A stretch of DNA of 64,000 nt from Kitasatospora gansuensis (GTDB lineage Bacteria; Actinomycetota; Actinomycetes; Streptomycetales; Streptomycetaceae). Positions 1 through 64,000 of this stretch are shown here, one piece after another. A program made the position numbers and the translations under genes. The notes beneath the pieces are model-generated. The model worked only from the letters and a program-made list of their open reading frames with translations, was not told the origin of the DNA and ran no database searches. Position 1 is the stretch's first letter. The number at the start of each line of letters is the position of its first letter. The DNA is taken from assembly GCF_014203705.1 (NCBI RefSeq), contig NZ_JACHJR010000001.1, positions 1,054,001 through 1,118,000 of the forward strand. The letters run 5' to 3'.

Positions 1-26
1 CGGCGCGGCCATGATCAGCGGCAGCT

Positions 27-767
27 TCACCGGGACGCTCCGGCGAGGTCGGCGGTACGGGCCAGGGCGATCCGCCCGGCGCCGCAGCCCGCCAGCCGCA
101 GGGCCGCGTCGGCCACCGCGGGGGCCACCTCGGCGCCGGTGCGGGCCGGATCCTCCCGGGCCGCGGCCACCCCGCCCTCGACCAGGCCGAGCAGCAGGTC
201 GGTCCGCAGCTCCAGGTCCGACGCCGGGTCAGGTGCCGGTGCCAGCCGGCCCAGCAGCTCGCCGTAGACGCCCCGCAGCTCCGCCCTGGTCCGGCGGAAG
301 TCGGTGAACCGCTCGCCCCGCACCTCCGGCAGCTGGTAGAGCGCGCCGAGGTTGTACAGCCCGCCGAACAGCAGCTCCGCGTCGTACCTGGCCAGCAGCC
401 ACAGCGCGGCGGCCGGGTCGAGCCCGGGGTCGGCGAGCAGCCGCCGGCCGAACGCCAGCGAAGGTGCGACGGTGCCCTCCAGCAGGGTGGCGAGCAGGTC
501 CTCCTTGTGGGCGAAGTAGTGGTACATCGACGCCTGCCGCAGCCCCGCCAGCTCGGCCACCGCCCGGGTGGTGGTCGCGGCGTACCCGTTCCGGGTGAAC
601 AGCGCGGCGGCGGCCGCCAACAGCTGCTCCCGGGCCGACAGTTCGCTGCTCGACGGCCCGGCGGCACGCGGCCGCCCCACCCGGGGCCTCGGGAACGCGG
701 TACCTGACACCTCGTGATGATCGCACAGCGCGGCCCCGCCGGGGCCGTCCTTGGTCGAACCGCCCAT
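27..767 (-). CDS. TetR-family transcriptional regulator
   Basis: A 246-codon frame with a TetR N-terminal helix-turn-helix at about residues 45-92 (REQLLAAAAALFTRNGY, then TTTRAVAELAGL and SMYHYFAHKEDLL), followed by an all-helical ligand-binding region. The first 40 residues are low-complexity and may be untranslated. The ATG at 767 lies 4 bp after the stop of the response regulator, which suggests translation within the same operon, but an internal start nearer the HTH is possible. The ligand is unknown; the neighbouring ABC exporter and two-component genes make a role in stress or export control plausible, which is inference only. Confidence 0.85.
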   Translation of the reverse strand: MGGSTKDGPGGAALCDHHEVSGTAFPRPRVGRPRAAGPSSSELSAREQLLAAAAALFTRNGYAATTTRAVAELAGLRQASMYHYFAHKEDLLATLLEGTVAPSLAFGRRLLADPGLDPAAALWLLARYDAELLFGGLYNLGALYQLPEVRGERFTDFRRTRAELRGVYGELLGRLAPAPDPASDLELRTDLLLGLVEGGVAAAREDPARTGAEVAPAVADAALRLAGCGAGRIALARTADLAGASR

Positions 768-771
768 CAGG

Positions 772-1404
772 TCAGGCCGGCCGGATCAGACCGCTCGTCA
801 GGCCCGAGGCGATCGCGGCCGTCCGGCTGTCCACGCCGAGCTTGTCGTAGATGTGCACCAGGTGGGTCTTGACCGTCGCTTCGCTGATGAACAGCCGCTT
901 GGAGATCTGCTTGTTGGCCAGCCCGAGCGCCAGCAGCTGGAGGATCTCCGCCTCGCGCGGCGACAGCGTCGGCCGCCCGGCCCGCACCCGCCCCAGCAGC
1001 CGGGCCGCGACCGGCGGCGCCAGCACCGTCTCGCCCCGCGCGGCGGCCCGGACCGCCGCCGCCACCTCCTCCGCCGGGGCGTCCTTGAGCAGGTAGCCCG
1101 TCGCGCCCGCCTCGACCGCCGCCAGGATGTCGGCGTCGGTGCTGTAGGTGGTCAGGATCAGCACGGCGGGCGGGTCGGGCAGCGCGGTGATCCGGCGGGT
1201 GGCCTCGACCCCGTGCATCCCGGCGCCCATCTGAAGGTCCATCAGCACCACGTCGGGACGCTGCTCAAGACCCTCCAGCACCCGCAGCGCCTCGGCCCCG
1301 TCGGCCGCCTCGCCCACCGCCGTCAGCTCCGGCAGGTCGTCCACCATCGCCCGCAGCCCCCGTCGCACCACCGGATGGTCGTCCACCAACAGCACCCGGA
1401 TCAC
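772..1404 (-). CDS. NarL/LuxR-type response regulator
   Basis: 210 residues. The receiver domain (residues 1-120) has the acidic pair in RVLLVDDHP, the phospho-acceptor Asp in VVLMDLQM (about D56) and the conserved Lys in GYLLKDAP. The C-terminal LuxR HTH (SPREAEILQLLALG, ATVKTHLVHIYDKLGV) occupies about residues 145-205. The GTG start overlaps the TGA of the upstream histidine kinase gene (GTGA, 1401-1404), so the two are translationally coupled and form a cognate pair. The likely regulatory target is the divergent ABC transporter at 2798-4563, by gene order only. Confidence 0.93.
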   Translation of the reverse strand: MIRVLLVDDHPVVRRGLRAMVDDLPELTAVGEAADGAEALRVLEGLEQRPDVVLMDLQMGAGMHGVEATRRITALPDPPAVLILTTYSTDADILAAVEAGATGYLLKDAPAEEVAAAVRAAARGETVLAPPVAARLLGRVRAGRPTLSPREAEILQLLALGLANKQISKRLFISEATVKTHLVHIYDKLGVDSRTAAIASGLTSGLIRPA

Positions 1405-2618
1405 TGCGCACCAGCCTCCGTCAGCACGGCCTCGGCCGTCTCGATCGTCCGCAGCGGCAGCGAGACCGCCACCACCGTCCCCTCGCCCGGCGCCGACTCC
1501 ACCGTCAGCCGGCCGCCCAGCGCCGCGATCCGCTCCCGCATCCCGTGCAGGCCGAACCGCCGTCCCGCACCCGAGGGCAGCGCGAGCGGGTCGAAGCCCA
1601 CCCCGTCGTCGAAGACGTCCAGGGTCACCTCGTCGTCCAGATAGGTCAGCGTCACAGCCACCGCCTGCGCCTCCGCGTGCCGGGCCGCGTTGGCCAGCGC
1701 CTCCTGGGTCAGCCTCAGCAGCGCGACCTCCGCCTCCACCGGCAGCGGGTACGGCTCGCCGTCCAGGTGGAACGCCACGCCCTGCCCGTCCGCCAGCCGC
1801 CGCAGCGCCTCGGTCAGGGTCACCCCGTCCAGCGCGGGCGGCGTGAGCGCCTGGACGAACCGGCGGGCCTCCGCCAGGTTGGCCGAGGCCGTCCGCCCCA
1901 CCTCGGCGATCCGCTCCCGGGCCGCACCAGGGTCGGCCGGCAGCGCGGACTCCGCCGAGCGGGCCAGCAGCACGATGCTGGACAGCCCCTGCGCCAGGGT
2001 GTCGTGGATCTCCCGGGCCAGCCGCTGACGCTCCGCCAGCCGGCCCGCCTCGCGCTGGGTCGCGGCCAGCTCGTCCCTGGCCCGGACCAGGTCGTCGATC
2101 AGCCGCTGCCGCTCCCGGCTCTCCCGGTACAGCGCGGCGTACCCGTACGCGGTGAGCAGCGCGACCACCGCGCCCGCCACCGGACCGAGCACCTTCGCGG
2201 TGGTCAGCCCGCCCTCGGTGCCCGCCTGCGCGGCCACCACCACCGCGGTCAGCGCGCCCACCGCCGGGACGGCCCAGCGCACCGGCATCAGGTGCAGGCA
2301 GACGAAGTACAGCGGGAAGGCGAGATAGCAGAACTCGGGGTGCAGCAGCGTCAGGCCGATCCACAGCGAGAGCACCGCGCCGAGCCAGAGCCCGGCCCAC
2401 AGCCGGGTGGTGCGCACCGGCGCGAAGGCGCCGCCGCTCAGGTAGACCGCCGCGAGCAGTATCGCGGTCAGCAGCGCGCCGGGCCCGAGCCCGCCGTCGG
2501 CCACGCCCCGGGCGACCAGCACCGCCAGCAGCGCCAGGAACAGCCCGTGCAGGGCGAGGTTCATCAGCCGCAGCGCTGGCGTGTTCCCGGCGTGGCCGGG
2601 CGGTTCGGTACTGGTCAC
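1401..2618 (-). CDS. Sensor histidine kinase, HisKA_3 family
   Basis: 405 residues. The N-terminal half holds about five or six hydrophobic helices (residues 20-165), consistent with a membrane-embedded sensor. A coiled-coil DHp helix with the H-box AREIHDTLAQGL (phospho-acceptor about H205) follows. The HATPase domain has an N-box (LTQEALANAARHA), DDGVGF and a GLHGMRERIAALGG G-box. This is the NarX/DesK-type kinase layout that pairs with NarL regulators, and its partner is the overlapping gene downstream. The GTG start at 2618 has only a closely spaced GGAAGG upstream, so the exact start is uncertain. It is divergent from the ABC operon across about 180 bp. Confidence 0.92.
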   Translation of the reverse strand: MTSTEPPGHAGNTPALRLMNLALHGLFLALLAVLVARGVADGGLGPGALLTAILLAAVYLSGGAFAPVRTTRLWAGLWLGAVLSLWIGLTLLHPEFCYLAFPLYFVCLHLMPVRWAVPAVGALTAVVVAAQAGTEGGLTTAKVLGPVAGAVVALLTAYGYAALYRESRERQRLIDDLVRARDELAATQREAGRLAERQRLAREIHDTLAQGLSSIVLLARSAESALPADPGAARERIAEVGRTASANLAEARRFVQALTPPALDGVTLTEALRRLADGQGVAFHLDGEPYPLPVEAEVALLRLTQEALANAARHAEAQAVAVTLTYLDDEVTLDVFDDGVGFDPLALPSGAGRRFGLHGMRERIAALGGRLTVESAPGEGTVVAVSLPLRTIETAEAVLTEAGAQ

Positions 2619-2797
2619 GCCTTCCGAGAGTACGGGGTGCGGGGCCCGCCGCCGTCCGGCACGGCATCAACCGTTCGATGGATTCCGAGCTGCATCGCCC
2701 GCACGAGTGGTGTCCCCCTCCTCTCCCTGATGGCACGGGGCCGCCGCGCCGACAGGGTGGAGGAGTCGTCAGAAACTCTTTCACCGGGAAGGCCACC

Positions 2798-3868
2798 GTG
2801 TTCGTCGCACTCCGTGACATCCGCTTCGCCAAGGGGCGGTTCGCCCTGATGGGGGCGGTGGTCACCTTGATAACCACACTGGTCGTCTTCCTCTACGGCC
2901 TGACCGGCGGGCTGGCCTCGGCCGCCTCCTCCACCATCGCCGAGCTGCCCGCCGACCACATCGTCTTCGGCGCCCCCGCCGGGGCCACCCCGACCGTCTC
3001 GTTCAGCAGCAGTACGGTCTCGCCCGCCCAGGCCGCCGCGATCAAAGCTGCACCGGGCGTCTCCGCCGTGCAGCCGCTGGGCATCTCGATGACCCGGCTG
3101 ACCGCCAGCGACTCGGCCGCCTCGGTCAGCGTGGTCGGGGCCCCGGCCGGGCTGCTGCCCCCGCTGGAGTCCGGCGCCGCCCCGACGGACGGTCAGATCG
3201 CGGTCGGTGCCGACACCGCCGCCGAGTACCACCTGACGGTGGGTGAGCAGGTCAAGGTCGGCCCGCGCACGGTCACCGTCTCCGGCCTGACCGCCGAGCG
3301 TTCGTACGGCCACGCCCCGACGGTGTGGACCACGGTCGCCACCTGGGAGCAGGTCAGCAGCCAGAGCCAGCCGACCGCGCTCGCTCTCACCACCTCCGGG
3401 GCCGACCTGTCCGCCCTCGACGCGGCACAGGGCACCGAGACCGTCTCGCTCGGCGACTCGCTGGCCGGCATCAACGGGTACTCCGCCGAGCAGGGCAGCC
3501 TGCAGATGATCCAGGGCTTCCTGTTCGCGGTCAGCGCGCTGGTGGTCGGGGCCTTCTTCACGGTCTGGACGGTCCAGCGCAAGCCCGACATCGCGGTGCT
3601 CAAGGCGGTCGGCGCGAGCAGCGGCTACCTGGTGCGGGACGCGCTGGCGCAGGCCGCCGCCGTGCTGCTCGGCGGGGCACTGCTGGGCGGCACGATCGGC
3701 GGGGTGGGCGGGCTGCTGGCCGCCGCCACCGTCCCGTTCGACGTCAGCCCGGCGAGTGTGGGCGTCCCGGTCGCGGTGATGGTCCTGCTCGGCCTGCTGG
3801 GCGCCGCGCTCGCCGTCCGCCGCATCACCTCCGTCGACCCGCTGGCCGCGCTTGGAGCCAACCGATGA
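2798..3868 (+). CDS. ABC transporter permease, MacB/FtsX type
   Basis: 356 residues starting at GTG 2798, preceded by GGGAAGG at good spacing; a longer upstream reading has no ribosome site. A transmembrane helix lies at about residues 18-40. A long extracytoplasmic MacB-like periplasmic core domain follows to about residue 250, and then three C-terminal helices (FLFAVSALVVGAFFTVWTV and two further segments). This is the four-helix FtsX/MacB fold of type VII ABC systems, which drive lipoprotein export, peptide or antibiotic efflux, or mechanotransmission rather than uptake. It overlaps the ATPase gene by ATGA. The substrate is unknown. Confidence 0.9.
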   Translation: MFVALRDIRFAKGRFALMGAVVTLITTLVVFLYGLTGGLASAASSTIAELPADHIVFGAPAGATPTVSFSSSTVSPAQAAAIKAAPGVSAVQPLGISMTRLTASDSAASVSVVGAPAGLLPPLESGAAPTDGQIAVGADTAAEYHLTVGEQVKVGPRTVTVSGLTAERSYGHAPTVWTTVATWEQVSSQSQPTALALTTSGADLSALDAAQGTETVSLGDSLAGINGYSAEQGSLQMIQGFLFAVSALVVGAFFTVWTVQRKPDIAVLKAVGASSGYLVRDALAQAAAVLLGGALLGGTIGGVGGLLAAATVPFDVSPASVGVPVAVMVLLGLLGAALAVRRITSVDPLAALGANR

Positions 3869-4563
3869 CCACCACCACCGTCCAGTGCACCCGGACCGGC
3901 CTCGCCCTGCGCGACGTCACCCTCACCTACCCCGACGGCGAGGCCCGGCTGACCGCCCTCGACCGGGTCTCCCTCACCGTCGCGCCCGGCGAGTTCACCG
4001 CCGTGGCCGGGCCCTCCGGCTCCGGCAAGTCCTCCCTGCTGGCAGTGGCCGCCACCCTGCTCCGACCGGACAGCGGCTCGGTGCTGATCGACGGTCAGGA
4101 GGTCGGCGCGCTCAGCGAGAAGGCCCGCTCGGCCCTGCGCCGGGAGCGGCTCGGCATCGTCTTCCAGCAGTCCAACCTGCTCGCCTCGCTGACAGCGGTG
4201 GAGCAGCTCCTGGTGCTCGAGTCCGTCCGCGGCGGCAAGCCCCGCGCCGCCCGCGAGCGGGCCGAGGCCCTGCTCGCCTCAGTCGGCCTGGACGCCTCCA
4301 AGCAACGCCGCCGCCCCCACCAGCTCTCCGGCGGCGAACGCCAGCGGGTCAACATCGCCCGCGCTCTCTTCGGCGAACCGTCCGTCCTCCTGGTCGACGA
4401 ACCCACCTCGGCCCTGGACCACGAACGCGGCGCCCAGATCGTCGACCTCCTCGCCACCATCACCCGCGACCACGGCACCGCCACCGTCATGGTCACCCAC
4501 GACCGCGACCTCCTGGACCGCGTCGACCGGGTCCTGGCGATGCACGACGGCCGGCTGGTCTAG
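3865..4563 (+). CDS. ABC transporter ATP-binding protein, LolD/MacB type
   Basis: 232 residues. The Walker A motif is GPSGSGKSS, the Q-loop is VFQQSN, the signature is LSGGERQRVNIARAL, Walker B is VLLVDEPTSALD, and the switch His lies in VMVTHD. Length and motif spacing are those of the LolD/MacB ATPase clade, which works with FtsX-like permeases. The ATG lies inside the permease stop (ATGA, 3865-3868), so the products are coupled. The TAG stop overlaps tail-to-tail with the stop of the Uma2 gene on the other strand. Confidence 0.95.
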   Translation: MTTTTVQCTRTGLALRDVTLTYPDGEARLTALDRVSLTVAPGEFTAVAGPSGSGKSSLLAVAATLLRPDSGSVLIDGQEVGALSEKARSALRRERLGIVFQQSNLLASLTAVEQLLVLESVRGGKPRAARERAEALLASVGLDASKQRRRPHQLSGGERQRVNIARALFGEPSVLLVDEPTSALDHERGAQIVDLLATITRDHGTATVMVTHDRDLLDRVDRVLAMHDGRLV

Positions 4564-5159
4564 TCCTTCTCCCCGAGCACGCCGTCCACCGACAGCGTCA
4601 CGGCTGCCCCGATCGACTCGGGCAACGTGAAGCTCTGGCCCCGGTGGTGGACGGCGTGCACGCGGTACTCCCCGTCGGACGGGTCGGTGAGCACCATGAC
4701 CTTCTCGTTCTTGCGGTCGACGATGACGTAGACGGGGATGCCCGCCCCGGCGTAGGCGGCGGGCTTCTTCTTCAGGTCGTCGCTGAGGTTGCTGGAGGTC
4801 ACCTCGAGCACCATGCGGAAGATCGCGGGGTCGTAACAGCCGAACGCGACGTAGTCGTCCTCGTCGTCACCGGGACCGACGTCAAGGACCGCGAGATCGG
4901 GGATGGCGTAGTCCGACGGCCCCTCCGGCAGCCATACGCCGACAGCCTGCAGCACTTCGGTCTGATCACTTTGCAGCCCGGCCGCCACCATTGCGTCGTT
5001 CATCCTGGCGAGCACTCGACTGTGCGGCCTGTTGGCAGGTGGCGTCACGGTGATCTGGCCCCCGATGATCTCGACCCGGTGACCGATCAGCTGGTCGGAC
5101 ATCCTGTCGGCGACCTCGAGCAACGTCGGATGGTGCTGCTCAACCGCTGCTGCGGACAT
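4560..5159 (-). CDS. Uma2-family (DUF820) endonuclease-fold protein
   Basis: 199 residues from an ATG at 5159 with an excellent GGAGGAAACC ribosome site; an ATG at 5207 gives a 16-residue longer form without one. The restriction-endonuclease-like core can be read as IPDLAVLDV (Asp), MVLEVTSS (Glu) and a downstream DDLKKKPAAY stretch with Lys. This matches the PD-(D/E)XK arrangement of the Uma2 family, which is abundant in streptomycetes and cyanobacteria. Substrate and biological role are unknown. The last 4 bp overlap the 3' end of the ABC ATPase gene. Confidence 0.88.
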   Translation of the reverse strand: MSAAAVEQHHPTLLEVADRMSDQLIGHRVEIIGGQITVTPPANRPHSRVLARMNDAMVAAGLQSDQTEVLQAVGVWLPEGPSDYAIPDLAVLDVGPGDDEDDYVAFGCYDPAIFRMVLEVTSSNLSDDLKKKPAAYAGAGIPVYVIVDRKNEKVMVLTDPSDGEYRVHAVHHRGQSFTLPESIGAAVTLSVDGVLGEKD

Positions 5160-5255
5160 GGTTTCCTCCGGCTGGCCGGTGTCGAGAGCATCATCGTAGA
5201 ACGCCATCGCCCGGCGCGACCCTGCGCCGGGCGATTCACCCGAACGGGAAACGCC

Positions 5256-5918
5256 TCAGGACACCGGGTGCTGGGCGGCGAGTTCGCCGTAGCCGCCGGC
5301 CTGCCAGATGCGGCGGCGGAAGTCCTGGAGGGTGAGGGCCTGCGCGGGTTCGTCCGGGGTGGCCGGGAAGTGGGCCGTGCCGCAGCGGGCGCAGTACCAG
5401 GCCCGGGTCCAGAGCTCCTCGGCAGCGGGGCGGCCGGCCAGCCGGTTGCGGAAGGCCGCCTTCTGGCGCCAGGCCAGACCCAGCAGCACCACCGCCGCGA
5501 GCAGGGCGAACCCGGAGATCCAGCCGAGGAAGGCCAGGTCGGAGTCGGGCGTCGGAGCCGACTGGTTGGTGTAGCCGAAGCCGGTGGCCGGGGTGGGGTC
5601 GTCGGAGAACCAGTGCCCGCCGGCGGCTCCGCCGATGAACGTACCGATGGCCACCAGCAGGGCCAGCGCACCGAGGCAGCCGGGCCCGGTGGCCTTCGGC
5701 TCCGGGGTCTCCGGCGCGGGTGCCAGCGCATCCGACACGGCCGTGGTGACCGTCCGGGTCACCGTGGTCGAGCGGCCCTCGCTGTCCCGGGACGGGACCA
5801 GGATGCGGTCGCGTCCGGCCAGGTACACGGCCGGGACGCCCTTGACCTCGTCCGTCAGGCCGCAGCTCGGGCAGGGCACCAGGGTGTGCCCGGGTCTGCC
5901 GTCCTGGATCTCGCTCAT
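5256..5918 (-). CDS. Membrane protein with terminal zinc knuckles
   Basis: 220 residues, not recognised as a named family. The N-terminus has one zinc-knuckle half (CPSCGL, residues 16-21). Two predicted transmembrane helices follow (about residues 83-103 and 128-148) with a short extracytoplasmic loop between them. A second CxxC (WYCARCGTAHFP) lies in the C-terminal tail, so both cysteine pairs would be cytoplasmic and could form one zinc site. A GGGGGGACAC ribosome site precedes ATG 5918. The function is unknown. Confidence 0.75.
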   Translation of the reverse strand: MSEIQDGRPGHTLVPCPSCGLTDEVKGVPAVYLAGRDRILVPSRDSEGRSTTVTRTVTTAVSDALAPAPETPEPKATGPGCLGALALLVAIGTFIGGAAGGHWFSDDPTPATGFGYTNQSAPTPDSDLAFLGWISGFALLAAVVLLGLAWRQKAAFRNRLAGRPAAEELWTRAWYCARCGTAHFPATPDEPAQALTLQDFRRRIWQAGGYGELAAQHPVS

Positions 5919-6009
5919 GTGTCCCCCCGAAGGTCCGGCCGGGGAATCCGGCCGGTGATCACCTGCGCAGACGCTACAGGGGGGTGGCCGGTTGCGGCCC
6001 GACGGTCCG

Positions 6010-6720
6010 TCAGCGGGCGCCGAGGCGCAGGGCCGGCTGCTCGGCCGCCGCGGCCTCCGCGCCGGCCGCCCAGAGCGAGCGGACGTGGCCGAGGTGTTCG
6101 GCCATGCAGGTCTCGGCGGCTTCGGCGTCGCCCGCGATCATCAGGTCGAGCAGGGTGAGGTGTTCCTCGGCGGAGGAGACCAGCTCGCCGCGCTGGTCCA
6201 GCCGGTTGAGGCCGTAGAGGCGGGAGCGCTTGCGGAGGTCGCCGACCACCTCGACCAGCCGGGCGTTGCCGGCCAGGCCGAGCAGCGAGAGGTGGAACTG
6301 ACGGTCCGCCTCCAGGTAGCCGATCAGGTCGTGCTTGCGGGCGGCCGCGACGATGGCGTGCGCCTCGGGGCGGAGCGCCTCGAGCTGGTCCCGGTCGGCG
6401 GTGCGGGTGACCCGGCCGACGGTGGGGACCTCGATCAGGGCGCGGATCTCGGTGTAGTCGTCGAGGTCGCGCTCGGTCAGCTCGGTGACCCGGAAACCCT
6501 TGTTGCGGACCGCCTCGACCAGACCCTCCCGGGCCAGGTCGAGCATCGCCTCCCGGACCGGGGTGGCGGAGACGCCGAAGTCAGCGGCCAGCGCGGGCGC
6601 CGAGTAGACGACGCCGGGGCGGAGCTCGCCGGAGATCAGGGCGGCCCGCAGGGCGTGGGCGACCTGGTCGCGCAGGCGCTCCTGGACGGAGATGAGGGCG
6701 CGGGGCTTGAGGTCCGCCAT
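6010..6720 (-). CDS. GntR-family regulator with FCD domain
   Basis: 236 residues. The N-terminal winged helix (LRDQVAHALRAALISGEL, then LAADFGVSATPVREAML) is followed by an FCD ligand domain with its conserved polar and His positions (EADRQFHLSLLGLAGN, AEEHLTLLDLM, MAEHL). FCD regulators usually sense organic or amino acids. It is the distal gene of the hydroxyproline cluster, so it is the obvious local regulator. Its own upstream region carries a perfect 12-bp palindrome at 6751-6762 that fits the operator type of this family. Start ATG 6720 has GGAGGAACACC upstream. Confidence 0.93.
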   Translation of the reverse strand: MADLKPRALISVQERLRDQVAHALRAALISGELRPGVVYSAPALAADFGVSATPVREAMLDLAREGLVEAVRNKGFRVTELTERDLDDYTEIRALIEVPTVGRVTRTADRDQLEALRPEAHAIVAAARKHDLIGYLEADRQFHLSLLGLAGNARLVEVVGDLRKRSRLYGLNRLDQRGELVSSAEEHLTLLDLMIAGDAEAAETCMAEHLGHVRSLWAAGAEAAAAEQPALRLGAR

Positions 6721-6750
6721 GGTGTTCCTCCGGGTGGCTTAGCAGGACAC

Positions 6751-6762
6751 CATTGTACAATG
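6751..6762. promoter_or_regulatory. Palindromic operator, probably for the GntR/FCD regulator
   Basis: CATTGTACAATG is a perfect 12-bp inverted repeat in the 69-bp gap upstream of the GntR gene. It contains a good -10-like hexamer (TACAAT on the minus strand), so a bound repressor would occlude the promoter. Autoregulation and cluster control are inference. Confidence 0.55.
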
Positions 6763-6789
6763 TCACGTTACGTTGATTTGTAAAACAAT

Positions 6790-7689
6790 TCAGGCAGATG
6801 TGTCCGACTCGTACTGTGCCGCCGCCACCGCGAGGTCCTGCCAGGCCATCCCGACGCTCTTGAAGAAGCGCGGGCGATCCGTGGGCACAACTGCCTTGCC
6901 GTTGACCAGTTCTGACAGGTTAGCAAGCCTGGATCCAGCCACACCAGGAATCAGCAGGTCGCCCGCCTCCCGAAGCGCGACCGAACGCGCCTCCACATAC
7001 AGTGCCGCCCGGTCCACCAGCAGCGTGTCGACCTCGCGGGCGGTCGGCTCGTGCGAGCCCACCGCCGCCACCGCCGCGTGGTCCGGCACCAGTGCGCCGT
7101 CGAACAACGGCTCCCGCGCCGTGGTGCAGCAGACCACCAGATCGGCCTCGGCCACCGCCCCGGCGTCACCCGCCACCGCGTCGAGGCCGAGCCCCTGGGC
7201 GTACGTCACCAGGGCGACCACCGGCTCGGCCGACCGGCCGACCACGGTGACCCGGGTCAGCGGCCGGATCGCCAGCAGCGCGTCCAGGTGCGCGTACGCC
7301 TGCGGCCCGGAGCCGAACAGCACCAGGTGCGAAGCGTCCGGCGCGGCCAGCTGGCGCAGCGCCAGCGCGGTGACCGCCGGGGTGCGCAGCGAGGTGAGCG
7401 CGATGCCGTCGAGCAGCGCGAGCGGCTGCAGGGTGGGACCGTCCAGCAGCAGGTAGCTGCCGGTGATCCGGGGCAGGCCGCGGGCCGCGTTGGCCGGGAC
7501 CACGCCCGCGATCTTCACCCCCGCGTAGGCGCTGTCGGCGGCCGGCATCAGCAGCAGCTCGCCCGCCGGGACCGGGATGTTGCTGCGGGCCGGGCACTCC
7601 TCCGGGTCGAGACCCTTGAGCAGCACGGCGGCCAGCGCGTCGACGGCCTGGCCGGGGGTGAGGGTGAGCGGCAGCTGAGTGATCGTCAT
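6790..7689 (-). CDS. Ornithine cyclodeaminase/mu-crystallin family ketimine reductase
   Basis: 299 residues with the OCD-family layout. An N-terminal substrate domain (GLPRITGSYLLLDG, LTSLRTPAVTALAL) precedes a Rossmann NAD(P) domain with LVLFGSGPQAYAHLDAL and VTVVGRSAE. In hydroxyproline clusters this family member is delta1-pyrroline-2-carboxylate reductase, which makes L-proline from the dehydration product of trans-3-hydroxy-L-proline. Ornithine cyclodeaminase or alanine dehydrogenase activity cannot be excluded from sequence. Its ATG shares one base with the stop of the preceding racemase-family gene (TGATG), so the pair is translationally coupled. Confidence 0.85.
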   Translation of the reverse strand: MTITQLPLTLTPGQAVDALAAVLLKGLDPEECPARSNIPVPAGELLLMPAADSAYAGVKIAGVVPANAARGLPRITGSYLLLDGPTLQPLALLDGIALTSLRTPAVTALALRQLAAPDASHLVLFGSGPQAYAHLDALLAIRPLTRVTVVGRSAEPVVALVTYAQGLGLDAVAGDAGAVAEADLVVCCTTAREPLFDGALVPDHAAVAAVGSHEPTAREVDTLLVDRAALYVEARSVALREAGDLLIPGVAGSRLANLSELVNGKAVVPTDRPRFFKSVGMAWQDLAVAAAQYESDTSA

Positions 7690-8720
7690 CAGAGCAGGAA
7701 CCCCGTCCCGAGAGAGTCATCCGGGTCGAGCAGGAAACGGTGCTCGCCCGTGCGGTGGGCGGTGCCGGTGACCTCGGTGATCCAGCCGTCGCGGTGCTGC
7801 CCGGCGAGCCGTCCGGTGAACACGCTACCGATGATCGACTCGTGCCGCAGTTCCTCACCCGCCGTCAGGCGGCCGTCGGCGGCCAGCAGGGCCAGCCGGG
7901 CGGAGCTGCCGGAGCCGCACGGGGAGCGGTCGATCTGGCCGTCGGCGAAGACGGTGACGTTGCGCTGGCTGGGGCCTGACGGGGTGTCCGGCAGCTCCTC
8001 GTACAGGATCACGCCGTAGACGCCGGAGAGCAGCGGGTCCGAGGGGTGCCGGGTGGCGGGCTCGTCGGCCAGTGCGGCCCTGATCTCCCGGCCCAGGGCG
8101 GTGAGTTCGGGCAGCGCGGCGGTGTCGACGGTGAGCCCTAGGTCGGCGGCCCGGACGGAGGCGTAGCAGGCGCCGGAGTGCGCCAGGTCGACCGCGACCG
8201 TGCCGCGCGAGGTCGGCACGGCGAGCTTGCGGGCGGTGACGGCGGTGGGCACGTTCCGGAAGGTGACGGCGGTGGTCCGGCCGCCGCTGCGGTGCACGGC
8301 GGCGCTCACCCGGCCTGACGGTACGTCGATCCGGACCCGGGCGGTGCCGTCGGCCGGGGCGGCCACCAGGCCGGAGTCGACCGCCCAGGCGCCGAGCGCG
8401 ATGGTGCCGTGGCCGCAGGCGGTGGAGTAGCCGTCCTTGTGCCAGAACAGCACCCCGAAGTGCGCCTCGCTGTCGTCGGCCGGGACCACGAAGCCGCCGT
8501 ACATCCCGGCATGGCCGCGCGGCTCGCGGGTGAGCAGCCGGCGGATGTCGTCCAGCGCGCTGGGGCGCGGGTCGGTCGCGGTGCCGCCCGCGCCGAGCGC
8601 GATGGCGCGGCGCTCGGCGACGGTGTCGCCGGGGATCGGCGGCAGCCCGGCGGTGACGATCCGGAACGGCTCACCGGCGGTGTGGTAGTCGACCGTGTGG
8701 ACCGGCGTCAGCGCGCTCAT
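7689..8720 (-). CDS. Proline racemase family enzyme (3-hydroxyproline dehydratase-like, two active-site Cys)
   Basis: 343 residues. The opening HTAGEPFRIV and the general layout resemble trans-3-hydroxy-L-proline dehydratases. However, the two catalytic positions read ACGHGTIALG and DRSPCGSGSS, giving a Cys/Cys pair. Family knowledge assigns Cys/Thr to the dehydratases and Cys/Cys to racemases and 4-hydroxyproline epimerases. The overlap with the OCD reductase favours the 3-hydroxyproline branch, while the residues favour an epimerase or racemase; specificity is left open. The ATG at 8720 overlaps the ALDH stop (ATGA). Confidence 0.85.
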   Translation of the reverse strand: MSALTPVHTVDYHTAGEPFRIVTAGLPPIPGDTVAERRAIALGAGGTATDPRPSALDDIRRLLTREPRGHAGMYGGFVVPADDSEAHFGVLFWHKDGYSTACGHGTIALGAWAVDSGLVAAPADGTARVRIDVPSGRVSAAVHRSGGRTTAVTFRNVPTAVTARKLAVPTSRGTVAVDLAHSGACYASVRAADLGLTVDTAALPELTALGREIRAALADEPATRHPSDPLLSGVYGVILYEELPDTPSGPSQRNVTVFADGQIDRSPCGSGSSARLALLAADGRLTAGEELRHESIIGSVFTGRLAGQHRDGWITEVTGTAHRTGEHRFLLDPDDSLGTGFLL

Positions 8721-10090
8721 CGCGGCGACCCGGCGGGCAGCAGGGTGACGGTGCGCTCGGCGGTGTAGAAGTCGAGCACGGCCTGCCCCTGCTCGCGCGG
8801 CCCGTAGCCGGCGCCCTTGGCGCCGCTGAACGGGACGTGGAAGTCCACGCCGCTGGACGGCGCGTTGACCCGGACCATGCCCGCGTCGAGGCGGTCGGCG
8901 GCGGCCAGCGCGGTGTCCAGGTCCCGGGTGTGCACCGAGGTGGAGAGGCTGTGCGGGGTGTCGTTGGCGACCGCGATCGCCTCGTCCAGGTCGGCGGCCC
9001 GCAGCAGCACGGCCACCGGGCCGAAGAACTCCTCGGTGCGCAGCGGGTGTTCGGCCGGGACCTGCTCCAGCAGGGTCGGCTCGATGAACCAGCCGTCCCG
9101 CTCGATCCGGTGGCCGCCCGCGAGGGCGTTGGCCCCGGCGGCCACGGCGCTGTCCACGGCTCCGGTCAGGCGCTCCAGCGCGGCCTGGTTGATCACCGGG
9201 CCGCAGACCCCGGTCAGCGCGGTCGGCTCGGCGATCGAGGTCAGCGCCTTGGCGAGCGCCTCGGCCAGCGGCTCGTACGCGTCGCCGACGGCGATCACCC
9301 GGCTGGTGGCGGTGCACTTCTGCCCCGCGTACCCGGCGATCGCGGCGGCCAGGTGGCCGGCGGCCTGGGCGATGTCGGCGTCCGGCAGCACGATCGCGGC
9401 GTTCAGCCCGCCCATCTCGGCCTGCACCGGGATGCCGCGCTCGGTGGTCGCGGCGACCACGGCCCGGCCGACGGCGGTGGAGCCGGTGAACGAGACCACG
9501 TCGGAGGCCGCGACCAGCGCCGCCCCCTCCTCGGCGCCGCCCGGCACGACGGTCAGCACGCCCTCGGGCAGGCCCGCGAGTTCGGCCAGCCGCAGGGCGC
9601 AGGCGGTGCCCTCGGGGGCGGGCTTGAGGACGACCGTGTTGCCCACCGCGAGGGCCGGGGCGGCCTTCCAGGTCGGGATGGCCAGCGGGAAGTTCCACGG
9701 GGTGATCAGCCCGGCCACGCCGTACGGGCGACGGCGGGTCAGCAGCAGGCCCTCACCGGCGGCGGGCTCGTGCACGGCACCTGACGGGGCGTAGGGCGCC
9801 TGCGCGTAGTAGCGCCAGATCGCCACCGTACGGGCCACCTCACCGCGGGCCTCCGCGTGCGGCTTGCCGACCTCGCGGACGATCAGCGCGGCGAGCTCGT
9901 CGGCGTTCGCCTCGACGGCGTCGGCGGCGCGGCCCAGGGCGGCGGAGCGCCCGCCCGCACCGAGGGCCAGCCAGGCGGTCTGGGCGGCGCGGGCGTCGGC
10001 GACGGCCTGGGTCGTGCCCGGGCCTCCGGCGGCTGCGACCTCGATCACGAGGTCGCTCGGGTCGGCGGGGTTGTACGAGCTGACGCTCAC
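8717..10090 (-). CDS. Aldehyde dehydrogenase, probable 2-oxoglutarate semialdehyde dehydrogenase
   Basis: 457 residues from GTG 10090, preceded by GAAAGG at ideal spacing; an in-frame ATG at 10105 is the alternative. ALDH signatures are present: ITPWNFPLAIPTWKAAPALA, the cofactor loop FTGSTAVGR, the general-base Glu in VQAEMGGLN, and the nucleophile Cys in GYAGQKCTATSR. In hydroxyproline degradation the ALDH oxidises 2-oxoglutarate semialdehyde to 2-oxoglutarate, the final step, and every other enzyme of that route lies in the same cluster. It overlaps the next gene by 4 bp. Confidence 0.92.
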   Translation of the reverse strand: MSVSSYNPADPSDLVIEVAAAGGPGTTQAVADARAAQTAWLALGAGGRSAALGRAADAVEANADELAALIVREVGKPHAEARGEVARTVAIWRYYAQAPYAPSGAVHEPAAGEGLLLTRRRPYGVAGLITPWNFPLAIPTWKAAPALAVGNTVVLKPAPEGTACALRLAELAGLPEGVLTVVPGGAEEGAALVAASDVVSFTGSTAVGRAVVAATTERGIPVQAEMGGLNAAIVLPDADIAQAAGHLAAAIAGYAGQKCTATSRVIAVGDAYEPLAEALAKALTSIAEPTALTGVCGPVINQAALERLTGAVDSAVAAGANALAGGHRIERDGWFIEPTLLEQVPAEHPLRTEEFFGPVAVLLRAADLDEAIAVANDTPHSLSTSVHTRDLDTALAAADRLDAGMVRVNAPSSGVDFHVPFSGAKGAGYGPREQGQAVLDFYTAERTVTLLPAGSPR

Positions 10091-10107
10091 TTGACAGCCT
10101 TTCATGC

Positions 10108-10244
10108 AGTTGCACCACCAGGGGCCCGGGGAACGGCGGCGCCGACCTCAGGAGCGTTCAACGTGCGTACAAGGTCAGGCACTTTCGCAGTGACCCGAAC
10201 GCCAGATCTCGTCGCCGTTCCCCGAGCCCCTGGATAGTGCAACT
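10108..10244. repeat. Long imperfect inverted repeat (33-34 bp arms, 70-bp loop)
   Basis: The left arm (10108-10140) and right arm (10211-10244) are near-perfect reverse complements built on AGTTGCAC, CCAGGGGC and CGGGGAACGGCG, with a 2-bp length difference. The element fills the gap between the epimerase stop and the ALDH start. The arm core resembles the GGGGCnCGGGGAAC motif common in intergenic repeats of streptomycete genomes, recalled from general knowledge rather than searched. It could act as a terminator, an mRNA stabiliser or a repeat-element remnant. Confidence 0.8.
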
Positions 10245-10247
10245 AAC

Positions 10248-11249
10248 TCAGAGCAGGAAGCCTGCGGGGAACGGGTCGGTCGGGTCGAGGAAGTACTGGG
10301 CCGTGCCGGTGATCCAGGCGCGGCCGGTGACGGTGGGGACGACCGCCGGGTGGCCCGCGACGGTGGTCTCCTCGACCAGGCGGCCGGTGAACGAGGTGCC
10401 GATGAAGGAGTCGTTCAGGAAGTCCTGGTGGAGCGGGAGTTCGCCCCGGGCGTGCAGCTGGGCCATCCGCGCGGAGGTGCCGGTGCCGCACGGGGAGCGG
10501 TCGAACCAGCCGGGGTGGATGGCCATCGCGTGCCGGGAGTGGGCGGCGGTCGAGCCGGGGGCGAGCAGCTGCACGTGGTGGCAGCTGTGGATGGACGGGT
10601 TCTCCGGGTGGACCGGGCGGTCGGCCGCGTTGATGGCGTCCATCAGGGCAAGCCCGGCGTCCAGGATCTCCTGCTTGCGCTCCCGCTCGAACGGGATCCC
10701 GAACTCGGCCAGCGGCAGGATCGCGTAGAAGTTGCCGCCGTACGCCAGGTCGTAGCTCACCGTGCCGAAGCCCGGCACCTCGATCTTCTGGTCCAGCGCC
10801 ACCGAGTAGGAGGGCACGTTGCGGATCGTCACGGCCTTGGCCGCGCCGTCCTGGACGTGCACGTCCGCGATCACCAGACCGGCGGGGGTGTCGAGCCGGA
10901 CCGTGGTGACCGGCTCCACCACGTCGACCATGCCGGTCTCCACCAGCACGGTGGCGACCCCGATGGTGCCGTGGCCGCACATCGGCAGCAGGCCGGAGAC
11001 CTCGATGTAGAGCACGCCGAAGTCGGCGTCGGGACGGGTGGGCGGCTGGAGGATCGCGCCGCTCATCGCCGCGTGGCCGCGCGGCTCGTACATCAGCAGG
11101 GTGCGGAAGTGGTCCAGGTGCTCCTGGAAGTGCACCCGGCGCTCGGCCATGGTGGCACCGGGGATGACACCGAACCCGCCGGTGATCACCCGGGTCGGCA
11201 TGCCCTCGGTGTGCGAGTCGACGGCGTGGAAGACGTGACGGCTGCGCAT
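10248..11249 (-). CDS. 4-hydroxyproline 2-epimerase (proline racemase family)
   Basis: 333 residues with both catalytic cysteines of proline racemases and 4-hydroxyproline epimerases, in LPMCGHGTIGVA and DRSPCGTGTSARM. The start reads HAVDSHTEGMPTRV, the form typical of 4-hydroxyproline epimerases. It should convert trans-4-hydroxy-L-proline to cis-4-hydroxy-D-proline, the entry step of the pathway, in the cytoplasm. The downstream neighbours (DapA-like deaminase, D-hydroxyproline dehydrogenase, ALDH) support this over plain proline racemase. A short gap with a hairpin separates it from the DapA-family gene. Confidence 0.9.
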   Translation of the reverse strand: MRSRHVFHAVDSHTEGMPTRVITGGFGVIPGATMAERRVHFQEHLDHFRTLLMYEPRGHAAMSGAILQPPTRPDADFGVLYIEVSGLLPMCGHGTIGVATVLVETGMVDVVEPVTTVRLDTPAGLVIADVHVQDGAAKAVTIRNVPSYSVALDQKIEVPGFGTVSYDLAYGGNFYAILPLAEFGIPFERERKQEILDAGLALMDAINAADRPVHPENPSIHSCHHVQLLAPGSTAAHSRHAMAIHPGWFDRSPCGTGTSARMAQLHARGELPLHQDFLNDSFIGTSFTGRLVEETTVAGHPAVVPTVTGRAWITGTAQYFLDPTDPFPAGFLL

Positions 11250-11272
11250 GGATTCGGTCCCCTCGGTGGGAG

Positions 11273-11296
11273 GGCCGGCTGCCCCCGCAGCCGGCC
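11273..11296 (-). terminator. Hairpin between deaminase and epimerase genes
   Basis: A 10-bp perfect stem (GGCCGGCTGC / GCAGCCGGCC) with a 4-base C loop lies 28 bases after the DapA-family stop and before the epimerase start. It has no clear U-tract, so it may attenuate or protect mRNA rather than terminate fully. Confidence 0.6.
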
Positions 11297-11324
11297 ACTG
11301 GCAATTCCTCGGTGTGACGGACGG

Positions 11325-12230
11325 TCAGACCAGACCGTCGGCGAGGGCCTTCTCGGTCGCGGCGCGGACGGCCGCCTCGATCTCCGGGGTGAGCGGGAAG
11401 CGCGGCGGACGGACCGGACCGCCGGGGCGGCCGGCGATGTCCATCGAGAGCTTGATGGCCTGGACGAACTCGGTCTTGGAGTCCCAGCGCAGCAGCGAGT
11501 GCAGCGAGCGGTACAGCGGCACCGCGGTCTCCAGGTCACCGGCCACGGCGGCCCGGAACAGCTTGGCGCTGGCCTGCGGCAGCGCGTTCGGGTACCCGGC
11601 GATCCAGCCCACCGCGCCACCGACGGCCAGCTCGAGCAGCACGTCATCGGCGCCGATCAGCAGGTCGAGGTCGGGAGCCAGCTCGGCGATCTGGTAGGCC
11701 CGGCGGACGTCGCCGCTGAACTCCTTGACGGCCACGATCGAGCCGTCGGCGTGCAGCTGCGCGAGCAGCTCGGGGACCAGGTCGACCTTGGTGTCGATCG
11801 GGTTGTTGTAGGCGACGATCGGCAGACCGGCCTGGGCGACGTCCGCGTAGTGCGCGCGGACGGCGGCGTGGTCGGCGCGGTAGGCGTTCGGCGGGAGCAG
11901 CAGGACGGAGCCGGCCCCGGCCTCGGCGGCCTGCTCGGCCCAGCGGCGGGACTCGGCGCTGCCGTAGGCGGCGACACCGGGCATCACCCGGGAACCGTCA
12001 CCGGCGGCCTCGACCGCGGTGGTGACGACCCGGGCCCGCTCCTCGGCGGTGAGGGTCTGATACTCGCCGAGCGAGCCGTTCGGGACGACGCCGTCGCAGC
12101 CGTTGGCGATCAGCCACTGGACGTGCTCGCCGTACGCGTCGTAGTCGACGGAGAGGTCGGCACGCAGGGGGAGCGTGGTGGCGACCATGATGCCGCGCCA
12201 GGGACGGGTGGGCTCGTGCGTTGCGGACAC
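11325..12230 (-). CDS. DapA-family 4-hydroxy-pyrroline-2-carboxylate deaminase
   Basis: 301 residues from GTG 12230, preceded by AAGGAGTAGTCCAC; longer upstream reading is unsupported. This is a class I aldolase-type TIM barrel with the Schiff-base Lys in VAVKEFSGD, the YNNP motif and the GSLGEYQTL phosphate-loop region. In this context the family member deaminates and decarboxylates delta1-pyrroline-4-hydroxy-2-carboxylate to 2-oxoglutarate semialdehyde. The opening PWRGIMVAT is typical of the hydroxyproline clade rather than of lysine-pathway DapA. A TGTGACAT motif shared with other cluster promoters lies just upstream. Confidence 0.9.
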   Translation of the reverse strand: MSATHEPTRPWRGIMVATTLPLRADLSVDYDAYGEHVQWLIANGCDGVVPNGSLGEYQTLTAEERARVVTTAVEAAGDGSRVMPGVAAYGSAESRRWAEQAAEAGAGSVLLLPPNAYRADHAAVRAHYADVAQAGLPIVAYNNPIDTKVDLVPELLAQLHADGSIVAVKEFSGDVRRAYQIAELAPDLDLLIGADDVLLELAVGGAVGWIAGYPNALPQASAKLFRAAVAGDLETAVPLYRSLHSLLRWDSKTEFVQAIKLSMDIAGRPGGPVRPPRFPLTPEIEAAVRAATEKALADGLV

Positions 12231-12256
12231 GTGGACTACTCCTTGGAAGGTGAGGT

Positions 12257-12263
12257 GTGACAT
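12257..12263 (-). promoter_or_regulatory. ATGTCAC motif upstream of deaminase gene
   Basis: ATGTCAC (minus strand) sits in an AT-rich pocket (AATAAAATGTCACACC) unlike the surrounding GC-rich DNA. The same heptamer occurs at the GntR promoter (6760-6766) and upstream of the D-hydroxyproline dehydrogenase gene (15188-15194). Confidence 0.35.
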
Positions 12264-12322
12264 TTTATTAGATGGGATGAGCGGACACAAGGGGGCACAG
12301 CGGACGGGCTGTCCCCCTTGTG

Positions 12323-13705
12323 TCAGGAACCGTCGGCCAGGTGGGCCAGCGGCACGGGGCAGGAGAGCGGGCGGGAGTCCGGACGCAGTTCGGTGCTGCC
12401 GGAGAGACAGGCTACGGCGGGGCCGCACATCCGGCCCTGGCACCAGCCCATCCCGGCTCGGGTGAGGAGTTTGACGGTCCGTGGGTCGGTCGCGCCGAGC
12501 TCCTCGACGGCCTCCCGGACGGCGGCGACCGGGACCTCCTCGCAGCGGCAGACGTCGGTGTCGGGGCGGAGCCAGTCCGTCCAACCGGGGCCCGGGCGGT
12601 GCGCGGCTGCCATCAGCGCGGCGAAGGCCCGGCGGCGGTCCCGGCGGCGGCGCAGCGCGGCCGGCACCGGGGCGCCGGCGATCACCCGGGCCGCCAGCTC
12701 GCCCTCGGCGATCGCCAGGTCGGCCCCGCCGACACCGCAGGTCTCCCCCGCCGCCCAGAGCCCGGACAGGCTGGTGCGCAGCCCCTCGTCGACCTTGAGC
12801 GCGACGGTCTGATCCGCCGTCAGCACGGTCTCCGCGCCCAGCTCGGTGGCCAGCTCGATCTGCGGCAGCAGGCCGTGGCCGACCGCCACCGCGTCGCAGT
12901 CGATCCGCCGCTCGGTGCCGGGCACCGGGCGCCACTCGGCGTCCAGCCGGGCCACCGTCACCCCGGTCACCCGGTCGGTGCCGTGCGCCTCCACCACCGC
13001 GCTGGAACGCCGCAGCCGGACCTTGCCGCGCAGCAGCGTGGCACCGTGCCCGACGCCCTCGACCAGCTTGGCGGGGTTGGCCGCGAGCGTACCGAGCCCC
13101 CGGGCGTAGCCGAGGTAGTTGCCCGCCTCGACCACCGCCGGGACGCTCGCCCCGGCGGAGACCAGCGAGGAGGCGGCGGCCAGCAGCAGCGGGCCCGAGC
13201 CCGCGACCACGATCCGGCGGCCGGGCAGCACCAGGCCCGCCTTGAGCATCGCCTGCGCGCCACCCGCGGTGACCACCCCGGGCAGCGTCCAGCCGGGGAA
13301 GGGCAGCTGGCGCTCGTACGCGCCGGTGGCCAGCAGCACGGCCTTCGCCTCGACCACCGCGCTGCCGGTGGCCCCGGCCCCGACGGTGGCGTGCAGACGC
13401 CAGACCTCACCGCGCTCGGCGGTCCAGACGTGGTGCTCCGTCAGGTGGGTGACCGTACTGGCGGCCAGCCGGCCGGTCAGGCCGGTGAAGGCGGACCAGC
13501 CGTGGTGCAGCCGCTCCGGGTGGGCGGCGCCCAGACCGGGCGCGGGGTGGCGGTAGTACTGGCCGCCGGGGCGCGGGCCCGCGTCCAGCAGGACGCAGCG
13601 CAGGCCGAGTTCGGCGGCGGTGACGGCGGCGGCCAGACCGGCGGGACCGGCCCCGATCACGGCCAGGTCGTACGGGGCAGAGGTGTCAGACGGCGAGGTC
13701 GGCAC
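12323..13705 (-). CDS. D-hydroxyproline dehydrogenase, FAD/NAD-binding subunit (HcnB-like)
   Basis: 460 residues. An N-terminal dinucleotide fold (LAVIGAGPAGLAAAV), a second nucleotide motif (IVVAGSGPLLLAAA) and an ATG-type segment (LLATGAYERQLPF) precede a C-terminal BFD-like [2Fe-2S] module with cysteines in DVCRCEE and WCQGRMC. This matches the HcnB-type subunit of heterotrimeric D-hydroxyproline or opine-type dehydrogenases. The GTG start at 13705 overlaps the end of the small iron-sulfur subunit gene by 20 bp, which indicates coupled synthesis of a complex. The three genes together should oxidise cis-4-hydroxy-D-proline to the pyrroline. Confidence 0.9.
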   Translation of the reverse strand: MPTSPSDTSAPYDLAVIGAGPAGLAAAVTAAELGLRCVLLDAGPRPGGQYYRHPAPGLGAAHPERLHHGWSAFTGLTGRLAASTVTHLTEHHVWTAERGEVWRLHATVGAGATGSAVVEAKAVLLATGAYERQLPFPGWTLPGVVTAGGAQAMLKAGLVLPGRRIVVAGSGPLLLAAASSLVSAGASVPAVVEAGNYLGYARGLGTLAANPAKLVEGVGHGATLLRGKVRLRRSSAVVEAHGTDRVTGVTVARLDAEWRPVPGTERRIDCDAVAVGHGLLPQIELATELGAETVLTADQTVALKVDEGLRTSLSGLWAAGETCGVGGADLAIAEGELAARVIAGAPVPAALRRRRDRRRAFAALMAAAHRPGPGWTDWLRPDTDVCRCEEVPVAAVREAVEELGATDPRTVKLLTRAGMGWCQGRMCGPAVACLSGSTELRPDSRPLSCPVPLAHLADGS

Positions 13706-14000
13706 GGCCGTGGCCCTCCTGGGTGGTGACGGTGGTGCCGGGCTCGGCGGGCAGCAGGCAGGTGCGCTGACTGGCGATCCCGTTGACGGTGGCCAGGCAG
13801 TCGTAGCAGGCGCCGATCCCGCAGAAGGCGCCGCGCGGGCGGCCGTTCACCCGGGTGGTGCGCCAGGCCAGGATGCCCTCCGCCCACAGCGCGGCGGCGA
13901 TGCTCTGGCCCGGCAGGGCGGGGACCGGACGGCCGTCGAAGTCGATGGTGTGCCCGGGCTCGGGCCGTGCGCCGACCAGTTCGGCGGGGGTTCGGCGCAT
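13686..14000 (-). CDS. D-hydroxyproline dehydrogenase, small [2Fe-2S] subunit (HcnA-like)
   Basis: 104 residues from ATG 14000 with GGAGAGGACGCACC upstream; a GTG at 14030 overlapping the previous stop is the alternative. It has a plant-ferredoxin-like 2Fe-2S fold with ligands in AFCGIGACYDCLATVNG and the fourth Cys in QRTCLLP. Such small subunits carry electrons between the FAD subunits of HcnABC-type amine dehydrogenases. It is flanked on both sides by the two flavin subunits. Confidence 0.9.
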   Translation of the reverse strand: MRRTPAELVGARPEPGHTIDFDGRPVPALPGQSIAAALWAEGILAWRTTRVNGRPRGAFCGIGACYDCLATVNGIASQRTCLLPAEPGTTVTTQEGHGRADLAV

Positions 14001-14026
14001 GGTGCGTCCTCTCCGGGGTTCGGCGT

Positions 14027-15178
14027 TCACGCGGCGGCGCCGTCGAAGCGGTCGGCGCGGAACGGGGTGAGGTCGAGCTCGGGCCGTTCGCCGGTGAGCT
14101 GACGGGCGATCAGCAGGCCGGTGGCGGGGGCCAGGCCGATGCCCGCGCCCTCGTGGCCGCAGGCGTGGAACAGGCCGGGCACCCGAGGGTCGGCGCCGAT
14201 CGCGGGCAGGTGGTCCGGCAGGTAGGGGCGGAAGCCCCGGTAGGCGCGCTGGACCGCGACGGTGCGCAGCACCGGGAAGAGCGCGGCGGCGTTGGCGGCC
14301 AGCCGCTGGAGCACCTCGACCGAGAGGGTCCGGTCGAAGCCGACCCGCTCCCGGCTGGCGCCGATCAGCACCGGCCCGGCGGGGGTGCCCTCGACCACGG
14401 CGGAGGTCTGCAGGGCGGCCGAGCCGCTGGCCACGTCGGCCACGTAGTCGGCGGCGTAGACCTTGTGCCGGACGATCCTCGGCAGCGGTTCGGTGACCAG
14501 CACGAAGCCCCGGCGGGGCAGCACCGGCAGGGTCACCCCGGCCAGCGCGGCGAGTTCACCGCCCCAGGTGCCGGCCGCGTTGATCACGGCGGGGGCGTCG
14601 ATCCGGCCCCGGTCGGTGGTGACACCGAGCACCTCACCGGACGGACCGGTGCGGATCGCGGTGACGGTCTCACCGAGCCGGATCGACGCTCCGGAGGCCC
14701 GCAGCAGGTGAGCGGCTGCCAGTGCGGGCTGAACCTGGGCGTCCTGGGGATAGTGGAAGCCGCCGGCCAGGCCGGGTGCCAGGTGCGGCTCCAGCTCGGC
14801 CAGCCGGTCGCCGGGGATCTCGGCGGAGACCACCCCGGCCTTGGTCTGCTCGGCCGCGAAGGCCCGCAGCGCGGTCATCCCGGCCTCGGCGGCGGCGACC
14901 ACCAGGCCGCCCTTGGGCTCGTACTCGACCCGCTCGCCCAGCTGCTCGGCGATGGTCCGCCAGAGGCCGGTGGAGAACAGCGCGAGGTCGAGCTCGGGCC
15001 CCGGCTCCTTGTCGGAGACCAGCAGGTTCCCCTCCCCCGCACCGGTGGTGCCGCCGGCCACCGGGCCGCGGTCGACCACGGTGACGGCCAGGCCGGCCTG
15101 GGCGGCGTAGTAGGCGCAGGCGGCGCCGACCACACCGGCGCCGACCACCACGACATCATGCGGGGATCTCTTGGACAC
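14027..15178 (-). CDS. D-hydroxyproline dehydrogenase, catalytic FAD subunit (DAO family, HcnC-like)
   Basis: 383 residues of the D-amino-acid oxidase/glycine oxidase fold. The FAD motif DVVVVGAGVVGAACAYYAA is followed by AGGTTGAGEGNLLV, AVINAAGTWGGELA and the C-terminal ACGHEGAGIGLAPATG. It should bind cis-4-hydroxy-D-proline and produce delta1-pyrroline-4-hydroxy-2-carboxylate. It is the first gene of the hydroxyproline run on the minus strand, so the operon promoter probably lies in 15179-15232, where a TAATATGTCACAT stretch is seen. Start is GTG 15178. Confidence 0.9.
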   Translation of the reverse strand: MSKRSPHDVVVVGAGVVGAACAYYAAQAGLAVTVVDRGPVAGGTTGAGEGNLLVSDKEPGPELDLALFSTGLWRTIAEQLGERVEYEPKGGLVVAAAEAGMTALRAFAAEQTKAGVVSAEIPGDRLAELEPHLAPGLAGGFHYPQDAQVQPALAAAHLLRASGASIRLGETVTAIRTGPSGEVLGVTTDRGRIDAPAVINAAGTWGGELAALAGVTLPVLPRRGFVLVTEPLPRIVRHKVYAADYVADVASGSAALQTSAVVEGTPAGPVLIGASRERVGFDRTLSVEVLQRLAANAAALFPVLRTVAVQRAYRGFRPYLPDHLPAIGADPRVPGLFHACGHEGAGIGLAPATGLLIARQLTGERPELDLTPFRADRFDGAAA

Positions 15179-15187
15179 GTCAGTAAT

Positions 15188-15194
15188 ATGTCAC
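15188..15194. promoter_or_regulatory. ATGTCAC motif upstream of dehydrogenase operon
   Basis: ATGTCAC (plus strand) lies 10 bases upstream of the GTG of the catalytic subunit, in an AT-rich pocket (GTAATATGTCACATGG). It is the third occurrence of the heptamer at promoters of this cluster. Confidence 0.35.
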
Positions 15195-15232
15195 ATGGCG
15201 TTGGTGTTGCCAAGGCCGTGGACACGACAGAG

Positions 15233-15270
15233 AGGCCCCGGCCCGCTGGAAGACCAGCAGGCCGGGGCCT
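15233..15270 (-). terminator. Terminator of the paf/tat operon
   Basis: AGGCCCCGGCC and GGCCGGGGCCT form a stem extended by GCTGG/CCAGC around an AAGA loop, 22 bases after the tatC stop. It separates tatC from the hydroxyproline operon. Confidence 0.8.
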
Positions 15271-15291
15271 CAATGATTACTTGACGGAGCG

Positions 15292-16236
15292 TCAGGTGAT
15301 GTCGTCCAGCTGCTCACGGCGCGCCGCCGGGACGGCCGTCGGCAGCTCGGGGGCGGCGGAGGCCTCGATGCCCTCGGCCGCGTCGACGGCGCCCACCGAG
15401 AGGTCCAGGTGCGAGGCTTCGTCCTCGTCCAGCCCGGCGTCCGGGTTGCGCCGGGCCCGGCGGCGGTCGTTCAGCAGCGCCACGCCGACCGCGACGAAGT
15501 ACAGCAGGATGATCGGCGCGGCCAGGCCCAGCATCGAGAGCGGGTCCGCGCTCGGGGTGGCGAAGGCGGCGAAGACGGTGATCGCCATGATCATCCCGCG
15601 CCACCAGCCGAGCAGCCGCTTGCCGCTGACCACCCCGACCAGGTTGAGCATCACCAGCAGCAGCGGGAACTCGAAGCCGAAACCGAAGACCAGCACCATC
15701 CTGGTGATGATGTCGAGGTAGTTCTCCACCGGCAGGATCGAGGTGACCCCGCTGGCGGTCAGTGAGATCAGCATCTGCGCCGTCACCGGCATGATCACGT
15801 ACGCCAGCGCGGCGCCCGCCAGGAACAGCGGGGTGCCAAGGCCGAGGAACGAGAGCGTGTAGCGGCGCTCGTTCTGGTGCAGGCCCGGCGCGACGAACTT
15901 CCACAGCTGGTAGAGCCAGATCGGGGTGGAGAGCACCACACCGGTCGTCAGGGCGACCTTGAGCAGCACCGTGAAGGGGCTCAGCAGACCGATGTTGGAC
16001 ACCAGCGCGCAGTTGACGTCGCCCGGCAGCGGCTTACCGTCCGGACCGCAGACCGGCAGCGGCGCGATCAGGAAGTCGGTGATCTGCCGGTGGTAGAAGA
16101 ACGCGACGATCGTGATCGCGATGATCGCCAGCAGCGACTTGACCAGCCGGTTGCGCAGTTCGCGCAGGTGCTCGGCGAGCGCCATCCGGCCTTCGGGGTC
16201 CTTGGCCGACTTCACGGCCTTCTCGGACTTGCTCAA
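15292..16236 (-). CDS. tatC: Sec-independent translocase subunit TatC
   Basis: 314 residues with six predicted membrane helices between about residues 30 and 250. The family hallmarks HLRELRNRLVKS at the N-terminus and FGFGFEFPLLLVMLNLVG in the fourth-helix region are present. TatC binds twin-arginine signal peptides and, with TatA/B, exports folded proteins. The start is a TTG at 16234-16236 whose last bases overlap the tatA stop (TTGA), so translation is coupled. The acidic C-terminal tail after residue 265 is typical of actinobacteria. A strong hairpin follows. Confidence 0.95.
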   Translation of the reverse strand: MSKSEKAVKSAKDPEGRMALAEHLRELRNRLVKSLLAIIAITIVAFFYHRQITDFLIAPLPVCGPDGKPLPGDVNCALVSNIGLLSPFTVLLKVALTTGVVLSTPIWLYQLWKFVAPGLHQNERRYTLSFLGLGTPLFLAGAALAYVIMPVTAQMLISLTASGVTSILPVENYLDIITRMVLVFGFGFEFPLLLVMLNLVGVVSGKRLLGWWRGMIMAITVFAAFATPSADPLSMLGLAAPIILLYFVAVGVALLNDRRRARRNPDAGLDEDEASHLDLSVGAVDAAEGIEASAAPELPTAVPAARREQLDDIT

Positions 16237-16472
16237 CCTCGGTCCTCAACTCGTGCGGTCTGGCCGGGGGCGTTCTTGATGACCCGCGGGGCCTCGATCG
16301 GTTCGGTGGCCCCCTCCTTGGCGGCGGCCACCGTCTCGTCCTTCAGCGCCTTGGTCTCGGCCTTGAGAATGCGCGCCGACTTCCCGAGCGAACGGGCCAG
16401 GTCGGGCAGTCGCTTCGCGCCGAACAGCAGCAGGGCCAGGACGACGATGATCAGAATCGTTCCGATCCTCAT
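16233..16472 (-). CDS. tatA: Sec-independent translocase subunit TatA
   Basis: 79 residues from ATG 16472 with an AAAAGGTGG ribosome site. A short N-terminal membrane helix (MRIGTILIIVVLALLLFG) is followed by the FGAKRLPDLARSLGKS hinge, an amphipathic helix and a charged tail. TatA polymerises to form the protein-conducting patch. It overlaps tatC by 4 bp. Its position next to pafBC is the standard actinobacterial arrangement. Confidence 0.95.
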   Translation of the reverse strand: MRIGTILIIVVLALLLFGAKRLPDLARSLGKSARILKAETKALKDETVAAAKEGATEPIEAPRVIKNAPGQTARVEDRG

Positions 16473-16557
16473 GTGCGACCACCTTTTCTCCCAGGGGCAG
16501 CACTCCCCCACTTCGGGCGATGGTAGCCCCTGCGGGTGACCGAACGGGAACGAGGGC

Positions 16558-16722
16558 CTAGGAAGGTTTGAGCTGGCCCGCGGCCTCGGCCAGCGCGCGG
16601 GAGGCAGCGTCCACCTCGCGGGCCAGCGATCTGACGTCCAGCCAGAGCCGGCCGGCCAGCGCGCCGAGGACCAGCAGCCCGGCGGTGGCCAGCAGGACGG
16701 CGGCGGTCATGGTCCACGGCAC
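16558..16722 (-). CDS. Small membrane protein, hypothetical
   Basis: 54 residues from GTG 16722 with GGGGAGGGCACC upstream; an ATG at 16710 is in the same frame. One N-terminal transmembrane helix (TAAVLLATAGLLVLGALAG) is followed by an amphipathic helix (VRSLAREVDAASRALAEAAG). The size and topology recall TatA/TatB-like or other small bitopic proteins, but no defining motif is seen. It sits between a zinc-ribbon protein and tatA on the same strand with short gaps, so it is probably co-transcribed. The function is unknown. Confidence 0.65.
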   Translation of the reverse strand: MPWTMTAAVLLATAGLLVLGALAGRLWLDVRSLAREVDAASRALAEAAGQLKPS

Positions 16723-16733
16723 GGTGCCCTCCC

Positions 16734-16964
16734 CTATCCCTCGACCGGCAGCAGGCGCATGGTGCTGACCCCGGCCCTGGTCAACGCCGCCACGATGTTC
16801 TCACCCGCGGGCTTGCGCACCGAGGCGCCGCACTCCGGGCAGGTGAAGCTGTAGAAGGTCCGCTCCCGGGTGGCGCCGAGCGCCAGCCGGAAGCCGTCCG
16901 CCGCCAGCTCCACCTTCGCCCGGCAGTCCGAGCAGTAGACCTTGAATCTGGTGCCCTCGGCCAC
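16734..16964 (-). CDS. Small zinc-ribbon protein
   Basis: 76 residues from GTG 16964, 3 bp after the pafC stop. Two CxxC knuckles (VYCSDCRAK and FTCPECGASVRKP) predict one structural zinc ribbon. The C-terminal part (AALTRAGVSTMRLLPVEG) is a short helix and strand. The gene is embedded in the paf-tat operon. The function is unknown; it may be a nucleic-acid- or protein-binding adaptor. Confidence 0.8.
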   Translation of the reverse strand: MAEGTRFKVYCSDCRAKVELAADGFRLALGATRERTFYSFTCPECGASVRKPAGENIVAALTRAGVSTMRLLPVEG

Positions 16965-16967
16965 GGA

Positions 16968-17915
16968 TCAGTCCCGGTACCCCTCGAGCGCGGCCAGGGC
17001 GGCGGCCCGGGCCGAATCGGCCAGCTCGGCCGGCGAGACGATCCGGCCGTCCCGGCCCAGCCGCAGGGCCAGCGGGCGCAGCCCGGCCGGGTCGGCGCTG
17101 CGCAGGGTGATCCGCAGCCCGCCGTCCGGGAGTTCCTCGGCCGCGTCGTGGGTGTAGTACTCGGCCACCCAGCGACCGCCGGCGCCGACCTCGACCACCA
17201 CCTCGGGGTCGTCGGCGGCCGGCGAGACCAGCCCGGCGGACAGGTCGCGCGGCTCCAGCCGCGGCGGGGCCGCGGGCTCGTCCAGCACCTTGATCTCGGC
17301 CACCCGGTCCAGCCGGAAGACCCGCCGGTCCTCGGAGGTCCGGCACCAGCCCTCGAGGTAGGTGTGCCCCTCGGTGACCAGGCGGATCGGGTCCACCAGA
17401 CGCTCCGTCATACCGCCTCGCCCGTGCGACCAGTAGCGCAGCCAGATCAGCCGGCCCTCGCTCAGCGCGCGGTCGATGTCGGCGAAGACCTGGCCCTCGG
17501 CCTCGAAGGTCACCCCGACCCGGGCGCTGGACTCGGCGCTCTCGCCGGCCGCGTCCTCGATCTTGGCGACCGCCCGGGTGAGCGCCTGCCGGTCCCGCTC
17601 ACGCAGGCCGGGCAGCCCGGCCACCGCACGGGCGGCCACCAGCAGCGCGGTCGCCTCGTCGGCGGCCAGCCGCAGCGGCTGGGCCACGTCGTCGACGTTG
17701 TGCCACCAGATCCGCTCGCCGTCGGTGTCGATGTCCAGCAGGTCGCCGCCGCGGAAGCTGGTGCCGCACATCGGCAGCACGTTCAGGTCGTTGATCAGCT
17801 CCCGCTCGGTGATCCCGAACGCCCGGGCCACCTCGGCCACCTCGGCCCCCGGGCGCTCGCGCAGGTAGGTGACCAGCGAGAGCATCCGCCGGGTCTGGTC
17901 GATCGCGTTGCTCAC
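16968..17915 (-). CDS. pafC: WYL-domain regulator PafC
   Basis: 315 residues. An N-terminal winged HTH (LSLVTYLRERPGAEVAEVARAFGITERELINDL) is followed by the WYL domain (about residues 140-225; IWLRYWSHGRGGMTERLVDP, EGWCRTSEDRRVFRLDRV) and a C-terminal WCX region. In mycobacteria PafB and PafC act together as a LexA-independent activator of DNA-damage genes. The gene overlaps pafB by 4 bp, consistent with an obligate pair. Confidence 0.93.
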   Translation of the reverse strand: MSNAIDQTRRMLSLVTYLRERPGAEVAEVARAFGITERELINDLNVLPMCGTSFRGGDLLDIDTDGERIWWHNVDDVAQPLRLAADEATALLVAARAVAGLPGLRERDRQALTRAVAKIEDAAGESAESSARVGVTFEAEGQVFADIDRALSEGRLIWLRYWSHGRGGMTERLVDPIRLVTEGHTYLEGWCRTSEDRRVFRLDRVAEIKVLDEPAAPPRLEPRDLSAGLVSPAADDPEVVVEVGAGGRWVAEYYTHDAAEELPDGGLRITLRSADPAGLRPLALRLGRDGRIVSPAELADSARAAALAALEGYRD

Positions 17916-18889
17916 AGCTGCCCCTCCGGTGCGAGACCGGCCACCGCGCGCAGCCGGTCGATGACGTCTGCCCGCAGCTCCTCGGGCCCCAGCACCACCA
18001 GGTCCGGGCCGAACTCGGCCAGGTCGGCGGCCAGGCCGTTGCCGTACGGGATCTCCAGCTCGTCCCAGCCGCCGGTCAGCTCGGTGACCTTGAGCGCCTT
18101 GGTACGGAGCGGGAAGCCCGCGCCCTGGCGCAGCCGGACGGTGGCGCTGGCGGTCGCGCCCTCACCGGCGAACCTGGCCACCACCGCGCGCACGTCCACG
18201 TGCTCGGGGACGGCGCCGGTGAACTGCCCGGCCCGGGAGCGCACCTTGCCGGTGATCCGGCTGAGCCGGAACACCCGGGCGGCCTCCCGGTCGCGGTCCC
18301 AGCCGGCCAGGTACCAGTGGCCGCGCCAGCACTCCAGCGCCCACGGCTCCACCGCGCGCTGCTCGGCGGCGGACGCCCCGGCCTTGCGGTACTCGAAGGT
18401 GACGGGCCGTCGGTCCCGGGCGGCGGTCAGCAGCGGCTCGAAGGCCGCCTCGCGGGCCGGGATGCGCGGCTCCAGCGCGCTGTTCGCGCTCTCCTCGGTG
18501 ATCGGCATCCCGCCGGCCCGCAGCTTCTGCAGCGCGCCGCTGGCGGCGCCGGACATCTTGGCCTGCTGCCAGACCCGGGCGGCCAGCGTCAGCGCGGCGG
18601 CCTCCTCGGCGTCCAGCGCGATCTCCGGCAGCCGGTTGCGGTCCCGGCGGGCCAGGTAGCCGACCTCGCCGTCCAGCGCGTTCTCGTCGACGTCGATGAC
18701 CAGGCCGAGTTCGCGCAGGTCGTCCTTGTCGCGCTCGAACATCCGGTTGAAGGCCTCTTCGCTGCCCTGCTGCCAGGCCTCGCGGTAGGCCTCGACGGAC
18801 TCCCGGAGCTCCTTCTTGGAGAGCGGACGTCTGGTGTTCATCAGGCACAGGGCGAGGTTCATCAGCCGCTCTGCCTTGGCGATCGCCAT
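17912..18889 (-). CDS. pafB: WYL-domain regulator PafB
   Basis: 325 residues from ATG 18889, which has GGAAAGGTCCGCG upstream and gives the usual MAIAKAERLMNLALCLMNT start; an earlier in-frame start at 18919 is unlikely. The HTH (RRPLSKKELRESVEAYRE) is followed by a WYL domain (RRPVTFEYRKAG, WYLAGWDRDREAARVFRLSR) and a WCX end. It is the partner of the overlapping PafC in the mitomycin-type DNA damage response. It lies three FKBP genes away from pafA rather than directly beside it. Confidence 0.93.
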   Translation of the reverse strand: MAIAKAERLMNLALCLMNTRRPLSKKELRESVEAYREAWQQGSEEAFNRMFERDKDDLRELGLVIDVDENALDGEVGYLARRDRNRLPEIALDAEEAAALTLAARVWQQAKMSGAASGALQKLRAGGMPITEESANSALEPRIPAREAAFEPLLTAARDRRPVTFEYRKAGASAAEQRAVEPWALECWRGHWYLAGWDRDREAARVFRLSRITGKVRSRAGQFTGAVPEHVDVRAVVARFAGEGATASATVRLRQGAGFPLRTKALKVTELTGGWDELEIPYGNGLAADLAEFGPDLVVLGPEELRADVIDRLRAVAGLAPEGQL

Positions 18890-18969
18890 CGCGGACCTTT
18901 CCGGTAACTGGGGGTACATCTTGATCCGCCGATGACCGTACCGGTAGCGACCCGGCCGGGGAAAGCCGA

Positions 18970-19001
18970 GGGCCGCACCCCGCGAGTGCGGGGTACGGCC
19001 C
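18970..19001 (-). terminator. Terminator after cytosolic FKBP gene
   Basis: A 14-bp stem with one central mismatch (GGGCCGCACCCCGC / GCGGGGTACGGCCC) and a GAGT loop lies 15 bases after the FKBP stop at 19016. Confidence 0.75.
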
Positions 19002-19015
19002 AGGGTGACAATCCG

Positions 19016-19387
19016 TCAGACGCCGAGCAGGTCGACCACGAAGATCAGGGTCGAACCGGCCGGGATCAGCGGGCTCGGCGACTGGTTCCCGTACGCCAGG
19101 TGCGGCGGGATGACCAGCTCGCGGCGGCCGCCGACCTTCATGCCCTGGACACCCTGGTCCCAGCCCTTGATGACCCGGCCGCCGCCCAGCGGGAAGCTGA
19201 AGGTCTGGCCGCGGTTCCAGGAGGCGTCGAACTCCTCGCCGGTGGCGAACGTCACGCCCACGTAGTGGACCTGGACGTTGGCGCCGGCCTTGGCCTCGGC
19301 ACCGTCACCGACGACGATGTCACGGATCTGCAGCTCGGTCGGCGCGTCGCCGACCGGGAAGTCGATCTCCGGCTTGGTAAGGCTCAC
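19016..19387 (-). CDS. FKBP-type peptidyl-prolyl isomerase, cytosolic
   Basis: 123 residues, a single FKBP domain with no signal peptide. Conserved positions are VQVHYVGVTFATGEEFDAS, FSFPLGGGRVIKGWDQGV, GGRRELVIPPHLAYG and STLIFVVDLLGV, including the aromatic active-site pocket. It catalyses proline cis-trans isomerisation and is a potential FK506 target. It is the first of three consecutive FKBP genes of increasing complexity placed between pafA and pafB. GTG start at 19387. Confidence 0.95.
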   Translation of the reverse strand: MSLTKPEIDFPVGDAPTELQIRDIVVGDGAEAKAGANVQVHYVGVTFATGEEFDASWNRGQTFSFPLGGGRVIKGWDQGVQGMKVGGRRELVIPPHLAYGNQSPSPLIPAGSTLIFVVDLLGV

Positions 19388-19445
19388 AACAAAGCTCTTC
19401 TCGTTCGGTGATGTAACAGGAACACGTTACGCGACGGGGCCGGTA

Positions 19446-20744
19446 CTAGTCGGCCGCGCCGACACCCGCGTCCAGAATGTCGATCACGAAGACCAGCGTC
19501 GAGTTGGCCGGGATCTTCTCCGAGGCCTTGTCGCCGTAGCCGAGGGCGGGCGGGATGACGACCTCGATCCGGCTGCCGACGGTCTGGCCGGTGACCGCCT
19601 TGTCCCAGCCCTCGATGACGCCGCCACCGCCGGTGGCGAAGCTGAACGCCTGGCCGCGCTCCAGCGAGGAGTCGAACTGCTTTCCGTCGGCGTACAGCGC
19701 GCCGGTGTACTGGACGACGACCTTCTCGCCGGACTCGATCTTGCGGCCCTTGCCCGCGATCAGCACCGAGGTCTTCAGCTCGGTCGGCGCCGCGACACCC
19801 GGCACGGGGGTGATGGTGGCCGGCTTCTTGCCGTTGTCCTTCACCTTGGGCATGCCCTCGGCGGGCTCGGCCACGTCACCGCTGACGGTGGCGTCCGGCG
19901 CGGTGGCCTGCTTGATGTCGATCACGAAGACCAGGTTGTCCTTGGCCCCGACACCCATCTGCGGGTTGCCCTGGTCGCCGAAGGCGGCGGCCGGCGGAGC
20001 GATCACCAGCACCCGGCTGCCGGCCGCGTGACCGGTCACCGCGTCGTCCAGGGCGGGGATCAGCTTGCCGCCGCCGGCCTGGAACAGCTGCGGCTTCTTC
20101 TGGTCGAAGGAGCTGGCCAGGTCCTTGCCGGTGGTCCAGTCCTTGCTGGTGAAGTCGGCGGTGACCCAGTTGCCCTTGCCGACCTTCGGCCCGGTGCCCT
20201 CGATCAGCGTCTTGACCACGAAGTTGCCGTCGGCCGCCTCCGCGGGCAGCTCGATGACGGCCTTCGTGCCCAGCTCACCGGTGACCTTCGGCAGCACCTT
20301 GGCGTCCGTCTTGATCGGCGGCACCGGGGCCTGGCTCGGGGCGGCCGGGGAGGCCGGGCTGCTCGGGGCCGCGTCGGCGGCCGGCTTCTTGCTGTCCGAC
20401 TTGTTCGCCACGATCAGCGTCACGCCGCTGCCGACCAGCAGCACCGCGAGCACGGTGCCGAGGATCACGCCGAGCCGGCCCACCGAGCCGGGGTTCTCGT
20501 CGTAGCCGGCCTCCGAGAGGTCCTTCTTGCGCACGTTGGACGCGAAGACCTGCGGGGTCTCGTCCTTCTCGCCGGCGCTCTCGGCCCGCCTGGCCTCGGC
20601 CTGACCCCAGCCGGCCTGCTGCTTCAGAATGGCGGGCGGGACGACGATCGACTCGCCGTCGCCGGGCAGTGGCCCACCGGGCCGTGCGGCCGCCGGGTCG
20701 GCCACTGCTCCGTCGTTCGCGCCACCGGCACTCTTGTCAGTCAT
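19446..20744 (-). CDS. Membrane-anchored tandem-FKBP isomerase
   Basis: 432 residues. A charged cytoplasmic segment of about 90 residues precedes one membrane helix (LGVILGTVLAVLLVGSGVTLIV). An Ala/Pro/Ser linker and two extracytoplasmic FKBP-like domains follow. The first (about residues 155-285) is divergent, with GNWVTADFTSKDWTTG and VLVIAPPAAAFG. The second (about residues 320-425) is canonical, with VVVQYTGALYADGKQFDSS and IEVVIPPALGYG. It probably assists folding of exported proteins at the outer membrane face. It is paralogous to the lipoprotein encoded upstream. Confidence 0.92.
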   Translation of the reverse strand: MTDKSAGGANDGAVADPAAARPGGPLPGDGESIVVPPAILKQQAGWGQAEARRAESAGEKDETPQVFASNVRKKDLSEAGYDENPGSVGRLGVILGTVLAVLLVGSGVTLIVANKSDSKKPAADAAPSSPASPAAPSQAPVPPIKTDAKVLPKVTGELGTKAVIELPAEAADGNFVVKTLIEGTGPKVGKGNWVTADFTSKDWTTGKDLASSFDQKKPQLFQAGGGKLIPALDDAVTGHAAGSRVLVIAPPAAAFGDQGNPQMGVGAKDNLVFVIDIKQATAPDATVSGDVAEPAEGMPKVKDNGKKPATITPVPGVAAPTELKTSVLIAGKGRKIESGEKVVVQYTGALYADGKQFDSSLERGQAFSFATGGGGVIEGWDKAVTGQTVGSRIEVVIPPALGYGDKASEKIPANSTLVFVIDILDAGVGAAD

Positions 20745-20865
20745 GACTCCCCATCCATCTCGCCGCGCCGCGCCCTCACCGGGTCCTGACGGACACCTGC
20801 CACAGTGCGCGACAGTATGTCAGGTGTAGGTGAGAGCGCGGTAAGAGGCAGGACGCCGGAATACC

Positions 20866-21852
20866 TCAGACGGCCTCGAGGATGTCGATCACGAAGACCA
20901 GGGTCGAGTTCGCCGGGACGGAGGACTGCGCCTTGTCCCCGTAGCCGAGCGTCGGCGGCACCACCAGCTCCACCCGGCTGCCCACGGTCTGACCGACCAG
21001 GCCCTGGTCCCAGCCCTTGATCAGGCTGCCGGTGCCGACCTGCAGCGCCTGCGCCCCGCCGTGGCTCCAGGAGGAGTCGAACTGCTTCCCGTCGGCCCAC
21101 AGCACGCCGGTGTACTGGACCACCAGGGTCTGCCCCGACTGCACCGGCTTGCCGTCGCCCTTCACCAGCACGAAGGTCTTCAGGTCGGCCGGCGGCGCGG
21201 GCGGGCCGGCCGGGATGGTGATGGTCGGCGCGGCCTTGCCGTTGTCCTTGACCTGCGGCATGTCGGCCGGCGGCTGGGTGATCGCGCCGCCGATGGTGGA
21301 GTCCGGCGGCAGGCTCTCCATGACGTCCAGTACGAAGACCACGGTGTCGCCCGCCCCGACCCCGAGGTCGGCCTTGCCCTGAGTACCGAAGGCGGCGGCC
21401 GGCGGGGCCACCACCAGCAGCCGGCTGCCGACCTTCTTCCCGAGCACGCTCTGGTCGAAGGCGGGCACCAGCTGCCCGCTGGCCGCCTGGTAGAGCTGCG
21501 GCTTGCTGCCGGAGTCGTAGGAGCTGGTGACGTCCTTGCCGGTGGTCCAGTCCTTGGCGGTGTAGTTGACGGTCACCCAGTCGTTCTTGGCGACCGTGGC
21601 GCCGTCCCCCTCGCTCACCGTGTTCACCACGAACTGGCCGCTCGGCTGCCCGGCCGGGATGGTGATGGTGGCCTTGCTGCCGAAGTTCCCCGCCACGGTG
21701 GGCATCGGCGAGGCCGAGGCCACCGGGCTCGGCACCGCGGTGGCGGAGGCCGTGGACGTCGCGGACGCCCCCGAGGAGGGAGACCCGTCACTGCTGCACG
21801 CGGTGAGCAGGACGAGCGGCAGGACGGCGAGCAGACCGGCGATACGACGCAC
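20866..21852 (-). CDS. Tandem-FKBP lipoprotein
   Basis: 328 residues starting at GTG 21852. The signal peptide ends in a lipobox (LLTACSS), so the mature protein should be lipid-anchored outside the cell. Two FKBP-like domains follow a Ser/Ala linker: a divergent one (DWVTVNYTAKDWTTGKDV, LLVVAPPAAAFG) and a canonical one (LVVQYTGVLWADGKQFDSS, VELVVPPTLGYG). The domain pair is clearly duplicated from, or shared with, the membrane-anchored neighbour. It lies just downstream of pafA on the same strand. Confidence 0.93.
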   Translation of the reverse strand: MRRIAGLLAVLPLVLLTACSSDGSPSSGASATSTASATAVPSPVASASPMPTVAGNFGSKATITIPAGQPSGQFVVNTVSEGDGATVAKNDWVTVNYTAKDWTTGKDVTSSYDSGSKPQLYQAASGQLVPAFDQSVLGKKVGSRLLVVAPPAAAFGTQGKADLGVGAGDTVVFVLDVMESLPPDSTIGGAITQPPADMPQVKDNGKAAPTITIPAGPPAPPADLKTFVLVKGDGKPVQSGQTLVVQYTGVLWADGKQFDSSWSHGGAQALQVGTGSLIKGWDQGLVGQTVGSRVELVVPPTLGYGDKAQSSVPANSTLVFVIDILEAV

Positions 21853-21938
21853 GGTGTTCCTAACTGTCGGTCAAGTACGAGGCGCTACAACGCCCGACAG
21901 CGTACGGCCCGATCCACTCGCCACCTCGGAGGCACCAC

Positions 21939-23300
21939 TCACATACCCGCGATCAGCTTCTCCACCCGCTCGTCCACCGAACGGAACGGGTCCTTGCACA
22001 GCACGGTGCGCTGCGCCTGGTCGTTCAGCTTGAGGTGCACCCAGTCGACGGTGAAGTCCCGGCGCTGCTCCTGCGCCCGCCGGATGAAGTCGCCGCGCAG
22101 CCGGGCCCGAGTGGTCTGCGGGGGCACCGACTTGGCCTCGAAGGTCTTCAGGTCGGTGGTCACCCGCTCCGCCTGGCCCTTGTTCTGCAGCAGGTAGAAC
22201 AGCCCGCGCCGGCGGTGGATGTCGTGGTACGCCAGGTCGATCTGGGCCACCCGGGGGTTGGACATGCTCATCTGGTGCTTCTCGCGGTACCGCTCGATCA
22301 GCTGGTGCTTCATGATCCAGTCGATCTCGGTGGCGACCGAGCCGAAGTTCTCGGTGCGGACCGCCTCCAGGGTGCGGCCCCAGAGGTCCAGCACCCGGGC
22401 GATGGTGCCGGTGTTGATGCCCTTGCGGTCGGCGAACTCCAGCGCCTTGGAGTAGTACTCCTCCTGGATGTCCAGCGCGCTGGCCTCCCGCCCGTTGGCG
22501 AGCCGGACCTGGTGGGTGCCGGTGAGGTCGTGGCTGACCTCGCGGATCGCCCGGATCGGGTTCTCCAGCGTCAGGTCGCGCAGCACCACCCCGGCCTCGA
22601 TCAGCCGCAGCACCAGGTCGGTCGCGCCGACCTTGAGCAGGGTGGTGGTCTCCGACATGTTGGAGTCGCCGACGATCACGTGCAGCCGGCGGTACCGCTC
22701 GGCGTCCGCGTGCGGCTCGTCCCTGGTGTTGATGATCGGACGGGACCGGGTGGTCGCCGAGCTGACGCCCTCCCAGATGTGCTCGGCCCGCTGGCTGACG
22801 CAGTAGACCGCGCCGCGCGGGGTCTGCAGCACCTTGCCCGCGCCGCAGATCAGCTGACGGGTCACCAGGAACGGGATCAGCACGTCGGCCAGCCGGGAGA
22901 ACTCGCCGTGCCGGGCCACCAGGTAGTTCTCGTGGCAGCCGTACGAGTTGCCGGCCGAGTCGGTGTTGTTCTTGAACAGGTAGACGTCGCCCGCGATGCC
23001 CTCCTCGTGCAGCCGCCGCTCGGCGTCCACCAGCAGCCCCTCGAGGATCCGCTCGCCCGCCTTGTCGTGCGTCACCAGCTCGGTGACGTCGTCGCACTCG
23101 GGGGTGGCGTACTCGGGGTGCGAGCCCACGTCCAGGTACAGCCGGGCCCCGTTGCGCAGGAAGACGTTGCTGCTGCGGCCCCAGGAGACCACGCGGCGGA
23201 AGAGGTACCTGGCCACCTCGTCCGGGGACAGCCGACGCTGCCCGCGGAACGTACAGGTGACGCCGTACTCGTTCTCGATCCCGAAAATTCGGCGGTCCAT
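21939..23300 (-). CDS. pafA: Pup-protein ligase PafA
   Basis: 453 residues from ATG 23300 (GAGGAG upstream). It is a glutamine-synthetase-like fold with the metal-binding Glu of [11 protein letters not shown] (E9) and the catalytic Asp in [13 protein letters not shown] (D57). [18 protein letters not shown] and [19 protein letters not shown] are family signatures. It phosphorylates the C-terminal Glu of Pup with ATP and attaches it to substrate lysines, marking proteins for the proteasome. It lacks the Dop-specific loop insertion, which separates it from dop nearby. Cytoplasmic. Confidence 0.97.
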
Positions 23301-23375
23301 AGGGCTCCTCTTCTCTGCGCGAGGCCTTGCGAAACCCTTGGTGAGCCCGACGGTGCAGCAGCTCACCGCGGTCGG

Positions 23376-23402
23376 AGCGGGAGCCCGGCCCGGGCTCCCG
23401 CT
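23376..23402 (-). terminator. Terminator after prcA
   Basis: A near-perfect palindrome (AGCGGGAGCCCGG with its complement, minimal loop) lies 9 bases after the prcA stop, in the gap before pafA. It would reduce read-through from the proteasome core genes into pafA. Confidence 0.7.
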
Positions 23403-23410
23403 GCTACCGG

Positions 23411-24151
23411 TTACTCGGAGGCGTCCGGCTCCTCCGCGGCGGCGGAGTCGTCGCCGCTCAGCAGGCGGCCGAGCTGGCCGCCCAGGATGCGCTTGAACTT
23501 CCGCTGCTGGAAGCGGGTGCGGTCGAGCACCGCGACCTCCAGCTGATCCGGCGTCATGGTCCGCGGGGAGCCGCCGTTCGGGTCCCTGGCGAGGCCGTCC
23601 ACGGCGAGCTTCAGTGCCCCGGCCAGGGTCAGGCCGGCGCGGTGCTTCTCGCCCAGGTAGTTGCCGATCGAGTCGGCGTTGCCGCCGACCACGACCGCGT
23701 TCTTCTCGTCCACCACCGAGCCGTCGGGGGTGAGCCGGTAGATCTGGTCGTCCGCGGTGGTGGCGCCGACCTCGGCCACGATCAGCTCCACCTCGTACGG
23801 CTTCTCGCCGACCGAGGAGAAGATCGTGCCGAGGGTCTGGGCGTACACGTTGGCCAGCCCACGGGCCGTCACATCGGCCCGGTCGTAGGAGTACCCGCGC
23901 AGGTCGGCGTAGCGCACGCCGCCGATCCGCAGGTTCTCGAACTCGTTGTAGCGGCCGACCGCGGCGAAGGCGATCTGGTCGTAGATCTCGGACACCTTGT
24001 GCAGCGCCCGGGAGGTGTTCTCGGCGACGAAGAGGATGCCGTCGTCGTAGGTGAGCACGACCACGCTGCGGCCGCGCGCGATGCCCTTGCGGGCGTACTC
24101 CGCGCGGTCCGCCATGGCCTGCTGGGGCGAGACGTAGAACGGTGTGGACAC
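23411..24151 (-). CDS. prcA: 20S proteasome alpha subunit
   Basis: 246 residues from GTG 24151. It carries the alpha-type N-terminal helix ([20 protein letters not shown]), with no catalytic Thr and no propeptide, and an acidic tail ([15 protein letters not shown]). Alpha rings gate the core particle and dock the ARC ATPase. It is encoded 36 bp after prcB in the usual beta-alpha order. Confidence 0.97.
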
Positions 24152-24187
24152 CGGCGATCGTCCCCTTCCTGGTTGGGAGCCGGCGGG

Positions 24188-25030
24188 CTAGAGGAGTGGG
24201 GCCTGCGGGCCGTTGGGGTGTTCGAGGCGCCCGTCGGTGATCGAGTGCGCGATCGTGGAGACCTCGTCGTCGGTGAGCCGGCGGAAGCCGTCCTCGGTGA
24301 TCAGCGAGACGATCGGGAAGATCTTCCGGGCCATGTCGGGGCCACCGGTGGCGGAGTCGTCGTCGGCGGCGTCGTACAGCGCCTGCACCACCACGGTGGC
24401 GGCCTGATCGGCCGTCAGGTCGGCGCGGTAGAGCTTCTTCAGCGAGCCCCGGGCGAACACCGAGCCGGAGCCGGTGGCCGCGAAGCCGCGCTCCTCGGAC
24501 CGGCCGCCGGTGACGTCGTAGGTGAAGATCCGGCCGCGGCCGAGCCGGAGGTCGTACCCGGCGAACATCGGCACCACGGCGAGGCCCTGCATGGCCATCC
24601 CGAGGTTGCCCCGGATCATCGTGGTCAGCCGGTTGGCCTTGCCCTCCAGCGAGAGCACGGCGCCCTCGATCTTCTCGTAGTGCTCCAGCTCCAGCTGGAA
24701 CAGCCGGACCATCTCGACCGCCAGGCCGGCCGTGCCGGCGATGCCGACGGCGCTGTACTCGTCCGCCGGGAACACCTTCTCGATGTCCCGCTGGGCGATC
24801 ACGTTCCCCATCGTGGCGCGGCGGTCGCCGGCGATCACCACGCCGCCGCCGAAGACCGCGGCGACGATGGTGGTGCCGTGCGGCGCCTCGATCGTCAGAC
24901 CCTCGGGCAGCTTGCGGCCGCCGGGCAGCAGCTCCGGCGAGTGCTGGCCGAGGAAGTCGTAGAACGACGAGGACCCCGGAGTCAGGAAGGCAGCCGGTAG
25001 ACGCCCGGTGCCACCAGTGTTGGCTTCCAC
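24188..25030 (-). CDS. prcB: 20S proteasome beta subunit
   Basis: 280 residues from GTG 25030 (GGAAGG upstream). A propeptide of about 52 residues ends in APHG before the catalytic Thr of [21 protein letters not shown] (T53), where autocatalytic cleavage exposes the N-terminal nucleophile. The body has [15 protein letters not shown] and [13 protein letters not shown]. It is the proteolytic subunit of the core particle, immediately upstream of prcA and downstream of pup. Confidence 0.97.
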
Positions 25031-25184
25031 ACGATTCCTTCCAGGTAGATCAACTAGACGCTTGCCCCGGACCCTACCCGTTTGCGGGCCGTGATCCACC
25101 TGACAGGTCGTCCGAAGTTTGCGCGCGGCAACCCCGTGCATTTCTGACGGGATTGCCGCGCGCGACGGAAGAACTGGCGAGCGG

Positions 25185-25403
25185 CTACTGGCCGCCCTTC
25201 TGGACGAACTGCCGGACGAAATCCTCCGCATTCGACTCGAGCACGTCGTCGATTTCGTCCAGGACCGCGTCCACGTCGTCGTTGAGCTTTTCCTGGCGCT
25301 CCTTGAGGTCGTCCGAGGCCTGTGCCTCCGCGGCCTGCTCCTCGACCTCCTCGGAGGAACGGTTCGCCCGCTGCTGACCACCGCCGGTGTCCTTGCTGGC
25401 CAT
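25185..25403 (-). CDS. pup: Prokaryotic ubiquitin-like protein Pup
   Basis: 72 residues from ATG 25403 ([11 protein letters not shown] is the family's normal start). It is highly charged, with a predicted coiled coil ([20 protein letters not shown]) that binds the ARC N-terminal helices. The conserved tail is [13 protein letters not shown]. The final residue is Gln, so Dop must deamidate it to Glu before PafA can conjugate it. It lies between dop and prcB, as in other actinobacteria. Confidence 0.97.
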
Positions 25404-25538
25404 TTCCCTCACCCCGCTCGCTCGGTTGGTCCGACCCTATCGACCGGCTACGACATCCGCTTCCGGTTCCTGTACAACGTTCGTCGTTCGTCTGGATGAT
25501 TCCCCGCCACGGGATGTTCACCCGTGGTGATCGAAAAG

Positions 25539-27050
25539 TTACCCACCGGAGAGTACGCGGACCAGGTCCTCGGCCGTCCGGCAGCGGTCCAGCAACGCCT
25601 CGACGTGCTCCCTGGTGCCGCGCAGCGGCTCCAGGGTCGGCACCCGCTGGAGCGAGTCCCGCCCCGGCAGGTCGAAGATGACGGAGTCCCAGGAGGCCGC
25701 CGCCACGTGCTCGGCGTACTGCTCCAGACAGCGGCCCCGGAAGTACGCCCTGGTGTCCTCCGGGGGCTTGGAGACCGCCCGGGAGACCTCGTCCTCGGTG
25801 AGCAGCCGCTCGAACCGGCCGCGCGCCACCAGGCGGTTGTAGAGGCCCTTGTCGGGGCGGACGTCGCTGTACTGGAGGTCGACCAGCTGGAGCCGGGAGC
25901 TGTCCCAGTCCAGGCCGTCACGCTGCCGGTAGCCCTCCAGGATCTCCTTCTTGGCGATCCAGTCCAGTTGCCTGGACAGGCTCATCGGGTCGTTCTCCAG
26001 CCGGTTCAGCACGTCCTCCCAGCGCAGCAGCACGTCGACGGTCTGCTCGTCGGCGTCCTGGCCGTACCGGTCCTCGACGTACTTGCGGGCCAGCTCGAAG
26101 TACTCCAGCTGGAGCTGGACAGCGGTCAGCCGGCGGCCGTTGCGCAGCTGCAGCTGGTACTTCAGCGAGGGGTCGTGGGAGACCCGGTGCAAGGTCCTGA
26201 CCGGCTGGTCGACGGCCAGGTCGGCGGTGATGAAGCCGTCCTCGATCATCGTCAGGACCAGCGCGGTGGTGCCCAGCTTGAGGTAGGTGGAGATCTCCGA
26301 GAGGTTGGCGTCCCCGATGATCACGTGCAGCCGGCGGTACTTCTCGGCGTCGGCGTGCGGTTCGTCCCGGGTGTTGATGATGGGCCGTTTGAGGGTGGTC
26401 TCGAGCCCGACCTCGACCTCGAAGTAGTCGGCCCGCTGGCTGATCTGGAAGCCGTCCGCGTTGCCCTCCTGGCCGAGACCGACCCGGCCCGCGCCGGTGA
26501 TCACCTGCCGGGAGACGAAGAACGGGGTGAGGTGGCGGACGATGTCGGCGAACGGGGTGGCCCGCTGCATCAGGTAGTTCTCGTGGGTGCCGTAGGAAGC
26601 GCCCTTGTTGTCGGTGTTGTTCTTGTAGAGGTTGATCCGCTGCCCGTTCGGCAGCTCCAGGGCGCGGGCGGCCGCGGCGGCCATGATCCGCTCCCCCGCC
26701 TTGTCCCAGAGCACCGCGTCGCGCGGGTTGGTGACCTCCGGCGAGCTGTACTCCGGGTGCGCGTGGTCGACGTAGAACCGGGCGCCGTTGGTGAGGATGA
26801 TGTTGGCCAGGCCGATGTCCTCGTCGGTCAGCTGGCTGGAGTCGGCCACGTCGCGCGCCAGGTCGAAGCCGCGCGCGTCCCGCAGCGGGTTCTCCTCCTC
26901 GAAGTCCCAGCGAGCCCGCCGCGCCCGGTGCATCGCGGCCGCGTAGGCGTTGACGATCTGGGACGAGGTGAGCATGGCGTTGGCGTTCGGGTGGCCCGGC
27001 ACGGAGATCCCGTACTCGGTCTCGATCCCCATCACGCGCCGTACGGTCAT
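25539..27050 (-). CDS. dop: Pup deamidase/depupylase Dop
   Basis: 503 residues, homologous to PafA. The metal-site Glu is in [11 protein letters not shown] (E10) and the catalytic Asp in [12 protein letters not shown] (D95). The insertion [15 protein letters not shown] at about residues 49-63 corresponds to the Dop loop that PafA lacks. It deamidates the C-terminal Gln of Pup and also cleaves Pup from substrates. It is placed between arc and pup. Confidence 0.97.
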
Positions 27051-27081
27051 GCGGCCCTCCTCTGGAATATCCCGAGACGCG

Positions 27082-27121
27082 CCGTCCGGCTGCGGGGCGG
27101 GTGGGCGCCGCAGCCGGACGG
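27082..27121 (-). terminator. Terminator after arc
   Basis: A 14-bp perfect stem (CCGTCCGGCTGCGG / CCGCAGCCGGACGG) with a 12-base loop lies 32 bases after the arc stop and before dop, suggesting at least partial uncoupling of arc from dop. Confidence 0.75.
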
Positions 27122-27152
27122 TGAGTTGAGCGGTCCTTCAGGTGGAGCGGTG

Positions 27153-28919
27153 TTACAGGTACTGCCCCGTGTTCGCCACGGTGTCGATCGACCGGCCGGA
27201 CTCGGCGCCCTGCTTGCCGGTGACCAGGGTGCGGATGAAGACGATCCGCTCGCCCTTCTTGCCCGAGATCCGGGCCCAGTCGTCCGGGTTGGTGGTGTTC
27301 GGCAGGTCCTCGTTCTCCTTGAACTCGTCCACGCAGGCGGCGAGCAGGTGGGCCACCCGCAGACCGTGCTGGCCGGTGTCGAGGAAGGCCTTGATGGCCA
27401 TCTTCTTCGCCCGGTCGACGATGTTCTGGATCATCGCGCCGGAGTTGAAGTCCTTGAAGTACAGGACCTCCTTGTCACCGTTGGCGTAGGTGACCTCCAG
27501 GAAGCGGTTCTCCTCGGTCTCGGTGTACATCCGCTCAACCACGGCCTGGATCATCCCGAGCACGGTCGCCTCGACCGAGCCCTCGTGCTCCTTGAGGTCG
27601 TCCGGGTGGAACGGCAGCGAGTCCTTGAGGTACTTGGAGAAGATGTCCTTCGCGGCCTCGGCGTCGGGGCGCTCGATCTTGATCTTGACGTCCAGGCGGC
27701 CGGGCCGCAGGATCGCCGGGTCGATCATGTCCTCGCGGTTCGAGGCGCCGATCACGATGACGTTCTCCAGGCCCTCCACACCGTCGATCTCGGCGAGCAG
27801 CTGGGGGACGATGGTGTTCTCCACGTCCGAGCTGACGCCCGACCCACGGGTGCGGAACAGCGACTCCATCTCGTCGAAGAAGACGATGACCGGAGTACCC
27901 TCGCTGGCCTTCTCCCTGGCCCGCTGGAAGACCAGGCGGATCTGCCGCTCGGTCTCGCCGACGTACTTGTTCAGCAGCTCCGGGCCCTTGATGTTCAGGA
28001 AGTAGCTCTTGCCCTGCGGGCGCCCGGTCACCTCGGCGACCTTCTTGGCCAGCGAGTTCGCCACCGCCTTGGCGATGAGCGTCTTGCCGCAGCCGGGCGG
28101 GCCGTAGAGCAGCACGCCCTTGGGCGGGCGCAGCTCGTACTCCTTGAACAGGTCGGCGTGCAGGTACGGGAGTTCGACCGCGTCGCGGATCTGCTCGATC
28201 TGGTTGCCCAGACCGCCGATCTGCCGGTAGTCGATGTCCGGCACCTCCTCGAGGACCAGGTCCTCGACCTCCGACTTGGGGACGACTTCGTAGACGTAGC
28301 CGGAGCGGGGCTCCAGCAGGAGGGCGTCACCGGAGCGCAGCGTGACGCCGTGCAGCGGCTCGGCGAGCCGGACCACCCGCTCCTCGTCGGTGTGACCGGT
28401 GACCAGGGCGCGTTCGCCGTCCTCCAGCACCTCCTTGAGGGTCACGATGTCGCCGATGCTCTCGAAGGCCATCGCTTCCACGACGTTGAGCGCCTCGTTG
28501 AGCATCACCTCCTGACCACGGCGGAGTTCGTCGAGGTCGATGCTCGGGCTGACGTTCACCCGCAGCTTGCGGCCACCGGTGAAGATGTCGGCGGTACCGT
28601 CCTCGTTCTGCGTGAGGAAGGTGCCGAATCCGGCCGGGGGCTGGGCGAGCCGGTCGACTTCCTCCTTGAGGGCCACGATCTGGTCGCGGGCCTCGCGGAG
28701 CGTGGAGGCGAGCCGTTCGTTCTGGGCGGTGACACCGGCCAGGTTGGTCTGGAGCTCGACGATGCGGTCCTCGAGAATCCGAGAACTGCGCGGTGAGTCG
28801 GCGAGCTTGCGGCGCAGGGCGGCGACCTCCTGCTCAAGGTACGAGACCTGAGCAGCCTCGTCGGAACCCCGAACGGGCCGGCCGGCGCTGCGGTTGTAGT
28901 CGTCATCGTGGGATGCCAC
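27153..28919 (-). CDS. arc: Proteasome-associated AAA ATPase ARC/Mpa
   Basis: 588 residues from GTG 28919 (AGGAGG upstream). The N-terminal coiled coil (about residues 20-95) binds Pup. Two OB domains follow to about residue 235, then a AAA module with Walker A GPPGCGKT, Walker [11 protein letters not shown] and second-region motif [17 protein letters not shown]. The C-terminus is TGQYL, the hydrophobic-tyrosine tail that docks into PrcA pockets. It unfolds pupylated substrates. Length and tail match the streptomycete ARC. Confidence 0.97.
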
Positions 28920-29206
28920 GGTCCTCACCTCCTCCTGGGGGAGCTGGACGACCCAAACCTACCTGGGACCAGGGGGGTGTAAACCCCTAGATCAGAAAGT
29001 TGGAACGGGCGTGTCCGATCTTCGCCCTCGGATGCTTCCCCTCTGCAGAGGAGATACCCACCGCGCACCGGTCAAAGCAGACCAGATGTATCGTCGGTCG
29101 GGTCAATATCCGATCGTGACCCGGGGGAGCCGGTCGGATCAGTGTACGAATGGCAGGAATGCCCCAGGACGGGATAGACCGGACCGGGCAGGAAACGGCA
29201 GGGGAC

Positions 29207-29509
29207 ATGTCGGTGACCGGCGAAGCCACCACGGGCGAAGCGCTTGAGGTCTGGATCGACCAGGACCTCTGCACGGGGGACGGCATCTGTGTGCAGTACG
29301 CCCCCGAGGTCTTCGAGTTGGACATCGATGGCCTGGCCTACGTCAAGGGCGACGACGACGAGCTGCGCCAGCAGCCCGGCGACTCCGCGCCGGTGCCGCT
29401 GACGCTGCTTCAGGACGTGGTGGATTCGGCCAAGGAGTGCCCCGGGGACTGCATCCACGTCCGCCGGGTGAGCGACCGGGTCGAGGTGTACGGCCCGGAC
29501 GCCGACTGA
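29207..29509 (+). CDS. Ferredoxin, [3Fe-4S]/[4Fe-4S] type
   Basis: 100 residues. Ligand cysteines occur in DLCTGDGICVQYAPEVF and KECPGDCIHV, the spacing of single-cluster actinobacterial ferredoxins that feed P450s or other oxygenases. The start is ATG 29207 or, with better spacing from AGGGG, GTG 29213; an upstream ATG at 29150 is less likely. It is divergent from arc, a pairing common in streptomycetes; the redox partner is not visible in the window. Confidence 0.9.
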   Translation: MSVTGEATTGEALEVWIDQDLCTGDGICVQYAPEVFELDIDGLAYVKGDDDELRQQPGDSAPVPLTLLQDVVDSAKECPGDCIHVRRVSDRVEVYGPDAD

Positions 29510-29543
29510 CCCGGCGTCGACTGACCCGGCGTCACACCCGGGC

Positions 29544-30149
29544 TCACACCTTGGTGGCCGGCTCCGTGGTCCTGCTGCGGAGCCAGCCGCCGCCGGCCTG
29601 GTGGTGCCAGGACAGCAGCACCGTCAGATCCGGGGCGTAGCGCGGGATCTCGTCACTGGAGTAGCCGCGGGCCCGGGCCGTGATGGTCCCGTCGCTGCGC
29701 AGCTTGAGCTCGGTGACGGTCAGGCCCTCGGTCGGCTTCACCAGCGTCGCGGAGATCTGCGGGCGGCCGTCCTGACCGGGGGTCAGCAGGTACACGCCGT
29801 CCGGCGGGGTGCCGTTCTCGGCCGCGCAGTGCGCCGCCACCACCGTGCTCGGCCGGCCGTCCAGCACCGCGCCGAAGCTCAGCGCCACGGCGGTGGGGAA
29901 CGGGCCGCAGTCGAGCGGCAGCGTGGCCTTGGCGGGGTCGGGGGCCGCGGCGCTCGGCAGGGCGCTCGGCGCGGCCGGCCTGCTCGCTCTGACGGTGCCC
30001 TGCGCCGGGTTCACCGCCAGCGCGCCGGCGATCACCGCGGCGGTCGCCGCCGCCACCAGCACCCAGTGCCGCACTCTCGTCCTCGCCCTGCCTACCGGGG
30101 GCCCGACCTGCTGCTCTGTCATCTGCACCGTCTCGACCGCGAGTTCCAC
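29544..30149 (-). CDS. Membrane-anchored extracytoplasmic protein, hypothetical
   Basis: 201 residues from GTG 30149 (GGGAGGGGACTGCCTG upstream). A short cytoplasmic segment precedes one transmembrane helix (HWVLVAAATAAVIAGALAV), then an Ala/Pro/Ser linker and an extracytoplasmic domain of about 120 residues with two cysteines (LDCGPFP, AAHCAAEN) that could form a disulfide. No enzyme motif is recognised. It is on the same strand as, and downstream of, trmI but is separated from it by a strong terminator. Confidence 0.75.
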   Translation of the reverse strand: MELAVETVQMTEQQVGPPVGRARTRVRHWVLVAAATAAVIAGALAVNPAQGTVRASRPAAPSALPSAAAPDPAKATLPLDCGPFPTAVALSFGAVLDGRPSTVVAAHCAAENGTPPDGVYLLTPGQDGRPQISATLVKPTEGLTVTELKLRSDGTITARARGYSSDEIPRYAPDLTVLLSWHHQAGGGWLRSRTTEPATKV

Positions 30150-30215
30150 CAGGCAGTCCCCTCCCAGGGTGGGGTGGCAATGAGCTGCATCATTTCACGC
30201 CCGGCTCCCGGGAGA

Positions 30216-30260
30216 GCACACAGGGGCGCGGAACTTTGCAGCTCCGCGCCCCTGTTGTGC
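30216..30260 (-). terminator. Terminator after tRNA methyltransferase gene
   Basis: A 12-bp perfect stem (CAGGGGCGCGGA / TCCGCGCCCCTG) with a 10-base loop, extended by GCACA/TGTGC flanks with one bulge, lies 12 bases after the trmI stop. Its arm resembles the repeat at 10108-10244. Confidence 0.8.
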
Positions 30261-30271
30261 AGTCGGTGGTG

Positions 30272-31234
30272 TTACTCGGCTTCCTTGGCGGCCGTGTGCG
30301 CAGCCGCGGCGGCCCGCTCGGCCGCGCGCTCGGCGAGCGACTTCTCCGCCGCGCCGGGGCCGCTCTCGTAGTCCTCGCCGTACGAGCCCTTGGCCGGGCG
30401 GCGACGGCGCAGCGGCGGCTCGACCCCGTCGGCCAGCCGACGGCTGGTCAGCAGGAAGCCGGTGTGGCCGATCATGCGGTGGTCCGGGCGGACGGCGAGA
30501 CCCTCGACGTGCCAGGTGCGGACCATGGTCTCCCAGGACGCCGGCTCGGTGAAGGTGCCGTGCTCGCGGAGCGCCTCGACGGTGCGCGAGAGCTGCGTGG
30601 TGGTGGCCACGTAGCAGCAGAGCAGACCGCCGGGGACGAGCGCCTTGGACGCCACGTCCAGGCACTCCCAGGGGGCCAGCATGTCGAGGATCATCCGGTC
30701 GACCTCGGTCTCCACCAGGTTGTCCTGGAGGTCACCGACCGTCAGCTTCCAAGCCGGGTGCGGGCTGCCGAAGTAACGCTCGACGTTGGCCTTGGCGATG
30801 TCGGCGAAGTCCTGGCGGCGCTCGTACGAGGCGAGCAGGCCGGTGTCACCGACGGCGCGCAGCAGGTACGTGGAGAGCGCGCCGGAGCCGACACCCGCCT
30901 CGACCACGCGGGCGCCCGCGAAGATGTCGGCCATCGCCAGGATCTGCCCCGCGTCCTTGGGGTAGATCACGGCGGCGCCGCGGGGCATGGACAGGACGTA
31001 GTCGGGGAGCAGGGGGCGCAGCGCGAGATACGGGACGTTCCCCGTGGTGCGCACGACAGTGCCCTCGGGGGCGCCGATCAGCTCGTCATGGGGGAACGCA
31101 CCCTTGTGGGTGTGGAACTGGTTCCCGGCCTGGAGCGTGAACGTGTAGTGGCGGCCCTTGGGGTCGGTCAGCTGGACCTGGTCCCCGACCTGGAAGGGCC
31201 CGCGTCGGCGGGTGGCACCGGTCGGTTCGGACAT
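30272..31234 (-). CDS. trmI: tRNA (adenine-58-N1)-methyltransferase TrmI
   Basis: 320 residues. The N-terminal beta domain (PFQVGDQVQLTDPKGRHYTF) is followed by a Rossmann methyltransferase with the SAM motif VVEAGVGSGALSTYLL and the motif LDMLAPWECLD near the target-adenine pocket. It forms m1A58 in the T-loop of tRNAs as a tetramer. In actinobacteria the gene is regularly found near the proteasome genes. The C-terminal 40 residues are a charged, alanine-rich tail. Confidence 0.95.
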   Translation of the reverse strand: MSEPTGATRRRGPFQVGDQVQLTDPKGRHYTFTLQAGNQFHTHKGAFPHDELIGAPEGTVVRTTGNVPYLALRPLLPDYVLSMPRGAAVIYPKDAGQILAMADIFAGARVVEAGVGSGALSTYLLRAVGDTGLLASYERRQDFADIAKANVERYFGSPHPAWKLTVGDLQDNLVETEVDRMILDMLAPWECLDVASKALVPGGLLCCYVATTTQLSRTVEALREHGTFTEPASWETMVRTWHVEGLAVRPDHRMIGHTGFLLTSRRLADGVEPPLRRRRPAKGSYGEDYESGPGAAEKSLAERAAERAAAAAHTAAKEAE

Positions 31235-31304
31235 GCGGACAATCCTAAGGGAAGCGGAACGCTCCGCCGACCAAGTGATCGTTCGGTGCCGGCTCAGCCC
31301 GCTT

Positions 31305-32465
31305 TCAGCGCCTGCGGACCGCCGCGTTCAGCCGCCGCTCCAGGTCGGACAGGGTCAGCACGCCGTACACCGTGCCGTCCGGCCGGAGCACCAGGTACTC
31401 GGTCGCCGGGGTGCCGCGCATCGCGGTCAGCAGCTGCTCCCCGGTCAGCTCGACGCCGAGCCGCAGGCCCGGCTCCAGGTCCCGGGCCAGGCCGCCGACC
31501 GCGACCCAGGGGCGGCGCTGCTCCGGGACGGCGTTCACCGCCGCCTCCTTCACCAGGCCGGTCGGCTCGCCGTTCCCGTCCACCACGACGACAGCGCCGG
31601 CCTGGGCCTCCCGGGCCCGCCGGAGCGCCTCGCCGAGGGGGGTGTCGGCGGTCACCGAGACGCTGCGCCTGGCCAGTTCGGCCAGCCGCAGGGCGGGCAG
31701 CGCCTCCTTGAGCCGGGCGTTGCGCAGGGCGCCGCCGGCCCCGTTCCAGATGATCACGGCAAGCACGGCGGCCAGCACGCTGTCGATCAGGCCGTCCGTG
31801 GTGGAGCGCTCCAGGCCGCTGCGCGAGGCGGTGTACAGCGGCAGGCCGATCAGCACCACCAGGGCCAGCGCCCGGCCGGTCCAGACGGCGGCCACGGTGC
31901 CCGTCATCGGGCGCCCGGTGACGCCCCAGACCAGCGCGCGCAGGATCCGGCCGCCGTCCAGCGGCAGGCCGGGCAGCAGGTTGAAGGCGGCCACCACCAG
32001 GTTGCTGACGAAGAGTCCGGCCAGCAGCACCCCGGGCACACTGGCCGAGTGCACGCCCTGGAAGGCCAGGTAGAAGACACCGCCGAGGACCAGCGAGAGC
32101 AGCGGGCCGACGAAGGCCAGCCAGAACTCCCGGGCCGGGGTGTCGGCCTCCTTCTCGATCTCGGAGACGCCGCCGAAGAACTGCAGCTGGATCCGGCGCG
32201 GGTTGAGCTTGAGCCGGAGCGCCACCACGGTGTGCGCCAGCTCGTGCACCAGCACCGAGGCGTAGAACGCCACCGCGAAGGAGAACGAGACCAGGTAGCG
32301 GGTGCCGCCGAGCTCGGGCAGCACCTCGGCGAGCTGGCCGCCGAAGACGTAGGTGATCAGCGCCGCGATGACGAACCAGGACGGCGTGACGTAGACGGGC
32401 ACGCCGAACGGACGCCCCATCAGGATCCCGCCGGGCCGTTCCCGCTGCCCGCTGGTCTCACTCAC
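31305..32465 (-). CDS. Site-2 protease family metalloprotease with CBS domains
   Basis: 386 residues from GTG 32465 (AAGGGG upstream). Multi-pass membrane protein with the zinc-binding HELAH motif (LVHELAHTVVAL, about residues 63-74) and the second active-site motif NLLPGLPLDGGRI. It carries two C-terminal CBS repeats (VTADTPLGEALRRAREAQ, VYGVLTLSDLERRL). S2P homologues with CBS domains cleave membrane-embedded substrates such as anti-sigma factors, with possible nucleotide sensing. It is probably co-transcribed with trmI (70-bp gap, same strand). Confidence 0.93.
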   Translation of the reverse strand: MSETSGQRERPGGILMGRPFGVPVYVTPSWFVIAALITYVFGGQLAEVLPELGGTRYLVSFSFAVAFYASVLVHELAHTVVALRLKLNPRRIQLQFFGGVSEIEKEADTPAREFWLAFVGPLLSLVLGGVFYLAFQGVHSASVPGVLLAGLFVSNLVVAAFNLLPGLPLDGGRILRALVWGVTGRPMTGTVAAVWTGRALALVVLIGLPLYTASRSGLERSTTDGLIDSVLAAVLAVIIWNGAGGALRNARLKEALPALRLAELARRSVSVTADTPLGEALRRAREAQAGAVVVVDGNGEPTGLVKEAAVNAVPEQRRPWVAVGGLARDLEPGLRLGVELTGEQLLTAMRGTPATEYLVLRPDGTVYGVLTLSDLERRLNAAVRRR

Positions 32466-32666
32466 CGTGGCCCCTTGTCTGTTGCCGCACGTCCGCTGTA
32501 GCCGGTCCCGCCACGCTACGTGATCTCCCGGTGGATCGGCCGACCGCCCCGTCCATGTGTTCTCTACCCGTCCAACGCACGGCCGAGCACCGTCGTTGCA
32601 CAGCTGTGTCTGGCGTGACAGTGACCTGACCGCGAGATGACCGCCGGGGGCAATAAGGTCGGAGGC

Positions 32667-33632
32667 ATGCACCAGACCGACAGCGCCCCCGCCGAGGCGG
32701 CCCCTGCCTCGGCGGAGATCCCCGCCCCCAGAACGCCGCGGCCGCCGACCGGGCTGTCACCGAGCCGGGCGGGCGACTTCATGACCTGCCCGCTGCTCTA
32801 CCGCCTGCGGGTGATCGACCGGCTGCCGGAGCCGCCCAGCGCGGCCGCCACCCGGGGCACCGTGGTGCACGCGGTCCTGGAGCGGCTGTTCGACAGCCCG
32901 GCCGCCGAGCGCACCCCGGAGCAGGCCCTCGGGCTGCTCCGGCCGCAGTGGGAGCGGCTGCTCGGCGAGCGGCCCGAGCTCTCCGGGCTGTTCCCCGACG
33001 ACCCGGACGGCGCGGCGCTGACCCGCTGGCTGGGCGACGCGGAGAAGCTGATCGACCGTTGGTTCCGGCTGGAGGACCCGACCAGGCTGCACCCGGTGGA
33101 GCGCGAGCTCTACGTGGAGACGGTGCTCGGCTCGGGCCTGCTGCTGCGCGGCTACATCGACCGGGTCGACGTCGCGCCGAGCGGTGAGGTCCGGCTGGTC
33201 GACTACAAGACCGGCCGGGCGCCCTCGCGCGACTTCGAGGGCAAGGCGATGTTCCAGATGAAGTTCTACGCCCTGGTGGTCTGGCGGTGGAAGGGCGTGC
33301 TGCCCAAGCGCCTCCAGCTGGTCTACCTGGGCGGCGGCGGGGACGTGGTCACGTACGACCCGGACGAGGCCGACCTGCTCGCGGTGGAGCGGAAGCTGAC
33401 CGCCCTCTGGGAGGCCATCGGCCAGGCGGTCGCCACCGGCGACTTCCCGGCCACCCGCAACCGGCTGTGCGACTGGTGCGACCATCAGAACAGCTGCCCG
33501 GAGTTCGGGGGAACTCCCCCGCCGTACCCGCTGCCGGTGCGGCGGCACGACGACGGGCAGGAAGACGAGCGCGGCGACGTACGCGCAGACGACGGTCCCG
33601 TGACGGGACAGACGGGCAAGGAGTCCGAGTGA
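32667..33632 (+). CDS. RecB-family exonuclease (PD-(D/E)XK, Fe-S type)
   Basis: 321 residues from ATG 32667. The nuclease core is RGYIDRVDVAPSGEVRLVDYKTG with catalytic Asp and Lys. QMKFYALVVW is motif QxxxY. The cysteines in MTCPLLYRL and LCDWCDHQNSCPEF form the iron-sulfur staple of the AddB/Cas4-like group. Length and composition match the stand-alone RecB-like nucleases of actinobacteria, which lack a helicase part. The stop overlaps the response regulator start (GTGA), an unusual coupling. The repair role is inferred. Confidence 0.92.
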   Translation: MHQTDSAPAEAAPASAEIPAPRTPRPPTGLSPSRAGDFMTCPLLYRLRVIDRLPEPPSAAATRGTVVHAVLERLFDSPAAERTPEQALGLLRPQWERLLGERPELSGLFPDDPDGAALTRWLGDAEKLIDRWFRLEDPTRLHPVERELYVETVLGSGLLLRGYIDRVDVAPSGEVRLVDYKTGRAPSRDFEGKAMFQMKFYALVVWRWKGVLPKRLQLVYLGGGGDVVTYDPDEADLLAVERKLTALWEAIGQAVATGDFPATRNRLCDWCDHQNSCPEFGGTPPPYPLPVRRHDDGQEDERGDVRADDGPVTGQTGKESE

Positions 33633-34300
33633 CGATCCGAGTGCTGCTGGTCGACGACCAGCCGCTGCTGCGTACCGGTTTCCGGATGATCCTGGAGGCC
33701 GAGGCCGACCTGGTGGTGGTGGGCGAGGCCGGGGACGGGCAGCAGGCGCTTGAGCAGGTCCGGGCGCTCCAGCCGGACGTGGTGCTGATGGACATCCGGA
33801 TGCCCCGGATGGACGGCGTCGAGGCCACCCGGCGGATCGCCGGCCCCGGCCGGGACGGCCCGGCCAAGGTGCTGGTGCTCACCACCTTCGACCTGGACGA
33901 GTACGTGGTCGAGGCGCTCCGGGCGGGGGCCAGCGGCTTCCTGCTCAAGGACGTGCCGGCCGAGGAACTGGTGCAGGCGATCCGGGTGGTCGCGGACGGC
34001 GCGGCGATGCTGGCCCCGTCCATCACCCGCCGGCTGCTGGACATGTACGCCACCAAGCTGCCCTCCGGCGACGAGGCGCCGCCGCAGGCGCTCACCGCGC
34101 TGACGGAGCGTGAGCTCGAGGTGCTCAAGCTGGTGGCCCGGGGGCTCTCCAACGCGGAGATCGCCGGCGAACTGTACGTCAGCGAGACGACGGTGAAGAC
34201 GCACGTCGGGCACGTGCTGACCAAGCTCCAGCTGCGGGACCGGGTGCAGGCCGCGGTCTACGCGTACGAGAGCGGCCTGGTCCGGCCGGGCGCGCAGTAG
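33629..34300 (+). CDS. NarL/LuxR-type response regulator, orphan
   Basis: 223 residues from GTG 33629. The receiver has VLLVDDQP, phospho-acceptor Asp in VVLMDIRMPRMDG (about D55) and GFLLKDVP. A LuxR HTH lies in LTERELEVLKLVARGLSNAE and TTVKTHVGHVLTKL. No histidine kinase gene is adjacent, so its partner lies elsewhere. Its start overlaps the stop of the RecB-like nuclease gene. Confidence 0.94.
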   Translation: MTIRVLLVDDQPLLRTGFRMILEAEADLVVVGEAGDGQQALEQVRALQPDVVLMDIRMPRMDGVEATRRIAGPGRDGPAKVLVLTTFDLDEYVVEALRAGASGFLLKDVPAEELVQAIRVVADGAAMLAPSITRRLLDMYATKLPSGDEAPPQALTALTERELEVLKLVARGLSNAEIAGELYVSETTVKTHVGHVLTKLQLRDRVQAAVYAYESGLVRPGAQ

Positions 34301-34315
34301 GGCCATGCGGTGCGC

Positions 34316-34351
34316 AGAGGGCCCCACTCCCGGACGGGAGTGGGGCCCTCT
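34316..34351. terminator. Bidirectional terminator
   Basis: A 16-bp perfect stem (AGAGGGCCCCACTCCC and its complement) with a GGAC loop sits between the convergent stops at 34300 and 34367, serving both. Confidence 0.9.
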
Positions 34352-34366
34352 GTTGCTGACGGAACG

Positions 34367-35980
34367 TTACTTCTTGGCGGCGCGGCCGATCTCCCAGAAC
34401 CGGAACACGCCGGTGGTGTCCACCGTGCCGTCCACGCCGGTGATGTCGGTGCCCGAGGCGTAGAACGCCTTGTTCTGGAACAGCGGCACCAGCGGCGCGG
34501 CCTCGGCCACCATGTTCTGCATCTGCGCGTACGCGCCACCGGCGGTGCGGTCGGTCTGCTTGATGCTCTCGGGCACCAGCTTCTGGCTGATCCGCGGGTC
34601 GTCCCAGCCGTTGTGGAAGGCGCCGCCCTCCACCACCAGCGGGGTGACGAAGTTGTCGGCGTCCGCGTAGTCCGGCGTCCAGGCGACCACGTACGCCTGG
34701 TACTTGCCCTCGCTCCAGTTCTTGATGTACGTCTTCCAGTCCGGCTCCTGCTGGACCGTCACCTGGAACAGGCCGCTGGCGTCCAGCTGCTTCTTCAGCT
34801 CGTTGGCCTCCGCCTCGCCGGCCCGGGCCCGGGACCAGGTCAGGCTGAGCTTGACCGGGGTGGCCACCTTGCCGGCGGCGAGCAGCTTCTTGGCCTTGGC
34901 CACGTCCGGCTCGCCGTAGCGGTCGAAGTACGCGGTGGTGTGCCCGTTGATCCCGGCCGGGACGATCGAGTAGAGCGGCTGCACGGAGCGCTCGTACACG
35001 TCGCGGGCCAGCGCCTTGCGGTCCACCAGCTGCGCCACGGCCTGCCGGACGGCCGGGTTGCCGGTCAGCGCGTCCTTGGTGTTGAAGACCATGAAGCGGG
35101 CCTCCGCACTCTCGCCCTCGGCCACCTTGAGCTTGCCGGTGCCGGCCAGCTGGTCTTCCTTGAGCTTGGCGGCGGTGGCCGGGTCCAGGCCGTTGTCGGC
35201 CAGGTCGATGTCGCCCTGCTCCAGCGCGTTCTTGAGGCCGGCCGGGTCCTCGAAGTAGCGCAGCACGAACTTGTTGTTCTGCAGCTTGGCCTCGCCGTGG
35301 TACTCGCTGTTGGCGGAGAGCGAGATCTTCTGGGGCGCACCCTTGGCGTTCGCCTCGATCGAGTCGAACTTGTACGGGCCCGAGCCGACCAGCTTGTCGT
35401 TGGCGAGCAGCTTGTCGGCCGGGAAGACCTGGTGGTCCACGATCGAGCCCGCCGCCGAGGCGAGCTTGGCCGGGAGCACCGCGTCCGGGGTGTTCAGCTG
35501 GACGGTCACCTCGCTGCCGTTGGCCTCGACCGACTTGATGGTCGACAGCAGGCCGGCCGGACCGTTCTCGTCGTTGATCTTCTGCATCCGCTGGATCGAG
35601 AAGACCACGTCCTCGGCGGTCAGCGGGTGCCCGTTGGAGAACTTCAGGCCACCGCGCATCACGCACTTGTAGACCAGCGCGTCAGCCCCGGTGAAGGCAC
35701 AGGACTCGGCGGCGTCGGGCAGCGGGCTGGTGGCCCCGGCGGGGAACTTCAGCAGCGACTGGAAGGTGTTGTTGAGCACCAGCCAGGAACCGGCGTCGTA
35801 CGCGCCGGCCGGATCCAGCACCGAGGTGCCGCTGGACGTCCCCATCGTGATGGCGCCCTTGTCGTCACCGCCGGTGACGACCTTCTTGGCCGAGGCGCAG
35901 CCCGCGGCCGTGGTGGCGACCAGGGTGGCGCATGCCAGCACGGCCAGTCGGTTGGCTGAAGTCATGCGCAACGCAAACAC
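34367..35980 (-). CDS. Peptide ABC transporter substrate-binding lipoprotein (SBP family 5)
   Basis: 537 residues. The signal peptide ends in a lipobox (TTAAGCAS). The SBP_bac_5 fold has the family motifs LKFSNGHPLTAEDVVFSIQR and VGSGPYKFDS and a long second lobe ending in ADADNFVTPL and PLVPLFQNKAFYASG. It should bind oligopeptides or similar solutes and deliver them to an Opp/Dpp-type transporter. No permease or ATPase gene is adjacent, so this is a stand-alone binding protein. The start is GTG 35980 or ATG 35965; both keep the signal peptide. Confidence 0.93.
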   Translation of the reverse strand: MFALRMTSANRLAVLACATLVATTAAGCASAKKVVTGGDDKGAITMGTSSGTSVLDPAGAYDAGSWLVLNNTFQSLLKFPAGATSPLPDAAESCAFTGADALVYKCVMRGGLKFSNGHPLTAEDVVFSIQRMQKINDENGPAGLLSTIKSVEANGSEVTVQLNTPDAVLPAKLASAAGSIVDHQVFPADKLLANDKLVGSGPYKFDSIEANAKGAPQKISLSANSEYHGEAKLQNNKFVLRYFEDPAGLKNALEQGDIDLADNGLDPATAAKLKEDQLAGTGKLKVAEGESAEARFMVFNTKDALTGNPAVRQAVAQLVDRKALARDVYERSVQPLYSIVPAGINGHTTAYFDRYGEPDVAKAKKLLAAGKVATPVKLSLTWSRARAGEAEANELKKQLDASGLFQVTVQQEPDWKTYIKNWSEGKYQAYVVAWTPDYADADNFVTPLVVEGGAFHNGWDDPRISQKLVPESIKQTDRTAGGAYAQMQNMVAEAAPLVPLFQNKAFYASGTDITGVDGTVDTTGVFRFWEIGRAAKK

Positions 35981-36348
35981 GTTCCTTCTGCGGGCTGACC
36001 GGCTGGTGGGCCGGTGGCTGCCGTCGGGCGCCCGCGCGGGTGTGGCGGGCGTCTGTGGTCGGATCTGATCGGATGTAGCGTGCCATATCGATCACGCACG
36101 GATATCACCCGTCGAGACGACCGGAGCCGTGATGACGGAGCGTCAGCTGCCCCGTCGATGACGAGTTGTCAGCCAATGCCCGATTTCTCCCGAACCGACC
36201 GCTGCCCGCCGTCTCCGACCGGTGACGGCGGGCAGCGACCGCGCGAGCAATTTCACACCCGAATCGTGACCTGCGACCTCAGGCCCGAACCGGCTCTCAT
36301 CCAGGCTCTGACATGCACAGATCCAGTAAGCCCCGGGCCCCGGTGTCC
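35981..36348. other. Intergenic region with hairpin
   Basis: 368 bases without a supported gene, between the HAD gene end and the oligopeptide-binding protein start. It contains a 13-bp perfect hairpin (36201-36236, GCTGCCCGCCGTC arms) that may end HAD transcription, and presumably the promoter of the binding-protein gene. No riboswitch or tRNA is visible. Confidence 0.6.
36201..36236 (-). terminator. Hairpin downstream of HAD gene
   Basis: GCTGCCCGCCGTC and GACGGCGGGCAGC form a 13-bp perfect stem with a 10-base loop, 113 bases after the HAD stop. Confidence 0.65.
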
Positions 36349-37056
36349 TCAGACCCGGGCGGCCACCACCGCGCGCAGCAGCTCCAGATCCAGCTGCTCC
36401 AGCGAGCGCAGCACGGTGCGGCCGGGGCCGGGCTCGATCGGCGCCACCGAGGGCACCGCGATCACCGGGCAGCCGGCCGCCAGACCGGCCTGCACGCCGG
36501 TCGGGGCGTCCTCGACCACCACGCAGCGGCCGGGCTCGGCGCCGAACCGGGCGACGGCGGCCAGGTACGGGTCGGGATGCGGCTTGGTGCGGGCCACCTC
36601 GTCCCCCGCGACCGAGAAGGCGAAGTGGTGCCGGCCCAGGCTGTCCAGCACGATGTCGATGATGTGCCGGTGCGAGGCGGACACCAGGGCGGCCGGGATG
36701 CCGTGCGCGGCAAGGGTGTTGAGCAGTCGCTCGGCCCCGGGCATCAGCGGGACGCCACCGGCCAGCAGGTCGACGAAGCGCTGGTTGATCAGCACCGTCA
36801 GCTCGGCCTGGCCGAGCCCGACGCCGGTGGTCGCGATCAGGTAGTCCAGCACCCGGCTCATCGGGCCGCCGACCACGTGCGCCCGGTCCGCCTCGTTCAG
36901 CTCGTAGCCCAGCTCGGCGAAGAGCGAGACCTCCGACTGCCACCAGAAGTCCTCGGTGTCGACCAGGGTGCCGTCCATGTCCAGCAGCACGGCCTGGAGG
37001 CCGTCGCCGTCCCCGTGGTCGAGCCTCTGGGTGGTGGCGGTGGAGATGGTGGTCAT
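36349..37056 (-). CDS. HAD-superfamily phosphatase, subfamily IA
   Basis: 235 residues. The nucleophile motif AVLLDMDGTLVDTEDFWW, the cap domain, the Ser/Thr motif ALVSASH, the Lys in VARTKPHPDPYL and the acidic motif CVVVEDAPTGVQAG are all intact. This is the beta-phosphoglucomutase/GPP-type layout. Phosphorylated sugars or related metabolites are the usual substrates; the exact one is unknown. In streptomycetes a HAD gene commonly sits just downstream of metH, as here. GGAAGG precedes ATG 37056. Confidence 0.92.
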   Translation of the reverse strand: MTTISTATTQRLDHGDGDGLQAVLLDMDGTLVDTEDFWWQSEVSLFAELGYELNEADRAHVVGGPMSRVLDYLIATTGVGLGQAELTVLINQRFVDLLAGGVPLMPGAERLLNTLAAHGIPAALVSASHRHIIDIVLDSLGRHHFAFSVAGDEVARTKPHPDPYLAAVARFGAEPGRCVVVEDAPTGVQAGLAAGCPVIAVPSVAPIEPGPGRTVLRSLEQLDLELLRAVVAARV

Positions 37057-37097
37057 GGTGGGCGTCCTTCCGTCCGGCCGTCCCCGGGGATGGCACA

Positions 37098-37125
37098 GGC
37101 CGGCCCGCTTTTGAGCGGACCGGCC
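37098..37125. terminator. Hairpin upstream of HAD gene
   Basis: GGCCGG-CCGCT and AGCGG-CCGGCC pair around a short loop containing TTTT. Lying between metH and the HAD gene, it may act on read-through transcription from metH. Confidence 0.5.
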
Positions 37126-37216
37126 CGTTCAGGGTGATCCAGGATACGCCTCGTCCCTCGGTTGGGAGCGAACGGAGCGCGGCCAGTCGGTTACCCGGTG
37201 CTGAAGTGGCGTGGCC

Positions 37217-37240
37217 GGCGGCGCCGATGTCGGCGCCGCC
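37217..37240 (-). terminator. Terminator after metH
   Basis: An 11-bp perfect stem (GGCGGCGCCGA / TCGGCGCCGCC) with a 2-base centre lies 21 bases after the metH stop. Confidence 0.65.
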
Positions 37241-37260
37241 GAGCCAGGCGGGCTGTCGGA

Positions 37261-40797
<3,537 letters not shown>

Positions 40798-40938
40798 GGG
40801 GCTACTCCCTGGGTGCGACGGCTGTCGGCTATGCGGCCTGTCCGTGTACGGGACGCACGCGGTCAGGGTATCGGGCCGCGGGCTCGGGGCGAGAACCTGT
40901 TTCGCATCCTGAGCGTCTTCCTCCCACAAGGAGGACGG

Positions 40939-41973
40939 ATGATCAAGAAGATCGGGCGGCGTTGGCGGGGCTGGTCGCGGTGGCGGCGGACCGGGGTGAG
41001 TGGCCTGCTGGCCCTGGCGCTGCTGCTCCTTCCGGCGGCCGGGGCGGCGGCCGCGCTGCGCTGGCAGTACGCCGGCGACCCGTCCGACCAGGCCAGAACC
41101 CGGGGCCGGGACGCGCTCTGGCTGGGGCACGCGTGGGTGGACGGACGGAAGGGGGAAGCGGACGTCGCCGCATTGACGCGGCTGCTGGCCGGGACGGGCA
41201 TGCGCGACCTGTACGTGCACACCGGGCCGCTGGAGCACGACGGCTCGCTGCGTGCGGACCGCTACCCGAGGGCCCGTCAGTTCCTCGCCGAGGTGCACCG
41301 GGAGCTGCCCGGGCTGCGGGTGCAGTCCTGGCTGGGCGATGTGGTGCGGCCGGAGAAGGACGGCCTGGAGCTGACCGACCCCGCCGTCCGCGACCGGATC
41401 ACCGCCGCGAGCGGGCAGGTGCTGGACCTCGACTTCGACGGGGTGCACTACGACCTGGAACCGATCCGCTCCGGCTCGGCCGGCTTCCTGGCACTGCTCG
41501 ACCAGGCACACGCGCTGACCGCCGCCCGGGGTGTGCCGCTCTCGGTGGCGACCCCGCAGATCGATCCGCTGCCGGGCCTGCACGCGCTCTCCACCACCGT
41601 CTTCGACCACGGCAAGTGGTGGTCGCAGGCGTACTTCGCCGAGGTGGCCCGGCGGGTCGAGCAGGTCGCGGTGATGTCGTACGACACCGGGATGCCCGTG
41701 CAGTCCCTGTACGGCGGCTACGTGGCCCAGCAGACCACGCTGGCCCTCGAGGTGACGCCTTCTCAGGTGGACCTGCTGATGGGGCTGCCCGCCTACCAGG
41801 ACGACACCTTCGGCCACCGGGGCTCGGCCGAGACGGTGGCCGCCGCCGTCCGGGGCGCCCGGCTCTCGCTCGGCCGGACGGCGCCGGGACGGCAGGGCTT
41901 CGGCCTGGCGCTGTACGTCGACTTCACCGCCACCTCGGCGGACTGGGCCGCGTACCGGGCCGGCTGGAGCTGA
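40939..41973 (+). CDS. Secreted GH18-like TIM-barrel protein
   Basis: 344 residues from ATG 40939 (AAGGAGG upstream). A basic N-terminus with a hydrophobic helix (about residues 19-41) acts as signal or anchor. The body reads as a glycoside hydrolase 18-like barrel: LDLDFDGVHYDLEPI matches the DGxxxDxE catalytic strand, with E174 the likely acid, and VAVMSYDTGMP matches the MxYD strand. The middle Asp of the chitinase consensus is only partly kept, so activity is likely but the substrate is uncertain. It is upstream of and co-oriented with the FHA-like and kinase-lytic genes and divergent from metH. Confidence 0.75.
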   Translation: MIKKIGRRWRGWSRWRRTGVSGLLALALLLLPAAGAAAALRWQYAGDPSDQARTRGRDALWLGHAWVDGRKGEADVAALTRLLAGTGMRDLYVHTGPLEHDGSLRADRYPRARQFLAEVHRELPGLRVQSWLGDVVRPEKDGLELTDPAVRDRITAASGQVLDLDFDGVHYDLEPIRSGSAGFLALLDQAHALTAARGVPLSVATPQIDPLPGLHALSTTVFDHGKWWSQAYFAEVARRVEQVAVMSYDTGMPVQSLYGGYVAQQTTLALEVTPSQVDLLMGLPAYQDDTFGHRGSAETVAAAVRGARLSLGRTAPGRQGFGLALYVDFTATSADWAAYRAGWS

Positions 41974-42108
41974 GGGCGGGACGGCTCCGGTGAGCGGCGG
42001 CCCGGCCTGATTGGCCCGAACGGCCGCCACCCGTACGGATGGTGACTGCCCGACAGCGGAGCGTCTAGCATGGTTCGCGCACGACCGCCGCCGGCAGGAG
42101 GAGCCTCG

Positions 42109-42942
42109 ATGGACACCGTCATCGTCCAACTCCCGCCGCGCCGGGGTGAGGTGCCCTCGGACCGGCCCCGGCTGCTGCGGATGGGGCCCGGTGAGCAGGC
42201 GGACTTCGGGCGGGGTGCGCCGGACTGTCCGGTCGCCATCGAGCTGGCCGACCAGGGGGTCTCCCGGCGGGCGGGCGAGGTGACGGCGGCCGAGGACTAC
42301 TGGCGGCTGTCCAACTTCAGCTCCACCGCGACGTACGTGGTGGAGAACCTGGAGGGCGCGGGCGAGCACGTCAAGGTGGCGCCCGGGCGGCTGGGCGCAC
42401 CGGTGCCGTTCGAGTTCGCCCGGGTGGTGCTGCCGTCGGTCGACGGGCCGAGCGACTTCAAGGTCTTCGCTCCGCAGCACGCCTACCTGGACGGGCAGCC
42501 GGACCGCAAGGGCGGCGACCTCACCGTCAGCCCGTTCGCCCTGGACCCGACCGCCAAGTACTTCCTCGTCCTGCTGGCGCTCTGCGAACCGCGGCTGCGC
42601 GAGCCCTCCGCGGCAGCCGTCCCCGGGGTGAACGACGTGCTGCAACGGCTGCACCAGCACCCGGACTGCCGCACGCTGACCCGATCCGCCGTCAACTACC
42701 ACATCGACTATCTGGCCGACACCAAGCTCCGGCTCCGGGAGTGCGAGGACGGCGGGCGGACGGGCCGCAAGCGGGAGGAGCTGGTGTCGCTGGCACTGCG
42801 CTTCGACCTGGTCCGCGAGGAGCACCTCGCGCTGCTGACCGCACCGAGGGCGGCGGCAGTGGTGAGCCAGGCAGTGATGGGCCAGGCAGCGGTGGGCCAG
42901 GCGGCGGGCGCTGGGCCCGTCGCCGCCCGGCGCGGCTGCTGA
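42109..42942 (+). CDS. FHA-like domain protein
   Basis: 277 residues from ATG 42109 (AGGAGGAGCCTCG upstream). Residues 30-85 read like a forkhead-associated phosphothreonine-binding fold: ADFGRG, then GVSRRAGEVTAAEDYWRLSN and FSSTATYVVEN. The second half is helical, with a possible winged-helix region (LTRSAVNYHIDYLADTKLRL). No signal peptide, so cytoplasmic. It lies 12 bp before the kinase gene, so it is a probable phosphorylation-dependent partner or substrate. The last 35 residues contain a degenerate GQA repeat. Confidence 0.75.
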   Translation: MDTVIVQLPPRRGEVPSDRPRLLRMGPGEQADFGRGAPDCPVAIELADQGVSRRAGEVTAAEDYWRLSNFSSTATYVVENLEGAGEHVKVAPGRLGAPVPFEFARVVLPSVDGPSDFKVFAPQHAYLDGQPDRKGGDLTVSPFALDPTAKYFLVLLALCEPRLREPSAAAVPGVNDVLQRLHQHPDCRTLTRSAVNYHIDYLADTKLRLRECEDGGRTGRKREELVSLALRFDLVREEHLALLTAPRAAAVVSQAVMGQAAVGQAAGAGPVAARRGC

Positions 42943-42954
42943 GACCCGGCGCCG

Positions 42955-44427
42955 ATGGAGCCGACCGACGTCCCGACCGGCTACCTGGTGGCCGGGTACC
43001 GGATCACCGGCCCGATCGGGGCCGGGGCCTGGGGCCGGGTGTACGCGGGACGCAGCGAGGCCGACGGGAGCCCGGTGGCGGTGAAGTTCCTGCCGCCGGG
43101 GCGCCTCGCGCCCGGGCAGCGGCGGACGCTGGCGGAGCTGACCCGGCGTGAGATCCGGTTCAGCCGTCGGGCCGACCACCCGCAGCTGATCCGGACCCTG
43201 GCGGTGGTCACCGTGCGGGACCCGGACCGGCAGGCGCTGGACGGCGCCGTCGCGCTGGTGATGGAGCGGGCCGAGCGCAGCCTCCAGCAGCTGCTCCAGG
43301 ACGCGGAGCCCGGCCGCCCGCTCCCCGGGGCCGGGCCGCTGCTGACCGAACTGTGCACCGGGCTGGCCCATATGCACGGCAAGGGCTGGGTGCACGGTGA
43401 CCTGAAACCGGGCAACGTGCTGCTGATGGCGGACGGCAGTGTCCGCCTCGCGGACTTCGGGCTGACCACCGAGCTGGAGGGCACGCACGCCTACATCCCT
43501 CCGCTGGGCTCGCTGGATCACGTGCCACCGGAGTGGTGGTCGCAGCGCTCGGGGCCCCGGGGCGTCCAACTCCGGCCCGGGGCCGACGTCTGGGCCTTCG
43601 GGGTGCTGGCCCATCAGGTGCTCACCGGTGGGCTGCACCCCTTCCTCGGCGCGACCGCACGGGCCCGGGGCCTGGCCGCGCAGGCGTACGCCCGGGGCGT
43701 GACACCACTGCGGCTGGACGAACGGCTGCCGGCCGGGTGGCGGGCGCTGATCGCCGACTGCCTGGCGGTGGACCAGGCCGTCCGGCCGGACGCCCGCCGG
43801 CTGACGGCTCGACTGCGGGCTCTGCACACTCCACCCCCTCGACGACGGAACCGGATCGGCCGGCTGACGGTCCTGGCGGCGGCCCTACTGGCAGCCGTCC
43901 CGGCGGCCGGCTGGGCGCGCCTCCCCGGGCAGGCGCCCCTGCCCCCTCCTCCCCCGGCGGCCGGTGCCGGTGCCCTGCCGGCGGACGCCGACGTACCGGC
44001 TGCTCTGCGCGAGCCGATCGAGCGGGCCGCCCGGGCCTGCCCCGAGCCGGAGATCAGCCCGGCCCTGATCGCCGCCATGCTCAAGGCGGAGAGCGGCTTC
44101 GACCCGGCCGCCGCCCGCCCGGCGACCCAGGAGTACGGCATCGCGATGTGGACGCCCTCGGTCTTCAAGGCCTGGGCACAGGACGGCGACGGTGACGGCC
44201 GGAAGGACTACATGTCGGCCCCGGACGCCATCATCACCATGGGCAACTACGTCTGCTGGCTGGACCAGCAGCTCAAGCGCCGGGGCACCGGCGGCGACCT
44301 GCGTGAGCTGGTCGCCGCCGGGTACCGGACCAGTGACAAGACGGTGGCCGATGCCGGGGGCGTCCCGGAGCGCGTCCGCTCCCATGTCGACCTGGTGCTG
44401 CGCTACCTGGCGCAGTACGGCGGTTGA
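42955..44427 (+). CDS. Ser/Thr kinase fused to lytic-transglycosylase-like domain
   Basis: 490 residues. The kinase domain (residues 15-290) has the glycine loop GPIGAGAWGRVYAG, catalytic Lys in VAVKFL (K44), catalytic loop VHGDLKPGNVLL (D149, with Gly replacing the usual Arg), DFG at 167-169 and PPEWW. A membrane helix lies at about residues 303-323, then a Pro-rich linker. Residues 355-490 resemble an SLT/lysozyme-like domain, with ISPALIAAMLKAESGFDPAA placing the catalytic Glu at E379. The predicted topology is kinase inside, lytic domain outside. Bacterial wall-sensing kinases normally carry PASTA or other binding domains there, so an enzyme-like domain is unusual. Confidence 0.85.
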   Translation: MEPTDVPTGYLVAGYRITGPIGAGAWGRVYAGRSEADGSPVAVKFLPPGRLAPGQRRTLAELTRREIRFSRRADHPQLIRTLAVVTVRDPDRQALDGAVALVMERAERSLQQLLQDAEPGRPLPGAGPLLTELCTGLAHMHGKGWVHGDLKPGNVLLMADGSVRLADFGLTTELEGTHAYIPPLGSLDHVPPEWWSQRSGPRGVQLRPGADVWAFGVLAHQVLTGGLHPFLGATARARGLAAQAYARGVTPLRLDERLPAGWRALIADCLAVDQAVRPDARRLTARLRALHTPPPRRRNRIGRLTVLAAALLAAVPAAGWARLPGQAPLPPPPPAAGAGALPADADVPAALREPIERAARACPEPEISPALIAAMLKAESGFDPAAARPATQEYGIAMWTPSVFKAWAQDGDGDGRKDYMSAPDAIITMGNYVCWLDQQLKRRGTGGDLRELVAAGYRTSDKTVADAGGVPERVRSHVDLVLRYLAQYGG

Positions 44428-44440
44428 CGGGACGTCACCG

Positions 44441-44485
44441 GACGGAGCCTCAACAGACGGGGCCTCAACAGACGGGGCCTCAGCA
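44441..44485. repeat. 15-bp tandem repeat, three copies
   Basis: Three adjacent copies of GACGGGGCCTCAACA (one mismatch in copy 1, one in copy 3) fill the gap between convergent genes and run into the stop codon of the secreted-protein gene at 44480. Confidence 0.85.
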
Positions 44486-44851
44486 GGTGGGCAGGCCGGG
44501 CACGGGCTCGTCGTTGCCGCCGCCGGAGAGGTAGATGACGTTGACCCAGACGCCCTTGTTGCCGCTGTCGTCGTCGGTCTTGGCGTACCACTTGTTGTAG
44601 TACTGACCGTCGGACATCCGGGTGCCGACCGCCTGGCAGTAGAAGTAGTTGGTGCCGGCATGCAGGGTGCCGACCCGGACGTTGCCCTCCCGGAAGGACG
44701 GGGCGTCCTTCCAGACGTGGCAGTTGTACTTGCCGCCGCCGATCCCGTAGCAACCGCTCGCCGCATCCGCACTGACGGCGGTAGCCCCGAGGGAGGCGAC
44801 ACCGAGCGCGATCGCGGCACCGGCCATGGCCAGCCTGCGCACACCGAACAT
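44480..44851 (-). CDS. Small secreted protein, hypothetical
   Basis: 123 residues from ATG 44851 (AAGGAG upstream). A clear Sec signal peptide (VRRLAMAGAAIALGVASLGA, cleavage near SADAASG) precedes a domain of about 90 residues with four cysteines (GCYGIGG, YNCHVW, YFYCQAV, PTC), probably two disulfides. The aromatic-rich sequence (YYNKWYAKTDDD, VWVNVIYLSGG) resembles small SH3-like secreted proteins of streptomycetes. The role is unknown; binding to wall or host surfaces is conceivable. Confidence 0.82.
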   Translation of the reverse strand: MFGVRRLAMAGAAIALGVASLGATAVSADAASGCYGIGGGKYNCHVWKDAPSFREGNVRVGTLHAGTNYFYCQAVGTRMSDGQYYNKWYAKTDDDSGNKGVWVNVIYLSGGGNDEPVPGLPTC

Positions 44852-44959
44852 GAGGGTTCTCCTTGCTGGTCTCGGCGCGGACTCTCCCGCGCCGAGACCC
44901 AGCGAACCACCGGGCCGAACCCACCGGTACCTGACACCTGTCAGGGTCACCCGTACCGC

Positions 44960-45529
44960 TCAGCCCAGGTCAAGTGGCGTGCGGTGCAGGGCGATCAGCA
45001 GCCGCCAGCTCCGGGCGGCCAGCTCCTCCGGGGTCCCGGTGAAGCCGCCGTGCAACCAGTCCGCGAGCAGTGCGGTGAAGGTCGCGGCCACCGCCGTGGC
45101 CACCAGCGCGGCGTGCGGCGCACCGGCCAGCTCGCGTTCCCGTCGGCTGTACTCGCGCAACTCACGGTGCATCAGCTCGCCCAGCGGACCACCGCCTTCG
45201 GGGGTGAGCAGCGCCCGGTAGAGCGCACCGTGCCTGCCGAGCACGGTCAGGAACTCGGCCAGCGCGGGCGGCGGCACGGCCGGGTCGGGCACCCCGCGCC
45301 AGGCGTGCAGCGCCGTCACGCCGTCCCGGACCACCTCGGCGCAGGCGTCCACCGCGAGCGCCTGCAGGTCGGGGTAGTGCACGTAGAAGGTGGCCCGGCC
45401 GACCTCGGCCCGCCGGGTCAGGGCCGCTACCCCGAGCTCGGCCAGCGGCCGTTCGGCGCACTCGGCCAGCAGTGCGGCGCGCAGCCGTGCCCTGGTCCGC
45501 TCGGCCCTCGGGTCCTGGTCCGGACTCAT
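44960..45529 (-). CDS. TetR-family regulator
   Basis: 189 residues. The N-terminal TetR HTH is RTRARLRAALLAECAERPL, LTRRAEVGRATFYVHYPDL. Residues beyond 60 form the helical ligand domain. Its ATG overlaps the stop of the upstream DUF1304 gene (ATGA), so both come from one transcript that starts downstream of twin palindromes at 45923-45957. It is therefore very likely an autorepressor that also controls DUF1304. Confidence 0.92.
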   Translation of the reverse strand: MSPDQDPRAERTRARLRAALLAECAERPLAELGVAALTRRAEVGRATFYVHYPDLQALAVDACAEVVRDGVTALHAWRGVPDPAVPPPALAEFLTVLGRHGALYRALLTPEGGGPLGELMHRELREYSRRERELAGAPHAALVATAVAATFTALLADWLHGGFTGTPEELAARSWRLLIALHRTPLDLG

Positions 45530-45888
45530 CCGGCCACCAGCACCGCGGCCAGCGCCAGCGCCCCGGGCAGCGCCTGGGCGAACAGGATCCGCCGGTTGGC
45601 GGTGGCCGCCCCGTACAGCCCGGCGACCACCACGCAGCTCAGGAAGAACACCTGGACCCGGTACCCGGTCGGGTCACCCGCGATCAGGCCCCAGACCAGA
45701 CCGGCGGCCAGGAAGCCGTTGTACAGGCCCTGGTTGGCCGCGAGCGGGGCGGTCGCCTTGGCCATCGCGGAGTCGAAGCCGGAGAGCTTGCGCCCCGGCG
45801 CGCGCTCCCAGAGGAACATCTCCAGCACCAGGATCCAGGCGTGCAACGCGGCCACCAGGCCGACCAGGACGTTCGCGACGATCTGCAT
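45526..45888 (-). CDS. DUF1304 family membrane protein
   Basis: 120 residues with four predicted membrane helices. Family hallmarks are VAALHAWILVLEMFLWE, ANQGLYNGFLAAGLVWGL and the final hydrophobic helix FAQALPGALALAAVLV. The biochemical role is not established. A GGAGAG ribosome site precedes ATG 45888. It is the first gene of a two-gene operon with a TetR regulator, a pairing seen in other actinobacteria. Confidence 0.9.
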   Translation of the reverse strand: MQIVANVLVGLVAALHAWILVLEMFLWERAPGRKLSGFDSAMAKATAPLAANQGLYNGFLAAGLVWGLIAGDPTGYRVQVFFLSCVVVAGLYGAATANRRILFAQALPGALALAAVLVAG

Positions 45889-45922
45889 GGTCTCTCCACT
45901 CTCCCAAGCCCCGACAACTTCC

Positions 45923-45957
45923 TGGACAAGTGTCCATTATTCATGGACACCTGTCCA
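45923..45957. promoter_or_regulatory. Twin TetR operator palindromes
   Basis: TGGACAAGTGTCCA (45923-45936) and TGGACACCTGTCCA (45944-45957) are two 14-bp palindromes with identical TGGACA/TGTCCA half-sites, centres 21 bp apart (two helical turns). They lie 35-69 bp upstream of the DUF1304 start, exactly where a TetR dimer pair would block transcription. Confidence 0.8.
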
Positions 45958-46066
45958 GCAGTGCCGATAACCGGCTGTGATCCGACCCCTGCGCCGGGAT
46001 AGGCTCGACGCTTCCCGACCCTCCCCGGCCGAGGCATCAAAGCTCGTAGGCTGGGCAGGTAGGGAC

Positions 46067-46087
46067 CATGGAACGGACCGTTCCATG
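46067..46087. promoter_or_regulatory. Perfect 21-bp palindrome upstream of PAC2 gene
   Basis: The half-site CATGGAACGG and its exact complement flank a single central A. The element ends 28 bp before the GTG start of the PAC2-family gene, so it may be an operator overlapping the promoter or leader, or an mRNA hairpin. Confidence 0.6.
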
Positions 46088-46115
46088 CGGAGTCAGGTCC
46101 GGAGGGAGACGCTGG

Positions 46116-47081
46116 GTGATCGAGCTGGAAGATGTTCCCGAGTTGATCGACCCGGTGATGGTCTGCGCGTTCGAGGGCTGGAACGACGCGGGGGACGCCG
46201 CCTCGGCGGCTGTGGGGCATCTGGACGAGACCTGGGGCGGCAAGGTGTTCGCCGCCCTCGACGCCGAGGACTACTACGACTTCCAGGTCAACCGGCCCAC
46301 GGTCTGGCTGGACGGCGGGGTGCGCCGGATCACCTGGCCGACCACCCGGCTGTCGGTGGTCCGGGTGACCGAGCCGAAGCCGCGTGACCTGGTGCTGGTC
46401 CGGGGCATCGAGCCGAGCATGCGCTGGCGCTCGTACTGCAACGAACTGCTCGGCTTCGCCCATGAGTTGGGCGTCGAGCTGGTGGTCATCCTGGGCGCCC
46501 TGCTGGGCGACGCCCCGCACAGCAGGCCGGTGCCGGTCAGCGGGGTCACCTCGGACGCCGACCTGGCCAGAACGCTCGACCTGGAGGAGAGCCGGTACGA
46601 GGGCCCGACCGGGATCGTCGGGGTGCTCCAGGAGGCGTGCGCGCACGCCGGGGTGCCGGCCGTGACGCTCTGGGCGGCCGTGCCGCATTACGTGGCCCAG
46701 CCGCCGAACCCGAAGGCCTCACTGGCGCTGATCAACAAGCTGGAGGACCTGCTCGACCTGCGCATCCCGCCGGGCGAGCTGACCGAGGACGCCCGGGCCT
46801 GGCAGATCGGGGTGGACCAGCTGGCCGCCGAGGACAGCGAGGTCGCCGAGTACGTCCAGCAGCTGGAGGAGGCGCAGGACACCGCCGAGCTGCCGGAGGC
46901 GTCCGGCGACGCGATCGCCCGCGAGTTCGAGCGCTACCTCCGCCGTCGGGACAACCTGGGGCCGACGGGCGAGAAGCCGGTCTCCGGCCACGCCACCGCC
47001 GAACGGCCCGCCGACACCGCCGAACGGCCGGCCGACCCGGAACCGCGGACCGACAACCCGCCGGACGAACCGGAGAGCTAG
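46116..47081 (+). CDS. PAC2 family protein
   Basis: 321 residues from GTG 46116 (GGAGGGAG upstream; the product begins VIELEDVPELIDPVMV as in relatives). An in-frame ATG at 46068 falls inside a palindrome and is less likely. Residues 1-240 form the PAC2 fold (FEGWNDAGDAASAAVGHL, RGIEPSMRWRSYCNELL, GVELVVILGALLGD). The name comes from eukaryotic proteasome assembly chaperone 2; whether the actinobacterial protein acts on the proteasome is unproven. The C-terminal 70 residues are charged and disordered. Confidence 0.92.
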   Translation: MIELEDVPELIDPVMVCAFEGWNDAGDAASAAVGHLDETWGGKVFAALDAEDYYDFQVNRPTVWLDGGVRRITWPTTRLSVVRVTEPKPRDLVLVRGIEPSMRWRSYCNELLGFAHELGVELVVILGALLGDAPHSRPVPVSGVTSDADLARTLDLEESRYEGPTGIVGVLQEACAHAGVPAVTLWAAVPHYVAQPPNPKASLALINKLEDLLDLRIPPGELTEDARAWQIGVDQLAAEDSEVAEYVQQLEEAQDTAELPEASGDAIAREFERYLRRRDNLGPTGEKPVSGHATAERPADTAERPADPEPRTDNPPDEPES

Positions 47082-47089
47082 CAGGGGCA

Positions 47090-47139
47090 CGAAAGGGTGA
47101 AGGGGCGTCAGCGAGTGCTGACGCCCCTTCACCCTTTCG
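47090..47139. terminator. Bidirectional terminator with 23-bp perfect stem
   Basis: The arms 47090-47112 and 47117-47139 are exact complements over 23 bp (core GGGGCGTCAGC) around a GAGT loop, placed between the convergent PAC2 and mshC stops. The stem begins CGAAAGGGTG. It is the longest perfect hairpin noticed in the window. Confidence 0.92.
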
Positions 47140-47146
47140 CAGCTGC

Positions 47147-48376
47147 TTACAGCGCGACACCCAGCAGGGCGTCGACCGTGCGCGAGACCAGGCCGGGCGC
47201 ACCGATGTCGGTGCCGCCCTCGGCCGCCTGCCGCTCGGCCCAGCGGTCCACCGCGGCGAGCGCGGCGGGGGCGTCCAGGTCGTTCGCCAGCGCGGCCCGG
47301 ACCTCGGTCAGCACGGCGTCCGCCGACGGACCGTCAGGGCGGGAGACGGCCGCGCGCCAGCGGTCCAGCCGCTCCAGCGCCCGGTCCAGGTCGACCTTGG
47401 TCCACTCCCAGTCGCTGCGGTAGTGGTGGTCGAGCAGGGCCAGCCGGATCGCGGCCGGGTCCACGCCGTCCCGGCGCAGCGCCGAGACGAAGACCAGGTT
47501 GCCGCGCGACTTGGACATCTTCTGACCGTCCAGCGCGACCATCCCGGCGTGCACGTAGGTCCGTGCGTACGGGTGGCTGCCGCTGGCCACCTGGGCGTGC
47601 GCGGCGCCCATCTCGTGGTGCGGGAAGGACAGGTCGCTGCCGCCGCCCTGGATGTCGAACTCCATGCCCAGGTACTCCAGCGCGATCGCCACGCACTCGA
47701 TGTGCCAGCCGGGCCGGCCATGGCCGAGCTCGGTGTCCCAGGCGGGCTCGTTCGGGCGGGCGGAGAGCCAGAGCAGGGCGTCCAGCGGGTGCTTCTTGCC
47801 GGGCCGGTCGGGGTCGCCGCCGCGCTCGCCGAAGACCGGCAGCATCTCCTCCCGGGTCAGCCCGGAGACCTCGCCGAAGTGCGGGTCGGACTCGACCGAG
47901 AAGTAGATGTCGCCATCCAGCTCGTAGGCGGCACCGCTGGCCAGCAGCTTCTTCACCAGCGGGACGATCCACGGGATCGACTCGACGGCGCCGATGTAGT
48001 GCGCCGGGGGCAGCATCCGCAGCGCGGTCATGTCCTCCCGGAACAGCGCGGTCTCGCGCTCGGCCAGCACCGTCCAGTCCTGACCGGTGGCCACCGCGCG
48101 CTCGAGCAGCGGGTCGTCCACGTCGGTCACGTTCTGCACGTACAGGACGTCGTGACCGGCGTCCTTCCAGACCCGCTGCACCAGGTCGAAGGCGTTGTAG
48201 GTGGCGGCGTGACCCAGGTGGGTGGCGTCGTAGGGGGTGATCCCGCAGACGTACAGGCGGGCGGTCGGGCCCTGCGGCACGACCTCCCGGACGCTGCCCG
48301 TGGCGGTGTCGTGGATTCGGAGGGGAAGCCCCTGACCAGGCAGGGCGGGTACCTCGGAGGCGGGCCAGGAATGCAT
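47147..48376 (-). CDS. mshC: Mycothiol biosynthesis cysteine ligase MshC
   Basis: 409 residues, related to cysteinyl-tRNA synthetase but shorter, without the anticodon-binding domain. The zinc Cys in [16 protein letters not shown], the HIGH-like signature within it, and KMSKS ([10 protein letters not shown]) are intact; WHIECVAIA and FPHHE are further zinc/nucleotide positions. It joins L-cysteine to GlcN-Ins with ATP, the third step to mycothiol, the main low-molecular thiol of actinobacteria. The proteins encoded upstream (48482-50718) are its usual neighbours. Confidence 0.97.
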
Positions 48377-48481
48377 GGCTCCGACTCTAACCTTGCGATC
48401 ATTTGAAAGGCTAACCAGTAGCCGAGATCGGCTGGAATGAGTTTCCGACCACTCCCGATCACATCGGCCCCGGACCGATGC

Positions 48482-49306
48482 TCAGACCGGTGGCCAGGGA
48501 ATCGACGGCCAGTCAGGAGCGGGCAGCGGGTGCCGGCCCGTCCGGTGGAGCTCGCCGACCCGGGCCCGGACGGCGGCCAGCTCGGCGGGGGTGAGATGGG
48601 GGCGCAGGGTCTCCCCCAGCACGCCCCCGAGGTCCTCGGCCAGTGCGGCGAGCACTTCGAGTGCCTCGGCCGGCAGCGGTTCACCGGCCCAACCCCAGAG
48701 CAGCGTACGGAGCTTGGCGGGCTCCGCGAAGGTGACGCCGTGGTCGATCCCGTAGAGCCGGCCGTCCGCGGCGGCGATCCAGTGGCCGCCCTTGCGGTCC
48801 GAGTTGTTCAGCACCGCGTCGAGTACCGCCAGCCGGCGCAGCCGGTCGTCGTCCCGGTGCACCAGCAGCGCGGTGCGGCCACCGCCGACGTCGGCTTGGA
48901 CGATCGGCAGCCAGCCCGGCTCGGGACCGGCCGGGTCCTGCAGGTCGATCAGGGCCTCGGCGCCCTCGTCCGGCTCCACCCAGAGCTGCACCATGCCGGG
49001 GCCGTGCGGGCCGTCCCGGAGCACGGTGGGCGGGATCAGCGCCCAGCCGGTGGCGGCCGACACCAGGTACGAGGCGACCTCGCGGCCGGCCAGCGTGCCG
49101 TCGGGGTAGTCCCAGAGCGGGCGCTCGCCGGCCACCGGCTTGTAGACGCACGGCGCCGTCCGGCCGTCCAGCGTGACGGTGCAGTAGAGCACGCCGTTGG
49201 AGGCGGTGGTGATCCGGCCGTGCACGGCCAGTTCGCCGCCGCGCAGCAGCTCCAGCGCGGTCGCCGGATCGGCGGCCAGCGCGGCGCTCGCCGCCGGGTC
49301 CGCCAC
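48482..49306 (-). CDS. Conserved actinobacterial protein, TIGR03843/SCO1521 type
   Basis: 274 residues from GTG 49306 (GGAG 9 bases upstream), 17 bp after the DUF3090 stop. Segments such as VLYCTVTLDGRTAPCVYKP, GTLAGREVASYLVSAATGW and AVLDAVLNNSDRKGGHWI followed by GIDHGVTF recall the HipA/PI3-4-kinase-like ATP-grasp fold, with DxxxxNxDR catalytic-loop and D-H-G metal positions. A small-molecule or protein kinase activity is possible but not shown. It belongs to a three-gene set next to mshC. Confidence 0.85.
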   Translation of the reverse strand: MADPAASAALAADPATALELLRGGELAVHGRITTASNGVLYCTVTLDGRTAPCVYKPVAGERPLWDYPDGTLAGREVASYLVSAATGWALIPPTVLRDGPHGPGMVQLWVEPDEGAEALIDLQDPAGPEPGWLPIVQADVGGGRTALLVHRDDDRLRRLAVLDAVLNNSDRKGGHWIAAADGRLYGIDHGVTFAEPAKLRTLLWGWAGEPLPAEALEVLAALAEDLGGVLGETLRPHLTPAELAAVRARVGELHRTGRHPLPAPDWPSIPWPPV

Positions 49307-49323
49307 CGGTACGGTCTCCGCGT

Positions 49324-49893
49324 TCAGCGCCGGTACCCGTTCGCGCGGGGGCAGAGGTGGCCCTCCGGGTCGAGCGGCAGGTTGCAGAACGGGCAGGGCT
49401 TGCGGCCGGCCGCGACCAGGTCGAGGGCCCGCTTGGCGAAGACCCGGGCCATCGCGCCGCTGAGCCGTACCCGGAGCAGGTCGGGCCCGTTCTCGTCGTC
49501 CTCGAAGGCGGCGGTGTCCTCCTCGCCCTCCTCCTCGGCCTCGGTCACCGCCTGGGCCTCGACCACCAGGCACTCGTCGGTGCCGTCCCAGGCCAGGGCC
49601 ATCGTGCCGACCCGGAACTCCTCCTCCAGCGGGAGGTCGAGAGGCGCGGTGTCGATCAGCTCGGCCGGCGCCACGGCCGGGATGTCCGCCTCGCCGTCGC
49701 TGCGCCGGATCGCCTCGTCCAGCACCTGTTCGACCCGCTCGGCGAGGGCCGCCACCTGGGCCTTCTCCAGCAGTACCGAGGTGATCCGGCCACGCGCGCT
49801 GGCCTGCAGGAAGAACGCCCGGGCACCGGGCTGGCCGACGGTGCCGGCGACGAACCGCTCGGGCTGGTCATAGAAGTGGACCTGACGGGGCAC
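49324..49893 (-). CDS. DUF3090 family protein (TIGR03847)
   Basis: 189 residues from GTG 49893 (GGAG upstream). The typical start PRQVHFYDQPERFVAGTVGQ, an acidic middle segment (EAEEEGEEDTAAFEDDENG) and a C-terminal zinc knuckle (KPCPFCNLPLDPEGHLCPR) are present. The family is restricted to actinobacteria and nearly always sits between a histidine-phosphatase-fold gene and a TIGR03843 gene, as here. The function is unknown; conserved linkage suggests a three-protein pathway. Confidence 0.92.
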   Translation of the reverse strand: MPRQVHFYDQPERFVAGTVGQPGARAFFLQASARGRITSVLLEKAQVAALAERVEQVLDEAIRRSDGEADIPAVAPAELIDTAPLDLPLEEEFRVGTMALAWDGTDECLVVEAQAVTEAEEEGEEDTAAFEDDENGPDLLRVRLSGAMARVFAKRALDLVAAGRKPCPFCNLPLDPEGHLCPRANGYRR

Positions 49894-50016
49894 TCTCTCG
49901 CTCCGGGTTCTGATCGATCGTGGTCTCACCGGCCACCCTACGGCCTGTGCGGCCCAGTTGGGGCATGGTCCTGGTGCTCGGGCAACCACCGAGAAGGCGG
50001 CTGCTGCCCGTGGCCG

Positions 50017-50718
50017 TCAGTGGGCGCCGGTGTCGCCGCCGACCACCGCGTCGCCCTCGGCCGTCGCCGTCGCCGGGGACGGCCGGGGCGCCAGCGAGGC
50101 CAGGCTGCCGGTGTCGCCGACCCGCAGCACGAACGGCCGGTGCGGGGTGTAGCGGATCGCGGTCACCGAGCAGGGCTCGACCGAGATCCGCTGGAAGTGG
50201 TCCAGGTGCAGGCCGAGCGCGTCGGCCACCACCGCCTTGATCACGTCTCCGTGCGAGCAGGCCACCCAGACCGCGTCCGAGCCGTGCTCGACGGCGATCT
50301 TCTCGTTCCACTCCCGGACGGCGGTGACCGTCCGGTGGCTCAGCTCCCGCAGCGACTCGCCGCCCGGGAAGGCGGCGGCCGCAGCGTGGTCCTGCACGGT
50401 CCGCCAGAGCGGCTCGGTGGCCAGCTCGGCCAGCGGCCGGCCGGTCCAGTCCCCGTAGTGGCACTCGCCGAGCCGCTCGTCGCTCGCCGCCGGACCGAGC
50501 TCCGGCCGGGCCGCCAGCAGCGGCGCCAGCGTCTCGGCGCAGCGCTCCAGCGGGCTGCTCACCGCCTGCACCAGCGGGATGCCCGCCAGCCGTTCGGCCA
50601 GACCGGCCGCCTGGGCCCGGCCGGTGTCGTCGAGGTGGACGTCCGGTGTCCAACCGGCGAGCACCCCGGCCGTGTTGGCGGTGGAACGGCCATGGCGGAC
50701 GAGCAACAGGGTCGGCAT
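50017..50718 (-). CDS. Histidine phosphatase superfamily protein (MSMEG_4193 type)
   Basis: 233 residues. The catalytic RHG motif lies in LLLVRHGRSTANTAG, the second His in ACSHGDVIKAVV, and supporting Glu/Arg in ERLGECHYGDWTG. Annotated in relatives as a putative phosphomutase (TIGR03848). The C-terminal 40 residues are low-complexity. It is first of the conserved trio leading to mshC; its phosphorylated substrate is not known. Confidence 0.93.
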   Translation of the reverse strand: MPTLLLVRHGRSTANTAGVLAGWTPDVHLDDTGRAQAAGLAERLAGIPLVQAVSSPLERCAETLAPLLAARPELGPAASDERLGECHYGDWTGRPLAELATEPLWRTVQDHAAAAAFPGGESLRELSHRTVTAVREWNEKIAVEHGSDAVWVACSHGDVIKAVVADALGLHLDHFQRISVEPCSVTAIRYTPHRPFVLRVGDTGSLASLAPRPSPATATAEGDAVVGGDTGAH

Positions 50719-50798
50719 GGGGCCAGCGTACGACCTTCACCCGATCCAGCCGCCCGATATGGTGCCCTTTCAGGTCGTCGAGCAGCAGAATGGACCGC

Positions 50799-51779
50799 AT
50801 GATCGTCGACAGCGCCATATACCGCGGCGGCCATCGCACCGAGGGCCCCGAGGACTACTCGGACGCCCTGGCGGTTGCCCGCCAGGAGGGCGACGCCTTC
50901 GTCTGGCTCGGTGCGGTCGAGCCGACCACCGCGGAACTCAACCTGGTCAGCGAGGAGTTCGGGCTGCACCCGCTGGCCGTCGAGGGTGCCGTGTCGGCGC
51001 ACCAGCGGCCCAAGGTGGAGCGCTACCCCGACTCGCTGTTCGTGGTGCTCAAGACCCTCGACTACCGGGCCGATGGGCACGTGGTCAGCACCGGCGAGCT
51101 GATGCTGTTCCTCGGCGATAGCTACGTGATGACGGTCCGGCACGGTACCGAGCGCCCGCTGGCCGGGCTGCGGGCCTCCATGGAGAAGCAGCCGGAACTG
51201 CTCGCCCAGGGCCCGGCCGCGGTGCTGTACGCGGTCGCCGACCTGGTGGTGGACCAGTACCTGGAGGTGGCCGCGGCGCTCCAGGCCGACCTGGACGACC
51301 TGGAGGCGGAGGTGTTCGCCCCGGGGCGCCCGGCGCGCGGACTGGCGGAGCGGATCTACGCCTTCAAGCGCCAGGTGACGGCGGTCCGCAAGTGCACCGG
51401 GCCGCTGCAGGAACCGCTGTTCCGGATGGCCACCAGCTCCGTCCCGGAGCTGCCGGAGAAGCTCCGCCCCTACCTGCGTGACGTGGCCGACCACCTGACC
51501 CGGGTGAACGAGCAGGTGGAGGCGCTGGACCGGCTGCTCTCGGACATCCTGAACGCCAACCTCGCCCAGGTGAGCGTGCAGCAGAACAACGACATGCGGA
51601 AGATCTCGGCCTGGGCGGCGCTGGCCGCCGTACCGACGATGATCGCGGGCGTGTACGGGATGAACTTCGAGGACATGCCGGAGCTGCGCCAGCCCTGGGG
51701 CTATCCGGCGGCGGTCGGCCTGATGGTGACGCTCTGTCTGATCCTGCACCGGGTCTTCAAGCGCAGCGGCTGGCTCTGA
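50799..51779 (+). CDS. CorA-family Mg2+/Co2+ channel
   Basis: 326 residues from ATG 50799 (an ATG three codons earlier is possible). A large cytoplasmic alpha/beta domain and a long stalk helix (EQVEALDRLLSDILNANLAQ) are followed by two C-terminal membrane helices, with the selectivity motif YGMNFEDMPE after the first. It works as a pentamer for passive Mg2+, Co2+ or Ni2+ entry; some family members lean to Zn2+ export. The three genes around it appear unrelated in function. Confidence 0.94.
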   Translation: MIVDSAIYRGGHRTEGPEDYSDALAVARQEGDAFVWLGAVEPTTAELNLVSEEFGLHPLAVEGAVSAHQRPKVERYPDSLFVVLKTLDYRADGHVVSTGELMLFLGDSYVMTVRHGTERPLAGLRASMEKQPELLAQGPAAVLYAVADLVVDQYLEVAAALQADLDDLEAEVFAPGRPARGLAERIYAFKRQVTAVRKCTGPLQEPLFRMATSSVPELPEKLRPYLRDVADHLTRVNEQVEALDRLLSDILNANLAQVSVQQNNDMRKISAWAALAAVPTMIAGVYGMNFEDMPELRQPWGYPAAVGLMVTLCLILHRVFKRSGWL

Positions 51780-51804
51780 CCCACCTGCCGCTGCACCCGA
51801 GAAC

Positions 51805-52851
51805 TTAGGCCAGCCCGGCCCGCTCCAGCGCCGCGACGCCGGTGCGCAGCGCGGTGATCCGCTCGTCCAGGGTGAAGCCGGCCGGGGCGAGCGTCAGCGT
51901 GGTGACGCCCGCGTCGGCGTAGGCCTGCATCCGGTCGGCGATCCGCTCGGTGGTGCCGAGCAGCGCGGTGGAGTCGATCAGGTCGTGCGGGACGGCGGCG
52001 GCGGCGCCCGCGTAGTCCCTGGCGAGGTACTTCTCCTGGATCTCGTCGGCGGCCTGCTCGTAGCCCATCCGGCGGGCGAGCTGGTTGTAGAAGTTCTTGT
52101 CCTTGCTGCCCATCCCGCCGATGTACAGCGCGGCGTACGACCGCTGGGTGTCGGCGGCGGCCTTGACGTCCTCGCCGACCGAGATGGTGACGGTCGGGCA
52201 GAGGTCGAAGCCGTCCAGGGTCTGCCCGGTCTTGGCCCGGCCGGCCCGGAGCGGGTCGATGGAGAGCGCGGCGTGCTCGGGCGCGAAGAAGATGCCGAGC
52301 CAGCCGTCGGCGATCTCGCCGGTCTGCTCCAGGTTCTTCGGGCCGATCGCGGCGATGTAGAGCGGGATGTGCTCACGGACCGGATGCACCGTCAGCTTGA
52401 TCGGCTTGCCCGGGCCGCCCGGCAGCGGCAGCGTCCAGTGCGCGCCCTCGTGCACCAGGCGCTCGCGGGACATCGCCTTGCGGATGATCTCCACGTACTC
52501 GCGGGTGCGGGCCAGCGGCTTGTCGAACTTGACGCCGTACCAGCCCTCGGAGACCTGCGGCCCGGAGACGCCGAGGCCGAGCCGGAACCGGCCGCCGGAG
52601 AGGGTGTCCAGGGTGGCGGCGGTCATCGCGGTCATCGCCGGGGTGCGGGCCGGGATCTGGAAGATGGCCGAACCGACGTCGATCCGCTCGGTCTTGGCGG
52701 CGACGTACGCGAGCACGGTCGCGGCGTCGGAGCCGTACGCCTCGGCTGCCCAGCAGACCGAGTAGCCGAGCCGGTCGGCCTCCTGCGCGACGGCGACGTT
52801 GTCGGCGTCCATGCCGAGTCCCCAGTAGCCGAGGTTGATGCCGAGTCGCAT
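51805..52851 (-). CDS. LLM-class F420-dependent oxidoreductase
   Basis: 348 residues with the luciferase-like TIM barrel of F420 enzymes (MRLGINLGYWGLGMDADN, AEAYGSDAATVLAYVAAKT, GRFRLGLGVSGPQVSEGW, IYIAAIGPKNLEQTGE-type segment at about residue 165). Such enzymes transfer hydride between F420 and alcohols, tetrahydromethanopterin analogues or unsaturated compounds. The substrate cannot be told. GGAAGG precedes ATG 52851; the gene is divergent from the aldo-keto reductase across about 270 bp. Confidence 0.93.
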   Translation of the reverse strand: MRLGINLGYWGLGMDADNVAVAQEADRLGYSVCWAAEAYGSDAATVLAYVAAKTERIDVGSAIFQIPARTPAMTAMTAATLDTLSGGRFRLGLGVSGPQVSEGWYGVKFDKPLARTREYVEIIRKAMSRERLVHEGAHWTLPLPGGPGKPIKLTVHPVREHIPLYIAAIGPKNLEQTGEIADGWLGIFFAPEHAALSIDPLRAGRAKTGQTLDGFDLCPTVTISVGEDVKAAADTQRSYAALYIGGMGSKDKNFYNQLARRMGYEQAADEIQEKYLARDYAGAAAAVPHDLIDSTALLGTTERIADRMQAYADAGVTTLTLAPAGFTLDERITALRTGVAALERAGLA

Positions 52852-53119
52852 GTGAAGCCTTCCGGGTCGTGGTCACCGTACGGGTGGTCCCCGCACGGGG
52901 GTCACCGCACGCATGGTCGCCGCTCGTTCGGGAGCGTATCGGTGGCTGCGCGGCCATGCTACCGGCCGGTAGGTGTGTGCCGCGTCACACCCTCGGGGCG
53001 GCCCGGGCGAGCGCCCTGCGGGTCGGCGTGGCGCGCCGGGCCCGGGCCGCTACGCTCTGCCGACAAGGGGAGGGACCTCCCTCACCTGCGTGTCTGCCGG
53101 CCGACGGAGGTTCTGCCCG

Positions 53120-54100
53120 ATGGAGAAGCGTCACCTGGGACGGACCGGGCTGCGGGTCTCCAGACTCGGCCTCGGCACCATGACCTGGGGACGGGACACC
53201 GACGAGCACGACGCCGCCGAACAGCTCAAGACCTTCGTCGACGCGGGCGGCACCCTGCTGGACACCGCCGACGTCTACGCCGACGGTGGCGCGGAGTACC
53301 TGATCTCCCGGCTGACGGACAGTCTGATCCCCCGCTCCGAACTGGTCATCGCCACCAAGGCGGGCAGCGTCCCGGACTCCGACCGCCGCTTCGACACCTC
53401 GCGTGGCAGCCTGCTCTCCGCCCTGGACGCCTCGCTGCGTCGGCTCGGCACCGACTACGTGGACCTCTGGCAGGTGCACGCCTTCGACCCGGCCACCCCC
53501 GACGAGGAGACCCTGTACGCGCTCGACCTGGCGGTGGCCAGCGGCCGGGCCCGGTACGTCGGCGTCTCCAACTACTCGGGCTGGCAGCTCGCCAAGGCCG
53601 CCGCCTGGCAGCGCGCCCACCCCGGGCGGGTGCCGCTGGCCGGGACGCAGATGGAGTACTCGCTGCTCCAGCGCGGCATCGAACGCGAGGTGGTGCCCGC
53701 CGCCCTCGACGCCGGGGTCGGCCTGATCGCCTCCTCGCCGCTCGGCCGGGGCGTGCTCACCGGCAAGTACCGGCACGCCGTACCGCCCGAGTCGCGCGGC
53801 GCCTCGCCGTACCTCTCCGGCTTCGTGCAGCCGTACCTCGGCGACCGGTCCCGGCGGATCGTGGACGCCCTCGCCACCGCCGCCGACGGACTGGCCAGCA
53901 GCCCGCTCGCGGTCGCGCTGTCCTGGGTACGGGACCGGCCCGGGGTGGCGAGCGCGCTGATCGGGGCCCGGACGGCCGGTCAGCTGCGGTCGGCGCTGTC
54001 GGTGGAGACGCTTACGCTTCCGGATGAGATCCGCGGTGCGCTGGACGACGTTTCGGCCCCGGTGCACCGCTACCCGGACCAAGGCTGGACGGAGCTGTAG
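53120..54100 (+). CDS. Aldo/keto reductase
   Basis: 326 residues from ATG 53120 (GGAGG 9 bases upstream). The AKR tetrad is visible: Asp and Tyr in LDTADVYADGG, Lys in VIATKAGS, His in DLWQVHAFD. The NADPH-binding end (SALIGARTAGQLRSAL) is intact, and SPLGRGVLTGKY is typical of the YhdN/general-stress AKR group. The physiological carbonyl substrate is unknown. The next gene starts 10 bp after its stop. Confidence 0.95.
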   Translation: MEKRHLGRTGLRVSRLGLGTMTWGRDTDEHDAAEQLKTFVDAGGTLLDTADVYADGGAEYLISRLTDSLIPRSELVIATKAGSVPDSDRRFDTSRGSLLSALDASLRRLGTDYVDLWQVHAFDPATPDEETLYALDLAVASGRARYVGVSNYSGWQLAKAAAWQRAHPGRVPLAGTQMEYSLLQRGIEREVVPAALDAGVGLIASSPLGRGVLTGKYRHAVPPESRGASPYLSGFVQPYLGDRSRRIVDALATAADGLASSPLAVALSWVRDRPGVASALIGARTAGQLRSALSVETLTLPDEIRGALDDVSAPVHRYPDQGWTEL

Positions 54101-54110
54101 GAGCGAAGTG

Positions 54111-56114
54111 ATGGGCGACGTGGAGGAAGTACAGAACGTGGCCGAGGGCGCTCCGGAGGTCGTGACTCCGGCTCAGGACGCGGCGGAGCAGGCCCCCGAG
54201 GTCGTGACTCCGACTCAACAGCCGGACGCGGTGGCCGCGTTGGCCGAGGCGATCCGTACGGCCGGTGCCGCCGCCCCCGCCGCGGCCGCCGTGGACGGGC
54301 AGCGCGAGCAGGCGCTGCGCGACACCGCCGAGGTGCTCACCGCCGGTGGTGCGCCGGCCGAGTTCGCCGGTGCCGCGGTGGCCCTGCTCGGTGACGGCGC
54401 CGCCGCCGCCCTCCGCGAGGACCCGTGGGCCGTGCTGGCGCTGCCCGGTGTCCGGCCCGACCAGGCGGACGGCTTCGCCCGGGGCCTGCTCGGCGCCGAG
54501 GCCGGGCCCGGCGACCCGCGGCGGGCGCAGGCCCTGGTGCCGTGGGTGCTGGAGCAGGCCGCGCTGCGCGGGCACTCCGCGATGGAGATCGGCGAGGTGG
54601 CGGCCGGGCTGGAGAAGCTCGGGCTGCCGGACGCCGCCGCCGCGCTCCAGGAGGTCGTGGTGGACGGCCGGGTGATGGCCTTTCAGGAGGAGCTCCCCGG
54701 CCACCGCCCCTCGGACGACGAGGAGGACGAGCCCCCGATGCGGACGCTGCTCGCCCTCGAACGGCTGGCGCTGGCGGAGGAGAGCCTCGCCGACGGCCTG
54801 GTCCGGGTGATGTCCACCTTCGTCCCGGGCACGGACGACGAGGCCGAGACCTCAGAGGCTGAGGCTTCTGAAGGCGAGGCTTCCGAGGCTGGGGCTTCCG
54901 AAAGCGACGAGAGCGGCCACCCCGCCCAGCCCGGCCCGGCCGCCTGGGAGGCGGCCGCCGTCGCTGCGCCGTCCTCCTCCGCGACCGCGCTGGTCCGGGC
55001 GGTGGCCGAGAGTGCCGTGGTGCTGCACACCGGCGGCGAGGCCGCCCGCGCGGAGCCCGCCGCGCTGCTCAGCGCCGCCCGGGGGCTCGGGCTGCGCGCC
55101 TGGGCCGTGACCTGGACGGCGGAGGGCCGGGACAGCCTCCGGGCCGCCACCGACGCCTCCGAAGTGGCCGTCCTGGCCGAGCTGTTGGCCGGTGCGGCCG
55201 GTCCAGGCCGGGCCCCCGACGGCTCGCTCGCGCTCGACCTGCTGATCGTGCTGGACGCCCCGCTGCTCGACGTCGAGCTCGCCGCCACCCTGCTGGAGGC
55301 GCTCGCCGACGGCACCCGGCTGGTGCTCAGCGGCGACCCGGGGCAGCTCTGGTCCGCCGGGGCGGGCCGGTTCTTCGCCGACCTGCTGGCGGCCAAGGTC
55401 TGCCCCGCCGTGGCGTCCCGGACGCCCGACTTCGGCCCGATCGGCGAGCTGGTCTCCGGCATCGGGGTCGGCGAGCTGCAGCCGGTCGAGGCGCCGGACA
55501 AGGAGGTGGTGATCCTCACCGCCAAGGACGGCGCCGAGGCGGTGCACCGCGCGGTGCAGCTGCTCACCGACTCCATCCCGCGCGCGCTCGGCATCCCCGC
55601 CGAGCAGGTGGTCCTGCTGACGCCCGGGCACGGCGGTGGTGCGGGCACCAGGGCGCTGAACGCGGCGGCCAAGGCCCGGCTCAACCCCGGCCCCGGCCGG
55701 TTCGGCGGCTTCGACCCGGGCGACCGGGTGGTGCACTCCCCCGCCCCCGGCGTGGTCCGGCTCGGCCGGGTGCTGGACGGCGACGCCGCCGGGCTGCACC
55801 TGGAGCTGACCGACGGCTCCCGGCTCACCCTCTCCCCCGCCCAGGCCGCCGGGCTGCGGCACGGCTGGGCGCTGACCGGCCATCAGGCGGTCGGCCGGCG
55901 CTGGCCCGGCGTGGTCGCCGTGCTGCCGGAGGACGCGGCCGCCGGGCTGACCAGGCAGTGGGTGTACACCGCCTTCGGCCGGGCCGAGCGTCACCTGTCG
56001 GTGGTGCACGCGGCAGGTCAGGCGCTGCCGCAGGCGGTCGCCGAGCGCACCGCACAGCCGCGCACCACCCGACTCCGGGCCATCCTGGCGGAGCAGGCCG
56101 AGCAGGCGTACTGA
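54111..56114 (+). CDS. RecD2-like helicase homologue lacking Walker motifs
   Basis: 667 residues from ATG 54111 (GGAG upstream). The N-terminal third resembles the helix-hairpin-helix region of RecD2 (LREDPWAVLALPGVRPDQAD). An acidic linker (residues 243-270) follows. The rest keeps the superfamily 1B framework: LVLSGDPGQLWSAGAGRFF (motif III), PGDRVVHSPAPGVV, LTGHQAVGRRWPGVV (motif V) and WVYTAFGRAERHL (motif VI). However, the Walker A GxGKT is absent (VVLHTGGEAARA instead) and the Walker B DEAS reads LDAPLLD. ATP hydrolysis is therefore unlikely, and it may be a structural or DNA-binding derivative. Confidence 0.8.
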   Translation: MGDVEEVQNVAEGAPEVVTPAQDAAEQAPEVVTPTQQPDAVAALAEAIRTAGAAAPAAAAVDGQREQALRDTAEVLTAGGAPAEFAGAAVALLGDGAAAALREDPWAVLALPGVRPDQADGFARGLLGAEAGPGDPRRAQALVPWVLEQAALRGHSAMEIGEVAAGLEKLGLPDAAAALQEVVVDGRVMAFQEELPGHRPSDDEEDEPPMRTLLALERLALAEESLADGLVRVMSTFVPGTDDEAETSEAEASEGEASEAGASESDESGHPAQPGPAAWEAAAVAAPSSSATALVRAVAESAVVLHTGGEAARAEPAALLSAARGLGLRAWAVTWTAEGRDSLRAATDASEVAVLAELLAGAAGPGRAPDGSLALDLLIVLDAPLLDVELAATLLEALADGTRLVLSGDPGQLWSAGAGRFFADLLAAKVCPAVASRTPDFGPIGELVSGIGVGELQPVEAPDKEVVILTAKDGAEAVHRAVQLLTDSIPRALGIPAEQVVLLTPGHGGGAGTRALNAAAKARLNPGPGRFGGFDPGDRVVHSPAPGVVRLGRVLDGDAAGLHLELTDGSRLTLSPAQAAGLRHGWALTGHQAVGRRWPGVVAVLPEDAAAGLTRQWVYTAFGRAERHLSVVHAAGQALPQAVAERTAQPRTTRLRAILAEQAEQAY

Positions 56115-56135
56115 CCGCTCGACCCGGACGACAGC

Positions 56136-56170
56136 GAGAGGGGCGGGGCCGCGACGGCCCCGCCCCTCTC
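56136..56170. terminator. Bidirectional terminator
   Basis: A 16-bp perfect stem (GAGAGGGGCGGGGCCG and complement) with a CGA loop separates the RecD2-like stop from the convergent hypothetical gene. Confidence 0.88.
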
Positions 56171-56181
56171 TGCCGTACCGG

Positions 56182-56799
56182 CTACTCCTCGTCGAGCGCG
56201 TCCAGGTCGTCGTCGTAGACCTCACTGACGTCGAACCGGCAGATCAGCAGCTGCGGGTCGGCCCCGTCGAACGGCTCCGGCAGCCACTCCCCCGGGTCGG
56301 ACGGCTCGGTGGCGGCCACCCAGATCGTCGAGTCGCCCTCCTCCAGGCCGAACTCCTCGCAGCGGGCCGCGATCTCGTCCGGCTCGTACTCGCCGAACAG
56401 CACGCCGATCGCGGCGTTCACCGCGCCGCCCGCCGGATCGCCGCCCGGGGTCAGCGAGCCGTCCACCCGCTCGGCCTGCTCGCGCAGCCGCTTCGGGTCC
56501 GCCACCAGGTAGTCGCGGCGGATCAGCACGCTGATCGCCTCGGGCTGGTCCGGGCCCGAGTAGCCACCCGAGCCCTCGTCGCCGGGCACCTCGAACGGGG
56601 TGACCTCGTCGTAGACCTCGTACAGGATCTGGTCGTAGGCGATGGCCGCCGCAGCGAGCTCCTCGTAGGCGCCGGCCACGGCGGGATCGTCCGCTGTGGT
56701 GGGGCCGGAGACCGCTGCCAGGTGGCGGTCGATGGCGGACTTGACCGCCTCGGCGGCGGCCCGTACGTCGATGATGGAGTGCTGCGCGGCATCAGACAT
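56182..56799 (-). CDS. Acidic conserved hypothetical protein
   Basis: 205 residues from ATG 56799; strongly acidic, with no signal peptide or membrane helix. An N-terminal helical segment (IIDVRAAAEAVKSAIDRHL, AYEELAAAAIAYDQILYE) is followed by a mixed alpha/beta part ending in a poly-acidic tail (VSEVYDDDLDALDEE). No enzyme motif is recognised. Cytoplasmic. Convergent with the RecD2-like gene. Confidence 0.75.
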   Translation of the reverse strand: MSDAAQHSIIDVRAAAEAVKSAIDRHLAAVSGPTTADDPAVAGAYEELAAAAIAYDQILYEVYDEVTPFEVPGDEGSGGYSGPDQPEAISVLIRRDYLVADPKRLREQAERVDGSLTPGGDPAGGAVNAAIGVLFGEYEPDEIAARCEEFGLEEGDSTIWVAATEPSDPGEWLPEPFDGADPQLLICRFDVSEVYDDDLDALDEE

Positions 56800-57119
56800 G
56801 GTGCTGACGCTATCTCCCCCCGGGCACAACACGCACAGGGGTTGTCGTCTACGTCCGGGAATTCACCGCAACTTCCGCCCGGATGTCCGGTCCGGACGGA
56901 TCTGTACCGCGCCCGGACCGCTCCGTCCGCCTCCCCGACCGGGCGCGTCGCGACCGCCGAGCCGGGGTATCTCGTCAGTGGTACGAAAACTGATTGACTG
57001 TCAGCCGCGCTCGGCCCAGGCTCGGCGGACGCGGCAGGCGGCCCCGGTGGGCCGAGCCGGCCCTGGTTGTCGCAGGCAGGTCGTACCCTTGCCTGCAAGC
57101 GTCCCGCAGGAGGAAAGTC
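56800..57119. other. Divergent intergenic region
   Basis: 320 bases between two divergently transcribed genes. It must hold both promoters. Inverted repeat GCAGGCA / TGCCTGC (57072-57096) lies 11 bases before the ribosome site of the DUF5703 gene and may be a regulator site. No RNA gene or further ORF is supported. Confidence 0.55.
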
Positions 57120-57329
57120 TTGACCCCACCCAAGCTGGTTCGGCAGCCGGAGTACGAGTACCAGTCGCTCAGCATCCCGCGCGGCACCAGCCGCAACGCG
57201 GCCCGGCAGCTGCTCACCGAGCACGCCGAGTACGGGCACTGGGAGCTGGACAGGCTCAAGCTCTTCCCGGACGGCCGTCGGACGGTCCTGCTGCGCCGCC
57301 GCATCATCCGGCAGGTCCGCAGCTGGTGA
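57120..57329 (+). CDS. DUF5703 family small protein
   Basis: 69 residues from a TTG at 57120 with an optimal AGGAGGAAAGTC ribosome site. Basic, soluble protein (KLVRQPEYEYQSLSIPRGTS, ARQLLTEHAEYGHWELDRLK, RTVLLRRRIIRQVRSW). The fold looks like a short beta-alpha-beta unit. It is recognised as a conserved actinobacterial family without known function. Confidence 0.85.
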   Translation: MTPPKLVRQPEYEYQSLSIPRGTSRNAARQLLTEHAEYGHWELDRLKLFPDGRRTVLLRRRIIRQVRSW

Positions 57330-57335
57330 CCCGTG

Positions 57336-57361
57336 GGGGTGGGCCCGGCCGGGCCCACCCC
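57336..57361. terminator. Bidirectional terminator
   Basis: A 26-bp perfect palindrome built from GGGGTGGGCCCGG and its complement lies between convergent stops at 57329 and 57372. Confidence 0.85.
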
Positions 57362-57371
57362 TCGCCGAGTC

Positions 57372-58163
57372 TCAGACGCCGACCCGGGAGCGGCGGTACA
57401 GCACGCCGCCGCCGATCAGCAGGGCCGCGCCGGCCGCGGTGATCAGCTGCAGCCCCTCCGAGCCGGTCTGCGCCAGCTGGGCCCGGCTCGCCGCGGCGGG
57501 TGCCACCGGGGCCGGGGCGGGCGGCGGGGTCTCGGTGTACGAGGCGGGGGCCACGGCCGCCGCCGGGGTGCCGATCTCGTCCGCACCGGGCAGGCCGCCT
57601 CGGCCCGCGCCGTGACCGGAGCCGGTGCCCTCGCTCGCCGGCGGGGTGGTGCCGGGCGGCTGGGTGCTCGCGGGCGGCGGCGGGTTGTGCGTGCCGGGGT
57701 GGCAGTCCTCGTCCTGGGCGGGCGGCGGCGGGGTGGCGACGTTGCCGCAGTCGTTCCCGAAGGCGGGGTTGCCGACGCCGACCACGTTGACCGAGTTGCC
57801 GCAGGCGTTGATCGGCACCGAGACCGGGGCGTGGATGTTGTTGCCGGACGCCACGCCCGGCGAGTTGCCGGCACTGCCGTGGGCCTCGGCACCCCGGGTC
57901 TCGGCGCCCTTCCCCGGGCCCGAACTGTTGGCGCAGTCGTTGCCCATCGCGGGGTTGAGCAGGCCGACCACACTCACCGTGTTGCCGCAGGCGTTGACGG
58001 GGATGTCCACCGGCGCCTGGATGTTGTTGCCGGACCCGACGCCGGGCGAGTTGGCGACCGCACCCTGCGCGTCCGAGCTCGCGTAGGCGTAGCCCGACGC
58101 CGAGGCCAGCACGCTGCCGGTGGCGACTGCGGTGAGGATGCCCCTCTTTGCGACCTGACGCAT
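57372..58163 (-). CDS. Long chaplin with sortase signal
   Basis: 263 residues from ATG 58163 (AGGGGAG upstream). A Sec signal peptide (ILTAVATGSVLASASGYAYA) is followed by two chaplin domains (NSPGVGSGNNIQAPVDIPVN to NPAMGNDC, and NSPGVASGNNIHAPVSVPIN to NPAFGNDC), each with two Cys. A Pro/Thr/Gly-rich spacer leads to a sorting signal LAQTG, hydrophobic helix and RRSR tail. Sortase E-type enzymes should anchor it to peptidoglycan, where it organises the amphipathic coat of aerial hyphae with short chaplins. No sortase gene is in the window. Confidence 0.95.
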   Translation of the reverse strand: MRQVAKRGILTAVATGSVLASASGYAYASSDAQGAVANSPGVGSGNNIQAPVDIPVNACGNTVSVVGLLNPAMGNDCANSSGPGKGAETRGAEAHGSAGNSPGVASGNNIHAPVSVPINACGNSVNVVGVGNPAFGNDCGNVATPPPPAQDEDCHPGTHNPPPPASTQPPGTTPPASEGTGSGHGAGRGGLPGADEIGTPAAAVAPASYTETPPPAPAPVAPAAASRAQLAQTGSEGLQLITAAGAALLIGGGVLYRRSRVGV

Positions 58164-58305
58164 GTACTCCCCTGATGATGAGTTGTGATTGTCGGAATTC
58201 CTGACGCGGTCTTCCCCGGTACACCGAACAACGAGTCCGGGCGTTCTACGGTTGAGCCGAACGAGCGCTTTCACCCCATCGAGTGACGGGCGCCACTCCC
58301 CGGAA

Positions 58306-58350
58306 AGACCGATGGACCCCTGCGCGTTTTTGCCAGGGGTCCATCGGTCT
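58306..58350 (-). terminator. Terminator after short chaplin gene
   Basis: A 16-bp perfect stem (AGACCGATGGACCCCT and complement) with a loop containing TTTTT lies 44 bases after the short chaplin stop, before the long chaplin gene. Confidence 0.85.
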
Positions 58351-58393
58351 CACTCTCTCAGCGGTCAGCCCGGCCCGAACGGCCGGTGACTGC

Positions 58394-58636
58394 TCAGAAG
58401 TTGGCGCAGTTGTTGCCGAACGCCGGGTTCAGCAGGCCGATCACGCTGACGGTGTTGCCGCAGAGGTTCACCGGCACGTGCACCGGAACCTGCACGTTGT
58501 TACCGGACAGCACGCCGGGCGAGTTGGTCGCGAAACCGTTCGCGGCCGCGCCACCGTGGGCGGCCGCGGCACCCGCACCCGCGAGCACCAGACCACCGGT
58601 GGCGGCGGCGACAGCGACGATCTTCTTGACCTTCAT
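58394..58636 (-). CDS. Short chaplin (ChpH-like)
   Basis: 80 residues from ATG 58636 (GGAGG upstream). A signal peptide of about 26 residues (VAVAAATGGLVLAGAGAAAA) precedes one chaplin domain: NSPGVLSGNNVQVPVHVPVN, CGNTVSVIGLLNPAFGNNC. The two cysteines form the disulfide typical of ChpC/ChpF/ChpG/ChpH. Short chaplins assemble into amyloid-like fibrils that lower water surface tension so that hyphae can grow into air. The neighbour is a long chaplin that can display them on the wall. Confidence 0.95.
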   Translation of the reverse strand: MKVKKIVAVAAATGGLVLAGAGAAAAHGGAAANGFATNSPGVLSGNNVQVPVHVPVNLCGNTVSVIGLLNPAFGNNCANF

Positions 58637-58850
58637 GGGTATTCCTCCTGGTCGATTCCTGTGTCCCACAGGCCGTTGTTCCGGCCTGCATATGGGTGAA
58701 CGACGCTGGGCCGAACGGGGTACGGAGTGGATCACCCATTCACTCTCAGCGGTGACAACTCGTACACACAGTCGGCCAGTTGACTACGGGAGGAATCCTT
58801 TCTGCACTCGGCGTTTCACCGTTCCGCTCGTCATTAGCTCCGACAAGCGG

Positions 58851-58885
58851 ACGGCCCACCTCCGGGGAACCCCGGGGTGGGCCGT
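58851..58885 (-). terminator. Terminator after M20 peptidase gene
   Basis: ACGGCCCACC-CCGGGG and CCCCGG-GGTGGGCCGT pair with one bulged T around an AA loop. The hairpin lies 31 bases after the M20 stop. Confidence 0.8.
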
Positions 58886-58900
58886 CCTCCTGACTGCGGA

Positions 58901-58930
58901 TCAGCAGGCGTCGACTCAGCAGGCGTCGAT
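58901..58930. repeat. Tandem 15-bp duplication at M20 gene end
   Basis: TCAGCAGGCGTCGAC is followed directly by TCAGCAGGCGTCGAT. The second copy contains the M20 stop codon (58916-58918) and last three codons; the first repeats them after the stop in frame. Confidence 0.85.
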
Positions 58931-60229
58931 GAACCGGTCCAGCACGCGCACGCCGAACTTCAGGCCGTCCACCGGCACCCGCTCGTCCACGCCGTGGAAC
59001 ATCCCGGCGAAGTCCAGCTCCGGCGGGAGCTGCAGCGGCGCGAAGCCGAAGCACCGGATGCCCAGGTCCTGGAAGGACTTCGCGTCCGTGCCGCCGGACA
59101 GGCAGTACGGCACCGCCCGGGCGATCGGGTCCTCGGCCTGCAGGGCCGACTGCATCGCCTCCACCAGCGCACCGTCGAAGTCGGTCTCCAGCGCCTTGTC
59201 GTAGTGCAGGCTCTCCCGCTTCACCCGGGGCCCGAGCACACTGTCCAGCTCGGCCAGGAACTCCTCCTCGTGGCCGGGCAGGAAGCGGCCGTCCACGTGC
59301 GCGGTGGCCTGGCCGGGGATCACGTTCACCTTGTAGCCGGCGCCGAGCATGGTCGGCTGGGCGGTGTTGCGCAGCGTGGTGCCGATCATCTTGGCGATGC
59401 CGCCGAGCACCCGGAGCGTCTCGTCCATGTCGTTCGGGTCGAGCTTCACGCCCAGCGCGTCCGACAGCTCATTCAGGAACGCCTGCACCGTCTTGGTGAT
59501 CCGGAGCGGGAAGGTGTGCTTCCCCAGCCGGGCCACCGCCTCGCACAGCTCGGTGATCGCGTTGTCGTCGTTCGCCATCGAGCCGTGGCCGGCCCGGCCC
59601 TCGACGGTGAGCCGCATCCAGTGCATGCCCTTCTGTGCCGTCTCCACCAGGTACAGCCGCACCTGGTCGTTGACGGTGAAGGAGAAGCCGCCGACCTCGC
59701 CGATCCCCTCGGTGACGCCCTCGAACAGCTCCGGGTGCTTGTCCACCAGGTAGCGGGCACCGTACGTGCCGCCCGCCTCCTCGTCCGCGACGAAGGCCAG
59801 CACCAGGTCACGCGGGGGCTTCCGCCCGGTCCGCAGCCGGTCGCGGACGACGGCCAGCGTCATCGCGTCCATGTCCTTCATGTCCACCGCGCCGCGGCCC
59901 CAGACACAACCGTCCGCGATCTCGCCGCCGAACGGGTCGTACGTCCAGTCCGCCGCGTTGGCCGGCACCACATCGGTGTGGCCGTGGATCAGCAGCCCGG
60001 GCCGCGAACGGTCCTCGCCCTCGATCCGCACCACGGTCGAGGCCCGGCCCTTGGCCGACTCGTAGATCTTCGGCTCCAGCCCGAACTCCGCCAGCTGCTC
60101 CGCGACGTACTCCGCCGCCTTGCGCTCCCCCGGACCCGACCCGTCACCGTAGTTACTGGTGTCGATCCGGATCAGGTCCCGACAGATCTCGGCGACCTCC
60201 GACTCAGCCGTCACCTTCGCCTCGCTCAC
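58916..60229 (-). CDS. M20 family metallopeptidase (dipeptidase/deacylase)
   Basis: 437 residues from GTG 60229 (GAGGAG upstream). The zinc site can be followed as LLIHGHTDVVPA (His, Asp), WGRGAVDMKDMDA (bridging Asp), FVADEEAGG (Glu pair) and the terminal FHGVDERVP (His). The lid or dimerisation domain is at about residues 190-310. M20 enzymes of this group (succinyl-diaminopimelate desuccinylase and dipeptidase relatives) cleave N-acyl amino acids or dipeptides; the substrate is not determinable. Cytoplasmic. Confidence 0.93.
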   Translation of the reverse strand: MSEAKVTAESEVAEICRDLIRIDTSNYGDGSGPGERKAAEYVAEQLAEFGLEPKIYESAKGRASTVVRIEGEDRSRPGLLIHGHTDVVPANAADWTYDPFGGEIADGCVWGRGAVDMKDMDAMTLAVVRDRLRTGRKPPRDLVLAFVADEEAGGTYGARYLVDKHPELFEGVTEGIGEVGGFSFTVNDQVRLYLVETAQKGMHWMRLTVEGRAGHGSMANDDNAITELCEAVARLGKHTFPLRITKTVQAFLNELSDALGVKLDPNDMDETLRVLGGIAKMIGTTLRNTAQPTMLGAGYKVNVIPGQATAHVDGRFLPGHEEEFLAELDSVLGPRVKRESLHYDKALETDFDGALVEAMQSALQAEDPIARAVPYCLSGGTDAKSFQDLGIRCFGFAPLQLPPELDFAGMFHGVDERVPVDGLKFGVRVLDRFIDAC

Positions 60230-60465
60230 GGTCACTCCTCGTCGTCTCGCCCACCCGGCGCACCTCCACGCCACCCCGGCACCCAACGGCCGGAGCCCTG
60301 CGGGCACGGTCCCGCCATCCTCCCCCAGGACCCGCCCCACCCCAAGGGCATTCCCCCGGATCCAAGCCGCACGGCCCCCGCCAGGGACGGTTTTGGGTCC
60401 TGGTGCCGTTCCTTGCTACAGTTACACATGTCGACGCGGGCAACAGACCGCGAAGACAACACCCG

Positions 60466-60550
60466 GTCCGGGTGGCGGAATGGCAGACGCGCTAGCTTGA
60501 GGTGCTAGTGCCCTTTATCGGGCGTGGGGGTTCAAGTCCCCCCTCGGACA
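60466..60550 (+). tRNA. tRNA-Leu (anticodon GAG)
   Basis: 85-nt cloverleaf. The acceptor stem GTCCGGG pairs with CTCGGAC and the discriminator is A60550; no CCA is encoded. The D-loop GGCGGAATGGCAGACGC, anticodon stem CTAGC / GCTAG with loop TTGAGGT (anticodon GAG), a long variable arm (TGCCCTTTATCGGGCG) typical of leucine, and the T arm GGGGGTTCAAGTCCCCC are all present. It reads CUC and CUU codons, CUC being abundant in this GC-rich genome. Confidence 0.97.
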
Positions 60551-60594
60551 CATTGTTTGTACAGGCTTCCGGTTCGCCGGGAAGCTTGAATCGT

Positions 60595-60626
60595 CGCCCG
60601 CATCAGACTTCGGTCTGGTGCGGGCG
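60595..60626 (+). terminator. Terminator after tRNA-Leu
   Basis: CGCCCGCA-CAGAC and GTCTG-TGCGGGCG form a long stem around a stable TTCG tetraloop, 45 bases after the tRNA. Confidence 0.85.
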
Positions 60627-60727
60627 TTCGGCGTTTCCGGGCCCGTTCGCATCGTTGGGGCCCGGTGCGGCGTCGGCACGCTCCGGTCACACCCGGGTTG
60701 CAGCGGGGTTACGGCGCATCCGTTGTC

Positions 60728-60757
60728 TTGACGGCCCAACCGAGGGAACTGCATACT
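60728..60757 (+). promoter_or_regulatory. HrdB-type promoter for LacI gene
   Basis: TTGACG and CATACT are separated by 18 bases, matching the vegetative sigma consensus well. Transcription should start near 60764, about 47 bases before the LacI gene start. Confidence 0.65.
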
Positions 60758-60769
60758 CACATCCCGATG

Positions 60770-60785
60770 GGTTAAACGATTAAAC
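60770..60785. promoter_or_regulatory. Probable LacI-type operator
   Basis: GGTTAAACGATTAAAC is a near-palindrome centred on CG, the hallmark of LacI-family sites, and also contains two TTAAAC copies 8 bp apart. It falls just after the expected transcription start, as for autorepression. Confidence 0.55.
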
Positions 60786-60810
60786 ACAGCGGAAACGAGG
60801 TCGACTCACC

Positions 60811-61845
60811 ATGGCCCGGGTGCGTATGTCCGATGTCGCGGCCGCCGCCGGCGTCTCGACCGCCACCGTCTCCATGGTGCTCAGCGGTGCGGGCAGCGAC
60901 CGCATCTCGCCGCAGACGCAGGCCCGGGTCCGCGAGGCGGCCAAGGCGGCCGGGTACGCGCCGAACTCCGTGGCGCGCAGCCTGCGGACTCAGCGGACCC
61001 GGACGATCGGGCTGATCTCCGACACCATCGCCACCACCCCCTTCGCCGGGCGGATGCTGGCGGGCGCCAACGACGTCGCCCGGGATCACGGGCACCTGGT
61101 CATCCTGGTGAACACCGACGACGACGCGGAGCAGGAGCGGAAGGCGATCCTCGCCCTGGTCGGCCAGCAGGTCGACGCCATGCTCTATGCCCGGATGTGG
61201 CACCGCGCGGTGGACGCGCCGGCCGGCCTCCCGGCGGGCACCGTCTTCCTGGACTGCCGTCCGACGGAAGGCGGTTGGCCGGCGGTGGTACCGGACGACC
61301 GGCAAGGCGGGGCGTCGGCGACACGTGAGCTGGTGGCCGCGGGTCACCGCCGGATCGCCTACGTCGATGCTCCCAACCCTGACGAGGTCGTCGCCTCGGA
61401 GCTTCGCCACCAGGGCTATCTGGAGGTGCTCGCCGAGTCGGGCATCACCCCCGATCCGGCCCTGCACGTGCGCGCGGCAACCGACGCCGCGGGCGGGCGC
61501 GCGGCCGTCGAGGAACTGCTGGACCTGCCGACGTCGCGGCGTCCGACCGCGATCTTCTGCTTCAACGACCGTATGGCGATGGGCGCTTACACCGCTGCCC
61601 ACCGTCGCGGCCTGGCGATCCCCGACGACCTGTCGATCGTCGGCTACGACGACCAGCAGCTGATCGCCTCGGAACTGGATCCGCCGCTCACCACGGTCGC
61701 ACTACCCCACTACGAGATGGGCCGCTGGGCCATGGAGGTCGCCCTGGGGCTGCGGGAGTCCGACCGGGACAACCCGCTTCTCATGAACTGCCCGATCATC
61801 CGTCGGGACTCCGTGGGACCGCCGCCGATCACAGCCGGAAACTGA
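60811..61845 (+). CDS. LacI-family transcriptional regulator
   Basis: 344 residues. The N-terminal HTH and hinge (MSDVAAAAGVSTATVSMVLS, ISPQTQARVREAAKAAGYAP, NSVARSLRTQRTRTIGLI) are followed by a two-lobed sugar-binding core (FCFNDRMAMGAYTAAHRRGL, DDLSIVGYDDQQLIASELDP, LTTVALPHYEMG). It should repress the sugar transporter operon starting 93 bp downstream, with release by the imported sugar or a derivative. Confidence 0.95.
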   Translation: MARVRMSDVAAAAGVSTATVSMVLSGAGSDRISPQTQARVREAAKAAGYAPNSVARSLRTQRTRTIGLISDTIATTPFAGRMLAGANDVARDHGHLVILVNTDDDAEQERKAILALVGQQVDAMLYARMWHRAVDAPAGLPAGTVFLDCRPTEGGWPAVVPDDRQGGASATRELVAAGHRRIAYVDAPNPDEVVASELRHQGYLEVLAESGITPDPALHVRAATDAAGGRAAVEELLDLPTSRRPTAIFCFNDRMAMGAYTAAHRRGLAIPDDLSIVGYDDQQLIASELDPPLTTVALPHYEMGRWAMEVALGLRESDRDNPLLMNCPIIRRDSVGPPPITAGN

Positions 61846-61872
61846 GAACGGCGGCGGACTCACCGAAATCAC

Positions 61873-61892
61873 ATGGCAGTTGACGCTGCCAT
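61873..61892. promoter_or_regulatory. Inverted repeat upstream of sugar-binding protein gene
   Basis: ATGGCAG and CTGCCAT flank TTGACG, itself a -35-like hexamer, 46 bp before the binding-protein start. It could be an operator. It does not resemble the TTAAAC site in front of the LacI gene. Confidence 0.45.
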
Positions 61893-61938
61893 CACACTCG
61901 GGGCCGACCTGGCAGTCGACCCCTTGAAGGGATCACCT

Positions 61939-63231
61939 GTGCGCAAACCCCTCGCAATCGTAACAGCGGCGGGCCTTCTGGGAACGGTCGTGCTGAGCGG
62001 CTGTGCCAAGGCGAGCCACGACGGCACGCCGTCCGGAAACGGTCCTACGCCGATCACCATGTGGACGCACTCCGCGGGAAACCCCGGGGAGCTGGCCGTC
62101 TACAAGAAGATCATTGACGATTTCAACGCCTCGCAGCCGAAGTACCGGGTCGTCCAGCAGAACTTCCCGCAGGGCTCGTACAACGACGCGATCACCGCAG
62201 CGGCGGCGGCCCGCAACCTGCCGTGCCTCCTGGACATGGACGGCCCGGTCATGCCCAACTGGGCCTGGGCCGGCTACCTGCAGCCACTGGAGCTGCCGAC
62301 CACGCTGACCGATTCGCTCCTGCCCACCGCGGTCGGCCGCTACCAGGGCAAGGTCTACTCCGCGGGCTACTGGGACGCCGCCCTGTCGATCTTCGCCCGC
62401 AAGTCGGTGCTGGAGAAGAACGGCATCCGCATCCCGACCGTGGACAAGCCCTGGACCCTGGCGGAGTTCGACGCCGTCGCGGCCAAGCTCAAGGACTCCG
62501 GCTACGCGACCCCGCTCGACCTCGGCGCGGCCGACAAGGGTGAGTGGTGGCCGTACGCGTACTCCCCGATGCTGCAGAGCGCGGGTGGCGACCTGTTCGA
62601 CCGGACCGCCATGAAGTCCGCCGACGGTGTCCTCAACGGCCCCGACTCCGTCAAGTTCTTCACCTGGTTCCAGAAGGTGTTCAAGAGCGGCTGGGCGAAC
62701 AACAGCGGCCCGGTGGGGAACCAGAAGTTCATCGACGACAAGGTGGCGCTGAGCTACACCGGCGTGTGGAACGCCCAGGACGCGCTGCAGAAGGTCGGTG
62801 CCGACCTGCTGATCCTGCCGCCCGTCGACTTCGGCAAGGGCCCCAGGATCGGCGGCGGCTCCTGGCAGTGGGGCATCTCCGCGGGCTGCGGCAGCGCCCA
62901 GAGCGAAGGCGCCCGCGAGTACCTGAAGTTCAGCTACCAGGACAAGTACCTCACCGACTTCGCCGACAGCCAGGTCGTCATCCCGGCCACCCAGGCCGCG
63001 GCCAGCGCCTCGAAGTACTTCAGCGCGGACGGCCCGCTGCACCAATTCGCCGTCCTGTCACAGAAGTTCGCCCTGGCCCGCCCCGCCACACCCGGCTACC
63101 CGGTGATCTCCACCACCTTCGAGAAGGCCGCGAAGGACATCATGAACGGCGCCGACGTCAAGTCCGCCCTCGACGCCGCCGTGAAGGCGATCGACAGCGA
63201 CATCAAGTCGAACAACAACTACGGCAACTGA
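61939..63231 (+). CDS. Sugar ABC transporter substrate-binding lipoprotein (SBP family 1)
   Basis: 430 residues from GTG 61939 (GAAGGGA upstream); a longer in-frame reading from 61873 passes through the inverted repeat and is less likely. Signal peptide with lipobox (VVLSGCAKA). SBP_bac_1 features are ITMWTHSAGNPGELAVYKKI, NAAAAARNLPCLLDMDGP-like metal/sugar cleft residues, KSVLEKNGI and WTLAEFDAVAAKLK. It binds mono- or oligosaccharides for a CUT1 transporter; the sugar is unknown. The permease gene follows after 63 bp. Confidence 0.95.
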   Translation: MRKPLAIVTAAGLLGTVVLSGCAKASHDGTPSGNGPTPITMWTHSAGNPGELAVYKKIIDDFNASQPKYRVVQQNFPQGSYNDAITAAAAARNLPCLLDMDGPVMPNWAWAGYLQPLELPTTLTDSLLPTAVGRYQGKVYSAGYWDAALSIFARKSVLEKNGIRIPTVDKPWTLAEFDAVAAKLKDSGYATPLDLGAADKGEWWPYAYSPMLQSAGGDLFDRTAMKSADGVLNGPDSVKFFTWFQKVFKSGWANNSGPVGNQKFIDDKVALSYTGVWNAQDALQKVGADLLILPPVDFGKGPRIGGGSWQWGISAGCGSAQSEGAREYLKFSYQDKYLTDFADSQVVIPATQAAASASKYFSADGPLHQFAVLSQKFALARPATPGYPVISTTFEKAAKDIMNGADVKSALDAAVKAIDSDIKSNNNYGN

Positions 63232-63294
63232 CGAGGCGGCAAGCGCAGGCGGGGCGGCTGCCATACCGCCCGGCCTGCGGAAAGGCGTGACACC

Positions 63295-64000
63295 ATGACA
63301 GCGACCTTCCGTCTCGACTCCCCGGCCGACCCGGCCACCCCCGAACCCGCCCGAACACCCACCGCCCCCGCGGCGGACGGGAAGAGGCGGCGCGCGAAGA
63401 ACGCGGCCCGCCGCGGCGAAGCCCGCGCGGGGCTCGCCATGGCCTCACCCGCGATCGTCCTGCTGCTGACCTTCCTGATCGTGCCGGTGCTGCTCGGCTT
63501 CGCCCTGTCCTTCACCAACGCGCGGCTCATCTCCCCCGAACCGTTGCGCTTCGTCGGCTTCGACAACTTCGTCCGGGCGTTCACCATCGACCCGACGTTC
63601 TTCCGCTCGGCCCTCAACACCTTCGCCTTCGCGGCCGTGGTCGTCCCCGTCCAGGCCGGCTTCGGACTGTTCCTCGCCCTGATGGTCAATCAGAAGATCC
63701 GCGGCGTGACCGCGTTCCGGGTCATCTTCTTCATCCCGGTCGTGACCTCGATCGTCGTGGTCTCGATCCTGTGGAAGTTCATGTACCAGCCGGACGGGCT
63801 GGTCAACTCCTTCATCAACTCGATCACCTTCGGCGCCTGGCAGGGCACCGCCTGGCTCGACAACCCCAGCACCGCCCTGTTCGCGATCATCGTGCTGTCC
63901 GTCTGGCAGGCCGTCGGATTCCACATGCTGATCTGGCTGTCGGGTCTGCAGACCATCCCCGAGGAGCTCTACGAGGCGGCTCGCATCGACGGCGCCGGGA
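63295..64000 (+). CDS. Sugar ABC transporter permease, MalF type (partial)
   Basis: At least 235 codons from ATG 63295 (GAAAGG upstream), open at the window end. A basic, Ala/Pro-rich cytoplasmic segment of about 45 residues is followed by membrane helices (ASPAIVLLLTFLIVPVLLGF and at least three more). The start of the EAA loop (ELYEAARIDGAG) is reached, which docks the ATPase. It is the first of the usual two CUT1 permeases; the second permease should lie just beyond the window. Confidence 0.93.
   Translation, partial: MTATFRLDSPADPATPEPARTPTAPAADGKRRRAKNAARRGEARAGLAMASPAIVLLLTFLIVPVLLGFALSFTNARLISPEPLRFVGFDNFVRAFTIDPTFFRSALNTFAFAAVVVPVQAGFGLFLALMVNQKIRGVTAFRVIFFIPVVTSIVVVSILWKFMYQPDGLVNSFINSITFGAWQGTAWLDNPSTALFAIIVLSVWQAVGFHMLIWLSGLQTIPEELYEAARIDGAG

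Follow-up and report, generated by a model that had tools for sequence, protein, structure and literature searches.

Background

Wall sensing by bacterial Ser/Thr kinases is known mainly for PASTA domains. The PASTA kinases (PknB/PrkC/Stk1) combine an N-terminal kinase inside the cell, one membrane helix and a wall-directed C-terminal domain outside. Among the enzymes that act on the wall, SLT enzymes have ES, GLMQ and AYNAG motifs in common. EmbR, the regulator associated with the kinase PknH, is of the SARP type, with the domain order wHTH-BTAD-FHA, and we know of no PknH-type ectodomain described as SLT. In Mycobacterium tuberculosis, the PknH/EmbR system consists of a membrane kinase and an FHA-containing regulator as its likely substrate, and the locus described below has a precedent there, in that PknH phosphorylates EmbR in an FHA-mediated manner (PMC4601284).

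We analyzed a stretch of 64,000 nucleotides from Kitasatospora gansuensis (hereafter the window), in which a membrane kinase gene follows an FHA gene. The kinase has the overall layout of the PASTA kinases, but differs from them by an SLT fold outside and a non-RD catalytic loop; PASTA repeats gave no Pfam match in it, and its NF033483 score of 81 bits falls far short of the cut-off (450). Its resemblance to MAD6 and other defence-associated kinases is confined to the kinase domain (mad6 model, 155 bits), whereas NF047741 scores 67 bits against a cut-off of 460. A literature search of partial coverage returned no paper on kinase-SLT fusions, which may be mentioned in a 2025 bacterial-kinase atlas, and neither SLT nor transglycosylase domains come up in a survey of kinase architectures from 2005. 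As argued below, the two genes probably form a wall-signalling module, in which an SLT-derived receptor kinase would bind wall glycan and signal to the FHA regulator.

A transmembrane kinase with an SLT-like ectodomain

The kinase gene comprises the following features:

42955..44427, + strand: transmembrane Ser/Thr kinase with an SLT-like ectodomain, 490 aa (ORF, Pfam, family alignment)
42997..43803, + strand: protein kinase domain, residues 15-283 (Pkinase, E=2.5e-33)
43393..43401, + strand: non-RD catalytic loop H147-G148-D149 (family alignment)
43855..43911, + strand: predicted membrane helix, residues 301-319 (best hydrophobic segment, preceded by an Arg-rich stretch)
43987..44424, + strand: extracytoplasmic SLT (family 1 lytic transglycosylase/lysozyme-like) domain, residues 345-490 (Pfam, profile, AlphaFold)

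The ATG at 42955 opens one uninterrupted frame of 490 aa that runs to the stop at 44427. Pfam and hydrophobicity divide its product into a kinase domain, a single membrane helix and a C-terminal SLT domain. The helix is somewhat less hydrophobic (KD 1.74) than is usual in the family (median 2.15 in 60 proteins), and the Arg-rich stretch in front of it points to an N-in/C-out topology. Between the helix and the SLT domain lies a Pro/Ala linker, 25 residues long here and with a median length of 33 in the same 60 proteins. The AlphaFold model of the whole kinase has a mean pLDDT of 79; when used as a query against PDB and viral structure libraries it retrieved kinases only, a search uninformative on the SLT part. 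Pfam, hydrophobicity and AlphaFold thus agree with the original prediction, made from the DNA letters, of an intact kinase, one membrane helix and an SLT/lysozyme-like domain, and its AMLKAESGF segment, E379, D149 and HGD all lie where it had placed them.

That prediction had allowed for a misassembled junction between two separate genes. GC content at codon positions 1/2/3 is 79/56/91% for the kinase gene and 72/52/93% for the SLT part, a pattern that indicates a genuine coding frame continuing across the kinase-SLT junction. Moreover, the same fusion recurs in dozens of independently sequenced genomes from five families, so that an artefact of assembly or annotation can practically be dismissed.

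The sequence hallmarks of a Hanks-type Ser/Thr kinase are all present, namely the Gly-rich loop, the VAIK Lys, the catalytic-loop Asp and the DFG Asp. G24, K44, E66, D149, K151, N154 and D167 are invariant in an alignment of 61 family proteins, as is Thr177 of the activation segment, and by this comparison the product keeps every kinase catalytic residue. The middle position of the HGD loop is Gly in 57 of the 61 proteins and Ala in the other 4. This conservation marks the whole family as non-RD, as had been proposed from HGD standing in place of HRD. The original prediction took this to suggest activation without phosphorylation of the activation loop; with Thr177 invariant, such phosphorylation may still be required.

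The SLT ectodomain

Within the ectodomain, the following elements are discussed below:

44038..44040, + strand: Cys362, presumed disulfide partner of Cys434 (invariant, 70/70)
44089..44091, + strand: Glu379, catalytic-acid position (E in 68/70 kinase-linked SLT domains)
44131..44157, + strand: EYGIAMWTP, in place of the GLMQ motif (70-domain alignment)
44182..44208, + strand: DGDGDGRKD, EF-hand-like (calcium-type) loop (likeness to secreted relatives and MltB-type enzymes)
44254..44256, + strand: Cys434, presumed disulfide partner of Cys362 (invariant, 70/70)
44317..44334, + strand: AGYRTS, in place of AYNAG (70-domain alignment)

With the whole protein as query, the Pfam family SLT (PF01464) matches residues 364-465 (E=5e-5). 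The SLT domain as sole query raises this match to 4.9e-6 (26.5 bits against a cut-off of 21.3) and likewise brings SLT_2 above its cut-off. A profile of the family's SLT domains aligns with secreted SLT/NlpC-P60 proteins over almost its whole length, with E values of about 1e-20 to 1e-26. AlphaFold renders the SLT part as all-helical, mostly with pLDDT 80-94, and places E379 near the tail of the helix 369-380. The C-terminal part might, as the original prediction conceded, have lacked an SLT/lysozyme fold; Pfam and profile both find SLT homology there, and the model is helical throughout. A search of PDB sequences with the window's SLT domain gave just weak partial matches of the MltB/SltB type (best 0.016), and the profile built from kinase-linked SLT domains retrieved no SLT chain there. 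The DGDGDGRKD loop, which is degenerate in part of the kinase-linked family according to the alignment, would presumably bind calcium.

The domain is thus homologous, at profile level, to family 1 lytic transglycosylases (Slt70 type, GH23), with which it shares the catalytic Glu-Ser pair, but its GLMQ and AYNAG motifs are replaced. The secreted SLT-NlpC/P60 protein L155 (C1:3575926-3576333) of the same genome carries a homologous SLT domain (39% identity) with the same cysteines and a DGDGDG-type loop, but has complete ES/GLAQ/AYNAG motifs and no kinase.

Rewriting of the active-site motifs

Motif occupancy was counted in 70 kinase-linked SLT domains, which come from related species and are therefore not independent events, and in 16 non-kinase (secreted) relatives, one of which duplicates a protein of the host genome itself. 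The ES motif is present in the window protein as E379-S380, and position 380 is Ser or Thr in all 70 kinase-linked domains. At the GLMQ site, essentially all kinase-linked copies read G(I/V)A(M/R)W; the Gln position is occupied by Met, Arg or Leu, and by Gln in none of the 70. Similarly, the AYNAG site reads (A/G)YRTS in essentially all copies, with Arg at the Asn position in 68/70 and Asn in 0/70, Tyr457 being mostly retained (65/70). The secreted relatives, by contrast, keep the Gln in 15/16 and the Asn in 13/16 (14/15 and 12/15 once the duplicate is removed). This opposition indicates that the motif rewriting is tied to the kinase fusion and is fixed, rather than a product of random decay. 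The putative cleft-lining residues E379, W399, R458 and S460 rank among the most conserved positions of the domain.

The Glu379 position itself is lost in two divergent kinase-linked copies, as Gln in L121 and as Leu in L154, yet both retain the SLT-kinase layout and an FHA partner.

The "catalytic-type" label first given to AMLKAESGF therefore holds for its Glu, present in 68 of 70 domains, and fails for the rest of the active site, in which GLMQ and AYNAG are both replaced and from which two copies have lost the Glu as well. These same substitutions make binding by the ectodomain likelier than cleavage. If so, this kinase may differ less than first suggested from wall kinases with "passive binding domains".

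A working lytic transglycosylase, with an altered substrate or pace and with cleavage itself coupled to kinase signalling, is by comparison unlikely. Both replaced motifs, in 70/70 domains, and the two members that carry Gln or Leu for Glu with layout and FHA partner intact argue against it. Still, Ser/Thr380 is universal, the secreted homologues have complete ES/GLxQ/AYNAG motifs, and an altered GLMQ motif, in which the Gln is nevertheless kept, is tolerated in the PECACE family (PMC550655). It is the near-invariance of Glu379, which an active enzyme would keep, that prevents us from rating this possibility any lower.

The FHA partner gene

The gene directly upstream of the kinase is described as follows:

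42109..42942, + strand: partner gene, 277 aa, FHA domain (residues 1-128) and C-terminal helical, probably winged-HTH domain (about 145-245) (structure neighbours, alignment)

This gene stops 12 bases 5' of the kinase gene, and a homologue lies directly upstream of the kinase at every family locus examined (kinase E<=1e-30). A structural comparison of residues 1-128 retrieves FHA domains almost exclusively (best Z 8.0), starting from a model of low confidence (pLDDT 52). In the homologue alignment, F33-G34-R35-G36, S52-R53 and N69 are invariant, so that the positions of FHA phosphothreonine binding (G34-R35, S52-R53 and N69) are kept in the partner. Its C-terminal part is helical and likely a winged HTH: one divergent partner member alone gave a MarR_2 signal (4e-4), below the curated cut-off, and domain searches with the window protein found no HTH match. 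In contrast to EmbR, the partner is FHA-first, and Pfam detected neither BTAD nor Trans_reg_C in it.

A search around the kinase loci for a third operon gene common across clades found none; the neighbouring genes vary from clade to clade. At four loci (L116, L117, L118 and L126), the stretch taken contains an FHA(-HTH) homologue but no kinase downstream of it, which suggests that the regulator exists apart from the kinase too. At L116 and L126, a LacI-type regulator adjoins the kinase-less FHA homologue.

Distribution and selection

The host genome measures 8.3 Mb. Kitasatospora sp. Root107, whose kinase is 95-97% identical, is the closest relative that was found. A kinase match at E<=1e-30 was present in 51 of 150 sampled genomes of the host's family, in samples drawn evenly rather than exhaustively and with paralogues bearing other ectodomains included. 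A scan of named genomes located 44 loci in Kitasatospora or Streptomyces, plus a single weak match in Microterricola that covered the kinase alone. Kitasatospora aureofaciens ATCC 10762 is one of the carriers of the system. The search across actinobacteria recommended in the original prediction thus finds the kinase-helix-SLT layout in 60 aligned Kitasatospora/Streptomyces proteins, and divergent FHA-paired SLT kinases in four further actinobacterial families of the same class (f17, f18, f19 and f26).

Comparison of the window with Root107 gave dN/dS values of roughly 0.08 (kinase), 0.06 (SLT part) and 0.16 (linker). Purifying selection acts as strongly on the SLT part as on the kinase.

Exchangeable ectodomains

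The FHA and kinase pair serves as a chassis on which ectodomains of the SLT, Cys-rich, inhibitor I36 and PG_binding_1 types are exchanged; neither the FHA partner nor this exchange figured in the original prediction. The Cys-rich type, which has no Pfam name and looks SH3-like by eye, occurs on 13 kinases, including a paralogue in the host genome; inhibitor I36 (1.7e-9) and PG_binding_1 (1.2e-15) were each found on an FHA-paired sister kinase. A PQQ/beta-propeller-like ectodomain, as read by eye, was also seen, with no FHA gene found within the stretch taken. In a kinase-domain tree, built rapidly and weak at many of its forks, ectodomain labels change at least 8 times over seven groups, outgroup included. 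SLT kinases appear at several separate places of this tree, a scatter that suggests that SLT may be the ancestral ectodomain.

In the host's own paralogous pair (L009:3224-5496, - strand), the FHA and kinase genes overlap as ATGA and the ectodomain is Cys-rich, not SLT.

Sister-kinase domains such as inhibitor I36 suggest protein ligands, and, with two active-site motifs gone, the SLT ectodomain too could bind a protein (for instance a lysozyme-inhibitor-like or divisome partner), or merely position the kinase at the wall, its glycan cleft being a relic. A relic would drift, however, whereas E379, W399, R458 and S460 are among the best conserved residues; we regard this explanation as quite improbable.

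Other genes and frames near the kinase

Convergent with the kinase gene, 44480-44950 (-) encodes a small secreted Cys-containing protein without Pfam match, whose homologues are retained next to the kinase at several loci of Kitasatospora. Further upstream, 40939-41973 (+) encodes a membrane-anchored or secreted protein, also without Pfam match, in which a GH18-like DFDGVHYDLEP segment can be recognized by eye. This gene was considered as a wall hydrolase of the kinase operon and rejected: among the loci compared its one counterpart is in Kitasatospora sp. Root107, and it has no Pfam match. Finally, an antisense frame of 2188 aa occupies 37261-43827 (-). Its C-terminal part reads as a cobalamin-dependent methionine synthase, and the remainder is a spurious GC-rich extension over the FHA and kinase genes.

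A proposed model for wall signalling

In the scheme that we infer for the receptor-kinase module, the catalytic domain would lie inside the cell and the SLT-derived domain outside, about 25-35 residues past the helix. This domain appears to keep the fold of a glycan cleft and usually Glu379, two of its three active-site motifs being rewritten. It would most likely act as a receptor that binds a peptidoglycan glycan strand, a muropeptide or a nascent chain near the membrane and would not cut it efficiently. Occupancy by the ligand would alter kinase assembly or activity, and the kinase would then phosphorylate itself, the co-encoded FHA protein, or both. The FHA domain would dock on phosphothreonine, and the C-terminal, probably winged-HTH, domain of the partner would bind DNA and change gene expression, in the manner of PknH/EmbR. 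What endures of the enzyme-like sensor first envisaged is the union of a wall-enzyme fold with a complete transmembrane kinase, which is conserved and subject to purifying selection; the proposed cleavage is disfavored by the replaced motifs.

On a broader scale, a lytic transglycosylase fold may have been converted, by fixed rewriting of two of the three active-site motifs, into a dedicated glycan receptor for a modular actinobacterial family of FHA-paired kinases that exchange one wall-directed outer module for another; we advance this reading tentatively, at slightly under even confidence. If true, such modules would be a phosphorylation-based counterpart to two-component systems with interchangeable sensors. 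Complete secreted SLT domains, Glu-retaining kinase-linked domains and Glu-lacking kinase-linked domains would form a natural series from enzyme to sensor. A repurposed wall-cutting enzyme serving as receptor, its presumed effector being encoded by the adjacent gene, would make a self-contained system whose ligand, signal and output are all testable.
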